A stretch of DNA of 42,513 nucleotides from the IMG/VR virus record IMGVR_UViG_3300023099_000011, positions 1-42,513 of that record. One strand, written 5' to 3'. Positions 1-42,513 of the stretch are shown piece after piece (within the stretch, counting starts at the first letter, position 1; every line of letters begins with the position of its first letter). The notes under the pieces were generated by a model that worked only from the letters and a program-made list of their open reading frames with translations, did not search any database and was not told the origin of the DNA. Both the position numbers and the translations under genes were made by a program. This stretch comes from a virus.

Positions 1-120
1 GTCCTTACCGAAAGCAACTACTTGCACTTTTGACAACCCCCTCGGGTGTTGCAGAAAAACAACGTTGCTCTGGAGGAATGTTTCTCGGATGACAACTCGC
101 ATACGGTTACGTGTTGCCAT
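1..120 (-). CDS. partial small protein running off the window edge
   Basis: From ATG at 120 the frame stays open for 40 codons to base 1, overlapping the end of the upstream gene by 14 bp. The peptide begins MATRNRMRVVIRETFLQ and ends VVAFGKD at the edge. If the window is a circularised genome, the frame continues at 42513 as PLFKL and stops with TAA at 42498-42496, giving 45 aa and ending 30 bp before the terminase small subunit. An AAGGA lies 11 nt upstream of the ATG; ATG at 102 (MRVVIRE) is an alternative start. Function unknown. I recognise no domain. Confidence 0.5.
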   Translation of the reverse strand, partial: MATRNRMRVVIRETFLQSNVVFLQHPRGLSKVQVVAFGKD

Positions 121-568
121 TTTGCAACTTATCCTTGAACGCCTGCGCTACCCTCGGCGCCATCTCGGCTATCGACTTAGCCAGGGCGTCGCGCAAGAAA
201 GCCGGAGGGTACGTGGTGCCGTATCCCTTCTCGTCGAACTGCGCGTAACGCGTGGACATAGCCGACGAGAACGCCTTCGACTCTTCCGCCCGGATCCGCT
301 TTGTCTCACTCTCCGCCAAGGGCCGAACGATCTCGTTCGTCTCAACGTCGCCGGCCGCCTCGACCTGCATCGTATCGGCAAACGCCTTGATGCCCGCCGC
401 GCAGCGCGTCATGTACTCGCCCGGCTCGTCGACCATCGTCATGGATACGCCACGCGGCAGCGCGATGACGATGTAGTCGCCGCCCATCTGCCGCTGCGCC
501 TCGGCGCGCATGTTGTCCACCTGGGTCTGCGTCAGGGCCGTGTCGAAGGTCAGGAGCACGATGCGCAT
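107..568 (-). CDS. hypothetical protein, 153 aa
   Basis: ATG at 568 (MRIVLLTFDTAL) is preferred to an upstream ATG because it lies just after the stop of the upstream gene (570-572). The N-terminal 40 residues alternate hydrophobic strands and a helix (VVLL-type start, later YIVIALP), suggesting a small alpha/beta fold. The C-terminal half is helical and charged (ESETKRIRAEESKAF) and ends KDKLQNGNT. There is no signal peptide, membrane span or recognisable catalytic motif. It is the second-last gene before terminase on a circular map. I do not recognise the family. Confidence 0.7.
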   Translation of the reverse strand: MRIVLLTFDTALTQTQVDNMRAEAQRQMGGDYIVIALPRGVSMTMVDEPGEYMTRCAAGIKAFADTMQVEAAGDVETNEIVRPLAESETKRIRAEESKAFSSAMSTRYAQFDEKGYGTTYPPAFLRDALAKSIAEMAPRVAQAFKDKLQNGNT

Positions 569-569
569 G

Positions 570-1061
570 TCAGCCTCCCAGCCTGCCGAGATACTCAGCA
601 TCATGGATTTCACGCATCTGCTTCTGCACATGAGGGATCAGAACCTGTTCCGACGTCAGCTGATCGATCGCCACCGCGTACTGGCCATTGGTCTCGTCGC
701 GACCCAGCGGCGCCACGGCCTGCAGCTCGGTCAGCATGTTGCGATACAGCCACACGTGCGGCGGAATGCCGGCGGGTTCTTCGTCGGGGGTATCGACGTG
801 TTGGACTTCACGCTGCGCCAGCGCCTCGGTGAGTGGCTTGCCGTCGACGGTCCAGCTGTGATGCGGTGCCAACGCTGGTTCAGCCAACGCCGCATCGAGC
901 AGCGCCTGCAGCTCAGCGGCCACCTCGCGGCATTCGTTGGCGTGTACACGGCGGCCGTGGGCTTCCCCTTCTTCGAAGGCGGCCCGCTCGTCCTCGCTTA
1001 TCGCGCGTTGATGCATCTCACGGATGCGGGATTCGATCAATCGTTTAGTTGCTGGTTTCAT
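570..1061 (-). CDS. hypothetical protein, 163 aa
   Basis: The start at 1061 (MKPATKRLIESRIREMH) is fixed by AAGGAG 9 nt upstream; an in-frame upstream ATG lacks such a site. The first 80 residues are strongly helical and charged (RIREMHQRAISEDERAAFEE) and could form a coiled coil. A middle stretch resembles an extended region (PHHSWTVDGKPLTEALAQRE), and the C-terminus returns to helix (PHVQKQMREIHDAEYLGRL). It sits directly upstream of the 153-aa gene, one base apart, so the two are probably co-translated. Family not recognised; a virion-associated or packaging-related role is only suggested by position. Confidence 0.7.
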   Translation of the reverse strand: MKPATKRLIESRIREMHQRAISEDERAAFEEGEAHGRRVHANECREVAAELQALLDAALAEPALAPHHSWTVDGKPLTEALAQREVQHVDTPDEEPAGIPPHVWLYRNMLTELQAVAPLGRDETNGQYAVAIDQLTSEQVLIPHVQKQMREIHDAEYLGRLGG

Positions 1062-1207
1062 GTTGTGCGGCTCCTTGGGAGGGTCTGCACCGGGATGGTG
1101 GCTGCGTCTCACGACGTTGGCATGTGCGGGGTGTTGGTCCTGTGCGTCCTGGGTTGCGATCCTAGTCCACCTGTTGCAGCCTCACCCGCACGACAAGCAT
1201 ACCACCA

Positions 1208-1858
1208 TCACGCGGCGACCACAACCACCCGTGCGGGCGCGCCGGCCACGTTCGTGGTGCCCGCCAGCAGCACCTCCAGGCCTAGCACGGTGACCGCCGC
1301 GCGCTGCACCAGGCGCAACGAACAGCCCGTGGTGGTGCTGGTCACCTTCGTCCACACCTGGTTGCTGGCCGTGGGTGGCTCGGGCTGGATGCTGGGGATC
1401 GCCGCAAAGGCCGACGTGTAGGTGATCGTCACCAGGCCATTGGCGTCGGTCGTGCCCGTGTAGGTGTCGATGCGCTTGGCGTCAACGCCTGCGGGGCCAG
1501 CCGCCCCCGTGGCGCCGGCCGCCCCCGTGGCGCCGGCCGGGCCTGTTGCGCCCGTGGAACCGGCAACGCCCTGCGGGCCTTGAGCGCCAGTCGCACCTGT
1601 CAAGCCTGTTGGTCCTTGCGGACCGGTCAAGCCAATCGGACCTTGCGCACCGACAGCGCCAGTCGCCCCTGTCGCACCGACAGCACCCGTCGCACCGGTC
1701 GATCCCTGCGGCCCGGATGGCCCCGCCACGCCGCGATCGCCCTGTGCTCCTTGGCTACCTACCGGTCCTGTCGCTCCTGCGGCCCCATTCCCGGTCGGCA
1801 GCTCCTTGCGGATGCGCATCAGGATCTTTTTGTAAAACAGGTTCTCGTCGAGGTTCAT
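1208..1858 (-). CDS. collagen-like tail fibre/appendage protein
   Basis: The 216-aa product starts [20 protein letters not shown], followed by about 34 uninterrupted Gly-X-Y triplets ([12 protein letters not shown] and similar), then a C-terminal domain of about 95 residues after GVDAKRID. That domain ([32 protein letters not shown], ends RVVVVAA) looks like the trimerising C-termini of phage fibre proteins. The triplets would form a trimeric collagen-like stalk. The start overlaps the upstream stop as ATGA. It lies well away from the main tail-fibre gene (24269-25732) and next to genes that lead into terminase. Role as a side fibre or head appendage is inferred. Confidence 0.8.
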
Positions 1859-2184
1859 GGCGCATCCAATCCGGCCACCAGGGACCACGCCGAGTCGCCC
1901 ATCCACACGTTGTTCGCCGCCCACGTTGAGGTCTGCCGGACAAAGCGGCCCTTCTGGTCCGGGCCGTAGGTGATCGCGATCTGGTTGCCGTCGGTGTCGT
2001 ACTTCGGTTTGCAGGGCAGCGAGCCGAGGTCGAACATCACCTGGCCGGTGGACTCGGTGATGAGGCCAGCGCCAGCGGCCGGGGCCGTGCGGTCGGCGTA
2101 GGTGCCGTCGGAGAGTCGCACCAGCGCGCGGGCTTTGCCGTCGCCAATGCCGAAAGTGATTTTATCGGGGAGTTCGTCTGCCAT
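1855..2184 (-). CDS. hypothetical protein, likely partner of the collagen-like protein
   Basis: 109 aa, starting [21 protein letters not shown] and ending [11 protein letters not shown]. It is rich in beta-strand-like segments ([25 protein letters not shown]) with no signal peptide or membrane span. The ATGA overlap with the collagen-like gene implies translational coupling, so it may act with that fibre, for example as an attachment or cap protein; this is inference. No strong Shine-Dalgarno precedes the ATG at 2184 (only a GGAGGGTT-like stretch further up in complementary form). Family not recognised. Confidence 0.65.
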
Positions 2185-2267
2185 GGTGCGCCTCGCTGGT
2201 GGTGGAGGGTTAGCGGGAGGGCAGACGAGATTTTACCTCGGGAAACGCGGATGAATCTAGCGAATTG

Positions 2268-2588
2268 TCACTCCACCGGCCACCCGTCGAGGCCAATCTG
2301 CACCTTGGGCCGGTAGGTGCGCCCGTTCTCGTGTGCGGTCTTGGCTTTATGACAAGGTACACAGAGATATTCCAAATTGGCAACATCATCTATCTGGTCA
2401 TCACGCCATCCCATTTGCCCCGCCTTGGCCTTGCTCACCTTGTGGTCGACGTCTCGGCCGGCGACCACCCGGCCTTGCCGCTTGCACTCCTGGCACATGC
2501 CGAGGTCGCGCTCGATCACCTGTGCTCTGACCTTCTCCCACTCGGCACCATACCCACGGGATTGCCGACTTTCCTTTGACCAGGCCAT
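2268..2588 (-). CDS. HNH endonuclease
   Basis: 106 aa from ATG 2588 (MAWSKESRQSRGYGAEWEK), preceded by AAGGA at suitable spacing. The HNH core is visible: CQEC, then VDHKV (the central His/Asp strand), then ANLEYLCVPCHKAKT, giving the Asn and His of the motif plus a CxxC/CxxC zinc-binding pair. Such small HNH proteins often sit near terminase in cos-type phages and assist TerL in genome end formation. Here it is five genes from terminase once the ends are joined. A longer form starting at 2651 (MKMKKKQKKHGRR) has its own GAGGGG site, but that lies inside a hairpin. Confidence 0.88.
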   Translation of the reverse strand: MAWSKESRQSRGYGAEWEKVRAQVIERDLGMCQECKRQGRVVAGRDVDHKVSKAKAGQMGWRDDQIDDVANLEYLCVPCHKAKTAHENGRTYRPKVQIGLDGWPVE

Positions 2589-2653
2589 GTTCTGTTGTCC
2601 TTGTAAAAATTTACGTCTTCCGTGTTTCTTCTGCTTCTTCTTCATCTTCATTC

Positions 2654-2740
2654 TTCACCCCTCTAAAGAGGGGGTGTGAAGTGAAGATTTGAAGAAAGCC
2701 CTTCTTCATTGAATCTTCACGAATCTTCAAGTGAAGAAGG
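2654..2740. repeat. three consecutive hairpins rich in TGAAG/CTTCA
   Basis: Between the primase-helicase and the HNH gene lie three inverted repeats. The first is CTTCACCCCTCT...AGAGGGGGTGTGAAG (2654-2680). The second is GTGAAGATT+TGAAGAA / TTCTTCA+AATCTTCAC with loop AGCCC (2681-2720), 16 paired bases with one 3-nt bulge. The third is CTTCA-AG-TGAAG (about 2725-2736). On the minus strand TGAAGATTC occurs twice at a 10-bp step. No T-run follows, so they do not look like plain terminators. They could be RNA processing sites or protein-binding repeats; the first could also hide the upstream HNH start. Confidence 0.7.
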
Positions 2741-2755
2741 TAATTATTTGCACGT

Positions 2756-4927
2756 TTATTCTTGCGACTTCAGGGTGTAGCGGCTCTCGGCATCTTTCTG
2801 GACGTATCCCAAGGCCTCAAGTTTCTCGATCGCCTTGCCTGCGTCACGCATCCGGTTGTCCACTTTCCCGCGTTGCTCCATGTGAGGGACGGTGGCGCGG
2901 CGGAGGTCTTCATAGTGCATATCGGCGTCAAGATCCGCCGCCTCGGTCAGCACCCGGAGAACCGCGCGGTGGTCGTCCTTGAGCCCGTCCTTGGCGTCTT
3001 CCACCACGGCCGCGCCTGTGCTGTGCTCCACCACGCAAGAGGTGATAGGGTCGCCATCCTCGTCGGTGCCGATCGTCACCACCTGGAGCTTGAAACCCAT
3101 GGCCTTACCCTCGTCGCCGTCCTTGGCCTTGGACAGCTGGATATTGCGGCCCAGCAGCTTGGACCGGGTGACCTCTATCTCGACGTCCATGGCCCCCTTC
3201 AGCCCCGACCAGCCGCGCGCGCCCCGTGAGGCATCCTTGCCGGCGTGGTGGACGAGCAGCACCATAGCCCCCGTCATCTTGTTCAAACCCCGGCAGTGGG
3301 CCAGCACCTTACCCATATCCTCTCCGGAGTTCTCGTTTGCGCCGGCCGACGACTGGGCCAAGGTGTCAAGCACTATGATATCGGCGCCGCCCCATTCCAC
3401 CACCTGCTTGGCCAGCGCCTTGACGTCGTCCTTGAGCAGCATGCTCGGCACGTCACCGATGATCCCGAAGGGCACCTCGGCCAGGTCGACGTCATGGTGC
3501 TGCGCATAGGCCTTGAGACGGCCGCGCGCGCCCATGAGGCCCTCGGCCACCACCAGCACCACCCGGCCCTGCTTCGTGCGCATACCGCGCCACGGCAGGC
3601 CCCGAGCTATGGAGCCTAGCATATCCATAGCGACGAACGACTTGCCCGCCGTCGACTCGCCGTAGATCATCCCCACTTGCGCCTTGGGCAATAGCCCTTT
3701 GATAATCCACTGCTGCGGCGGGCCACTGGCAAACTCGCCCGCCCCGCTCACCGCGAACTTCTCACGGCGCACCGGGGATAGGTCGCGGGCGGCTACTTGC
3801 GCGTCTGGATCAGGGCCTAGATCGTCAAAATCCCCTGATGCATCAACAGGTTGCGGCTCGTCGGGGGCGGCTACCTCGGGCGCGCCGCCGAGCAAGTCTT
3901 CTACCTCGGCGTCGACCGCGCCAGGCGCCACTGGCTCCATCACCTCGAAGTCGTCGCGCAGTTCGTCGTCGATCTGCTTGGCCTTGGCGGCGCCGGCACG
4001 GCAATGGTCCTTCCACAGGTAGCGCAACGCCTTGTCGTAGTCCTGCCGGCGGTGGTCGAGCGCCACTTCCATGGCGTATTCGTTTGCTTCCAAAATGGAC
4101 AGAATTTGCTCGCGTGTGCATCCGGCCTGCGCCAGCGCGACCGAGGTAGCGAACAAAGCCCCGGACCTGTCCCCGCCAGGGTCTGCGCCTTCAGCCAAGA
4201 AGTTGGCCGCGTGCGGCGGCAGGTCCAGATCGGACAGGTCGGGCAGGTCCATGGCGGACATCAGCGGCGGCAGGTGCAAGTCCTCCACCTCGGCCTTGGT
4301 GCGCTGGCGCCGGTACTTGGCCGCCAGGCCCTCCAGCACGCCGGCCGGCGCCGGCCGCACGTCGCGCCGCGATCCGTCCACGCGCTGCCCGGTGATGGTG
4401 ACGAATCGCGCCTGCGTGCCGCCGTAGATCTCGATACCCTGCTGGTGGTCGATTGTATCGGCGTCGATGCCGGCGCGCACCATCACGCGCAACCCGGTGC
4501 CCGACGGCGAGACTTCGGTGTAGCTGTCCAGCTTGGCGATCACCTCGGCGGCCCACGGTGCGATCTCACCGGTGGTGGCGTCGCGGCAGTGGTCCAGGTC
4601 CACGCCGGCCAGGTCGCCAGGGGCGAACACATCGGCGGCGCTGCCGGGGATTTTCTCGCCCGTGATCAAGTAGCCGACGCCGGCGAACTTGCCAGGGTTC
4701 TGCAGGTAGACGGCCATGGCCTTGTGGAAGGGTGCCCAGCCCTTGGTCGACTTCGTCGACAGGCCGGCGCCAGGCCGGTCGATGCGGTGCGGGATCTTCT
4801 CGTACTTTTTCTTCTTCTCGTTCCACACGGCGCGCCACGGCGCCCAGCGTGATGTGTCGAGCATTGATGAGGGAATGCCGTCAACGGCTACGGGCAGGAG
4901 GGTTGGCAATTCGGGTTTGGTAGCCAT
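2756..4927 (-). CDS. primase-polymerase / RecA-like helicase fusion
   Basis: 723 aa. The N-terminal third looks like a bifunctional primase-polymerase domain: GVDLDHC around residue 109 (metal-binding DxD), SPSGTGLRVMVR near 141 and GIEIYGG...TITGQ near 164. The C-terminal half is an AAA_25/RepA-like ATPase: Walker A GESTAGKS at about 423-430, Walker B DIIVLDTLAQ, and an LLVHHAGK sensor-like motif. It should prime and unwind phage DNA. The start is ATG 4927, or GTG 4930, overlapping the upstream TGA. The polymerase partner is on the opposite arm (12628-14955). The extreme C-terminus resembles a winged-helix tail. Confidence 0.9.
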   Translation of the reverse strand: MATKPELPTLLPVAVDGIPSSMLDTSRWAPWRAVWNEKKKKYEKIPHRIDRPGAGLSTKSTKGWAPFHKAMAVYLQNPGKFAGVGYLITGEKIPGSAADVFAPGDLAGVDLDHCRDATTGEIAPWAAEVIAKLDSYTEVSPSGTGLRVMVRAGIDADTIDHQQGIEIYGGTQARFVTITGQRVDGSRRDVRPAPAGVLEGLAAKYRRQRTKAEVEDLHLPPLMSAMDLPDLSDLDLPPHAANFLAEGADPGGDRSGALFATSVALAQAGCTREQILSILEANEYAMEVALDHRRQDYDKALRYLWKDHCRAGAAKAKQIDDELRDDFEVMEPVAPGAVDAEVEDLLGGAPEVAAPDEPQPVDASGDFDDLGPDPDAQVAARDLSPVRREKFAVSGAGEFASGPPQQWIIKGLLPKAQVGMIYGESTAGKSFVAMDMLGSIARGLPWRGMRTKQGRVVLVVAEGLMGARGRLKAYAQHHDVDLAEVPFGIIGDVPSMLLKDDVKALAKQVVEWGGADIIVLDTLAQSSAGANENSGEDMGKVLAHCRGLNKMTGAMVLLVHHAGKDASRGARGWSGLKGAMDVEIEVTRSKLLGRNIQLSKAKDGDEGKAMGFKLQVVTIGTDEDGDPITSCVVEHSTGAAVVEDAKDGLKDDHRAVLRVLTEAADLDADMHYEDLRRATVPHMEQRGKVDNRMRDAGKAIEKLEALGYVQKDAESRYTLKSQE

Positions 4928-5277
4928 CACAGCAGATCCTTAGCGGCTTTACGGGCTTCGTGCTCGGCTAGGACCGCCGCCTTGCGCTTGGCGCGGAAAG
5001 CGAATACCGCTTTGCAATTACGGAAAAAGGCGTCAGCTGATTCAAAAATAAAACTGTCTTGGACTACCGTCCCATCCGCCATTTGGATGCCGAGAATGTC
5101 GTCGTCATCTACAGTGATCTCGGCGATTCCAACAGGGAGGCACCAGGGGCGCTCGCTGCCCTCTTGGATTTCAAAAGCGAAAACGGCGTTGTCTACTGAT
5201 GCTATGTGGCCATCTTCGTGGAGGTAAGCGACAAGGGCAATGGTTCCGGATGGTGCGGGGATAAAGATGCTTGGCAT
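4927..5277 (-). CDS. hypothetical protein, 116 aa
   Basis: Starts MPSIFIPAPSGTIALVAYL and ends EARKAAKDLL. The first 75 residues are predicted strand-rich with a cluster of acidic residues (AEITVDDDDILGIQMADG). The last 35 are a basic helix (FRAKRKAAVLAEHEARKAA). The stop overlaps the primase-helicase start (TGATG), so the two are translationally coupled and it may serve replication. The 5' leader carries a strong hairpin with interleaved pairing (5302-5388), so expression may be controlled at RNA level. Family not recognised. Confidence 0.7.
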   Translation of the reverse strand: MPSIFIPAPSGTIALVAYLHEDGHIASVDNAVFAFEIQEGSERPWCLPVGIAEITVDDDDILGIQMADGTVVQDSFIFESADAFFRNCKAVFAFRAKRKAAVLAEHEARKAAKDLL

Positions 5278-5301
5278 GGCGATTGCTTTCTATAAAAACA
5301 A

Positions 5302-5388
5302 AAGCTCACAGGGTTACGCTCTGACTGCCAAGTCCCGGACCAATCCCGGCGAGCGCTCCCCTGTGAGCTTACTGGTTGTTGACTTGGC
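5302..5388 (-). ncRNA. structured leader RNA: terminator-like hairpin with interleaved second pairing
   Basis: In the minus-strand transcript ahead of the 116-aa gene and the primase-helicase, four blocks alternate: GCCAAGTC (5388-5381), AAGCTCACAGGG (5370-5359), GACTTGGC (5334-5327) and CCCTGTGAGCTT (5313-5302). Blocks two and four form a perfect 12-bp stem, extended inside by GAGCG/CGCTC (5355-5351 with 5321-5317). Blocks one and three pair over 8 bp. The 12-bp stem is followed at once by TTTGTTTTT (5301-5293), as in an intrinsic terminator. The arrangement allows a pseudoknot or two competing folds (attenuator). It matches no riboswitch I recognise. Confidence 0.6.
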
Positions 5389-5433
5389 CCGACTAGCATA
5401 CCCCACTATCGCCGCCGGGCGCAACCCTTTCCG

Positions 5434-6039
5434 CTACGCCTCGACCCCCATCGCCTCGGCCATTTTCATCAGCTTCTGCGCCAGCGCCACCAGCTCGCGC
5501 GCCGGGGTCCCGGGCGGCACGGCCACGTCGATATGGCGCGTCTTGACGTGCTGGACGTCGGGGTTGTCGGCGGCGCGGCGCCGGGGCGCACGGGAGATTC
5601 CCGGTTTCGCGGGAATCGGCGCGGCGACCACCGGCCCGGGCGCGCTGGCCGGCGCCGCCACGTAGTCGCCGACCGCATCCATGGTGGCCAGGCGCAGCGG
5701 CAGGAGCAGGTCGACCAGCGCGTTGATGGCCGCCGCTGGAGGCAGGGCGCCGACGGTCTTGCCGACGCGGCGCGCGCCGATCTTCTCGAACAGGGCCGCC
5801 GAGCGGTTGATGCGACGCATCACGGTCTGGTAGGCCGGGTCCTCGTGGTTGGCGCATGGCCGGCCGGCGTCGGCGTAGACGGTGCGCAGCTCGCGCCGGG
5901 CGTCGAGATCGGCGCTGCCCAGGGTGTGGAAGACGAACAGGGACACGGCCAGCTCGGCCTGCAGCGCTTTGGACGACAGGGCGAACGCACCGGACAGTGC
6001 CTTGACGCAGGCGGTGAAATCATGGGAGGGGGTTGACAT
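5434..6039 (-). CDS. hypothetical phage protein, 201 aa
   Basis: ATG 6039 (MSTPSHDFTACVKALSG) is set by AAGGAG 7 nt upstream; an in-frame ATG 18 bp earlier lacks one. Residues 1-130 are helical and alanine/leucine-rich (ALSSKALQAELAVSLFVFHTLG). A proline/alanine linker (APASAPGPVVAAPIPAKPG) leads to a basic patch (SRAPRRRAADNP) and a C-terminal helical segment (PARELVALAQKLMKMAEAMG). The two-domain layout with a basic linker could suit a DNA- or host-protein-binding early protein, but no family is recognised. A GC-rich hairpin lies in its leader at 6084-6102. Confidence 0.7.
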   Translation of the reverse strand: MSTPSHDFTACVKALSGAFALSSKALQAELAVSLFVFHTLGSADLDARRELRTVYADAGRPCANHEDPAYQTVMRRINRSAALFEKIGARRVGKTVGALPPAAAINALVDLLLPLRLATMDAVGDYVAAPASAPGPVVAAPIPAKPGISRAPRRRAADNPDVQHVKTRHIDVAVPPGTPARELVALAQKLMKMAEAMGVEA

Positions 6040-6083
6040 GGTGAAACTCCTTTTCAAAAGTGATAAATCGGAGTTCCATCATG

Positions 6084-6102
6084 CGCCGGCGCGGGGCCGG
6101 CG
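6084..6102 (-). repeat. GC hairpin in the leader of the 201-aa gene
   Basis: CGCCGGC (6084-6090), loop GCGGG, GCCGGCG (6096-6102): 7 perfect pairs within the 97-nt gap between two minus-strand genes. On the minus strand it is followed by CATGATGG, not a T-run, so it is not a classic terminator. It could mark an mRNA processing or pausing site. Confidence 0.5.
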
Positions 6103-6136
6103 GTTTGTTGATTGTCAGGTGGGCGGGTGACGGATA

Positions 6137-6346
6137 TCAAGGCCGGGGCGCATTGCCCATCACGCGCCGGCGCGCCGCCTCGTAGTCGAGCGGGCCGTTG
6201 GTGTGGATGCCGGCGCGCAACGCTTCACGGTACACTGCAGCGGTGCCCGCATCCGCCGCCTCCAACAGTTCCAGGCACTTGCGCGGGCGCACCAGCGCCA
6301 GCATGGCGAAGGCGATGAACAGGCCGAATAGTTTAATTCGCATCAT
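6137..6346 (-). CDS. small single-span membrane protein, 69 aa
   Basis: Starts MMRIKLFGLFIAFAMLALV, an N-terminal hydrophobic span of about 17 residues followed by RPRK, so the tail is probably cytoplasmic. The remainder is a soluble helix pair ending RRRVMGNAPRP. AAGGAG lies 7 nt before ATG 6346, inside the overlapping upstream 50-aa gene, so the two are coupled. It belongs to the early leftward transcript and could modify the host membrane; function unknown. Confidence 0.65.
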   Translation of the reverse strand: MMRIKLFGLFIAFAMLALVRPRKCLELLEAADAGTAAVYREALRAGIHTNGPLDYEAARRRVMGNAPRP

Positions 6347-6485
6347 GGTTTTTCTCCTTGGTAGGTGGAACCGGGGTCGGCACGGCAGGGGCGTCCGCCT
6401 TCGGCAAGTCGCTGCGGCGGCAAACCCATCCGGCGCCGCAAAGCGGGCAGGTGGTGCCTTTCGGTGGATTCGGGCATTGCTGCAT
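6333..6485 (-). CDS. 50-aa zinc-ribbon-like mini-protein
   Basis: A short frame from ATG 6485 to TAA 6333-6335. It starts MQQCPNPPKGTTCPLCGAGW, continues VCRRSDLPKAD and ends with a proline-rich tail TPVPPTKEKNHDAN. Cys4, Cys13, Cys16 and Cys22 (C-x8-CPLC-x5-C) could bind one zinc ion. GGAG stands 7 nt upstream of the ATG, and the frame overlaps the next gene's start by 14 bp and supplies that gene's AAGGAG, so translation of both looks organised. Function unknown; small zinc proteins of this type often bind nucleic acid or host proteins. Confidence 0.55.
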   Translation of the reverse strand: MQQCPNPPKGTTCPLCGAGWVCRRSDLPKADAPAVPTPVPPTKEKNHDAN

Positions 6486-6488
6486 GAT

Positions 6489-6722
6489 CTATCTCCAAAG
6501 TAATTTCAAACGCGACGCCTTGACGTCAGGGTGGATGCGGCCGGCGCATATATCGCGCACGGCCTCGGCTCCGAGCAGGGTGCTGTAGCGCTCGACGCAC
6601 TGGGCCATGGACAGCAGCCCATATTCATAATCCCAGCGCACAGCGGCCACCACGCGGGCCGGGGTGGGGTTGCCGGCCGTGCGCGGCGGGATCAGGCGCG
6701 GGATGACGAGCTGGGCGGTCAT
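6489..6722 (-). CDS. hypothetical protein, 77 aa
   Basis: Starts MTAQLVIPRLIPPRTAGNPT and ends VKASRLKLLWR. The middle (ARVVAAVRWDYEYGLLSMA) looks helical, followed by AQCVERYSTLLGAEAVRDIC. It is basic overall and has no membrane span. ATGA overlap with the upstream 310-aa gene and close spacing to the 50-aa gene place it in the early leftward operon. Family not recognised. Confidence 0.65.
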   Translation of the reverse strand: MTAQLVIPRLIPPRTAGNPTPARVVAAVRWDYEYGLLSMAQCVERYSTLLGAEAVRDICAGRIHPDVKASRLKLLWR

Positions 6723-7651
6723 GGCGCTGGACCCACGTCGCGCTCGCTGCCCTGCTGCACGGCGGCCTGAATTTCAGAGTACTGCTCATCGGTTATCGCG
6801 GCAGCAGCACCAAGCACATCTTCCCACGCCCACCCTTCATCATCCATGACTTCCTGCATGGCGCGAGTTACGTGCAGAGGCACCAGCGCGTGCTTGAAGA
6901 CCGCCGCCGCGTCCTGTATCTGCTCCAGTGTCAGCGCGGCATCGGCTGGTGGCTTTGGCTGGTGATGGTACGAGCGGAACAAGAATTCCATCTCTTCTAC
7001 GCAACTTTTTACCAAGCCCTTTGGCTCGCTGAAATAGCTGTCGTTGTGGCTCATGCAAAGCCGCCACTCGTTAAGGCGCATCACTTGTTTTTCAAGCGCA
7101 GCAAGCAACGCTACCGGCTTCGCATCCACTGGCGCGGCATCGGCTGGTGGATGGACTAAGCAGGGCCAGCGCAAACTACCATTTCCACTAGGGCAAGAGC
7201 AGTTTGGGTCTTGGCTGTTGTGGGCGGCGTCGGCTGGTGGCTTTGGCTGTGCTGGCAAAGGGGCGAGAGCGGCGCTAGCCTTGCCGACATAGTGGCGAAG
7301 AGTCGCGGCTTCCTCGGCGTTGCTGTTGAAGCAGTCTTCGTGGCCGGATTCGTCTGCGCCATCGCTGCGCCAGTCCATGTGACCTTGACCGATCAGCCAC
7401 TCGACAATCTGCGCGATCCGCTCATCCAGCGCCGCCCCTTCCTGCTGAATGGATGACTCATTTAAATGGATCGCTGCCAGCTCGGCATTAGCTTCCATTA
7501 ATTTGCGCTGGGTATTGGCCAAATCAATCAATGTTTCCCGCAAATCTTCCTGCTGAATGGCTGGCGCCGCCCACACATCGTCGACCAGCACAAAGCCGTT
7601 CTTCAGCAGCGCCGCCTCGGCCAGCTCCAAGCGCTTGATGATCGGGGTCAC
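6719..7651 (-). CDS. Ea22-like modular early protein, 310 aa
   Basis: GTG start at 7651 in a GTGA overlap with the upstream HTH gene. Residues 1-110 contain a coiled-coil-like helix (LIDLANTQRKLMEANAELAA). The rest is built of modules joined by near-identical linkers: QPKPPADAA twice and HPPADAAPVDAK once. Modules include a Cys-rich patch (DPNCSCPSGNG, WPCLVHP) and a helical region RLNEWRLCMSHNDSYFSEP. This mosaic with a shared linker resembles the lambda Ea22 group, whose function is unknown. Linker repeats at DNA level (6937, 7133, 7224) probably allow module shuffling by recombination. Confidence 0.65.
   Translation of the reverse strand: MTPIIKRLELAEAALLKNGFVLVDDVWAAPAIQQEDLRETLIDLANTQRKLMEANAELAAIHLNESSIQQEGAALDERIAQIVEWLIGQGHMDWRSDGADESGHEDCFNSNAEEAATLRHYVGKASAALAPLPAQPKPPADAAHNSQDPNCSCPSGNGSLRWPCLVHPPADAAPVDAKPVALLAALEKQVMRLNEWRLCMSHNDSYFSEPKGLVKSCVEEMEFLFRSYHHQPKPPADAALTLEQIQDAAAVFKHALVPLHVTRAMQEVMDDEGWAWEDVLGAAAAITDEQYSEIQAAVQQGSERDVGPAP
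6937..7248. repeat. three direct repeats encoding the PPADAA linker
   Basis: A core GCATCGGCTGGTGG or GCGTCGGCTGGTGG recurs at 6939-6952, 7137-7150 and 7227-7240. The first and third extend to GGCTTTGGCTG. In the minus-strand frame each encodes the PPADAA linker of the 310-aa protein. Short identical linkers between unlike modules are a usual substrate for homologous module exchange between phages. Confidence 0.75.
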
Positions 7652-7998
7652 AGCTCACCCCCGACGCCCATCGAGCTGCGCACCTTCGGCGACACCAGGT
7701 CATTGCGCGGGATGCCAAATTGCATTTCGATCTCCTTGGCGCGCGCCAGCGGCACGTAGCCCTGGCGCAGCCACTGGCCCACGGCCTGACGGGTGACGCC
7801 CAGCGAGACGGCCAGCTTGTTCCAGCTGCCGGCCTTTTCGACGGCCTTGTCCACCGCGCTGGTGGCGCGGGGCACTGGTTCGTCGGCGGCGAGCCAGGCT
7901 TTGACGTGGCCAGGGGCGGCGCCGATGGCACGGGCGAACTTCGTGTTGCTGCCGGCATGGGCGATGGCCATCTGCAGGCCGGTTTGTTTCTTGGTCAT
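7648..7998 (-). CDS. tandem YdaS-like helix-turn-helix regulator
   Basis: 116 aa from ATG 7998, with AAGGAG 9 nt upstream. Two helix-turn-helix units follow each other. Residues about 7-40 read TGLQMAIAHAGSNTKFARAI then APGHVKAWLAA. Residues about 58-100 read GSWNKLAVSLGVTRQAVGQW then LRQGYVPLARAKEIEMQFG. Both resemble YdaS/Cro-type domains, which are normally single. It is the first gene leftward of the divergent control region, the usual place of a Cro-like early regulator, and could bind the CAAGTA/TACTTG operators there and at the three internal promoters. That target is inference. Confidence 0.8.
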   Translation of the reverse strand: MTKKQTGLQMAIAHAGSNTKFARAIGAAPGHVKAWLAADEPVPRATSAVDKAVEKAGSWNKLAVSLGVTRQAVGQWLRQGYVPLARAKEIEMQFGIPRNDLVSPKVRSSMGVGGEL

Positions 7999-8045
7999 GG
8001 GTATATCTCCTTGTGAGGTGTACCGCAAGGATAAACCAGACAGCT

Positions 8046-8073
8046 ACTTTACGCAAGTAAAATATATTTGCAA
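8046..8073 (-). promoter_or_regulatory. leftward early promoter
   Basis: On the minus strand, -35 TTGCAA (8073-8068), a 16-bp spacer and -10 TAAAGT (8051-8046) lie 48 bp ahead of the HTH start. The spacer and -10 overlap the inverted repeat TTTACGCAAGTAAA. Prediction by eye; the -10 matches consensus at four of six positions. Confidence 0.5.
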
Positions 8074-8084
8074 GAAAATACTTG
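8048..8084. promoter_or_regulatory. operator pair in the divergent control region
   Basis: Two inverted repeats. O1 is TTTACGCAAGTAAA (8048-8061) with arms TTTAC/GTAAA. O2 is CAAGAAAATACTTG (8071-8084), one base different from the CAAGTAAATACTTG found inside all three internal promoters. They overlap the -35/-10 elements of both divergent promoters, so a bound protein would affect both arms. Confidence 0.6.
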
Positions 8085-8109
8085 CGCTCACCAATTCCTT
8101 GTGTAATGA
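8082..8109 (+). promoter_or_regulatory. rightward early promoter
   Basis: -35 TTGCGC (8082-8087), 16-bp spacer, -10 TAATGA (8104-8109), 49 bp ahead of the first rightward gene. The -35 overlaps the end of operator O2. Weaker match to consensus than the three internal promoters. Confidence 0.45.
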
Positions 8110-8158
8110 TTCTCCCTGTCGATTCGGACAAAACCTACAACCCACAAGGAATAATCCT

Positions 8159-8680
8159 ATGAGCATTGAAAACGCAATCCTGGAACTGGCCGCCGCGATC
8201 CGCTACGCCGCCGACAAGACGGCTGGCGGCACGGGCAGCATCGCCAAGCTGATCGAGAACGTCACGAGCGGCGCTGCGCTGATCACCGACGCCGAACTGG
8301 ACAAAGCCGTCACCAAGGTGGAAACCGACGCCAAGGCCGAGCAAAAGAAGGTCATGGCCGCCGTCGAAGCCGACCGCAAGCCGAGCACCGCCAAGGAAGC
8401 CGTGGCCGATGCGCCGGCCCGCGCCAAGGCCGAGAAGGACGCCGAGGCCAACGCCGGTCTCGACGCTGCTGATTTGCTCGACGCGTCCCCGCTCGGCTAC
8501 GAGAAGGACGTCAAGCCTAAACTGGTCCAGGTGGGCAAGAACAAGCAGGAAATGGTCGACCTCCTGGCCTCGTTCGGCGTCGGCAAGGAACTGACCTACG
8601 CCAAGGCCGACCAGCTGCCGGCGGACAAGTTCGGCGCCGTCGTAGCCGCCTGCGACAAGATCCTGGCTGCGCGGGGCTGA
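8159..8680 (+). CDS. hypothetical early protein upstream of the DUF2800 nuclease
   Basis: 173 aa. ATG 8159 follows AAGGAAT at good spacing. Residues 1-110 are an alanine/lysine/glutamate-rich helix ([20 protein letters not shown]) likely to form a coiled coil. The last 50 ([20 protein letters not shown] ... [12 protein letters not shown]) resemble a small helical C-terminal domain seen in phage proteins next to the SSB/DUF2800 pair. First gene of the rightward operon, so probably made early and in quantity; it may assist the replication or recombination proteins that follow. Exact role unknown. Confidence 0.7.
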
Positions 8681-8682
8681 TC

Positions 8683-10368
8683 GTGGCGACCAAACTTCAT
8701 CCGCTGATCGGACCGGACGAGCGCGAGAAGTTGGCCGCCCTCGCCTCGGGCAAGATCAGCCTGCAAGAACCGCGCCGCGCCGCGCACGCCAAACTCTCCC
8801 CGAGCGGCGCCAAGCGGTGGATGGCTTGCGCCGGCTCGCTGGCTATGGAGGCCGGCATCCCCGACAAGGGCAGCGAGTTTGCCGACGAGGGCACCGCCGC
8901 GCACTTCCTGGCGTCGGAGTGCCTGGAGGGTGAGCACGACGCCAAGTTCTTCTTGGGTCGGCAAATCGTGGTTAGCGAAAATTTCACCGGCTGGCCTGAC
9001 ATAGCCCAAGCGGAAACCAAGTCGAAGGCGGTGGGCCGCTACTTCGTCGCCGACGCCGATATGTGCCGCGAGGTGCAGAAGTACATCGACGCGGTGCGCG
9101 AAGCGGCGCAGGGCGGCGAGCTGCACGTCGAGCAGCGCCTGCCGATCTTCGGCGGCGTCATTCCCGACCAATTCGGCACCAGCGACGCGGTGGTGGTGTT
9201 CCCGAAAAAGCTCAAGTGCGCCGATTTGAAATACGGACGCGGCGTGCAGGTGTTCGCGGAGGAAAACGAGCAGCTGATGCTCTATGGCCTCGGTGCCCTG
9301 GACGAGTTCGACCTGCTGGGCGATATCGAAGAGGTCGAGCTGATCATCCACCAGCCCCGGCTCAACCACTACGACAGCTGGACGTGCAGCGTCGAGCACC
9401 TGCGGACATTCGAGCAGCGTGCGATAGAAGCCGGCAATCGCGCTTTGCACATCGCTGAATCGCTGGACGGTTTGACGCCGCTGGCAATCGAGGCGAACGC
9501 AGAGAAGATCCTCAACCCCGGCCCCGACCAGTGCCGATTCTGCAAAGCCAAGGCGACTTGCCCGGCGCTGCGTGACCAGGTGCTGGCGGCGGTGGCGGGC
9601 GACTTTGAGGTGCTGACGGATGACCTGTCCGACCCCCACGGCGACATCGTTGACCAGTTCCCCAAGCCAGTGGTCGAGAACCTGATCGCACTGGGCAAAG
9701 GCGAGATCGCGGTGTCCATCATCGACGCCGAGAAGATCATCGCGGCGGCGCACGGTGTGGCGCCGGGCAAGGTGGACTTCGACGCGGGCAGCCCGGCCGG
9801 CACCGGCGAGTACGACGATCCGAACTACGCTTTCCCTGCGCAGTTCATCGTCAAAAAGCCCACCCTGCGCCCGGCGCTGGAGAATCCCGAGGCACGGCTG
9901 ACCAGCGCCAGCGACGAGCAGCTGGGCTTGCTGATGGAATCGATCGATCTGCTGGAGGGCTTCCCTAAAGCTCTGCGCGCTGAAACCGAACGACGTCTCC
10001 TGGCTGGCGGAAACGTCCCTGGGCAGAAGCTGGTCAAGGGCCGCGAGGGCATTCGCAAGTTCTCCGACCCGGCCGAGGCAGAGACGATGATGAAGTCGAT
10101 GCGCCTGAAACAGGACGTGATGTACGACTGGACGCTGATCAGCCCGACCACGGCCGAGAAGCTGGCCGCCGACGGCATCATCGGCAAGAAGCAATGGCCG
10201 AAGTTGCAGGCGCTCATCACCCGCAGCGAGGGCGGCCTGTCCGTGGCGCCAGCGGCAGACAAACGACCAGCGGTGGTTATCACCCCGGTGGCCGACGAGT
10301 TCGACGTCATCATCGACGAAGCTGTCGAAAGTATTGCCCAATCCGAAGACCTCTCGGATCTCATTTAA
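8683..10368 (+). CDS. DUF2800 PD-(D/E)XK nuclease
   Basis: 561 aa with GTG start at 8683, two bases after the upstream stop. DUF2800 signatures are visible: [20 protein letters not shown] near the N-terminus, [10 protein letters not shown] then [12 protein letters not shown] (the D...xLK part of a PD-(D/E)XK active site), and [13 protein letters not shown]. The last, with the early Cys in WMACAGS, resembles the Fe-S cluster arrangement of AddB/Cas4-like nucleases. Such proteins are paired with DUF2815 SSBs in phage replication modules and likely process DNA ends for recombination. The C-terminus ends in acidic residues ([12 protein letters not shown]). Confidence 0.88.
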
Positions 10369-10395
10369 CGTTTCACAACTGAAAGAAAATCTACC

Positions 10396-10941
10396 ATGAA
10401 AATCAAACTGCAAAACGTCCGCCTGTCCTTCCCTGGTCTGTTCAAGGCCGAAGCCTTCAAGCCGGGCGACGACCCGAAATACAAGGCCACCTTCCTGATC
10501 GAGAAGGGCAGCGACCAGCACAAGGCAATCGAAGCGGCCATCCTGGAAACGGTCAAGATCAAATTCGGCGCCAAGGACGCCGAGAAGATCATCGCCAATA
10601 TCCGCAGCAACGCGAACAAGTTCTGCTATCAGGATGGCGACACCAAGACCTACGACGGCTACGAAGGCATGATGGCGCTGTCGGCGAAAAACGGTGTTCG
10701 CCCGCTGGTCATCGACCGCGACCGCACCCCACTGGCCGAGCAGGACGGCAAGCCGTACGCCGGCTGCTACGTCAACGCGTCGGTGGAGTTCTTCGCCTAC
10801 GACAACACCGGCAAGGGCGTCTCGGCCAGCCTGGGCGGCGTGCAGTTTGTCAAGGACGGTGACGCGTTCGCCGGCGGCAAGGCCGCCTCCGAAGATGAGT
10901 TCGACGCCCTGGACGGCGCCGACGCCGACAGCATGATCTAA
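10396..10941 (+). CDS. Enc34-like ssDNA-binding protein (DUF2815)
   Basis: 181 aa starting MKIKLQNVRLSFPGLFKAEA, the typical beginning of DUF2815, a family structurally defined as the phage Enc34 ssDNA-binding protein (OB fold). Further family features are PKYKATFLIEKGS, CYQDGDTKTYDGYEGMMAL, GCYVNASVEFFAYDN and GVSASLGGVQFVKDGDAF. The acidic tail (ASEDEFDALDGADADSMI) is as expected for SSBs that recruit partners through an acidic C-terminus. It should coat single strands for the polymerase and helicases encoded in this window. Confidence 0.92.
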   Translation: MKIKLQNVRLSFPGLFKAEAFKPGDDPKYKATFLIEKGSDQHKAIEAAILETVKIKFGAKDAEKIIANIRSNANKFCYQDGDTKTYDGYEGMMALSAKNGVRPLVIDRDRTPLAEQDGKPYAGCYVNASVEFFAYDNTGKGVSASLGGVQFVKDGDAFAGGKAASEDEFDALDGADADSMI

Positions 10942-10948
10942 ACCCACC

Positions 10949-10973
10949 GCCCGGCTCGCGCCGGGCATTTTCT
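10949..10973 (+). terminator. terminator-like hairpin after the SSB gene
   Basis: GCCCGGC, loop TCGC, GCCGGGC (10949-10966) followed by ATTTTCT. Seven perfect GC pairs and a short T-rich tail just after the SSB stop suggest partial termination or 3'-end protection, which would favour high SSB expression over downstream genes. Confidence 0.55.
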
Positions 10974-10983
10974 GGAGAACGAT

Positions 10984-11214
10984 ATGGCGGTCGAATTTAC
11001 ACGGTGGTTTAGCATCGACAAGGACGGTCAGCCCGCCCGGGCGGGTTGGTATGAAGTCTTGTACCACGGCGATCGGGCGGAGGACGGCGGCCCCACTTTT
11101 TACTGGGACGGCGCCGAGTGGCGATTCGATTCTCAAAGCCGAGCGTCCACGGCCTTCGGCAACGAGGACACGCGCGGCGAGCGCTGGCGCGGCCTCACGG
11201 CGCCGGCAAAATGA
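10984..11214 (+). CDS. hypothetical protein, 76 aa
   Basis: Starts MAVEFTRWFSIDKDGQPARA. Tryptophan-rich (WYEVLYHG, FYWDGAEWRF, RWRGLTAPAK), with a pattern resembling small phage proteins that carry a W-x-G-x-W surface fold. GGAG precedes the ATG. Its stop overlaps the next start (ATGA). No membrane span. Function unknown. Confidence 0.65.
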   Translation: MAVEFTRWFSIDKDGQPARAGWYEVLYHGDRAEDGGPTFYWDGAEWRFDSQSRASTAFGNEDTRGERWRGLTAPAK

Positions 11215-11525
11215 CCACCTACTCGATCCGCTGCCGCAACGGCCAATGCCGCCACCGCCGCGTGTCGCGCACCCACCCCGACGACTACAAGGTGATCCCG
11301 GCGTGCGAGGTGTGCGGGGAGCGCGAGGGCTGGCGGATCGAGCAGCGGGCCTACAACAAGCGCGGGCTGTGCCACTGCACCGGCCCGCTGGGGCGGAACA
11401 ACGAGCCGTTCCCGCACCGCATCACCCACCCGTCGTGCGACCAACACCCGCACGGCGTTTACAACCAGGCGCGCGCCCGTGGCGTTGCGCACGAGGATAT
11501 TCCGGAGGAATTTTGGCCAAAGTAA
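11211..11525 (+). CDS. cysteine-rich zinc-binding-like phage protein, 104 aa
   Basis: Starts MTTYSIRCRNGQCRHRRVSR, coupled to the upstream gene by ATGA. Cysteines are spaced as C-x4-C, ACEVCG, LCHCTGP and SCDQHP, with HR and H residues, which suggests one or two zinc sites. The segment NNEPFPHRITHPSCDQHPHG is typical of a small phage family often seen next to HNH genes in replication modules. A nucleic-acid role is likely but not shown. Confidence 0.7.
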   Translation: MTTYSIRCRNGQCRHRRVSRTHPDDYKVIPACEVCGEREGWRIEQRAYNKRGLCHCTGPLGRNNEPFPHRITHPSCDQHPHGVYNQARARGVAHEDIPEEFWPK

Positions 11526-11902
11526 AAACGCCCGCCGGATCGTTCGGCGCCCGCGCCTGCCGCACGCTGCGGGTGCGCTTGATGGAAGGCGGCCGGGAGG
11601 CGCTGCCGCCGTCCTTCGCGGCGTCGAACTGGATTTGCCAGCGCATCCTGGCCACGGTGCCGTGGGCCGACTTCAACGAGATCCGCAAGATCTACCGCGA
11701 GGCCGACCGGCTGACGATCGCCACCGGCATCAAGCACAACGTCGACCACATCATCCCGCTGCACCACCCGCGCGTCAGCGGCTTGCATGTGCATTTCAAC
11801 CTGCGGGCGATTCCCGCCGGCCCGAACATGAGCAAGGGCAACCACTGGTGCCCCGAGCAGCTGGAGATGTTCGACGGCCCCGAACAATTGAGGCTTCTAT
11901 GA
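11513..11902 (+). CDS. HNH-like endonuclease (TTG start)
   Basis: The frame that ends at 11902 contains NVDHIIPLHHPRVSG, then HVHFNLRAIPAGPNMSKGN, the His-Asp-His and Asn elements of an HNH fold. Upstream of this there is no ATG until 11582. TTG at 11513 sits behind a good GGAGGA (11504-11509) and gives 129 aa (LAKVKTPAGSFGARACR), overlapping the previous gene by 13 bp. I prefer the TTG; ATG 11582 is the alternative. It could nick DNA in replication or recombination, or be a selfish nuclease. Confidence 0.75.
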   Translation: MAKVKTPAGSFGARACRTLRVRLMEGGREALPPSFAASNWICQRILATVPWADFNEIRKIYREADRLTIATGIKHNVDHIIPLHHPRVSGLHVHFNLRAIPAGPNMSKGNHWCPEQLEMFDGPEQLRLL

Positions 11903-12030
11903 AAACTAATAAAACCTGGGCTTTCATCCACAATCTGGTAGCGCACCCGCTGCTGGCGCTCACCGGCGGCGCGCGCTGGGCAGATCGGTTCCACGATTAC
12001 ACCGCCGGAAAAGCTTGGCCAAGATCATGA
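11899..12030 (+). CDS. 43-aa conserved small phage protein
   Basis: Starts MKTNKTWAFIHNLVAHPLLA and ends FHDYTAGKAWPRS. Coupled on both sides by ATGA overlaps (11899, 12027). The pattern FIHNLVAHP...WADRFHDYTA resembles small proteins of unknown function seen in many phage early regions. The hydrophobic centre is too short and interrupted for a clear membrane span. Confidence 0.65.
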   Translation: MKTNKTWAFIHNLVAHPLLALTGGARWADRFHDYTAGKAWPRS

Positions 12031-12452
12031 GCCACTTCGACGACCACGAGGACAAGCACATCGGCACCAGCCGGCGCCGGTTCTTCGGCAACCGCAGCCC
12101 GAAGAAGCAGGCCGAGGTGCGACAGGCCGACCGGCGCGCCATGCATGCGCCGCCCGAAGCCTACCTCGATCGCAAGGCGCTGAAGGCGGCGCCGGGTAGC
12201 ACACTGGCCCGTGCCCGCATTGCCGCGCACAATGCGTTCGACCCGCTGTGGCAGTCCAGCACCATGTCCCGCCGGTCGGCCTACGACTGGCTGGCGATCC
12301 AGTTGCACCTGCCGGTGTCCGCCTGTCACATGGTGCTGTTCGACGTGGCCATGTGCCAGCGCGTGGTGGCCGTCTGCGCCGCCAGCGACGTGTGCCGCGC
12401 TGCCGTTGCGAAGTGCGGCCCGATTAACGATTTTGAGGATTTGACGAAATGA
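12027..12452 (+). CDS. DUF3268-like zinc-finger protein
   Basis: 141 aa from ATG 12027 in an ATGA overlap; a TTG 12 bp earlier is possible. The C-terminal half has the DUF3268 pattern: LARARIAAHNAFDPLW, SRRSAYDWLAIQLHLP, then SACHMVLFDVAMCQRVVAVC. A basic N-terminus (SRRRFFGNRSPKKQ) could bind nucleic acid. DUF3268 proteins are common in phage replication modules beside DNA polymerase, as here, but their function is unknown. Confidence 0.75.
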   Translation: MSHFDDHEDKHIGTSRRRFFGNRSPKKQAEVRQADRRAMHAPPEAYLDRKALKAAPGSTLARARIAAHNAFDPLWQSSTMSRRSAYDWLAIQLHLPVSACHMVLFDVAMCQRVVAVCAASDVCRAAVAKCGPINDFEDLTK

Positions 12453-12631
12453 ACTCCTACACCTGGAAGTACGCCAAGGAAAAATACTGCACCTACCAGA
12501 GCGCTATCCGCGAGGTGGTGCCCGAGGCACTGAAAGACCCCGTAATCGCGGCGGCCGTGGCGCAGATCGACATGGCTTATTTGGCTATCGACGCGCGCAT
12601 GGCGCAGTTGTCGGACGAGGACGACGAATGA
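12449..12631 (+). CDS. hypothetical protein, 60 aa
   Basis: Starts MNSYTWKYAKEKYCTYQSAI and ends MAQLSDEDDE. Helical throughout with an acidic tail; no membrane span. ATGA overlaps link it to the DUF3268 gene and to the DNA polymerase, so it is co-translated with the replication block. Function unknown. Confidence 0.65.
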   Translation: MNSYTWKYAKEKYCTYQSAIREVVPEALKDPVIAAAVAQIDMAYLAIDARMAQLSDEDDE

Positions 12632-14955
12632 AAACTCTCTGGCTCGACTTCGAGACCTTCTCCCCCACGCCGATTACCCACGGCACCCACCGCTACGCCG
12701 AGCAGGCCGAGATTCTGCTGTGGGCCTGGGCCATCGACGAAGAACCGGCGCAGGTGTGGGACTGCGCAAACGACCCGGTGGCGCCGGCGCGCCTGATCGC
12801 CGCCGTCAACGATCCGGACGTCGAGATCGTCGCTCACAACAGCGGATTCGATCGCACCGTCATGCGCCACGCGCTGGGCGACTTCTGCCCGTCGGTGCTG
12901 CGCTGGCGCGACACCATGGTCCAGGCGCTGGCCCACGGCCTGCCCGGCGCGCTGGGGACGCTGTGCGAGGTGCTGGGTGTGCCGGCCGACAAGGCGAAGG
13001 ACAAGGCCGGCAAGCAGCTGATACACCTCTTCTGCAAACCGACGCCGTTCCGCTTCCCGCACGCACGCAAGGACTTCGCCACCAAGGCCGATTACGACGC
13101 GGCGAAGCTGGCCGCGAGCGAGGGCTGGGTGGGCCGGGCCACGCGCGCCACGCACCCCGTGCAGTGGGAACAGTTCAAGTCCTACGCCGGCGGCGATATC
13201 GAGGCCATGCGCGAGGTGCGGCGCCGCCTGCCGAAGTGGAACTATCAAGGCGACGAGCTGGCGCTGTGGCATCTCGACCAGAAGATCAACGACCGGGGCG
13301 TCGACATCAATCTGGACCTCGCCCACGGCGCGCTGGCCGCCGTCGACGAGGAACAGGAGATACTGCGCGCGCGCACCCTCGACTTGACCGAGGGCCAGGT
13401 GGAGACCGCCACGCGTGTGGACAAGCTGCTGCTGCATATCCTCGAAGCCTATGGCGTCGATCTGCCGGATATGCAGAAGGCCACCTTGGAGCGGCGCATC
13501 GCCGATCCCGAATTGCCCGAGGGCTTGAAGGAACTGCTGCGCGTGCGCCTGTCCACCGCCACCACCAGCACCAGCAAGTACAAGACGCTGATCAACGGCA
13601 CCAGCAGCGATAGCCGGCTGCGCGGCCTGCTGCAGTTCTGCGGCGCCTCGCGCACCGGGCGCTGGGCCGGCCGGTTATTCCAGCCGCAGAATCTCCCCTC
13701 GCGCGGTCTGCTGCCCGAGCACCAGATCGAGATGGGCATCGAGGCCCTGAAGGACGGCACGGCCGGCCTGCTGTTCGACGACGTGATGCGCTTGACCAGC
13801 AGCGCGATCAGGGGCTGCATCGCGGCGCCGGCCGGCCGCAAGCTGGTGGTGGCCGACTTGTCGAACATCGAGGGCCGCGACCAGGCGTGGCTGGCCGGCG
13901 AGGCGTGGAAGTTGAAAGCATTCGCTGACTTCGACACCGTGCAGGCCGCCGACGGCAAGTGGCTCACCGGCTCGGAATACTTCGCGTTGTGCCGCGCCAA
14001 CCGCGCGCCGGAACTGGCTCTCGACGGCAAGGGCGAGCCGATCCGCGCCGGCCATGACCTCTACAAAATGTCCTACGGCAAGTCATTTAACATCAAGCCG
14101 GAGGACGTCACCAAGGACCAGCGACAGGTGGGCAAGGTGCAGGAGCTGGCGCTGGGCTACGAGGGCGGCGTCGGTGCGTTCGTGACGTTCGCGGCCGGCT
14201 ACGGCATCGACCTGGACGAGCTGGCAGACAAGGCTTCGCGCTTCATACCCGGCGAGGTGTGGGGCCAGGCATCGATCATGCTGGAGTGGCACCGCAGCAA
14301 GGGGCGCGATCCCGCCGCGCAGCTGGGCATGGCCGACAAGACCTGGCTGGTGTGCGAATCGTTCAAGCTGGGCTGGCGCACCGGCCACGCCAACATCAAG
14401 GCGTATTGGAAAGAGGTGGATTCGTGCGTGCGCGAGGCGATCGCCAATCCCGGCACCACCATCCCGTGCGGCAAGGTCAAGGTGCGGCGCGACGGCGCCT
14501 GGCTGCGGATCGTGCTGCCATCCGGGCGCGCACTGTGCTATCCGGGGCCGAAGCTGGAAGCGGAGAAGCGCAAGCGGAAGGACGCCGAACTGGTCGAGAC
14601 GTCGGACATTTTCAACGTCGCCGAGGAAATGTCCACCGGCCGCACCAAGATCACCTACATGGGCGTCAACCAGTACAGCCGCAAGTGGGGCCGGATCGAC
14701 ACGTACGGGGGCAAGCTGTTCGAGAACATTTGCCAGGCCGTGGCGCGCGACGTGATGGCGCACAACATGCCGCTGATCGAGGCGGCCGGCTACGAGATCG
14801 TACTCAGTGTCCACGATGAGCTGGTCTGCGAAACCCCCGACGACCCCCGCTACAACCCCGAGCACCTGGCCGCGCTGCTGTGCGCCCCGCCACCATGGGC
14901 GCCGGACATGCCGCTGGCCGCCGCCGGCTTCGAGTCGTACCGCTACAAGAAATAA
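12628..14955 (+). CDS. family A DNA polymerase with 3'-5' exonuclease
   Basis: 775 aa. The exonuclease domain has LDFETF (Asp7, Glu9), VAHNSGFDR and SYAGGDIEAM (ExoIII-type Tyr/Asp). The polymerase domain has motif A VVADLSNIEGRD (Asp410), a motif-B-like region YKMSYGKSFNI plus QELALGYEGGVGAF, and motif C LSVHDELVCE (Asp730). There is no 5' nuclease domain. It is the replicative polymerase of this phage, working with the SSB on this arm and the primase-helicase on the other. Start ATG 12628 overlaps the upstream stop. Its stop lies directly before promoter-operator copy 1. Confidence 0.95.
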   Translation: MKTLWLDFETFSPTPITHGTHRYAEQAEILLWAWAIDEEPAQVWDCANDPVAPARLIAAVNDPDVEIVAHNSGFDRTVMRHALGDFCPSVLRWRDTMVQALAHGLPGALGTLCEVLGVPADKAKDKAGKQLIHLFCKPTPFRFPHARKDFATKADYDAAKLAASEGWVGRATRATHPVQWEQFKSYAGGDIEAMREVRRRLPKWNYQGDELALWHLDQKINDRGVDINLDLAHGALAAVDEEQEILRARTLDLTEGQVETATRVDKLLLHILEAYGVDLPDMQKATLERRIADPELPEGLKELLRVRLSTATTSTSKYKTLINGTSSDSRLRGLLQFCGASRTGRWAGRLFQPQNLPSRGLLPEHQIEMGIEALKDGTAGLLFDDVMRLTSSAIRGCIAAPAGRKLVVADLSNIEGRDQAWLAGEAWKLKAFADFDTVQAADGKWLTGSEYFALCRANRAPELALDGKGEPIRAGHDLYKMSYGKSFNIKPEDVTKDQRQVGKVQELALGYEGGVGAFVTFAAGYGIDLDELADKASRFIPGEVWGQASIMLEWHRSKGRDPAAQLGMADKTWLVCESFKLGWRTGHANIKAYWKEVDSCVREAIANPGTTIPCGKVKVRRDGAWLRIVLPSGRALCYPGPKLEAEKRKRKDAELVETSDIFNVAEEMSTGRTKITYMGVNQYSRKWGRIDTYGGKLFENICQAVARDVMAHNMPLIEAAGYEIVLSVHDELVCETPDDPRYNPEHLAALLCAPPPWAPDMPLAAAGFESYRYKK

Positions 14956-15011
14956 CTTGCACAAGTAAATACTTGCGTGTATAGTTCTTACATCAGCAGC
15001 GCAAACCGAAC
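14956..15011 (+). repeat. promoter-operator repeat, copy 1
   Basis: 56 bp identical to 16908-16963, covering promoter, operator and leader. The similarity continues, with a few changes, through the ribosome-binding site to the ATG. The first 33 bp also match 19669-19701. The copy starts one base after the polymerase stop codon. Confidence 0.95.
14957..14985 (+). promoter_or_regulatory. sigma70-type promoter with internal operator, copy 1
   Basis: -35 TTGCAC (14957-14962), 17-bp spacer AAGTAAATACTTGCGTG, -10 TATAGT (14980-14985). The perfect inverted repeat CAAGTA-AA-TACTTG (14962-14975) fills the spacer, so a bound repressor would block RNA polymerase. It drives the small-gene cassette starting at 15023. 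Confidence 0.8.
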
Positions 15012-15022
15012 TGGAGATTAAA

Positions 15023-15229
15023 ATGGGCCAAGCAAAAAGTAACAAACAGCAAAGGCTCGCCGCCGACGCTGCGTTTGAATCGCATTGGAATGGCCGAGAA
15101 ACTTTTGTCCTTGTCAACATGCCCGTGGACGACTGCGTAGCCCAGATATTGGAATTGATAAAAGAAGAATCCAGAACTGCATGGTTCACCGCACTGGATA
15201 CCCGCAAGCCCCACTCCGGGGACCAATAG
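15023..15229 (+). CDS. hypothetical protein, 68 aa
   Basis: Starts MGQAKSNKQQRLAADAAFES and ends TRKPHSGDQ. First gene after promoter copy 1, with GGAG ahead of the ATG. The N-terminus is basic, followed by FVLVNMPVDDCVAQILELIK, a strand-helix pair. The 5' leader and RBS are nearly identical to those of the gene at 16975, though the proteins are unrelated. Function unknown. Confidence 0.7.
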   Translation: MGQAKSNKQQRLAADAAFESHWNGRETFVLVNMPVDDCVAQILELIKEESRTAWFTALDTRKPHSGDQ

Positions 15230-15258
15230 ACCCACCAACCCTCCCAAGGACAAACACC

Positions 15259-15495
15259 ATGAACACGAAAAACGAAAACGCGCTGCTCGACCTGGCCGCT
15301 GACATCTTGAAGTGCAAGAACGACGCCGCACTGTGCCGCGCGCTGGCCGTGGCGCCGCCGGTCGCCAGCAAGATCCGCCACGCGCGCCTGCCGGTGGGCG
15401 CCACGCTGGTGGTCAAGCTCCACGAGATGACCGGCATGTCCGTCGCCGACATCAAGGCGTACATCACCCACGGCCCGCAGCAGGGGGCGAAATGA
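15259..15495 (+). CDS. small YdaS/Cro-like helix-turn-helix protein
   Basis: 78 aa from ATG 15259 behind AAGGAC. The helical core NDAALCRALAVAPPVASKIR followed by HARLPVGATLVVKLHEMTG and MSVADIKAYI fits a YdaS/Cro-like DNA-binding domain. Being the second gene of a cassette headed by an operator-bearing promoter, it is a second candidate (besides 7648-7998) for the protein that binds CAAGTAAATACTTG, possibly as an autoregulator. Target not shown. Confidence 0.7.
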   Translation: MNTKNENALLDLAADILKCKNDAALCRALAVAPPVASKIRHARLPVGATLVVKLHEMTGMSVADIKAYITHGPQQGAK

Positions 15496-15704
15496 GAGCC
15501 GAGATCGATAAACGCGGCGTGCTGCACATCATCCCGGAGAACGAGACGGAAGCCTACGCTATCGCCCAGTGGCGGGTGGAGTCGGAGATCCTGATCCAAT
15601 TCAGCGACCCCGGCGCCCTGCAAATGCGCGGCGAGCAGCACTGGCGCGCCGACCGCCTGCGCCTGAGCGCCAACTGGCCGCGCCAGATCGGAGACCGCTC
15701 ATGA
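15492..15704 (+). CDS. hypothetical protein, 70 aa
   Basis: Starts MRAEIDKRGVLHIIPENETE; ATGA overlaps on both sides. The pattern GVLHIIPENETEAYAIAQWR, then ILIQFSDPG, suggests a small alpha/beta fold found in phage early regions. No catalytic motif or membrane span. Function unknown. Confidence 0.65.
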   Translation: MRAEIDKRGVLHIIPENETEAYAIAQWRVESEILIQFSDPGALQMRGEQHWRADRLRLSANWPRQIGDRS

Positions 15705-16018
15705 AAACCGTTCTCCTCCTCGGCGGCCCGGCCGCCGGCCAGCGCGTCGAAGTCCACGGCAACATGGGCAGCGTCTACTCGGGCGACCTCGACGGCCGCA
15801 TGACCAACACCCTGTACAAAGTAGTCCCGATGTGCTCGCACGGCGAGGTGCACTGGTTCGGCGTGCTCGATGGCGCCGACCCGCTGGCGCTGCTCATTGC
15901 TGGGTATGGCATGAACGTGGTGCCGAAGGCCGAGCGCCACACTGGCACCCTGCACGACCGCAACGGCGACGTGGTATCCGCGCCGGTGCGCGGCGACACC
16001 TACGGAGACCAGTCATGA
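15701..16018 (+). CDS. hypothetical protein, 105 aa
   Basis: Starts MKTVLLLGGPAAGQRVEVHG, continues TLYKVVPMCSHGEVHWFGVL and ends PVRGDTYGDQS. The GGPAAGQ segment resembles a loop but is not a Walker motif (no GK[ST]). The fold looks strand-rich, like small phage proteins of unknown function. Coupled by ATGA on both sides. Confidence 0.65.
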   Translation: MKTVLLLGGPAAGQRVEVHGNMGSVYSGDLDGRMTNTLYKVVPMCSHGEVHWFGVLDGADPLALLIAGYGMNVVPKAERHTGTLHDRNGDVVSAPVRGDTYGDQS

Positions 16019-16215
16019 TCCTCTTTTTCCGAAACTGGCCGGTCGGCCTGTACATCCTGTTCGTTTGGCTTTGGCTCGCGGGGGTGGTGGTCTTCTGGTG
16101 CGTAGAGGACGCATCGCCTGCACCGCCCGCCAAACCCGAAACGCTCACCTGCGTCCGGGTCAAGGAAGTCACCCCGGCCGGAACGATAAACTACCTTTGC
16201 GAGGTGCGGAAATGA
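16015..16215 (+). CDS. single-span membrane protein, 66 aa
   Basis: Starts MILFFRNWPVGLYILFVWLW. Residues about 9-29 form one membrane span (LYILFVWLWLAGVVVFWCV), followed by a proline-rich spacer (SPAPPAKPETL) and a 20-residue tail with two Cys (LTCVRV ... NYLCEV). The basic N-terminus inside and Cys-bearing tail outside would allow a periplasmic disulphide. Part of cassette 1. Function unknown; an envelope-acting early protein is possible. Confidence 0.65.
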   Translation: MILFFRNWPVGLYILFVWLWLAGVVVFWCVEDASPAPPAKPETLTCVRVKEVTPAGTINYLCEVRK

Positions 16216-16424
16216 CCACTACTGCCGATCGCCTGGATGCTGCGCACAAACGCATAGCTCGACTGCGGCACCTGCTGACCCACTACATGGCCGAGGTGCT
16301 GTATCAGGAGGGCATCACCTATCTGGAACACCCCGAGCACCTGTCGCGCGGCGAAGTGGCCGAGCTGAGCCACTTCGCGGACAAGGCCGGTAAAACGCTG
16401 GAAGAGAAAGGCCACGAAATATGA
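16212..16424 (+). CDS. hypothetical helical protein, 70 aa
   Basis: Starts MTTTADRLDAAHKRIARLRH; the first 35 residues look like an amphipathic helix or short coiled coil, and the rest ends ADKAGKTLEEKGHEI. No membrane span. ATGA overlaps join it to the membrane-protein gene and to the VRR-NUC gene. Function unknown. Confidence 0.65.
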   Translation: MTTTADRLDAAHKRIARLRHLLTHYMAEVLYQEGITYLEHPEHLSRGEVAELSHFADKAGKTLEEKGHEI

Positions 16425-16738
16425 AACGCCCACTGCGCGAGAGCGATATCGAAAAGTACCTGGTCAAGCGCGTCAAGGCGCTGGGCGGCGAGGTGCGCAA
16501 GGTCCAATGGATCGGCCGCAGCGGCGCGCCGGATCGACTGGTGATGCTGCCGGAGCGGGCCGGCGCCAGTCTCTACGCGTTTTCGCAGCTGCCGGCCGCC
16601 ACCATCTGGATCGAACTCAAAGCCCCCGGCAAAAAGGCCGAGCCGCACCAGCTGCGCGAGCACGAGCGCATGCGCGCGATGGGGCAGCGGGTGGTTGTGA
16701 TCGACTCGCTGGCCGGCGTGGATGAGGTGCTGTCGTGA
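16421..16738 (+). CDS. VRR-NUC nuclease
   Basis: 105 aa, the usual length of phage stand-alone VRR-NUC proteins. Motifs: ESDIEKYLVKRVKALGG near the N-terminus (catalytic Glu helix), RSGAPDRLVML (GxPDR), TIWIELKAPGKKAEP (ExK) and QLREHERMRAMGQRVVVID. This is the PD-(D/E)XK-type Mg-dependent fold of the FAN1/VRR-NUC family, proposed to cut branched DNA. It may resolve replication or recombination intermediates together with the SNF2 helicase downstream. Confidence 0.92.
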   Translation: MKRPLRESDIEKYLVKRVKALGGEVRKVQWIGRSGAPDRLVMLPERAGASLYAFSQLPAATIWIELKAPGKKAEPHQLREHERMRAMGQRVVVIDSLAGVDEVLS

Positions 16739-16920
16739 GCGACGCGTGGTTCCATCAGGCGGTGTCGCAACTCGCCCAAGACGATCTCACCAAGGCAAAG
16801 GCGCGCATCGCCGAACTCGAAGCGGCCATCGACAAACTGGCCCAGTGCAAAGGCCGCTACCACACCGAGGCCAATTTCAAGGCGCTGATCGCGGTGCGCA
16901 ATAAAAGCTTGCACAAGTAA
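16735..16920 (+). CDS. hypothetical coiled-coil protein, 61 aa
   Basis: GTG start at 16735 overlaps the VRR-NUC stop. Sequence begins MSDAWFHQAVSQLAQDDLTK with a heptad-like helix (AKARIAELEAAIDKLAQ). Its last codons and stop (SLHK*, 16909-16920) are supplied by promoter-operator copy 2, which suggests that the copy landed in the 3' end of this gene and replaced its natural tail. Confidence 0.65.
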   Translation: MSDAWFHQAVSQLAQDDLTKAKARIAELEAAIDKLAQCKGRYHTEANFKALIAVRNKSLHK

Positions 16921-16963
16921 ATACTTGCGTGTATAGTTCTTACATCAGCAGCGCAAACCGAAC
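16908..16963 (+). repeat. promoter-operator repeat, copy 2
   Basis: 56 bp identical to copy 1 (14956-15011). It overlaps the end of the 61-aa coding frame, providing its TAA stop, and runs to just before the GGAG of the next gene. Confidence 0.95.
16909..16937 (+). promoter_or_regulatory. sigma70-type promoter with internal operator, copy 2
   Basis: -35 TTGCAC (16909-16914), 17-bp spacer, -10 TATAGT (16932-16937), operator CAAGTAAATACTTG (16914-16927). Same architecture and sequence as copy 1; it drives the genes 16975-19662. Confidence 0.8.
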
Positions 16964-16974
16964 CGGAGAAGAAA

Positions 16975-17271
16975 ATGGAACGTACCCTCGAACAGCGGAT
17001 CAAATTTGACCACGGCCTACCAATCGGTCAAAGCCTCGTCAAATTCACCTTGGGGGAGCGCCACGTTGACGCGCTGGTCGAGATCGGCAATCGCGGCCAG
17101 GTCTACTACTTCGTCAAGCCGACCGAGAGCGACATGTACGCATCCTGGCAGCGGGTGCAAGGCGACGTGACTAAAACCGGCTCCGGTGCCGTGAAGGTGT
17201 GGCCGATCAAGGACGCCGAGTTTATGGCGAAGTTCGACGGCGAGCCGCGCGCCGTAATCCCCGTCAAATAA
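16975..17271 (+). CDS. hypothetical protein, 98 aa
   Basis: Starts MERTLEQRIKFDHGLPIGQS and ends EPRAVIPVK. Mostly strand-rich (LVKFTLGERHVDALVEIGNR, QVYYFVKPTES). GGAGAAG before the ATG. First gene of cassette 2, sharing leader and RBS with the unrelated gene at 15023. Function unknown. Confidence 0.7.
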   Translation: MERTLEQRIKFDHGLPIGQSLVKFTLGERHVDALVEIGNRGQVYYFVKPTESDMYASWQRVQGDVTKTGSGAVKVWPIKDAEFMAKFDGEPRAVIPVK

Positions 17272-17279
17272 TCAACCCC

Positions 17280-17297
17280 GCCCGCCACCCAGCGGGC
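17280..17297 (+). repeat. intergenic GC hairpin
   Basis: GCCCGC, loop CACCCA, GCGGGC, preceded by TAATCAACCC and lying between a stop codon and the next RBS. The same layout occurs at 19990-20005 (TAATCAACCC then GCTCGC/GCGGGC). No T-run follows. Confidence 0.6.
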
Positions 17298-17318
17298 CAA
17301 CCCTCCCCGGAGAACACC

Positions 17319-17537
17319 ATGTCCCGATCCATTGAACAACTCGAAATCCGCCGCGCCGCCCAGCTCAAAGCGCTGGCGCAGGTGCGCAACACCCTGCCGC
17401 GTTCGGAATGCACCACCGTATGCGAACTCTACGATATCGTCACCTGTTCCAGCGGCTTTGACGTGAGCTACCTGACCGACAAGCAGCTCGAAACGATCGG
17501 CGTTCTGGCCGGCCGTTACTTGTGCGAGGTGGCGTGA
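17319..17537 (+). CDS. hypothetical protein, 72 aa
   Basis: Starts MSRSIEQLEIRRAAQLKALA and ends AGRYLCEVA. The first half is one long helix; the second has VCELYDIVTCSSGFDVSYLT. GGAGAACACC precedes the ATG. The stop overlaps the next start (TGATG). Function unknown. Confidence 0.65.
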   Translation: MSRSIEQLEIRRAAQLKALAQVRNTLPRSECTTVCELYDIVTCSSGFDVSYLTDKQLETIGVLAGRYLCEVA

Positions 17538-17716
17538 TGCGCGCCCGCGCTTTCCTCGCCTCGGCGGCCGGATTCATGCTCCTGCTGTCGATGATCGTCA
17601 TCGCGCCGCACGTGACCCGCACCGCTGCCATCATCTGCGCCAGCATCGCCCTTTGCTCGGCGTTCGTCTTCGCCCTGCTGTTCATCTACAACGAGGTGAA
17701 ATATGAAAACCGCTAA
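17537..17716 (+). CDS. two-span membrane protein, 59 aa
   Basis: Starts MRARAFLASAAGFMLLLSMI. Two hydrophobic spans (about 5-23 and 29-50) separated by a short loop HVTRT, then YNEVKYENR. A GTG 3 bp earlier is an alternative start. Small hairpin-like membrane proteins in phage early operons are often host-inhibitory or exclusion factors, but nothing here shows which. Confidence 0.65.
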   Translation: MRARAFLASAAGFMLLLSMIVIAPHVTRTAAIICASIALCSAFVFALLFIYNEVKYENR

Positions 17717-18086
17717 TCTCACCGGCGCCCATCTGGACTACTGGACCGCCCGCGCCGAGGGCGTACCGGTCGCCGACCTGGAGCTGCGCGCGAACGGCAC
17801 GCTGTGCGTGCGCAATATCCGGGGTGCCCCCGGCAAGATCGTCGCCGTCCAGGTGCTCGACTACAGCACGAACTGGGCGTTGGCCGGTCCGCTGGTGGAG
17901 AAGCACACGATGCAGGTTTACAAAGGCTGCAATCAAGAGAGCTTCCCCGGCTGGTCTGCCGCATTAGGGCTGGCACACGACTACGAAGCGGACGATGTAC
18001 AGATGGGCGACACCCCGCTGATCGCCATCTGCCGCGCCGTCGTGCGCGCCGCGTTCGGCGACGAGGTGGAGGATTTGCCATGCTGA
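17703..18086 (+). CDS. ninX: NinX-like protein (DUF2591)
   Basis: 127 aa with the DUF2591 layout: LTGAHLDYWTARAEG at the N-terminus, then VLDYSTNWALAGPLVEK, QESFPGWSAALGLAHDY, and DTPLIAICRAVVRAAFGDEV at the end. NinX belongs to the nin-region genes of lambdoid phages and has no established function. GAGGTG precedes the ATG. It overlaps the upstream and downstream genes by a few bases. Confidence 0.8.
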   Translation: MKTANLTGAHLDYWTARAEGVPVADLELRANGTLCVRNIRGAPGKIVAVQVLDYSTNWALAGPLVEKHTMQVYKGCNQESFPGWSAALGLAHDYEADDVQMGDTPLIAICRAVVRAAFGDEVEDLPC

Positions 18087-18265
18087 CCAAAGAGTTTCAG
18101 ATAATGCTGATGGCCTACTGGCTCTCGGAGCCGCGCTACCTGCACTGGGTACAGTACCGTCTGCCGTTGCACCGCGCCTACGCCGTGGTGGCGCACGACC
18201 GTGTGATCACCGGCAAACTGCTATCCGGTGTCCAATCCCTTGGCGAATTGGCGTTCCGCGTATGA
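18080..18265 (+). CDS. hypothetical protein, 61 aa
   Basis: Starts MLTKEFQIMLMAYWLSEPRY and ends SLGELAFRV. Basic and aromatic, with no clear membrane span. Overlaps the NinX gene by 7 bp and the SNF2 helicase start by ATGA, so it is translated with them. Function unknown. Confidence 0.6.
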   Translation: MLTKEFQIMLMAYWLSEPRYLHWVQYRLPLHRAYAVVAHDRVITGKLLSGVQSLGELAFRV

Positions 18266-19662
18266 TCATCGTCCCGAAAAACTTCACCCCTCGCCCCTAC
18301 CAAGGAATCGTCACCGACTTCATCCTCGACACCCCACGGTGCGGGGTCTGGAGTTCCATGGGCACGGGGAAGACCCCCGCCACGCTAAACGCCTTGGACA
18401 CACTGCAGGCGCTCGACGACCGCCCGATCCTGGTCGTCGCACCGCTGCGGGTGGCCACGACCACCTGGCCGGACGAGGTGCGCAAGTGGAACCACCTGCG
18501 CCACCTCACCGTGCTGCCGATCACCGGCAGCGAGAAGGAACGCATGCGCGCGCTCAAGTACGACGCCAATATCCTGACTACAAATTTCGAGCAGCTCCCT
18601 TGGCTAGTAGAATTTTACGGCGAGCGCTGGCCGTTCTCCACGGTGGTGATCGACGAGTCCACCAAGCTCAAGGGCTTCCGGCTGCGCCAAGGAACCCAGC
18701 GGGCCAAGGCCCTCGGCCGGGTGGCGCATACGAAGATCAAGCGCATCGTCGAGCTGACCGGCACGCCGGCGCCGAACGGCCTTGAGGACTTGTGGGGGCA
18801 GGCGTGGTTCCTGGACAAGGGCGCGCGGCTCGGTCGCACCTACGACGACTTCAAGAAACGCTGGTTCCGCAAGAAGTACAGCGGCTTCGGCACCGAGCCG
18901 ATGGACCACGCCCAGGAGCAGATCCAGCGGGCGCTGCGCGACATCTGCGTGACCATCGACGCCAAGGACTGGTTCGACCTGAAAGACCCGATCGTCAACA
19001 ATATCTATGTCGACCTGCCGCCCAAGGCGCGCGCGCTGTATCAGGACATGGAGAAGCGCGCCTTCATGGAGATCGCGGCCATGGGCACCTTGCACGGCAT
19101 CGAGGCGCTGGGCGCCGCGCAGAAGATCGGCAAGCTGCTCCAGCTGTCGAACGGCGCCGCCTATCTGGCACCGGGCAGCAGCGAATGGGCCGAGGTGCAC
19201 GACGCGAAGATCCATGCGCTGGAGGACATCGTCGAGGAAGCGGCCGGCATGCCGGTGTTGGTGTCCATCCAGTTCAAGAGCGACCTCGCGCGCCTGCTGA
19301 AGGCATTCGGCAAGGATGCCATTGCGCTCAACAGCCAGGAGGGCGTGCGGCGCGCGCAGCGCGGCGAGGGCAAGGTGTGGCTGGGCCACCCGGCCAGTAT
19401 GGGCCACGGTGTCGACGGCCTGCAGGAGCACACCAACATCATGGCCTTCTTCGGCCACGACTGGAACCTGGAACAGCGCCTGCAGATCATCGAGCGCATC
19501 GGCCCGACGCGGCAGATGCAGGCCGGGAAGGATCGGCCGATGTTCATTCATAACATCATCGCTCGCGACACGGCGGACAGCATGGTCATCGAACGGGTGG
19601 AGACCAAGCGCTCGGTGCAGGATATCCTGCTCGCGGCGATGAAGGCCAAGGGCTACGCGTAA
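18262..19662 (+). CDS. SNF2-family DNA helicase/translocase
   Basis: 466 aa. Q-like motif TPRPYQ, Walker A MGTGKT (Lys37), motif Ia PLRVATTTW, DExx box VVIDESTKLKG (Asp131/Glu132), motif III ELTGTPAPNGLEDLWGQ. The C-terminal half carries VLVSIQFKSDLARLL, GHPASMGHGVDGLQ and IERIGPTRQMQ as a motif VI, slightly changed from the usual IGRxxQ type. Compact phage SNF2 proteins accompany PolA, VRR-NUC and DUF2800 in replication modules and probably remodel forks or branched DNA. Last gene of cassette 2. Confidence 0.92.
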   Translation: MIIVPKNFTPRPYQGIVTDFILDTPRCGVWSSMGTGKTPATLNALDTLQALDDRPILVVAPLRVATTTWPDEVRKWNHLRHLTVLPITGSEKERMRALKYDANILTTNFEQLPWLVEFYGERWPFSTVVIDESTKLKGFRLRQGTQRAKALGRVAHTKIKRIVELTGTPAPNGLEDLWGQAWFLDKGARLGRTYDDFKKRWFRKKYSGFGTEPMDHAQEQIQRALRDICVTIDAKDWFDLKDPIVNNIYVDLPPKARALYQDMEKRAFMEIAAMGTLHGIEALGAAQKIGKLLQLSNGAAYLAPGSSEWAEVHDAKIHALEDIVEEAAGMPVLVSIQFKSDLARLLKAFGKDAIALNSQEGVRRAQRGEGKVWLGHPASMGHGVDGLQEHTNIMAFFGHDWNLEQRLQIIERIGPTRQMQAGKDRPMFIHNIIARDTADSMVIERVETKRSVQDILLAAMKAKGYA

Positions 19663-19668
19663 AAACAA

Positions 19669-19701
19669 CTTGCACAAGTAAATACTTGCGTGTATAGTTC
19701 T
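19669..19701 (+). repeat. promoter-operator repeat, copy 3
   Basis: 33 bp identical to the start of copies 1 and 2 (CTTGCAC through TATAGTTCT). After this the leader differs, with only ACTCA resembling the other leaders, so copy 3 is older or was truncated at its 3' end. Confidence 0.95.
19670..19698 (+). promoter_or_regulatory. sigma70-type promoter with internal operator, copy 3
   Basis: -35 TTGCAC (19670-19675), 17-bp spacer, -10 TATAGT (19693-19698), operator CAAGTAAATACTTG (19675-19688). It heads the envelope-protein cassette 19745-21598. Confidence 0.8.
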
Positions 19702-19744
19702 ACTCATGGGCTGCGCAACGGGCGCGGCGGAATTGGGGATCACG

Positions 19745-19981
19745 ATGGACTTTGAAACATATCTGAGGTTGGCGGCTATGGCCGGAGGGGTGAGCGGGAT
19801 TGCCGGGCTGGCATGGTCATTTTTCACAAAAGACGGACCCTTTAACGATTTGGGCGCGGTGGCGAGATTTGCCGCAAGCGCCCTATCAATAGCCCCGGCG
19901 GCAGGGGTAATTGGCGCTATGGCGGCTAGTGTCGTGTACGGCGCTATTCGCCTAGGGTACTACGCAGTTACAGGAACCTAA
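19745..19981 (+). CDS. small membrane protein, 78 aa
   Basis: ATG 19745 (MDFETYLRLAAMAGGVSGIA) is chosen because GGGGATC precedes it and because an upstream ATG at 19706 would fall almost at the transcription start. Two or three hydrophobic stretches: AAMAGGVSGIAGLAWSFF, AASALSIAPAAGVIGAMAAS and VVYGAIRLGYYAV, separated by KDGPFNDLG. First gene of cassette 3. It could be a holin-like, exclusion or other membrane-acting protein; no family recognised. Confidence 0.65.
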   Translation: MDFETYLRLAAMAGGVSGIAGLAWSFFTKDGPFNDLGAVARFAASALSIAPAAGVIGAMAASVVYGAIRLGYYAVTGT

Positions 19982-19989
19982 TCAACCCC

Positions 19990-20005
19990 GCTCGCTACGG
20001 CGGGC
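19990..20005 (+). repeat. intergenic GC hairpin
   Basis: GCTCGC, loop TACG, GCGGGC (one T-G pair), again after TAATCAACCC just as at 17280-17297. It lies between the stop of the membrane-protein gene and the start of the lipoprotein gene. Confidence 0.55.
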
Positions 20006-20021
20006 ATCACCTGGACGCATC

Positions 20022-20867
20022 ATGAAAACCATACTCGCAATCGCCATCGCTGCCGCGCTCACCGCATGCGGCGGTATGCAAGACGCCCACGCCGAGCGCG
20101 TACGGCAAATCTACCGGCCGTCGCTGCCGGCGGTCTCGATCACCGCGCCGGATGGTCGGACCACGATCAGTACTTGCGTGCATGACGCGGGGGCCATCTG
20201 CTCGCTGGTGCGCAACGGCGTCGAGTACATCAACGACACCGACCACGGTCGCCAGTTGCAAAGCGCGGTGTCCTACGACGGCAAGGGCGAGAACGACAAC
20301 CCGACCGAGGCCGGCGCGTCGCACCTGACCAACGGCTACAACCCATCGCCGTCGAGCAGCCGCTTGGTGGAATCGAGCGGCGCGGGCAACGTCATCAGCA
20401 CCTTTAGCCAAATGGCCTACTGGAACCCGGTCGCCGGCCAGCGCACCAGCGACACCTATTTCGAAAAGCGCGTCCAGTTCATCACGCCGACCGTGATCCG
20501 CTACGACGTGGCCTATGTGGTGCCGAAGAAGCAGGCCGCCACGTTCGAGACGCTCACCGCATACATGCCGGCCGCCTTCAGCGAGTTCTACACCGCCGAC
20601 GGCGCCTGGCTGTCGGACGGCCCGGGTGAGCAGGAGAAGCCGGTCATCCTGGCCACGCCCGACCACCAGCACGCGATGGGCATCTACTCGCCCCGGCCTG
20701 TAGGCTACGGCCGGTGGCGCTTCCCCGCCGATGGGGTGGTGAAGTGGAACGCGGTGGTGCGCGCGACCAACGTTGAAGGCATTTACCGATTCACCCTGTA
20801 CGTTGTGGTGGGCACGCTGGACAGTGTGCGCGCCGACATCGCCAAACTTTCGCAACAGCCACTTTAA
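20022..20867 (+). CDS. phage-encoded putative lipoprotein, 281 aa
   Basis: Starts MKTILAIAIAAALTACGGMQ, a signal peptide with lipobox LTAC (Cys16) and Gly at +2, predicting an outer-membrane lipoprotein. An alternative type I site follows AHA at about residue 24. The mature part is strand-rich: LPAVSITAPDGRTTISTCV, EYINDTDHGRQLQSAVSYDG, NPTEAGASHLTNGYNPS, and it ends LSQQPL. The D-x-GRQ ... NPTEAG pattern reminds me of carbohydrate-active or sugar-binding proteins, without firm assignment. Phage lipoproteins commonly block superinfection by masking receptors; that role is inferred from location and sorting signal. Confidence 0.7.
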   Translation: MKTILAIAIAAALTACGGMQDAHAERVRQIYRPSLPAVSITAPDGRTTISTCVHDAGAICSLVRNGVEYINDTDHGRQLQSAVSYDGKGENDNPTEAGASHLTNGYNPSPSSSRLVESSGAGNVISTFSQMAYWNPVAGQRTSDTYFEKRVQFITPTVIRYDVAYVVPKKQAATFETLTAYMPAAFSEFYTADGAWLSDGPGEQEKPVILATPDHQHAMGIYSPRPVGYGRWRFPADGVVKWNAVVRATNVEGIYRFTLYVVVGTLDSVRADIAKLSQQPL

Positions 20868-20877
20868 GGAGAGCATC

Positions 20878-21126
20878 ATGAACAAACCAATCCCCACCTT
20901 GAACGATCCATGGGTCCGCTGGGCGCGTCTGATCGGTGCCCTGTTCGTCGCTGCCGTGGTGCTGGCGCTGTTCTCGGGCTGCAACGGCAAGAATGCTTTT
21001 CGTCACATGATCCTGGTGGATGCCGAGTCCGGGTGCAAATACGTGGGCTACGTGGAAGACGGCGCCCTGAGCAACGCAAGCCTCAAACCCGTGGTTGGGG
21101 TAGACGGCAAGCAGGTATGCAAATGA
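20878..21126 (+). CDS. membrane-anchored or lipoprotein-like small protein, 82 aa
   Basis: Starts MNKPIPTLNDPWVRWARLIG, then a hydrophobic span ALFVAAVVLALFSGC. LFSGC resembles a lipobox but has Phe at -3, so either lipidation or simple membrane anchoring is possible. The periplasmic part (NAFRHMILVDAESGCKYVGY) has two further Cys that could pair. AAGGAGA precedes the ATG. Member of the envelope cassette; function unknown. Confidence 0.65.
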   Translation: MNKPIPTLNDPWVRWARLIGALFVAAVVLALFSGCNGKNAFRHMILVDAESGCKYVGYVEDGALSNASLKPVVGVDGKQVCK

Positions 21127-21260
21127 AGCGCTGGCACACCCCGCACTGGCGAAGCGTTAAACGGGCTGCTGTGCGTGCCGAGCGCGATCTGGCGGTGCAG
21201 GGCTGGTTGGTCGCTTTTATCGCCGTGGCGGCCCTGCTCGCCAGGCTGGCGTCACTCTAA
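21123..21260 (+). CDS. 45-aa single-span membrane protein
   Basis: Starts MKRWHTPHWRSVKRAAVRAE, a very basic N-terminal half, followed by one span GWLVAFIAVAALLARL. Positive-inside rule places the N-terminus in the cytoplasm. ATGA overlap with the gene before. Function unknown. Confidence 0.55.
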   Translation: MKRWHTPHWRSVKRAAVRAERDLAVQGWLVAFIAVAALLARLASL

Positions 21261-21271
21261 AGGAGAACACT

Positions 21272-21598
21272 ATGTTTCATACTCTGTTTGTGGCGGCGCT
21301 AGTCGCCTTGGCCGCTCCCGCTCAAGCGCAGACTTTCACCGACAGCAACGGGGCCGCGTTCAGCACCAGCGATGCGCTGATGATCGAGGCGGTGCCGCAG
21401 TACGTCCACATCATCTATGCCGATGGGCGCGACGCCTATTACGAGGACGCCGGCGGCAAGCTTCTGCCGGTGATCGTTGCGCTAGACCGAGGGTTTACTA
21501 AGGTTGGCAAACGGTGGGTGAAACAGGCCGGATTGCGGGGCGTCCAGGCTTGCTCGGCGTACTGCTCCACTTGCTGCGTACCTAAAGCGAAATCCTAG
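21272..21598 (+). CDS. secreted cysteine-rich protein, 108 aa
   Basis: Type I signal peptide MFHTLFVAALVALAAPAQA with cleavage before QTFTDSNG. The mature 89 residues are strand-rich (YVHIIYADGRDAYYEDAGGK) and end with a Cys cluster ACSAYCSTCCVPK, likely disulphide-bonded in the periplasm. AAGGAG before the ATG. Last plus-strand gene; it meets the spanin gene tail to tail with a single base between the stops. Function unknown; periplasmic, so it could act on the envelope or on incoming phage. Confidence 0.65.
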   Translation: MFHTLFVAALVALAAPAQAQTFTDSNGAAFSTSDALMIEAVPQYVHIIYADGRDAYYEDAGGKLLPVIVALDRGFTKVGKRWVKQAGLRGVQACSAYCSTCCVPKAKS

Positions 21599-21599
21599 C

Positions 21600-22070
21600 C
21601 TACTTCAACGAGTCGTAGGCGCCGTAGCATGCGGCGAGGGCGGCGCGCTGTTCGTCGGCGCGTTGAGCGATCCCGACAAGAACAGTTGCATCTGATCGAT
21701 ATAGCTCGGCCCCAGTGGCACCCGTGCAAGCGGGGGCGGCCTGGGGCATTCCACTTGCGCCGGCGGGCTGGCGGTCCGGACGGTTCCGCACGCCGGCAAG
21801 AGCAGCAGCGCCAGCAGCGCGCACGCGGTTGATTTCATTTTGTTTCTCCTGTTCGACTTGGCCGAGGCGATCGGCCCATCCTCGTTCGGTGGCACGCGCG
21901 GCCAGCTGGTCGGCGGCGTAGATCTCCGCGCGCTGGCGCTCGACGTCCGCCGAGGCCTTCTCGATGCGCGCGATCTTGGCGGACATGATGGTGTGGTCGA
22001 GCGCCGCGCCGCCGGCAGCACCAAGCAGCAGGCCGCCCACGACGAAGGGCCAGGTGGGAATCAGGCTCAT
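21600..22070 (-). CDS. Rz-like inner-membrane spanin (i-spanin)
   Basis: 156 aa from ATG 22070 (MSLIPTWPFVVGGLLLGAAG), giving one N-terminal membrane anchor and a long periplasmic helix (IARIEKASADVERQRAEIYA and onward) typical of Rz/DUF2514 spanins. The C-terminal part contains YRSDATVLVGIAQRADEQRA. The Rz1 frame (21605-21838) is nested in it out of frame, the classic spanin layout. Start overlaps the endolysin stop as ATGA. It disrupts the outer membrane together with Rz1. Confidence 0.88.
   Translation of the reverse strand: MSLIPTWPFVVGGLLLGAAGGAALDHTIMSAKIARIEKASADVERQRAEIYAADQLAARATERGWADRLGQVEQEKQNEINRVRAAGAAALAGVRNRPDRQPAGASGMPQAAPACTGATGAELYRSDATVLVGIAQRADEQRAALAACYGAYDSLK
21605..21838 (-). 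CDS. Rz1-like outer-membrane lipoprotein (o-spanin), nested in Rz
   Basis: 77 aa in another frame inside the Rz gene. Starts MKSTACALLALLLLPACGTV, with lipobox LPAC, then a proline-rich stretch (CPRPPPLARVPLG) as in Rz1 proteins, and ends HATAPTTR. AGGAGAAACAAA lies just upstream of the ATG. Entirely embedded, ending 5 bp before the end of the Rz frame. It should pair with the i-spanin across the periplasm at lysis. Confidence 0.88.
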   Translation of the reverse strand: MKSTACALLALLLLPACGTVRTASPPAQVECPRPPPLARVPLGPSYIDQMQLFLSGSLNAPTNSAPPSPHATAPTTR

Positions 22071-22528
22071 CCTATCACCATCCTTTCGATCAACCGCGCG
22101 GCGCGGTTCGGGGTCTGCGTCTTGGCCCACGCCGAGTCGCGCATGTGCTCCGCCGCGCCCTCGTAGTCGCCCACCTGCATGGCCGCCACCGCCTTGCGGA
22201 AAGCGAGCAAGCCCGACACGCCCAGCTGGAAAGCCATGTTGAGGATGACGCGCTGGCGATTGTCCGACAGGCGACGCCACCACGGCGCGCGGCGGTCAAG
22301 CTCCACCATCTTGGTGTCGATGTCCAGGTTGAGCAGCAGGGCCGACTGGTGCGCGGTGATGCTCTTGCCCTCGCGCAGGTCGACGCCGAACGGCGCAGGG
22401 TCGGCGCCCTTGGCCGGGTCCAGCAGGTGGCCCACGCCGATCGTCCAGTACCCGAGGTGGTCTTTGTACGAGCGCAGCTTCTCACCCTCGTCGGCGCGTA
22501 GCTCGATGTTCAATAGTTCGCGGTTCAT
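22067..22528 (-). CDS. endolysin, T4-type lysozyme (GH24)
   Basis: 153 aa. The catalytic triad has T4 lysozyme spacing: Glu14 (ADEGEKL), Asp23 (YKDHLG) and Thr29 (YWTIGVGHLL). Later family features are NMAFQLGVSGLLAFRKA and a C-terminal TPNRAARLIERMV. There is no signal peptide or signal-arrest segment at the N-terminus (MNRELLNIELR), so export should depend on a canonical holin. ATGA overlaps on both sides within the lysis cassette. Confidence 0.95.
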   Translation of the reverse strand: MNRELLNIELRADEGEKLRSYKDHLGYWTIGVGHLLDPAKGADPAPFGVDLREGKSITAHQSALLLNLDIDTKMVELDRRAPWWRRLSDNRQRVILNMAFQLGVSGLLAFRKAVAAMQVGDYEGAAEHMRDSAWAKTQTPNRAARLIERMVIG

Positions 22529-22983
22529 GGCGGGGTTTCCTCCCTCGGTGCCGGTGCGGGCGGCGCGCCGCGCAGCCGGTTAAAGATATCGGCCATCCAG
22601 CCGAACAGGCCGTCGTCCACCCCGCGATCTATGACGCGGCTACCGCCGGCGCCGCCGAGGGTGATCAGCGCAGCCTGTAACGAGAAGTAGAGCGGGGTCC
22701 AGCTGACCAGCAGGAACACCAGCATGCCGGCGGCCAGGCCGCAGAACAAATCCTTGACGATCTCCAGCCATACGCTCTTTATCTGCAAGTCAGGCTTGGT
22801 GATTTTGTTGAGGGTGTTGGCCGCCGCGCCGATCAGCGAGAAGATGATGGTGTACTTGATGGCCGCGAAGGGAATGGACTCGATGCCCTTGGCGAGATCG
22901 GTCTCTGCCGCATAGGCTGCGGCGCACCAGAAGGCGCAAAGGTAAATCCAGAAGGCAATCTTCAGCCGCAAGCTCTTTGCCAC
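22525..22983 (-). CDS. holin candidate, LydA-like
   Basis: GTG 22983 (MAKSLRLKIAFWIYLCAFWC), with AGAGG upstream, is preferred to ATG 23049, which has no RBS; product 152 aa. About three hydrophobic spans: LKIAFWIYLCAFWCAAAYAA, AIKYTIIFSLIGAAANTL and LAAGMLVFLLVSWTPLYFSL. They are followed by GGAGGSRVIDRG and a proline-rich charged tail. This resembles LydA-type holins. It lies immediately before the endolysin, as expected. The two neighbouring membrane proteins upstream are competing candidates. Confidence 0.75.
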   Translation of the reverse strand: MAKSLRLKIAFWIYLCAFWCAAAYAAETDLAKGIESIPFAAIKYTIIFSLIGAAANTLNKITKPDLQIKSVWLEIVKDLFCGLAAGMLVFLLVSWTPLYFSLQAALITLGGAGGSRVIDRGVDDGLFGWMADIFNRLRGAPPAPAPREETPP

Positions 22984-23417
22984 CCTGGGCCTCTTGATCG
23001 TAGTTTGGCGTCCAAGAACGCAACGGCAATATTTAGGAACGCATGCCAATAGAAAAATAATAACAATGATACGCTGTGCCCGCCCCTTTCTGCAACAAAT
23101 GGTTGCGCCGCGTAGCAGAATGCCAAACTTGCAAAGAGGTAGTGGCGGTACCGAAACGTCCGGCGCCAGGTGATATAAAGCTTGCGCCGGCCGAAGCTGA
23201 TGTAGTCCGGAGTCCAGTCGTTAAGCAGGACGTCGAGCACCAGCACCAGGCCGATCAGTGCCATGGCCCACAGCAGCGCGGTGCCGTCGGCGTAGCGGTT
23301 CACCTCGTACAGCCCGGTGAGCGGGTCGTTGGTGCCGTAGTACCAGGAGACGAGGGCACCGCCGCCCATGGCCAAGCGGGTGAGGGCGGGGAATTGGTCT
23401 TGCAAACGTTGGATCAT
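22962..23417 (-). CDS. multi-span membrane protein, 151 aa
   Basis: ATG 23417 (MIQRLQDQFPALTRLAMGGG) with GAGGAAG just upstream; an ATG 51 bp earlier is less likely. Spans: LLWAMALIGLVLVLDVLL, RHYLFASLAFCYAAQPFV and LLLFFYWHAFLNIAVAFL. The middle loop is basic (FGRRKLYITWRRTFRYR). It overlaps the holin candidate by 22 bp and the upstream membrane gene by ATGA. It could be an antiholin or accessory holin; function inferred only from position. Confidence 0.6.
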   Translation of the reverse strand: MIQRLQDQFPALTRLAMGGGALVSWYYGTNDPLTGLYEVNRYADGTALLWAMALIGLVLVLDVLLNDWTPDYISFGRRKLYITWRRTFRYRHYLFASLAFCYAAQPFVAERGGHSVSLLLFFYWHAFLNIAVAFLDAKLRSRGPGWQRACG

Positions 23418-23797
23418 TGGCTTCCTCGATTCCGAAGACGGGAGGACGCTGGGATGAAAGATAGGCATAGGATCTCCGAAAGTTCGAGGATCGCCTGCAG
23501 CGCGCGGTACTGGCTAAACGGGTGGCTCCCGTCTCTATAGTAGCCCATGAAGTGGACAAATACCAACACGGCACAGATGGAGGCGATAACGACACTAGCA
23601 GCAGCTCTTAGGCGCAGTGCCACGAGGGCGACAACGATCTCGGCGAGACCGCAGAAAATGTAATAGGTCGGCCATTCTGTTGGGGCCGGAATAAAAATGC
23701 TCGCGGCCACCGCAGCGGTGAGCGCGAGCATGCGCCAGTCTTTCCAGTTCCGCCAAACGGCGAGCGCCAGCAGCACCAGATAGAGCGGCGTGCGCAT
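23414..23797 (-). CDS. multi-span membrane protein, 127 aa
   Basis: Starts MRTPLYLVLLALAVWRNWKD. Four likely spans: LYLVLLALAVW, MLALTAAVAASIFIP, YYIFCGLAEIVVALVAL and SVVIASICAVLVFVHFMGYY. The C-terminus is soluble (SSRLRNRGSQ). It lies 1 base after the stop of a 31-aa proline-rich gene. Part of the lysis region; similar small membrane proteins upstream of phage holins are usually unassigned. Confidence 0.6.
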   Translation of the reverse strand: MRTPLYLVLLALAVWRNWKDWRMLALTAAVAASIFIPAPTEWPTYYIFCGLAEIVVALVALRLRAAASVVIASICAVLVFVHFMGYYRDGSHPFSQYRALQAILELSEILCLSFIPASSRLRNRGSQ

Positions 23798-23798
23798 A

Positions 23799-23894
23799 TT
23801 ACTTCGGAGGCTTCGGTGGTGGCTCGGTGCCGCCACCGGTCTGCGGGGTAGGCACCGGATCAGGGGTCGGTACTGGCTTAGGATCTGCGCACAT
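23799..23894 (-). CDS. 31-aa proline-rich mini-protein
   Basis: ATG 23894 behind AAAGGAA gives MCADPKPVPTPDPVPTPQTG, then a GGTEPPPKPPK tail and TAA. About 40% proline with a TPDPVPTP repeat. Good RBS spacing and tight packing against the next gene make it likely to be translated. Comparable tiny proline-rich frames lie between fibre and lysis genes in other phages of Burkholderiales as far as I recall. Function unknown. Confidence 0.5.
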   Translation of the reverse strand: MCADPKPVPTPDPVPTPQTGGGTEPPPKPPK

Positions 23895-23930
23895 GGTGTT
23901 TCCTTTCAGGGTGAATGTACGCGAATTCTA

Positions 23931-24257
23931 TCACTCTTCCTCGGCTTCCGGCTCGGGAGATCCCAGCCAACCCGGATCGGGGTCCGGCTGCGGCGGCATG
24001 TCGCCAGGTGGCGGGAACTCGGTCGGTGGCGGAACATCGGGGTCAGCCACTTCGGGGCGCGGCCGGCAGGTCATCGCGGTGACGCCCTCGGCTTCGTACA
24101 TGCCCAGTTCGACATAGGCGATGCACAGCCACTCAGCGTCGCACATGGACGCCACAATGACGTTGAGGATGCGGCCATTCTGATCCAGCAGTTCGACGGC
24201 CGGCAATACCGGATCGTCGATGGTGCAGGTGTTCGTTGGAATATTTTCCCAGCCCAT
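23931..24257 (-). CDS. hypothetical protein with acidic proline-rich tail, 108 aa
   Basis: Starts MGWENIPTNTCTIDDPVLPA. A strand-rich first half (AVELLDQNGRILNVIVASM, WLCIAYVELGMYE) is followed by a proline/acid-rich tail (DVPPPTEFPPPGDMPPQPDP) ending EPEAEEE. AGGGAGC precedes the ATG. It lies 11 bp after the tail fibre gene and may be a fibre-associated protein or chaperone; that is position-based inference. Confidence 0.65.
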   Translation of the reverse strand: MGWENIPTNTCTIDDPVLPAVELLDQNGRILNVIVASMCDAEWLCIAYVELGMYEAEGVTAMTCRPRPEVADPDVPPPTEFPPPGDMPPQPDPDPGWLGSPEPEAEEE

Positions 24258-24268
24258 GAGGTGCTCCC

Positions 24269-25732
24269 TTATTTGAAGTAGCGGATGATGATGCAGCCGC
24301 CGGTGGCGGTGCCGCCGGTGCCACTGCTCTGGTTCCCGCCACTGCCGCCGGCGCCGTACCCGTTCGCGTTGGCGATGTTCGGTACCTCAAGGGCGGCTCC
24401 GCCGAAGCCGTTGTTCGAGTCCCCGCCGGCACCCATCAGAAGACTACCTACGCGAGCCGTCGGTGGCCGAGGCGCGATAGCCAAATCCACACCGGTGGCG
24501 CCGGATGCCGTCGCCGACACCGTGGTGAAACCGGAGAGAGCGAAGGAAGTTGAGCCGCCCGTCACAGGGTCCACTGTGGTGGTTCCGGGGGCCGACGCAC
24601 CGCCGATGGAAATAACGGCTGTGCTGCCGAGCACCGCGTCGCGGAAGCGTTTCACCCCCGCCCAGCCCGCCGCGCCGCCGCCAAGACCGTTGCGGTTGTA
24701 ACCACCTTGACCAGGAGCTTGCACTTCCACTTCGAAGCTGGCCGCGTCCACGGTCCACGTCGATCCAGAGGTGAGCACCACCATGTATTGCTTGCCTCCG
24801 ACCGATGGCGTCCCGTCGCGCTTCTTGACGGTCACCCAAAAGATCCCGCCCAGACGAACCACCTCGACCTGATCACCAGTGACTAAGGTTTGCGTGCCGC
24901 CAGAAACCTGCATCCCGGCGCCGTCTTGTAGGGTTACGGTCCCGCTTATAATCAACCTGCGCCGGGAGCCTGGCTGGGGCGACGCCGTAAAGCCTGTTAC
25001 AGTGCCAGGCCCGATCAGGAACAGTGTATTGCCCGCGCCGCTCCAGATATCCGGGGTAGCGCTGGCGGGTACGTCCGCCGCCGCCGCACCATTCAGCGCC
25101 CCCGTCAAGTTGCCGCCGGCAATGCCGCCGGTCGCGCCGGTCGCCCCCTTCTCTCCGCTCAGCCCGATCACCCAGTTCGCCACGGTGTTACCGCTGGTCG
25201 CCGGATTCACGTCGGTGACAGCGAGCGTCAGGGTGGTGCCGCTGTACGTGGCCGTGCCCACCATATACTGAGCGGCGTTGGTCGGGTTGACCGCCTTAAG
25301 CGTCTGGTTCGGGCCGAACTGCTTGCCGGCCTGCGTGGTGAAGACCTTGGTGCCGACGCCGATCACCAGCGACGTGGTGCTCGTCGCGGTCAGGGCGGCG
25401 GCGTAGTTCTGCGCCGCGTCGCGCGCCGTCTCGGCGCCCGTCTGCGCCGACTGCGCCGCGTTGCGGTAGGTCAGGGCGGTGTCGCGCGCGGCTTCGGCCG
25501 CGTTGCGGTAGGTCAGCGCGGTATCGCGATAGCCCATCGCAGCGACGGCCGAAGCCGCGCCGTCCAGCGCATTGGCGTAGACGTTGGCGGCGATGGCCGC
25601 GATCTGCGTCAGGATGACCGTGGAGAACCACGTCACCCACGCGTCAACGCGGTCGGAGAACGTGGCGCGGTCGCCGCGCTGCGGGAGATCCGCCGGTGGC
25701 GGGGTATAGCCTGGTGGAGGGGTAGCAGCCAT
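24269..25732 (-). CDS. tail fibre protein with glycine-rich C-terminus
   Basis: 487 aa. N-terminal proline-rich start (MAATPPPGYTPPPADLPQRG), then helical repeats (RDTALTYRNAA twice, ETARDAAQNYAAALT) likely forming a coiled-coil stalk. Next come a short collagen-like part (GEKGATGATGG) and strand-rich domains. The C-terminal 130 residues have glycine islands (APGQGGYNRNGLGGGAAG, NGYGAGGSGGNQSSGTGG) ending GGCIIIRYFK, as in host-recognition adhesin domains. It should determine host binding. It lies downstream of the tail-tip gene and just before the lysis region. Confidence 0.85.
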   Translation of the reverse strand: MAATPPPGYTPPPADLPQRGDRATFSDRVDAWVTWFSTVILTQIAAIAANVYANALDGAASAVAAMGYRDTALTYRNAAEAARDTALTYRNAAQSAQTGAETARDAAQNYAAALTATSTTSLVIGVGTKVFTTQAGKQFGPNQTLKAVNPTNAAQYMVGTATYSGTTLTLAVTDVNPATSGNTVANWVIGLSGEKGATGATGGIAGGNLTGALNGAAAADVPASATPDIWSGAGNTLFLIGPGTVTGFTASPQPGSRRRLIISGTVTLQDGAGMQVSGGTQTLVTGDQVEVVRLGGIFWVTVKKRDGTPSVGGKQYMVVLTSGSTWTVDAASFEVEVQAPGQGGYNRNGLGGGAAGWAGVKRFRDAVLGSTAVISIGGASAPGTTTVDPVTGGSTSFALSGFTTVSATASGATGVDLAIAPRPPTARVGSLLMGAGGDSNNGFGGAALEVPNIANANGYGAGGSGGNQSSGTGGTATGGCIIIRYFK

Positions 25733-25733
25733 T

Positions 25734-26681
25734 TTAGATCAATCCTTTTACCGTGATATTCACAACAGGTTCTTCGAAGTCGTCGTAGGTGATCCGCGCA
25801 CTGACGAGACCGAATACCGTCAGCGCTTCGTACATTGTAACTTGACTGCCGATAACCACAACAGGCGTTCCAAGAACTTCTTTGATCGTATCGAGCACCG
25901 AGTTGGCGTCGGCGATCTCCATTTTTGCGCTGATGTTCAACCCAGTGGCGTTGTTGCGCTTCTTGACGGTGGTCTCGCCGAATTCGTTCGTCGACACATA
26001 GCTGTAGTCCACCGGCTCCACCGATGCGCCGGCGAGCGGCACGCCGGCCGGGCGCAGGTCGCCGAGAGCGAACAGGCCGAGCGCCACCGAAGACGACGCC
26101 GAAGACAGCGTGAGCGTGATCTCCATGTTGTTGTACGGGTCGATGCCGGTGGCGATGAACTGCGTCAAGGGCTTGAAGCGGTCGAAGAAATATTCGTAAT
26201 AATCGGCCGGCGCCGAGCCTTCCATATCTTGATCGACCGAGTAGATCACGGTACCGCCCGGCGCATCCTTGACGGTGGCGACAATGTGTTCGGCCTCGAC
26301 ACCGAACAGGGCGAAGCCGTTGAAGTATCCGGGTTTGAGCGTGATCGAAATGCTGCCGGCGCGCCGCGTCTTGGTCGACACCAGGCCGTCGAACATGGCG
26401 TAAAGAGTGGTCGGCCCCGCATCGATCCAATATGTCACCACACCCGCCGCGTTAAACCGATTCGCGGGTATCTCCGGGTCTTTCGGCGCGCCCGACGTCA
26501 TCACCTGGGCCGCTTCGTAAACCCGGTGCGTACTGGCCTTGTAGACCCGATCACCCACCGCGAAGTTGTTCGCGGCCCATACCGGGTTCGGGTCTTCGGG
26601 CGTCACGTTGGTGGACGTGATCATCGCTGCCGTGATCTTCACCGGGGTCAGGATGCTACATGCGTCGCCTGCGTCTATCAT
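25734..26681 (-). CDS. tail-tip protein with carbohydrate-binding-like segment, 315 aa
   Basis: Overlaps the tape-measure stop (ATGA), so it is the first gene after tape measure, where distal tail proteins are found. N-terminal MIDAGDACSILTPVKITAAM, then VWAANNFAVGDRVYKASTHR with VYEAAQ, reminiscent of CBM5/12-type modules (GDxVxYxxxxYxA). The rest is strand-rich (GSISITLKPGYFNGFALFG, MEITLTLSSASSSVALGLFA) and ends VVNITVKGLI. It probably forms part of the tail tip or baseplate; exact role not established. Confidence 0.7.
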   Translation of the reverse strand: MIDAGDACSILTPVKITAAMITSTNVTPEDPNPVWAANNFAVGDRVYKASTHRVYEAAQVMTSGAPKDPEIPANRFNAAGVVTYWIDAGPTTLYAMFDGLVSTKTRRAGSISITLKPGYFNGFALFGVEAEHIVATVKDAPGGTVIYSVDQDMEGSAPADYYEYFFDRFKPLTQFIATGIDPYNNMEITLTLSSASSSVALGLFALGDLRPAGVPLAGASVEPVDYSYVSTNEFGETTVKKRNNATGLNISAKMEIADANSVLDTIKEVLGTPVVVIGSQVTMYEALTVFGLVSARITYDDFEEPVVNITVKGLI

Positions 26682-29600
26682 GCTGGTTCCGTCAAAAGGG
26701 CGTTGCCGCCGGCAGATACTTGATCGAATTGCTGCGCCAGTCGCGCGCCGGAACTGGCGCTGGCGCTGGTGCTGTTCGCTGTGCGCGCGATGTCCGCCTC
26801 GACATTGGCCATGCGCGCATTCATCACCCGCAGCTCGGCCACCGTGTTGGCCCCGCTGTTCTGGTTCTGCAGGTACTCGGGGCTGTTGAGGAATCCCTGC
26901 TTGATGGCCTCCCAGCTGGTGCCCTTCTTGATCTCGTCGAGGTAGAACTGCAGGCCGGCCGCGTCCGCATTGCGCCCCAGCAGAGTGCTATACAGATTCT
27001 CGATGGCGCCGATGTTGCCAGTTTCGGCGGCCACCGGGTTGGTAGCGGCTGCGGTCTTGAGCGCGGCGATAGCGGCGGCCAGTGCGGCCAGCGCGCCGGG
27101 CAGCGAGTTGAGCGTGGCCGAGGTGCCGGTGGCAATCGCCACCGCCTTGCGCTGCTCTTCGAGGATTGCGTCGAGGCGTGCGATCTGCATGTCATACGCG
27201 CGCTGCGTCGCGGTCTTCTGGTCTTGGAGAGCGAGCAGGGTGCGCTCGGCCACCGAGAGCTGCGAGTCGGTGATCGCGCCCAGTTCCTTGATGTCGCGGC
27301 CGGCGGCGGCCTGGTCGCGCAGGTACTCTGTCATGCTGCCGTAATTGTCGGTGCTGTTACCGGCCAGCGCCGCGAGCGAATCCTTCAGGCTGTCGGCCGA
27401 CGGCAGCACGCCGCTCGCCTTGGCGATTGCGATGGCGGCTACCACCTGCGCGCGCGCCGCGCCGTAAGACGCCACGTTCTGCTGCGCGCTGCGCACGGCG
27501 GTGATCGGCGCGGCCAGTGCGTCGGACAGCAATTTGAGATTGCCGATCTTCGTCGTCACCGCCGTGATGCTGTCGTTGATGGCGGCAAGCGCTGCATCAA
27601 GCGCGGTCTTGGCGGCGGTCTTCTGCGCGTCGACCACGGTTTTCAGGTCGTTGTACGCCGCGCTGATCGCGGATATCAGGGCGTTGACTTCCTGCATTTG
27701 CGCGGTGGCCAGATCCTTGGCGGCCTGCGCGGCGTCGGCGGTGGCCTTCTCTTCGGCCTTCAGTGCGGCCAGGCGGTCGTACAGCGCCACCGTGCTGGCG
27801 TCCATGCCCTTGATCTCCAGCGCGCGCACAGCGGCCTCGCCGCCGCGCGCGGCGAGGATAACGTCGATCTGGTCCTGATAGCCTTTGTTCGTCGCCGCCA
27901 GTGCTGCCGCTACTTCCTGCGCGGCCTTGACCTGAGCTGCGGCGATCTCGGCTTCCGCTTGTGCCTTGGCCTTGGCTTCGTCCGCTGCCGCCTTGGCTGC
28001 TGCTTCGGTGGCCTTGGCTGCTGCTTCGGTGGCCTTGGTAATCTCGTTAAAGGCCGGGGCCAGCGCCAGCAGCTGGGCGAACATCGTCGCGCCCGCCTCG
28101 GTCGTCTTGTCCAGGCCCAGCAGATAGGTCTTGAACTGGTCGTTGGTGGTCAGGCCGGCCACGCCCATAGCCTTGAGCGCGTCGGTCAGCTGCTTTTGCA
28201 CCGGTGCCAGCTGCTCGGCTTCGGACAGGAAGTTCTGTTGGAAGTAGGACAAGCCGCTGCCCAGTGCGGTGAGGCCGCCGTTGACCGCGATAAAACTCTC
28301 GCGCGCGGCGATGCTACCGGCGCCGACCGCGCCGAACGAGGTGCCCACGGCGGCGAGCATGGTGTCCAGGCTCGCATAGTTGCTGACGATGCGCTCCATG
28401 GTGACGCTCAGCGATTCGCCTTCCTTCTGGAACTTGGTCAGGTTCGGCACCAGCTCGACAGCGATGCTGTCGGCGACGCCTTCGAAGAACTTGGTGATGG
28501 CGCCGAGCTTGTCGGAGTCGGTGGCCAGGCCGGTGAGGTCGATACTCAGTTTCTGCACGCGCGTCGACAGCGCGGAGGTGTCCGCGCCGATGGTGTCGCC
28601 CAGCACCTTGGACACGTCAAGGATCGCCTTGTAGGTGGACGAGAACGCGGCCGACTGCTCGCCGGAAAGTGCAGTGCTGTCGGTGCCCTTCTTGTCGCTG
28701 CGGAACCAGCCGCCCTTCTGCGTCCAGTTGCTCACGTTGTTGCCGGTCGCGCCGGTTGCGGTGAGCGAACCCTCGATCATGGTGCTCTGGACTTTCTTCT
28801 CGCCCATGCCGAACAGACGATTGGCGACGCCGCCGAGCAAGCCGCCGACGAGCGCGCCCAAGGCGGTGCCGACGACGGGCACGATGCTACCGATCGCCGC
28901 ACCAATGGCGGTGCCGGCGGCGACGGTGTTCTTGCTGCCGTACTGGCCGGATATCAGGTTGCCGCCGAGATAGCCGCCCGCCGCACCGGCGAAGATGCCG
29001 ACGCCGGCACCCACGGCCGAGCCGCTGGTGATCGCCGAGCCGGTGCTGGCCATGCCCGCGCTGTTGTATGCTGCCGCCGCGCTGGCGGCCTGGCTGCTGG
29101 TCAGGCCCATGCCGGCGCCGAAGGCCGAGGTAGCCGACGAGCCGAACAGGTTGCCCAACGTGGTGACGTAGCCACCGAGCGCGCCGCCGGCACCAGCGAA
29201 GCCGGTGGTGAATCCTTCGTAGATCGACTTGCCCGCGTTGATCAGCCCGATGGCGCTGCTACCAGCACCGCCTGCCGATGCGCCGCCGCCCAAGGCAGTG
29301 GCGATGTCGCCCACGCCGCCGGACGACGAGGTGCCGACGTTGATGATCCACTTCTTGATCGTCTGCTGGTAGAGCCAGTCGAAGAAGATATTCTTGAAGG
29401 TGTCCTTCAAGCGCTGTGCGGTGTCCTTGCTGCCGTCGAGGATCGATACGAACGTCGCGTGTGCAGTGTCGTCGATGCTTTTCCACAAGGCGACGTTCGA
29501 CGCACCCAGTTTCTCGACGGACTCCAGTTGGCCCACGGCGGCGGCGTTGCGCTTGCGCGCTTCGATTTCGCGCTCCAGCTGCGCCACAGTGTCTTCGCTC

Positions 29601-31141
29601 AGTTCTAGCTCATAGCGCTGCGCGAGGCGCGCTTCCTGCCGCGCGATGGTCATGTCCTCGATTTGCTTTTTGGTCTTGCCGTAGGTGGCCACCAAGTTCT
29701 CGTTCGCCACCGCGTCGGCGACGATCGCGGCGTAGCTGGCGTCTCGCTCGTCACCCAGTGCAGCGACGGCGGCGCGCACCTGCTTGGCGGCGGCGGCATT
29801 CTTCTCCAGCGCCTCGGCTTCGTCGAGCAGCGCGTGCGCGGCGTCCTTGTGCTTCTTGGTCAATACTATCTTGCCGGCTGCCAGCTCTTGGTCCAGTTTG
29901 ATGCGGGCTTTCTGCGCGTCGGTGATCGCCGCGCCTCCATCGATCTCCAGACGGTCGGCGGCCATCTTCTCTTTGATCGAAGCGATCAGACCGGCATACG
30001 CCCCCTCTTCCTTTTTCGCGGCGGCGGCGGCTTCGGCGGCCGACTTCTTGCGCGCGGCGTCGATCTCGGCCGCGTTGAGGAACGCGGCCACCTTGACGGC
30101 GGTCGCATTCGCGATCAGCTTGTTGGCGATGGCGTCGCCCGCATCGGCGGCAACTTCTGCGGCCTTGTTCGTGGTGTCCCACGCGCCGGAGATCTTCGCC
30201 GCCGCGTCCACCCAACCGGTGCCGATGTCGGCCGCCATTTCCTTGTAGATCGTGACGGCGCCTTTGAAGTCCCCCGAGAGCGCGGCCACCGTGACCGCTG
30301 CCGCTGCGCCGGCCGCCTTACCCAGCGTGGTGAACATTTCGACGACGACCACGCCCGCCGAATACAGCCCCTTGAGCGCGCCGGCCAACACCGTGATGGT
30401 GCCGCTCAGCTTATCCCCGCTGACGTCGGTGGCCGAGATCGACCCCGCAATCTTGTCGAGCGTCGGAAGCAGTCCGGCGGCAATGCGCGTGCCGAGACCC
30501 TGGGCCGCGAAGCCCAGCTCGTCCAGCTTGTCGTTGAATGCGCCGGCGTCGGCGGCCACCTGCTCGGTGATACCGGAAAGTTCCTTGCCGCGCGCGATCA
30601 GCGTGTCGATGCCGGCGGCGCCGTTGTCGAGCAGCACGGCGGCTTCCTGCCACGACTTGCCCAGCACCTCGGCGCCGAAGGCCGCGCGCTGCTGCGGGTC
30701 TCGGATGTTCTTGAAGATGTCGGAGAGCTGCTTGAACGCTTCGAGCGGTTCGGTGGCGGTGATGCCCAGCTCGCGGAACTTGGCCCCGTCCTTGCCGATG
30801 TTCTGACTGAGCTTGGAGATGGACGCCGCCACCCCCTCAAGCTGGGTGTCCGATAGCTTGGCCCCATAGGAGAGGCCGGCCAGATCCTCGATCGCCACCT
30901 TGGTGCGCGCGCTCATGTCGTTGAGCGCGTCGGCGGCGTCGATGCTGTTCTTGATGAAGGAGGCGAACGCGCCGACCGAGAGGCCGGCGGCCAGGCCAGT
31001 GAGCAGACCCTTGACGGCCTGCGCGCTGGCGCTCATCGCGTTAAGGGCGCCGGTGACGTCGCGCCGGGCCTGGGTCATGTCCTGCTGAAGACGGGCTATG
31101 TCAGCGCGTAGGCGGATCTCAACATCGCTGACAATCGTCAT
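26678..31141 (-). CDS. tail tape measure protein
   Basis: 1487 aa, the largest gene. The N-terminus MTIVSDVEIRLRADIARLQQ with long coiled-coil helices is typical. Early regions match tape-measure patterns (ALNDMSARTKVAIEDLAGLS, GKSWQEAAVLLDNG). Hydrophobic glycine/alanine segments in the middle (GIFAGAAGGYLGG, IGSIVPVVGTALGALVGGLL) could insert in membrane at injection. Near the C-terminus a DUF4214-like unit (IENLYSTLLGRNADAAGLQF followed by YLDEIKKGTSW) is present. At about 0.15 nm per residue the length suggests a tail near 220 nm. Alanine/lysine repeats TEAAAKATEAAAKAA occur near residue 1040. Confidence 0.95.
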   Translation of the reverse strand: MTIVSDVEIRLRADIARLQQDMTQARRDVTGALNAMSASAQAVKGLLTGLAAGLSVGAFASFIKNSIDAADALNDMSARTKVAIEDLAGLSYGAKLSDTQLEGVAASISKLSQNIGKDGAKFRELGITATEPLEAFKQLSDIFKNIRDPQQRAAFGAEVLGKSWQEAAVLLDNGAAGIDTLIARGKELSGITEQVAADAGAFNDKLDELGFAAQGLGTRIAAGLLPTLDKIAGSISATDVSGDKLSGTITVLAGALKGLYSAGVVVVEMFTTLGKAAGAAAAVTVAALSGDFKGAVTIYKEMAADIGTGWVDAAAKISGAWDTTNKAAEVAADAGDAIANKLIANATAVKVAAFLNAAEIDAARKKSAAEAAAAAKKEEGAYAGLIASIKEKMAADRLEIDGGAAITDAQKARIKLDQELAAGKIVLTKKHKDAAHALLDEAEALEKNAAAAKQVRAAVAALGDERDASYAAIVADAVANENLVATYGKTKKQIEDMTIARQEARLAQRYELELSEDTVAQLEREIEARKRNAAAVGQLESVEKLGASNVALWKSIDDTAHATFVSILDGSKDTAQRLKDTFKNIFFDWLYQQTIKKWIINVGTSSSGGVGDIATALGGGASAGGAGSSAIGLINAGKSIYEGFTTGFAGAGGALGGYVTTLGNLFGSSATSAFGAGMGLTSSQAASAAAAYNSAGMASTGSAITSGSAVGAGVGIFAGAAGGYLGGNLISGQYGSKNTVAAGTAIGAAIGSIVPVVGTALGALVGGLLGGVANRLFGMGEKKVQSTMIEGSLTATGATGNNVSNWTQKGGWFRSDKKGTDSTALSGEQSAAFSSTYKAILDVSKVLGDTIGADTSALSTRVQKLSIDLTGLATDSDKLGAITKFFEGVADSIAVELVPNLTKFQKEGESLSVTMERIVSNYASLDTMLAAVGTSFGAVGAGSIAARESFIAVNGGLTALGSGLSYFQQNFLSEAEQLAPVQKQLTDALKAMGVAGLTTNDQFKTYLLGLDKTTEAGATMFAQLLALAPAFNEITKATEAAAKATEAAAKAAADEAKAKAQAEAEIAAAQVKAAQEVAAALAATNKGYQDQIDVILAARGGEAAVRALEIKGMDASTVALYDRLAALKAEEKATADAAQAAKDLATAQMQEVNALISAISAAYNDLKTVVDAQKTAAKTALDAALAAINDSITAVTTKIGNLKLLSDALAAPITAVRSAQQNVASYGAARAQVVAAIAIAKASGVLPSADSLKDSLAALAGNSTDNYGSMTEYLRDQAAAGRDIKELGAITDSQLSVAERTLLALQDQKTATQRAYDMQIARLDAILEEQRKAVAIATGTSATLNSLPGALAALAAAIAALKTAAATNPVAAETGNIGAIENLYSTLLGRNADAAGLQFYLDEIKKGTSWEAIKQGFLNSPEYLQNQNSGANTVAELRVMNARMANVEADIARTANSTSASASSGARLAQQFDQVSAGGNALLTEPA

Positions 31142-32009
31142 TAGGACTTCTCCAGTTTCTTGGCCTTGCGCTCAAGGCGCCTTTCTTCGCGGTCGAGAGA
31201 CTTCTCCGCTTTTTGGTTCCGCGCCCACCGCCATTTCGATTCAAACTCAGGCCATGGGCAAGGTGCTTCGCGCTTCGTCGCGGCGAACGATTCGCCTAAA
31301 TACGCCTTGGACAATTTGATCAGCAGCCGCGACTGGTACGGTTGCCATTCTATACCAAGCAGGTGCTCCCAGGCCACCAAATCGACCGCTTCAATTGGCC
31401 CGTCCTTCTTGGTCGGGCCTATCTCCCACAGGTAATCCAACAGGTCACGCCCCCAAGACACCGGGGGCAGTTCCAGCGGCAAGCCGCTGGCCTCGATCGT
31501 ATCGCGCCGGGGTTTCTCCGGCGGCGCCTTCGTGTCCGAGGTGCTGGCCTCGGGCGTTGCGTTTAGCCAGGCTGCGAAGCGGACGAATCGGTGGAGGTCG
31601 TCGCTTGCTCTGGCAAGTAGTTTCCCCGATCACCCGCAAACTTGTTCAGGCCGGCGGCGATGTGGCCGATCTCCAGATCCTTGTAGGCCGCGCGGAAAGC
31701 CGCGTTGCCCACCTTGCCCTCGTAGTCGAAGCCGTCGAAGGAGATAGTGATCGCGGCCAGGAACACGGCCAGGTCTTCGGTGTCCGCGTCGGCGGCGCGC
31801 TTGCTGTCCTTGCCGTTGATCAGCGCGGACAGGCCGCCGGATTTTTTCTCGGTGAAGTCGTGCAGCGCGGCCTGGAACACCTTGGTGCCGGGGCTGTGGT
31901 GGGTGATGGTCCACGGGGTGCCGTCTTCGTTGTACTGGACGTTGCCCTTGGCATCGGTGACTTCGTATTTGCCAACTGGCAGAATGGAGAGGGATTTCAA
32001 GCTTTTCAT
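31141..32009 (-). CDS. tail assembly chaperone GT fusion by -1 frameshift
   Basis: Predicted join of 32009-31620 with 31620-31141: 130 residues of the upstream chaperone, then a -1 shift at G GGA AAC (31626-31620) and 159 residues of the second frame (LLARASDDLHRFVRF ... KAKKLEKS), 289 aa in all. The second frame is open from the slip site on and has no ATG start; its first usable internal start would be TTG 31482 without a good RBS. This matches the G/GT organisation of lambda-like phages, in which GT recruits tail tube protein to the tape measure. It lies directly upstream of the tape measure, as expected. Confidence 0.8.
31563..32009 (-). CDS. tail assembly chaperone (G-like)
   Basis: 148 aa, starts MKSLKSLSILPVGKYEVTDA, ends ATTSTDSSASQPG. 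Contains strand pairs (NVQYNEDGTPWTITHHSP) and helices (TEDLAVFLAAITISFDGFDY, AAFRAAYKDLEIGHIAAGL). Position between tail tube and tape measure and the -1 slip site at 31626-31620 identify it as the shorter chaperone of the G/GT pair, made in excess over the fusion. AAGAAAG precedes ATG 32009. Confidence 0.85.
   Translation of the reverse strand: MKSLKSLSILPVGKYEVTDAKGNVQYNEDGTPWTITHHSPGTKVFQAALHDFTEKKSGGLSALINGKDSKRAADADTEDLAVFLAAITISFDGFDYEGKVGNAAFRAAYKDLEIGHIAAGLNKFAGDRGNYLPEQATTSTDSSASQPG
31620..31626 (-). promoter_or_regulatory. -1 programmed frameshift site GGGAAAC
   Basis: In the G-like frame the codons are CGG GGA AAC TAC. The heptamer G GGA AAC is in correct X XXY YYZ phase, and the -1 frame (GGG AAA CTA) stays open into the second chaperone frame. 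Two bases downstream lies a small hairpin CTTGC-CAGA-GCAAG (31617-31604) that may act as stimulator, although it is closer than usual. Confidence 0.8.
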
Positions 32010-32111
32010 GTCGATTCTTTCTTGGGAGGATTATTGCACCTTCGGCCACCTGCGCCCTCCCAAGGGCGACAGGCGACCGTCAGTGCTGGTTGTGGCCTAG
32101 TGGCCGGGTTC

Positions 32112-32609
32112 TTACGCGGCCGGGGTCGGGATGACCGGGGTCGCTGCTTTCAGGGCTTCGGACTGCAACAGCAGGGTCATGGCGTAGGTCAGGTTGTCGT
32201 TGCTGCCGCCGCCGGACTCGGACAGGTTCGACACCTGCGCGGTGCAGTACAGCACCGAGCCGGACTGGCGCACGACGGCGAACGAGGCGACCGAGCGGTC
32301 ACGCATCACCGTGTCGGCGGCGTCGAACGCATCGGTTTCGCCGTCTTCACCTTCTTCGAGCACCATCCACTCGGAGTCGATCAGCTGGTAGTTGCCGACG
32401 CGGCGGCGCACCAGGCCTTGGCTCACGACGTCCAGTTCGGAGGTATTGGACTGGCGGCCTTCCATGGCGCCGACCTGGGTGACGGTGAATTCCAGTGCGC
32501 CGGCGCCGAAGAACGTTTCGAATGCGGCCTCGGTGTCGTCGGTTGGGCGGCCGGCTTTGATGAACAGGCGCGTGCCTGCGTAGGTCTCGAAATCTGCTGG
32601 AAACGGCAT
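32112..32609 (-). CDS. major tail tube protein
   Basis: 165 aa, starts MPFPADFETYAGTRLFIKAG. Pattern of strands typical of siphovirus tube subunits: ALEFTVTQVGAMEGRQSNTS, VGNYQLIDSEWMVLEEGEDG, VASFAVVRQSGSVLYCTAQV, NDNLTYAMTLLLQSEALKA. CAGGAGAAAACATT precedes the ATG, a strong RBS for an abundant protein. It lies between the tail terminator and chaperone genes, the normal order. About 100 nt after it are non-coding and hold a small GC hairpin. Confidence 0.85.
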   Translation of the reverse strand: MPFPADFETYAGTRLFIKAGRPTDDTEAAFETFFGAGALEFTVTQVGAMEGRQSNTSELDVVSQGLVRRRVGNYQLIDSEWMVLEEGEDGETDAFDAADTVMRDRSVASFAVVRQSGSVLYCTAQVSNLSESGGGSNDNLTYAMTLLLQSEALKAATPVIPTPAA

Positions 32610-32676
32610 AATGTTTTCTCCTGTTGAATGCCCGCGCGCACCATTGCGTGACGGGCGGGCAAACCGATACCGTATT

Positions 32677-33093
32677 CTAATTCGGTTCGGAAAAAGTTAC
32701 CATGAAATCCCGCGACTTTTCATGTATTTTATCGTCGCCCACCGGCAGATCCGGGCCTTCGCCCTGCTGAAGGATGGACTTGACGTGGTACGACAACACC
32801 ATGCCGGTGTGGACGCCCGCGCCGAGCGCTGCGGCTTTCAAGATTTTCTCGCTCGCCGCGTAGCCGCCGGGGTCTTTCGCCAGTACCGTGACCTGCACGC
32901 GGGTGCGCATCGTCTTGCCCGGCTGGCGGCGCGCAATGGTGCTGATCTCGTCGCCATAGATGCGGGTGACGCTGATGACTGGCAGCACCGTGAACTGCGT
33001 GGCGGGGCCGACGTAGATGCGCTCCGCCGGCACCAGTGCGGTGACAACGGGGTTGGCGGCCAGGAGCGCGCGGACGATGGCGACGGCGCTCAC
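32677..33093 (-). CDS. tail terminator/completion protein (DUF3168-like)
   Basis: 138 aa, GTG start at 33093 overlapping the upstream stop (GTGA). Starts MSAVAIVRALLAANPVVTAL; family-like features are PAERIYVGPATQFTVLPVIS, TRVQVTVLAKDPGGYAASEK and a C-terminal HEKSRDFMVTFSEP. DUF3168/gpU-type proteins cap the tail tube and join tail to head. Position between the gp10-like protein and the tube gene supports this. Confidence 0.8.
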   Translation of the reverse strand: MSAVAIVRALLAANPVVTALVPAERIYVGPATQFTVLPVISVTRIYGDEISTIARRQPGKTMRTRVQVTVLAKDPGGYAASEKILKAAALGAGVHTGMVLSYHVKSILQQGEGPDLPVGDDKIHEKSRDFMVTFSEPN

Positions 33094-33581
33094 GCTGCGG
33101 CCTCGTCGGGAGGCACGGCGGCGGGCACGTCCAAGCCCTCCTTGGTCAAGCGCTTGCGGATCTGCGTCTGCACGGCGGCCACGGCCTGCGAGAACTTCTC
33201 GTCGGCGGCCGGGCGCATGAACGGGTGCGGGCGCGAGCCGGGGTGCTCGACGCTGCGCACGGTGTTGCCGTTGACGGTCATGGCGCGCGCGGTGATGCTG
33301 TGGGCACGGGTGCCGTACTCGACCATGTGGGCGTAGAAGGCCAGCGCGTTGCCGACCTTGACGCTGGCCGACACCTGGCCGTCTCGCGTCTTGCGCGTGG
33401 TGATGCGCGCCGACTGGCGCAGCAGGCCATGCTCCACAGGAATGTTCTGCTTGACCTGATCGAGGTACACCTTTGCGCCGGCGCGCAGCGCGGAGCGCAT
33501 GATGTTCGTCTCCAGCTTGGCGGGCAGCGTCTGAAGCAAGGCGTCGAGCGCGGCGCCGCCGGTGATGTTCTCCTGGCTCAC
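33090..33581 (-). CDS. HK97 gp10-like head-tail protein
   Basis: 163 aa from GTG 33581, with AAGGAG 8 nt upstream and a GTGA overlap with the gene before. Features of the HK97-gp10 family: ALLQTLPAKLETNIMRSALR, AGAKVYLDQVKQNIPVEHG, LLRQSARITTRK, AFYAHMVEYGTRAHSITAR and HPFMRPAADEKFSQAV. It acts at the head-tail junction or early tail assembly. Confidence 0.88.
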   Translation of the reverse strand: MSQENITGGAALDALLQTLPAKLETNIMRSALRAGAKVYLDQVKQNIPVEHGLLRQSARITTRKTRDGQVSASVKVGNALAFYAHMVEYGTRAHSITARAMTVNGNTVRSVEHPGSRPHPFMRPAADEKFSQAVAAVQTQIRKRLTKEGLDVPAAVPPDEAAA

Positions 33582-33922
33582 GAGCTGAACTCCTTGATGG
33601 TGAATTCCAGCCACTCGCGGCGCCCGATCTCCGCCGGCCCCGCGCTGATCTGGTGGATGGTGTCGACCTCGTTGTGGACGATCACCCGCATGTCGGAGCT
33701 GATACCGCGCAGGTAGCGGATGCGCACGCGCGCCGGCTTCTCCGACATGTCGATGGCCTGGCCGTTGCGCTCGGCGTTGCCGGGCAGGACGTCCCACACC
33801 TGGGCCGGCACGCGCGCGAAGACGGTTTCCCATTCGCCGGGCTGCGGCCCGTACTCGCCGTCGTCGACCATGGTCGGGCGCTGGATGGTGATGCGCCGAT
33901 CGAACTGGCCGCCGGTGATCAT
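33578..33922 (-). CDS. head-tail joining/stopper protein
   Basis: 114 aa from ATG 33922 (MITGGQFDRRITIQRPTMVD) in an ATGA overlap with the connector gene. The pattern matches phage head-tail adaptors: RITIQRP, GEWETVFARVPAQVWDVLPG, ARVRIRYLRGISSDMRVIVH and REWLEFTIKEFSS at the end. It stops DNA exit and connects the neck to the tail. Confidence 0.85.
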   Translation of the reverse strand: MITGGQFDRRITIQRPTMVDDGEYGPQPGEWETVFARVPAQVWDVLPGNAERNGQAIDMSEKPARVRIRYLRGISSDMRVIVHNEVDTIHQISAGPAEIGRREWLEFTIKEFSS

Positions 33923-34479
33923 TGGTACACCACGTAGCGCTGGATCAGCCACTTGTAGAAGTCCTCGGGCAGCGCGTAGGTCTGGCCCTCGTTGACCATG
34001 CTGCGGTGCTCGTAGAACGCGTTGATGGCCAGCAGCATCCACTGGCGGATCGGCTCGGGCACGCTGGCCGCGTTGGCATAGCCGGCCTGGTACTGGACGA
34101 CCACGGCGCCGGCTTGCGTCCTGGCTGTGGGCCAGGGCGTACCGTAGGCCGAGGTGATCATCGGTGGGTCCGCGAACTCGTCGACCAGATAGCCGGCCGG
34201 CAGGGTCTGCTCGGCGCCGTCGGCGTCGATGTACTTGATGCTGTCGATCTCGGCCAGCGGCGGACGCGGCACCTTCAGCGCGCCGCAGAAGCCGTCAGCC
34301 CCGAAGGCCAACACCTGGGGCATCAGCGCGCGGTTGAGCCGTTCCTCGGCCATCTGGCGCGCGGTGCGGATCATGCGTTCGATGTCGCTATCCTCGTCGG
34401 TGCCGATCACCCGCAGGTTGGCCTTAGCCTCCGCGAGGGTGATCGGTTCGTCGGTCGGTGGCGAGATGACTTTTATCAT
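33919..34479 (-). CDS. head-tail connector (gp6-like)
   Basis: 186 aa, starts MIKVISPPTDEPITLAEAKA. The motif EPITLAEAKANLRV, then DSDIERMIRTARQMAEERLN, is characteristic of gp6-type connector proteins, and RQWMLLAINAFYEHRSMV follows near the C-terminus. It binds the portal ring. ATGA overlaps link it to the SGNH-like gene and to the adaptor gene. Confidence 0.9.
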   Translation of the reverse strand: MIKVISPPTDEPITLAEAKANLRVIGTDEDSDIERMIRTARQMAEERLNRALMPQVLAFGADGFCGALKVPRPPLAEIDSIKYIDADGAEQTLPAGYLVDEFADPPMITSAYGTPWPTARTQAGAVVVQYQAGYANAASVPEPIRQWMLLAINAFYEHRSMVNEGQTYALPEDFYKWLIQRYVVYQ

Positions 34480-36056
34480 TGCAAAATATAAGGCAGGATA
34501 GTGCGCGCCTTCGCGGCAGACCCCGTTGCGGTCAAGTGCTTGTCATCGACGAACATGGCGGGAAATGCGGCGAAAGAATTGATCCGCTTGGAAAAATCAA
34601 TCACTGGGGCTTTGTAATCCTGCGCCACCCGGTACTGCGCCGCCACGTAAGCCGCTTGCGTGGCCTCCGGCGCGCTTGCAGTGGAAATCCGATGCGGCGC
34701 CAACAACAACAATTGCGCGTTAGCTGCGGCGACGTAATCGCAGTACCCGCGCAGCGCGGTTTCGAAAACAGGAATGCCATTGATGCCGTCGATGGTCTGC
34801 GAATTAATCGTCATCGACGCGATAACCGCCGTCAGACCCATCAACGCCAGAACAGCCCCGCCACGCGACTCAGGCACTGTGGTGTTATAGACGTTTCCAT
34901 TCGGAGAATTCCACCGATCGCCGTAGCTGCTCAGGTTCAGGATATTGACGCGCGGGGTCGTGGAGTCGGTGAAGACCGCGCCCAGCACAATCACGTTGCC
35001 CGACACCCACGAGATAGAAGCGACGCCGCTGCCCCGCGTGAAGGTGCGGGTGACTTTGGATACGGTCTGCGTACCGTTGGTGGTGATCGCGCCCGCACTT
35101 GCGCCGCCGGCGAAGGTGACGTCGATCGTACCGACGTTGCGGTTCAGCACGTAGATATCCACCGTGTCCACCGCGTTATCCGGCGTGAAGTTCAGCGCCT
35201 TGCCTGCGCTGTTTAGCTGCCATGGGATACCGCCGAGCGACTGGAAACCGCCGCTGGCGATGAAGGTCGCCCCGCCCGACAGCGTGAATCGGGTTTCATA
35301 ATCTGTATAGTTCGTACTATTAAATGCTTGGAGGAGCATTTCACCAAAGAAGCTGTCATTTGCAGCGGGGATACCTGCGGCATTCAGTTGCTTTACCAGT
35401 TGCGCGGCGGGGTTTACGGCGCGCGCGCCGTTAAGGTATTTTGGGCCGCCCCCGGTGATCGTCCCCACCCCGGTGGAATCATCGGTATAGGCAAGATCCG
35501 CGCGCCCTGTCTTGGCCAGGACTTTCATCAGCCCGGTGTACATCGCTGGCAGTTGCGGAACCAGCGATTGCACCGCCGAGCCATCCGATGCGGTAAGGCC
35601 GCCGGTAGAACCGACGACAGGGGCGCCTACTACAGCGTCCGAAGTCTTCGCCACGAGCGAGCCGGTCGTGCACTTGATCTCGACGGTGAAGTCACCTTCG
35701 AATGCGCCGATCGTCAGCTGCGTCGCGCCGATCGTCGTCAGCGCGCCCACGGCTGCGCCGCTGGCGTCGTAGCGCTGGTAGGCGCCCGTGGTGCCGGCCG
35801 TTGGCGTGATCGTCAGGGCCGAGCCTTCCGTCAGAGGCACGATGGCCTTGCGGTTGGCGATCAAGCTGACCGTGCCGCGCTTCGGTACCGCCGGCTGGAT
35901 CATCACCGGTTGCCGCTCGCGATACGCCACGGTGCCGCCGGTCAGTGTCGCGGTGGCGTTGCCGCCCGCAATCAGCGAGGCCTCCAGCGCCGAGTCCAGC
36001 GTGATGATGGACTGAGGCGTGAAGCCGTCGTACGTCGAGAGCAGGCGGATGGTCAT
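34476..36056 (-). CDS. SGNH-hydrolase-like head-associated protein, 526 aa
   Basis: Starts MTIRLLSTYDGFTPQSIITL, an N-terminus I associate with small head proteins of this position. A strand-rich domain of about 150 residues follows (NATATLTGGTVAYRERQPVM), then an SGNH-like domain. Its block I is LAYTDDSTGVGT with candidate Ser194, where the usual GDS is DDS. Block V is FVDDKHLTATG with Asp504 and His507, near the C-terminus. A beta-sandwich insert lies between (residues about 240-370). It may be a capsid decoration or head-fibre protein with esterase activity on host surface sugars. Enzymatic activity is uncertain because of the changed GDS. Confidence 0.65.
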   Translation of the reverse strand: MTIRLLSTYDGFTPQSIITLDSALEASLIAGGNATATLTGGTVAYRERQPVMIQPAVPKRGTVSLIANRKAIVPLTEGSALTITPTAGTTGAYQRYDASGAAVGALTTIGATQLTIGAFEGDFTVEIKCTTGSLVAKTSDAVVGAPVVGSTGGLTASDGSAVQSLVPQLPAMYTGLMKVLAKTGRADLAYTDDSTGVGTITGGGPKYLNGARAVNPAAQLVKQLNAAGIPAANDSFFGEMLLQAFNSTNYTDYETRFTLSGGATFIASGGFQSLGGIPWQLNSAGKALNFTPDNAVDTVDIYVLNRNVGTIDVTFAGGASAGAITTNGTQTVSKVTRTFTRGSGVASISWVSGNVIVLGAVFTDSTTPRVNILNLSSYGDRWNSPNGNVYNTTVPESRGGAVLALMGLTAVIASMTINSQTIDGINGIPVFETALRGYCDYVAAANAQLLLLAPHRISTASAPEATQAAYVAAQYRVAQDYKAPVIDFSKRINSFAAFPAMFVDDKHLTATGSAAKARTILPYILQ

Positions 36057-36292
36057 TATTTTTTACCTTTGTCGGCTGGCGCTGGGGCCATTTTGTTCTT
36101 TGGTGCTTCGTCCATCTTCTCGCCGCCCAGCAGGTCGTCCTGGCTGTCGGCTGGCGCGGCTTTGCTGGTGGATACCAAGCCGGCCTTTTCCAGGTCGGCC
36201 ATCTCACCGGGGCTTGCATCGACCGGATCGCCGGCCACGTAAGTGCGGGCGCCGTGGGCGAAACTGTCGAGTGCGGTTGCTGTGGTTTTCAT
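36056..36292 (-). CDS. hypothetical small head-region protein, 78 aa
   Basis: Starts MKTTATALDSFAHGARTYVA, with GDPVDASPGEMADLEKAGLV, and ends in a lysine-rich disordered tail (KNKMAPAPADKGKK). Small proteins with this GDPVD...A.DLEKAGLV pattern follow capsid genes in many phages; function unknown. The TAATG overlap with the SGNH-like gene indicates coupled translation. Confidence 0.75.
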   Translation of the reverse strand: MKTTATALDSFAHGARTYVAGDPVDASPGEMADLEKAGLVSTSKAAPADSQDDLLGGEKMDEAPKNKMAPAPADKGKK

Positions 36293-36343
36293 GTTCTGCT
36301 CCTGGCTTTAGAAAAAGCCGGGGATCGCTCCCCGGCCGTTGCT

Positions 36344-37675
36344 TTACGCGGTCAGCGCACCTTTGACGCGCGCTTGTGGGCGCCAGTCAACCAGGGCCAG
36401 CCGTTCCTCGGCCATGATGGTGACTTTATTTTCAACAAAATCTGTGCCGTTTTCCGTCGACACCACGACGTTCGCATCTTCGCGGTCGAAGATCTGCGCC
36501 GACTGGCGGAAGTTACCGGCCAGGAATTGCCCTTGCGTCATCGCCAGGGTGGTAACGATGCGGCGGCCCCACAGGGTTGGCGCCAGGTTGCCCTGCGGAT
36601 TGCCGATCAGGTAACGCCCCTGGGTGTCCTTCTGCAGCTCGATACGCGCCCAGTTCGAAGGGTGCAGCACGGCGGCATCGGCCGGCAGCAGGGCTAGCTC
36701 ACCTTGCAGGAACGCGAGGCGCAGGATATCGATGTCGGTGGCGCCGGCAATGGTGATCGGCGCGACGTAGGCGGTGGCGGTGGTGTAGATTCCGGCCAAG
36801 TTCTGGCCGGTGCCCGAACCCATCAGCAGCTGCACGTCTTCCACATACGACAGGCCGTAGCGCAGGCGCTCGTCGATCATCGACTGCATCGCCGGGGCGT
36901 CGTCCAGGATCTCGGTGGTGGCCTTGATCCAGTGGGCCAGCTTGATCACCTTGGCGTCGCGGGCTTCGAAGGTCAGGTCCGACTCAGGCTTGAGCGTGCC
37001 TTCAGCCACCGGCGCGGCGCTGTTGGTGAACACCAGTTCGCGGAAGTATTGCACCAGGTTCGACGAGGTGCGGCCAGGGGCCAGTAGATCGCGCACCGTG
37101 GCGGGGCGCTGCGGCAGCGGCAGCACGCCGGCCAGGCGGTCCGGAGCGACCAGGGTGCCGCCGCTGGCGGTCAGGCTGGAGATCTGCTTGACGTCGACGC
37201 GCAGCGATTCGCCGGCGCGCAGGCGTTGGCCTTTTTCCTGGAACGATTTGAACGCTTCGCTCTCGATGAACTTGTAGCCGGGGGTGTTCGGCAGGATCAG
37301 TTCCGAGGTGGCACGGCGGGCCAGCTTCTGCTCGAACTCGTCCAGGCGGGCCAAGGCTTCGCCCTGCTTGGTCATCAGTTCGTCGGTGCGCGCTTTTTCT
37401 TTCTCGCTCATGTCCTTGCCGGCCTTGGCCAGGGACAGCGCTTCATCAGCTTTTTCGCGTACCTTGTCGGTGGTGTCGTAGACGTCCTTTTTGATCCGGC
37501 CCAATTCTTCGACGATGCCCTTGGCGTCCATTTCGCCGCCCATCGCCATGACGGCCAGGCCCAAGCCGGCGCCACTGGTGGTCAGATCGACGACGCCGAA
37601 GGCTTGGGCGATGCCGGCAACGGCCGCCAGGCCCAGCAGCACGATGGCGCGCATGTGGTATTTATTTTTCAGCAT
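36344..37675 (-). CDS. major capsid protein, HK97 family, with hydrophobic N-terminus
   Basis: 443 aa. A delta-domain-like coiled coil (EELGRIKKDVYDTTDKVREK onward) is followed by the HK97 fold: ISSLTASGGTLVAPDRLAGV, AHWIKATTEILDDAPAMQSM, HPSNWARIELQKDTQGRYL and GRRIVTTLAMTQGQFLAGNF. Unusually, translation from ATG 37675 (AAAGGAAA RBS) adds MLKNKYHMRAIVLLGLAAVA and GIAQAFG, looking like a signal peptide with an AQA site, plus a second hydrophobic stretch (GLGLAVMAMGG). The scaffold region would be removed by the protease encoded upstream. Confidence 0.93.
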   Translation of the reverse strand: MLKNKYHMRAIVLLGLAAVAGIAQAFGVVDLTTSGAGLGLAVMAMGGEMDAKGIVEELGRIKKDVYDTTDKVREKADEALSLAKAGKDMSEKEKARTDELMTKQGEALARLDEFEQKLARRATSELILPNTPGYKFIESEAFKSFQEKGQRLRAGESLRVDVKQISSLTASGGTLVAPDRLAGVLPLPQRPATVRDLLAPGRTSSNLVQYFRELVFTNSAAPVAEGTLKPESDLTFEARDAKVIKLAHWIKATTEILDDAPAMQSMIDERLRYGLSYVEDVQLLMGSGTGQNLAGIYTTATAYVAPITIAGATDIDILRLAFLQGELALLPADAAVLHPSNWARIELQKDTQGRYLIGNPQGNLAPTLWGRRIVTTLAMTQGQFLAGNFRQSAQIFDREDANVVVSTENGTDFVENKVTIMAEERLALVDWRPQARVKGALTA

Positions 37676-37686
37676 GATGTTTCCTT

Positions 37687-38379
37687 TTAGTTCGGAGTGA
37701 GATTAAAGCTGCGCAGCGCAGCAAGAAGTTCGTCGCCTTTTTCGCCACCGGACTCACTCCGGGAAAGCTTCGACAGGCCGCCGTTTGCGACGGCTGCGGC
37801 CTGTGATTTGGAGAATCCTACCTCGCGCAGGAGTTCTTCGAATTGTTTGATGCCTGGCAGCTGGCCGCGCTGCAGGATCTCCGAGATCGCGGCCTTCACG
37901 TTCTCCACCTGGGCCGCCTCGTTGGCCGGGAAGGTGACGACGCTGATCTCGCGCAGGTCCAACTCGTTGAGCGTGCGGATCCCGGTCTTCTCGTCGTAGC
38001 TGTCGCCGCGCACGTAATAGCCGATCGACAGGCCCTTCACCACCCGCGCCTTCATGAGCGCGTAGGCTTCCTTGGCCAGTGCCACGTCGTCCTTAAGCAA
38101 GAACCCGGCGACCTTCAGACCGTGGGCGTCTTCGGAGAGCGCGGTGTAGCCGCCGATGGGGTTGTTGGGGTTGTGCTGCCACAGCACCGGCAGCGGGTCG
38201 CCGGACTTGGCAATCAGGCCCAGGCTCTTGGCGAACGCGCCGGGGGCGACGATCTCCTTGTAGCTGTCGACGTTGCCGAACACCGAGCCGTAGCCGGTAA
38301 AGGTGCCGTCGTCGGCGACAGAATCCGCCTTGAAGGCGAAATTCTTGTGCAGCAGAATGCCGGCATCTTTACGTTTCAT
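37687..38379 (-). CDS. HK97-family prohead protease
   Basis: 230 aa from ATG 38379 (MKRKDAGILLHKNFAFKADS), overlapping the portal end by 11 bp. Catalytic elements of the U35 protease family: His in VLWQHNPNNPIGGY, Ser in KGLSIGYYV, and acidic DLREISVVTFPAN. The last 50 residues (GIKQFEELLREVGFSKSQAA) form a tail. It cleaves the capsid delta domain during head maturation. Confidence 0.92.
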   Translation of the reverse strand: MKRKDAGILLHKNFAFKADSVADDGTFTGYGSVFGNVDSYKEIVAPGAFAKSLGLIAKSGDPLPVLWQHNPNNPIGGYTALSEDAHGLKVAGFLLKDDVALAKEAYALMKARVVKGLSIGYYVRGDSYDEKTGIRTLNELDLREISVVTFPANEAAQVENVKAAISEILQRGQLPGIKQFEELLREVGFSKSQAAAVANGGLSKLSRSESGGEKGDELLAALRSFNLTPN

Positions 38380-39679
38380 TGGTGGTGTCCTTGGGTTCTT
38401 GCGCGATTGTATCATTACTTTGCGCGGTGCTTGTGATTTTTCCGACCATATCGAGCGGGATCATGTTGCTTTGCATGAACAGGTTGTCGCCGCCGGGCAG
38501 CGGTTCCAGGTTCTCCAGCGACCGGCAGAAGTTCGGGGTGTACACGGCGGCCTTGATCATCTTGTCGTAGTAGGCCGACCGGCCGCTGCTGTCCATCCGG
38601 AAGAAACCCTCACGGCTGAATTCGGCAAAGTATTTTTTCCGCTCGACTGGCGTGAGCAGGTTCTTGGCGATGCTCTGCTCGATACCCACCAGGTCGGGGT
38701 CGATCACGTACTGGAGGAAGCCGAGATTCTGCTGCTCGCGGCCGGTGCCCCAGTTCGACACGGCCGTGCCGTGGCCGATCATCGCCGGTGGCACGCCGTA
38801 CCAGCGGCACAGGTCTTCGACGCTGGCATTGACCTGTTCGATCAGCTGGGCGTCCACCGGGTTGATGGTGAGTTGCTGGTACGTGGCGCCGCCTTCGAGC
38901 AAATACTGGCGGCCCATCCGCGCGTCACCGAAAACGCCATCGATGATGGCCGATTGCATGCCCTTGCGCTGATCCGGAGTCAAGATATCCTTGACCGCCA
39001 CCACCCCGGAGGGCCGCATGTTGCCGTTGAACAGGGTAGACGACGCCGACTCCGCGCTCTGCGCGCGGGCCATGGAGCGGGCGCCGACGCCGATCGGCGA
39101 CAGGCCGGTCAAACCGTCCTCGGTGAAGCCCTTGATGTGCCAGATATCACGCTCGGTGTATTCTTTTCGGCCGCTCGGGTCGGCGTAGATGAACTGCACG
39201 TCGCCGCCGGCCGGGCGCCGAACCGTCATCAAAGCCGGGTTGAGCGGGTCGAGCGACACGATGCGCGCACCGCTGAAGGTCTTCAGGACGTAGGCATTGC
39301 CCCAGGTGTCGAGGCGCACCTGGATCGAATTCCAGAAGTCGCGCGCCGTCATGTCCGCGTTGGGCGAGTCGTGCAGGAGGCGATACAGGGGGTGCTCGCG
39401 CGCCACGCGGCGGGACTCGCGCCCGTTGACCTCGGTGCGCTCGTAGATGAACAGGGGCAGGGTGGAGATGGCGTTGGATTTGAGCTTGACGCAGGCCCAT
39501 ACGGTGGAGAGCTGCAGCGCGCGGTCGATGCGGGGGGTATTGTCGCCGGCATTGTAGCTGCCGTTCGTCACATCGCGGTTGCCGGGGTCGCGGTCGATCT
39601 GCCGATACGCAAGCGCGTCGCGGATCGAGAAGTAAATCGCCTTGAGCGAGAAGCCCTTCGGCTTGCCTTTGTCGCTCAT
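38369..39679 (-). CDS. portal protein, HK97 family
   Basis: 436 aa. Family features: ALQLSTVWACVKLKSNAIST then LPLFIYERTE, HPLYRLLHDSPNADMTARDF, GNAYVLKTFSGARIVSLDPL, IWHIKGFTEDGLTGLSPIGV, LCRWYGVPPAMIG, and a C-terminal EGFFRMDSSGRSAYYDKMIK. It forms the dodecameric DNA gate at one capsid vertex. ATG 39679 overlaps the TerL stop (ATGA). Confidence 0.95.
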   Translation of the reverse strand: MSDKGKPKGFSLKAIYFSIRDALAYRQIDRDPGNRDVTNGSYNAGDNTPRIDRALQLSTVWACVKLKSNAISTLPLFIYERTEVNGRESRRVAREHPLYRLLHDSPNADMTARDFWNSIQVRLDTWGNAYVLKTFSGARIVSLDPLNPALMTVRRPAGGDVQFIYADPSGRKEYTERDIWHIKGFTEDGLTGLSPIGVGARSMARAQSAESASSTLFNGNMRPSGVVAVKDILTPDQRKGMQSAIIDGVFGDARMGRQYLLEGGATYQQLTINPVDAQLIEQVNASVEDLCRWYGVPPAMIGHGTAVSNWGTGREQQNLGFLQYVIDPDLVGIEQSIAKNLLTPVERKKYFAEFSREGFFRMDSSGRSAYYDKMIKAAVYTPNFCRSLENLEPLPGGDNLFMQSNMIPLDMVGKITSTAQSNDTIAQEPKDTTNET

Positions 39680-41211
39680 GTCACCGCCATGTCCGCAAGA
39701 TAGTCATCCCAGGTCCGTTTTCCATTTTCCACTTCCTGCGGCATGACGCCGATCGCCATGGCCAGGGCCACCATACCGTCGATGCGGCCGCGCGCGGTGC
39801 GCTTGTCGAATTTCCGGGCGCCGCTGTCACCGACGACTTGGGCATTTCTTGCACAATTTGAAAGCACGGGGTGGTTACCGTGGCGCAGCTGCCCTTCGAG
39901 CAGTCGCACTTCCAATTCGCGCAGGGCCGGCGTCATCGAAGCAGTTCCCTGTCCCATTTCGACAAACGCATCCTGCTGCGCCATCGGCATGTCGGCTTGA
40001 TCGAGCCACGGCTTCAATTGTTGCATGTGATACCGGTCGAATGCGATCAATTGTACGTCAAAATCAATGAAAATCTTGCGCAAAACGAGGGCAACGTGGC
40101 GGTATTGTACCGCTTTTCCGGGGGTTGTCAGCAAAAATCCTTGCTTTTCCCACAGGTCATAGGGCACTTTATCCTTCTCGGACTTCTCTTTTAGCCCATG
40201 TTCTGGTAGCCAAAACCATGGATAAACGCTCCCGTCGTCGGCGTCGACCAGCACCAACGCGGTCAAATCGTGCACGCTGGCCAGGTCCAGACCCCCGAAA
40301 ACACGCGGACGCTTGCGGTGGGTGGGCTCGGCGCCGTTGGCTTCCCATATCGATCGGCTGACGAATGGGGCGTTGGCCTCGGTCCGGGTGTTCAGGTTCA
40401 GGTTGCGGAACTCGGGCTCGAAGCTCGGAGTGGCCTTGGCCTTGGCGCACAGCTTACGCATGTCGGTGAGCGATCGGAACACCCCGAGGGCTGGATTGGC
40501 CGCGCGCCACCCATCCTCATCGTCCAAGGCCGCCTCCGGCGGCGCCTCGTAGACGTGGCAGACGATATGAGGGTCCGGGTTCTCGCGCTGGGCGTCGATC
40601 ATCTGCGAAAGCATGTCGACGTCGGTTGGCGCCTGGGTGCTGATGATCAACTGCATGGCGTCCTCGTAGGCGCCCTGCGCTGTTTGGAGGGTGGAGACGA
40701 ACGGGTCGGACGGTCCGCGCACCTGGCCGAGCTCGTCGAGCACGAGAATCCGGGGGCTCAAACCGTGCTTCGTTTTAGCCTCCGCCGACAGCGCTTTGTA
40801 CTCGACATTCTCCGACAAACCCAGCAGCTTTTTCCCGGAGGGGAAAATCTTGATCCGCTCGGCCAGCTTCGGCGACATGTTTATCATTTTTACGGCGAGC
40901 GCGTGCACGAGCGAAGCTTGCTCTAATGACATCGCGCCGCTGACGATCTGGCTATTGCGCACCGTCTCCGGGCCGGCGATAAACGCCAGCAGAAGACCGG
41001 CTATCAGGCTAGTTTTCCCGTTCTTTCGGCCGATACAAAGGATCGCCGTGTGCGTCCCGTGCGGGTTATCGAAAACTTCTAAGATCCAATTACGCTGAAA
41101 CGGCATCAGCCGGAAAGGCTGCCCGATCAGATCCCCCTCGGGGACAATCAGATACTTTTCCATAAAGGAACATATCTTCTCGCCTCGGGTCAAATTCTTT
41201 TTAGGCGGCAT
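39676..41211 (-). CDS. terL: terminase large subunit
   Basis: 511 aa. ATPase: PFRLMPFQRNWILEVF (Q motif), Walker A CIGRKNGKTSL, Walker B ILVLDELGQV, coupling motif IISTQAP. Nuclease: FGGLDLASVHDLTALVLV (first Asp), VQLIAFDRYHMQQL, and ARGRIDGMVALAMAIG (last Asp). It packages DNA into the prohead and cuts it. The start overlaps the HNH gene by 11 bp, showing that this insertion left TerL intact. Confidence 0.97.
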   Translation of the reverse strand: MPPKKNLTRGEKICSFMEKYLIVPEGDLIGQPFRLMPFQRNWILEVFDNPHGTHTAILCIGRKNGKTSLIAGLLLAFIAGPETVRNSQIVSGAMSLEQASLVHALAVKMINMSPKLAERIKIFPSGKKLLGLSENVEYKALSAEAKTKHGLSPRILVLDELGQVRGPSDPFVSTLQTAQGAYEDAMQLIISTQAPTDVDMLSQMIDAQRENPDPHIVCHVYEAPPEAALDDEDGWRAANPALGVFRSLTDMRKLCAKAKATPSFEPEFRNLNLNTRTEANAPFVSRSIWEANGAEPTHRKRPRVFGGLDLASVHDLTALVLVDADDGSVYPWFWLPEHGLKEKSEKDKVPYDLWEKQGFLLTTPGKAVQYRHVALVLRKIFIDFDVQLIAFDRYHMQQLKPWLDQADMPMAQQDAFVEMGQGTASMTPALRELEVRLLEGQLRHGNHPVLSNCARNAQVVGDSGARKFDKRTARGRIDGMVALAMAIGVMPQEVENGKRTWDDYLADMAVT

Positions 41212-41890
41212 ATTTCCACCCTTGGCACGTCCCGCCCTGCCGCACCATACGGGAAACTAGGCCCGCGTCTAAATTAAAAGCGTGGCGAAAATCAAACATC
41301 AAGCCAGCGAACACCCGGCCATCCTTGTGTACAAACCGGCGCGGGGTCGGATCAATCTTGCCGAGAGGCGAGCCCAAATTCTCCTCCAGGCACCAGCCGC
41401 TCGCGGTCTTGGCGCGCTTGGTTCCGATCTTCGAGGCGGCCGCCTGCGAGATGCCCGCGTGGTGCTGGATTTCCAGTGTCGTGCCCTCGAATATTTCGCC
41501 GGTGGCGATGCACGCGAATCGGAATCGCGGCGCTTTGCGCTGCTGTGTGGCCAGCATGCGGGCCTTAGTTTCTTCGTCCGGGGCTTTATTGCGCTGGGCC
41601 TCGCGCGCGGCGAACCCATGCAAGCGCCGCGACTCGCCGTAACACCGGCTATGCGAAGCCGTCATCAGCACAACCGCCAGCCACAGCTTGCCTCCGTAGA
41701 TCTTGGCGAGCAGCAGGTGTGCAAAGAAATGGTCTTCAGGCGTTAGGCGAATCAGATTGCCGGGGGTGTCGTCGCCCCCCAGGCTGCGCGGCACGATGTG
41801 GTGCTTTTCGGAATATCCGAGGATTTCGGCGAGGTGTTCGGTGGTGCGACGATCGGCGATGAAAGCCGTGTAGATTTTCTGATAGTTCAT
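41201..41890 (-). CDS. free-standing HNH homing-type endonuclease between terS and terL
   Basis: 229 aa from ATG 41890 (MNYQKIYTAFIADRRTTEHL) with AGGAC upstream. The HNH core is EKHHIVPRSLGGDDTPGNLI, RLTPEDHFFAHLLLAKIYG. The C-terminal part has a NUMOD-like unit (CIATGEIFEGTTLEIQHHAG, ISQAAASKIGTKRAKTASGW) that would bind the target as in intron-homing nucleases. Terminase subunits are usually adjacent, so this gene is an insertion. It probably spreads into HNH-free relatives by cutting between their terminase genes. A hairpin lies upstream (41929-41953). Confidence 0.88.
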   Translation of the reverse strand: MNYQKIYTAFIADRRTTEHLAEILGYSEKHHIVPRSLGGDDTPGNLIRLTPEDHFFAHLLLAKIYGGKLWLAVVLMTASHSRCYGESRRLHGFAAREAQRNKAPDEETKARMLATQQRKAPRFRFACIATGEIFEGTTLEIQHHAGISQAAASKIGTKRAKTASGWCLEENLGSPLGKIDPTPRRFVHKDGRVFAGLMFDFRHAFNLDAGLVSRMVRQGGTCQGWKYAA

Positions 41891-41928
41891 GCTTGAGTCC
41901 TGGGCAAGAGGGGCTATGGTAGTTGTCG

Positions 41929-41953
41929 GAAGCTGGTAGCCTAGACCAGCTTC
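41929..41953 (-). repeat. hairpin upstream of the homing-type HNH gene
   Basis: GAAGCTGGT, loop of 7, ACCAGCTTC: 9 perfect pairs, within the 110-nt gap between terS and the HNH gene. Further complementary bases lie around it (GTCGG 41925-41929 with CCGAC 41970-41974). No T-run follows on the minus strand. It could lower translation of the nuclease or be part of the inserted element. Confidence 0.6.
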
Positions 41954-42000
41954 TCGGGTGCCCCCTATCCGACACCCCAACTGTACCACGGCCGGCGCGA

Positions 42001-42465
42001 TCATGCGAGCAGATCGTCCTCTTGCTCCACCTCGGTGCGCAGCGCGCGCGCTTTGGCTTCGTTCTTGCGCTGCGCCGTCGGCGCGCGCGGGTCGCCGGTG
42101 GCGCGGCCGATCATCTGCAGCGAACGACCGAGGGCCATCTGCCGGCGCGCGAGCGCTTCGTTGATTCCCACCAGTGGATTGGCCACCTTGGTGCCGCGCT
42201 CGTTGGTCAGCACCCGGCCGTCCAGCGCCAGCTCGGCGCGCACTTCCTCTTGCTCCACCATGCACTCGGCCAGCTGCGCGGCGATCGTCAGCTGGTGTTC
42301 GTTCCACTCCTCGCGTGCGCGTGCGCGCACAATGTCCGCGAAATACGGCTCGGCGTCCGTCGAAAGTTGCACGTGGGCCGGCGGCCGGAGGTCCGGCGAG
42401 GCCGCATTTTTCGCCGCGTTGATCGCTGCGGTCGCGCTGTCGGATCGGGTTTTTCGAGTTGCCAT
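42001..42465 (-). CDS. terS: terminase small subunit
   Basis: 154 aa, starts MATRKTRSDSATAAINAAKN. A central helical region (LTIAAQLAECMVEQEEVRAE, VGINEALARRQMALGRSLQM) fits the oligomerisation core of TerS proteins, and the basic/alanine-rich N-terminus and charged tail (RALRTEVEQEDDLLA) flank it. Position upstream of terL, with only the HNH gene between, supports the call. No strong Shine-Dalgarno is visible before ATG 42465. Confidence 0.85.
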   Translation of the reverse strand: MATRKTRSDSATAAINAAKNAASPDLRPPAHVQLSTDAEPYFADIVRARAREEWNEHQLTIAAQLAECMVEQEEVRAELALDGRVLTNERGTKVANPLVGINEALARRQMALGRSLQMIGRATGDPRAPTAQRKNEAKARALRTEVEQEDDLLA

Positions 42466-42513
42466 GGTGTAAGTTTCAGGTCAGCAAGTTGTGAGTTAGA
42501 GTTTGAAAAGAGG

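Follow-up and report, generated by a model that had tools for sequence, protein, structure and literature searches.

A promoter-led slot of exchangeable envelope-directed genes in a group of phages, and its lipoprotein with a predicted carbohydrate-enzyme-like fold

Results

Five envelope-directed genes between a helicase and the lysis operon

In the window (the whole 42,513-nt stretch of viral DNA that was analysed), rightward early genes on the + strand (8.1-21.6 kb) and leftward late genes on the - strand meet at 21.6 kb. The cassette described here lies at the end of the rightward arm. Its genes, its borders and the regulatory features associated with it are as follows.

7648..8028, - strand: 126-aa Cro/YdaS-like protein (Pfam YdaS_toxin 5.6e-16, P22_Cro 4.4e-12; PHROG transcriptional repressor 1.5e-11)
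8071..8084, no strand assigned: operator-like site CAAGAAAATACTTG, a near copy of the palindrome, in the divergent control region beside the Cro/YdaS-like gene
14955..14985, + strand: promoter/operator copy 1, identical to copy 3
16907..16937, + strand: promoter/operator copy 2, one mismatch
18262..19662, + strand: SNF2-type helicase, the conserved upstream border of the slot
19668..19698, + strand: promoter/operator copy 3 (-35 TTGCAC, 17 nt with the palindrome CAAGTA-AA-TACTTG, -10 TATAGT)
19745..19981, + strand: 78-aa membrane protein, the variable first gene of the slot (from hydropathy and ORF calls)
20022..20867, + strand: 281-aa lipoprotein with an LTAC lipobox and Gly at +2
20878..21126, + strand: 82-aa TM/lipoprotein-like protein with FSGC after a hydrophobic stretch and a DUF6440-like C-terminal tail
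21123..21260, + strand: 45-aa single-TM protein with a basic N-terminus
21272..21598, + strand: 108-aa secreted Cys-rich protein with a signal peptide and CSAYCSTCC
21600..22070, - strand: Rz-like spanin, end of the convergent lysis operon and downstream border of the slot (PHROG Rz-like spanin 6.1e-9)

All five open reading frames that the initial annotation had placed at 19745-21598 on the + strand are present there. The start of the 78-aa gene is uncertain and its ribosome-binding site is weak, and an alternative 91-aa form with a start at 19706 is possible. The start of the 45-aa ORF overlaps the stop of the 82-aa ORF via ATGA. The five products had been described as membrane, lipo- or secreted proteins, and hydropathy bears this out: envelope-directed proteins are encoded by 5 of the 5 cassette genes, compared with 2 of the 18 other early genes on the + strand (p=0.0006) and 12 of the 51 genes in the remainder of the window (p=0.0016), where the scoring is a simple hydropathy rule with a gene set and thresholds of our own choosing rather than a trained predictor of TM segments or signal peptides. 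None of the five proteins matched a PADLOC model at E<=1.

Two other genes of the window deserve mention. A 66-aa TM protein at 16015-16215 (+ strand), which has the conserved tail LTCVRVKEVTPAGTINYLCEVRK at its end and a relative after promoter copy 1 in the related phage L031, is a second envelope-directed early gene, located outside the slot. The leftward arm encodes a collagen-like protein with Gly-X-Y repeats at 1208-1924 (- strand).

The cassette was further said to stand under its own operator copy, and the third copy does precede the five genes. The palindromic operator sits between the -35 and -10 elements, and the combined promoter/operator occurs three times in the window and zero times in 100 shuffles. 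The 126-aa Cro/YdaS-like protein is the probable regulator of these operators. It has two apparent tandem helix-turn-helix units (residues about 17-63 and 58-111, corresponding to two stretches matched by Pfam YdaS/P22_Cro and PHROG), and thus a single chain might recognize the two palindrome halves together.

Lifestyle and host

Profiles for tyrosine integrase (PF00589), serine recombinase (PF00239) and the S24 repressor (PF00717) gave no hit in nine records of the group (the window and eight relatives) while the controls were positive; these records are metagenomic, some are incomplete, and a repressor of another type is possible. Absence of an integrase is no proof of a lytic lifestyle. A prophage moron or lysogenic conversion was considered and set aside given the lack of an integrase or repressor hit, and the operator that the slot promoter shares with other early promoters also counts against a moron expressed in the lysogen. 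Since the promoter appears to be early and operator-controlled and no integration gene was detected, the cassette is probably expressed in lytic infection and not in a lysogen. Among named phages, the helicase and polymerase are closest to those of Bordetella phage BPP-1 (55%) and the portal to that of Paraburkholderia phage IPK (46%), which suggests that the host belongs to the Burkholderiales.

The promoter and borders of the slot are kept while its contents are swapped

The slot was compared with that of five records in which the 281-aa protein is 92-96% identical and of four that have the promoter without the 281-aa gene (L031/L043, L034, L035 and L032). All nine relatives have a slot under the same promoter, bounded by the SNF2 helicase on one side and the convergent lysis genes on the other, and in every related phage read the promoter stands ahead of it. 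The helicase border has 77-91% nucleotide identity in the relatives (about 90% is typical, and 77% is found in L035), and the lysis border has about 95% in L002-L006 and 69-73% in L034 and L035. The contents in between are swapped, and over ten phages 34 of the 37 ORFs counted in the slot encode envelope-directed proteins.

The first gene of the slot encodes the 78-aa TM protein in the window, a 71-aa soluble protein in L003 and L005, and a 120/125-aa TM protein of phrog_3054 in L004, L006 and L043 (family assignment from L004 and L043); L002 has none. The main secreted protein or lipoprotein gene is the 281-aa gene in six phages, and it is replaced by genes for lipoproteins of 137 or 140 aa with an LAAC lipobox in L043 and L034, a 139-aa secreted protein in L035 and a 73-aa protein with LAGC in L032. 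The 82-aa gene is reduced to a 38-aa TM stub in L002, L003 and L005. Counterparts of the 45-aa protein, each of 41-47 aa with a single TM segment, occur in eight of the nine related slots read. Wide recurrence is limited to the promoter and the two small TM proteins.

The 78-aa and 108-aa proteins were found in none of the other slots read. No relatives of the 78-aa protein were detected in the viral contigs searched. The 108-aa protein has relatives (83-87% identical) in four other virus records, two of them of 58-59 kb, and its predicted structure (pTM 0.56) gave no meaningful fold match. Just upstream of the helicase, L004 has an HNH homing-endonuclease-like ORF (L004:5682-6158) that is absent from the window.

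The initial annotation had proposed a dedicated system acting at the envelope. An envelope-directed module with an early-type promoter is supported, with the promoter kept, the contents swapped and the replacements again envelope-directed, but the module is not a fixed system of five genes.

The C-terminal tail of the window's 82-aa protein resembles that of its counterpart in L035. Against the Pfam cut-off of 26.5 bits for DUF6440 (PF20037), the L035 protein passes with 30.6 bits, and L006 (23.8) and the window copy (13.1) score below it. The DUF6440-like tail also occurs in other related phages and is clearest in L035.

The 281-aa lipoprotein belongs to a family common to bacteria and viruses

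Scans of Pfam, NCBIfam, PADLOC and PHROG returned nothing significant for the 281-aa protein, and a tblastn search of 50,697 phage records and 72,556 plasmid records found no match to it or to a bacterial homologue. A first scan of genome contigs, queried with near-identical phage sequences, was unsuccessful. The successful scans used an alignment that included a hypothetical consensus modelled on similar bacterial proteins; this consensus influenced only which search peptides were chosen, all hits were verified by tblastn with the window protein as query, and the alignments made afterwards contain real sequences only.

Relatives with 35-40% identity were recovered from six bacterial genomes (three Bacteroidota, one Polaromonas, an Acidobacteriota MAG and a Deltaproteobacteria/Myxococcota MAG). 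Outside the phage group, the viral records L018, L048 (165 kb) and L049/L050 also yielded relatives, and the family occurs in at least three other virus lineages. Members were few in broad genome samples (3/398, 1/395 and 2/297, with the seed genome itself included in every count). Most have a signal peptide or lipobox, and in each of the group's six phages the LTAC lipobox occupies residues 13-16. The family has no model in Pfam, and NCBIfam contains none that matches the window protein. On these sequence comparisons the 281-aa protein is a member of an uncharacterised family common to bacteria and viruses and not an orphan. The earlier statement that none of the five proteins is of a recognised family therefore needs revision, both for this protein, whose wider family has a carbohydrate-enzyme-like predicted fold, and for the 82-aa protein with its DUF6440-like tail.

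Over eleven bacterial and viral sequences 24 positions are invariant, including E68, D74, R77, E90, N93, P94, E96, K149, E176, Y181, K241 and N243 (window numbering). The invariant residues place the window protein in the family, whose motifs are DHGR, GE..NPTE and KWN. Pairwise dN/dS of the 281-aa gene among the six phages is about 0.06-0.21, and the gene is under strong purifying selection. L048 and the window group share a compact form that lacks a CG-containing insert, as well as a cysteine pair (C52/C60), and they group together at 100/99 support, a placement to be read with care given the long branch of L048. From these three features there seems to be a virus-specific branch of the family.

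Several members have features of their own. The L048 member (about 5962-6879) is secreted and shares its derived cysteine pair with the window group. The secreted member of L049 (L049:1208-2182) and L050 lies next to an HNH-like gene and to one for a very large, structural-looking protein of 979 aa. In both L018 and L049 the family member occupies a genomic place other than the slot. The Polaromonas member has a GSCFA protein as its neighbor, and the Mucilaginibacter copy (L012:5953-6899) is apparently frame-disrupted, in two pieces with one internal stop. In L027 and L028 (genomes G215 and G190), proteins of about 515 aa combine the family domain with an N-terminal PG_binding_1-like stretch, which was set aside as evidence because it scores below the cut-off, and a thymidine kinase gene lies near them.

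The predicted fold is a galactose-mutarotase-like super-sandwich

An AlphaFold2 model of the 281-aa protein, made from a 12-row alignment, had a pLDDT of 76.7 and a pTM of 0.77 and was poorest at the signal region and residues 91-110. The fold is predicted to be a galactose-mutarotase-like super-sandwich of two large antiparallel beta-sheets. Remote homology had been proposed as a check, and Foldseek against solved structures returned GH174 fucanase (8jd7/9k1g, E=3.1e-8), the P19 protein of chlorovirus PBCV-1 (8h2i, 2.7e-7) and galactose mutarotase (1l7k, 2e-6), with further matches to the YidC periplasmic domain and heparinase III/HepC. Similarity extends over many members of the super-sandwich class (E 3e-8 to 1e-5) and is moderate (TMq 0.4-0.63). 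Among predicted viral structures, chlorovirus proteins matched with E down to 5e-15 at about 20% identity. Hemagglutinin matches in a profile search (E 0.08-0.2) and a match to G1100 (14 bits) were taken as chance.

Sequence profiles, used independently of structure, also gave P19 as the best PDB chain (E=6.2e-5, 3.1e-7 and 4.6e-6), and the match at 3.1e-7 is colinear and covers nearly the whole domain (positions 31-292 against 68-342). P19 is an arch-like beta-sandwich with rod-like, ligand-like density in a trench and Dali similarity to polysaccharide lyases, and the authors of that study suggest a lyase role (PMC9617893). The window protein resembles P19 in this architecture (TMq 0.56-0.61), and P19 is proposed to act on polysaccharide. 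However, P19, which has an N-terminal hinge, is a minor capsid 'finger protein' from a eukaryotic virus and keeps the DHGR, GE..NPTE and KWN motifs only in part, whereas the window protein has a signal peptide, a lipobox and an early-type promoter. No strong match to a tail or virion protein of phages was found, although such a match had been named beforehand as grounds for rejecting the envelope system; the nearest solved sequence relative is nevertheless a virion protein, that of a giant algal virus.

The GH174 endo-1,3-fucanases (Fun174A; 8jd7 and 9k1g) are the best fold matches, with TMq 0.60-0.63, but identity is 10-13%, their substrate, sulfated fucan, is not expected for this host, and no GH174 chain appeared in the profile searches of PDB chains at E<=10. 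Residues D119, E120 and E218 have been reported for Fun174A (PMC11943901). Similarly, the galactose mutarotase-like superfamily (GalM, heparinase III and the YidC periplasmic domain) shares the super-sandwich fold with the window protein but has no match at the sequence level, and Pfam gives no hit.

Discussion

What might a phage gain from an exchangeable set of envelope-directed proteins? Our preferred explanation, to which we assign a probability of about 0.45, is that the 281-aa protein is an early, outer-membrane-anchored, glycan-directed protein that alters the surface of the infected cell. On this view the region from the early helicase to the convergent lysis genes is an accessory slot with its own operator-controlled copy of the early promoter, and the envelope-directed proteins it encodes are exchangeable and probably produced at an early stage of lytic infection. 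Gly at the +2 position directs lipoproteins to the outer membrane under the established Lol rule, and judging from this residue, the signal peptide and the lipobox, the Sec and Lpp/Lol pathways would place the 281-aa lipoprotein there. Given its predicted super-sandwich fold and the kept invariant acidic and polar residues, the most likely activity of the domain is to bind or cleave a host envelope glycan (LPS, capsule/EPS or a glycan of the periplasm). The simplest assumption about the advantage of a changed cell surface is that later phages cannot adsorb or inject, and superinfection exclusion by the cassette, which had been put forward from the start as an example beside receptor masking, is plausible. 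Progeny may also be less likely to stick to debris once the surface has changed. The small TM and DUF6440-like proteins would act as membrane-anchored accessories.

Some observations argue against parts of this explanation. Some proteins with a galactose-mutarotase-like fold do not have glycans as their target, and with the YidC periplasmic domain among the matches the fold alone is no proof of glycan activity; the TM-scores are also moderate. The 281-aa protein is strongly conserved, unlike an exclusion factor that evolves fast, and no receptor-binding gene adjoins its gene. The family members of L018 and L049, moreover, lie outside the slot position. A surface-modifying enzyme or lectin would account for a conserved putative ligand site and the swapping of whole genes more readily than would a rapidly evolving receptor plug. 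A more specific version, which we consider doubtful, is that an outer-membrane-anchored, glycan-cleaving enzyme made early inside the infected cell removes or alters the host receptor glycan. This would amount to lytic conversion by an enzyme rather than by jamming, and the enzyme would represent a new carbohydrate-active family.

The main rival is that the 281-aa lipoprotein jams a receptor in the manner of Llp of phage T5, a lipoprotein made early that mediates superinfection exclusion (PMC9586334); we regard this as possible, if tentative. Besides that precedent, the early operator-controlled promoter, the lipobox and the presence, at this place in other phages, of unrelated lipoproteins (137, 140 and 73 aa) instead of the 281-aa one are consistent with jamming. 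Llp, Cor and TP-J34 Ltp are likewise phage-encoded lipoproteins with the lipobox signal found here, and Llp is made early. These proteins, which act by receptor jamming, are however small (281 aa is far larger than Llp) and have no sequence match to the 281-aa protein, and the llp gene adjoins the receptor-binding gene, whereas the 281-aa gene lies between the helicase and the lysis operon. The strong purifying selection also speaks against jamming, as do the invariant polar residues, which recur in bacterial homologues for which blocking phages would serve no evident purpose. It is less probable, and in our view unlikely, that the cassette aids lysis or release, with its proteins loosening the envelope or cutting surface polysaccharide so that progeny escape. 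Such a role would agree with the carbohydrate-enzyme fold, with the position of the slot tail to tail with the lysis operon, beside the Rz/Rz1, endolysin and holin genes, and with the L018 homologue, found a few kb after an endolysin and a Clp protease-like gene. Yet the cassette is on the opposite strand under an early-type promoter rather than in the late operon, and the L048 and L049/L050 homologues were not seen beside lysis genes.

That the slot holds neutral or generic cargo, with small hydrophobic ORFs piling up at the end of the early operon and having no common function, is very unlikely. The high turnover of the 78-aa, 71-aa, 120-aa and 108-aa genes and the shortness of several ORFs would be expected of such cargo, but a dN/dS of about 0.1 on the 281-aa gene, the recurrence of the 45-aa TM protein and the envelope-directed nature of the replacements would not. 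Finally, one could imagine that virions contain the 281-aa protein, or carry it attached by its lipid, and that it acts on the host surface at entry. The one sequence relative with a solved structure, P19, belongs to the minor capsid proteins, but the signal peptide and lipobox, the early-type promoter and a location outside the structural gene block make this highly improbable.

Early phage exclusion lipoproteins are already known. An exclusion-type lipoprotein on this fold and a slot with swapped contents would be new, as neither was found described in the libraries and literature searched. For this group of phages the slot is a defined genomic address for envelope-acting genes, with a fixed promoter, fixed borders and exchangeable cargo, and synteny at the slot offers a way to collect further exclusion or surface-modifying proteins. 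The 281-aa protein also draws attention to an uncharacterised family with a predicted carbohydrate-enzyme fold that includes secreted bacterial proteins, members from at least four virus lineages and, remotely, a chlorovirus capsid protein. If the 281-aa protein is indeed a glycan-cleaving enzyme, a new carbohydrate-active family would span bacteria and several phage lineages and extend, at a distance, to giant algal viruses. The activity of one member, once solved, would bear on all members of the family, including the chlorovirus capsid protein.
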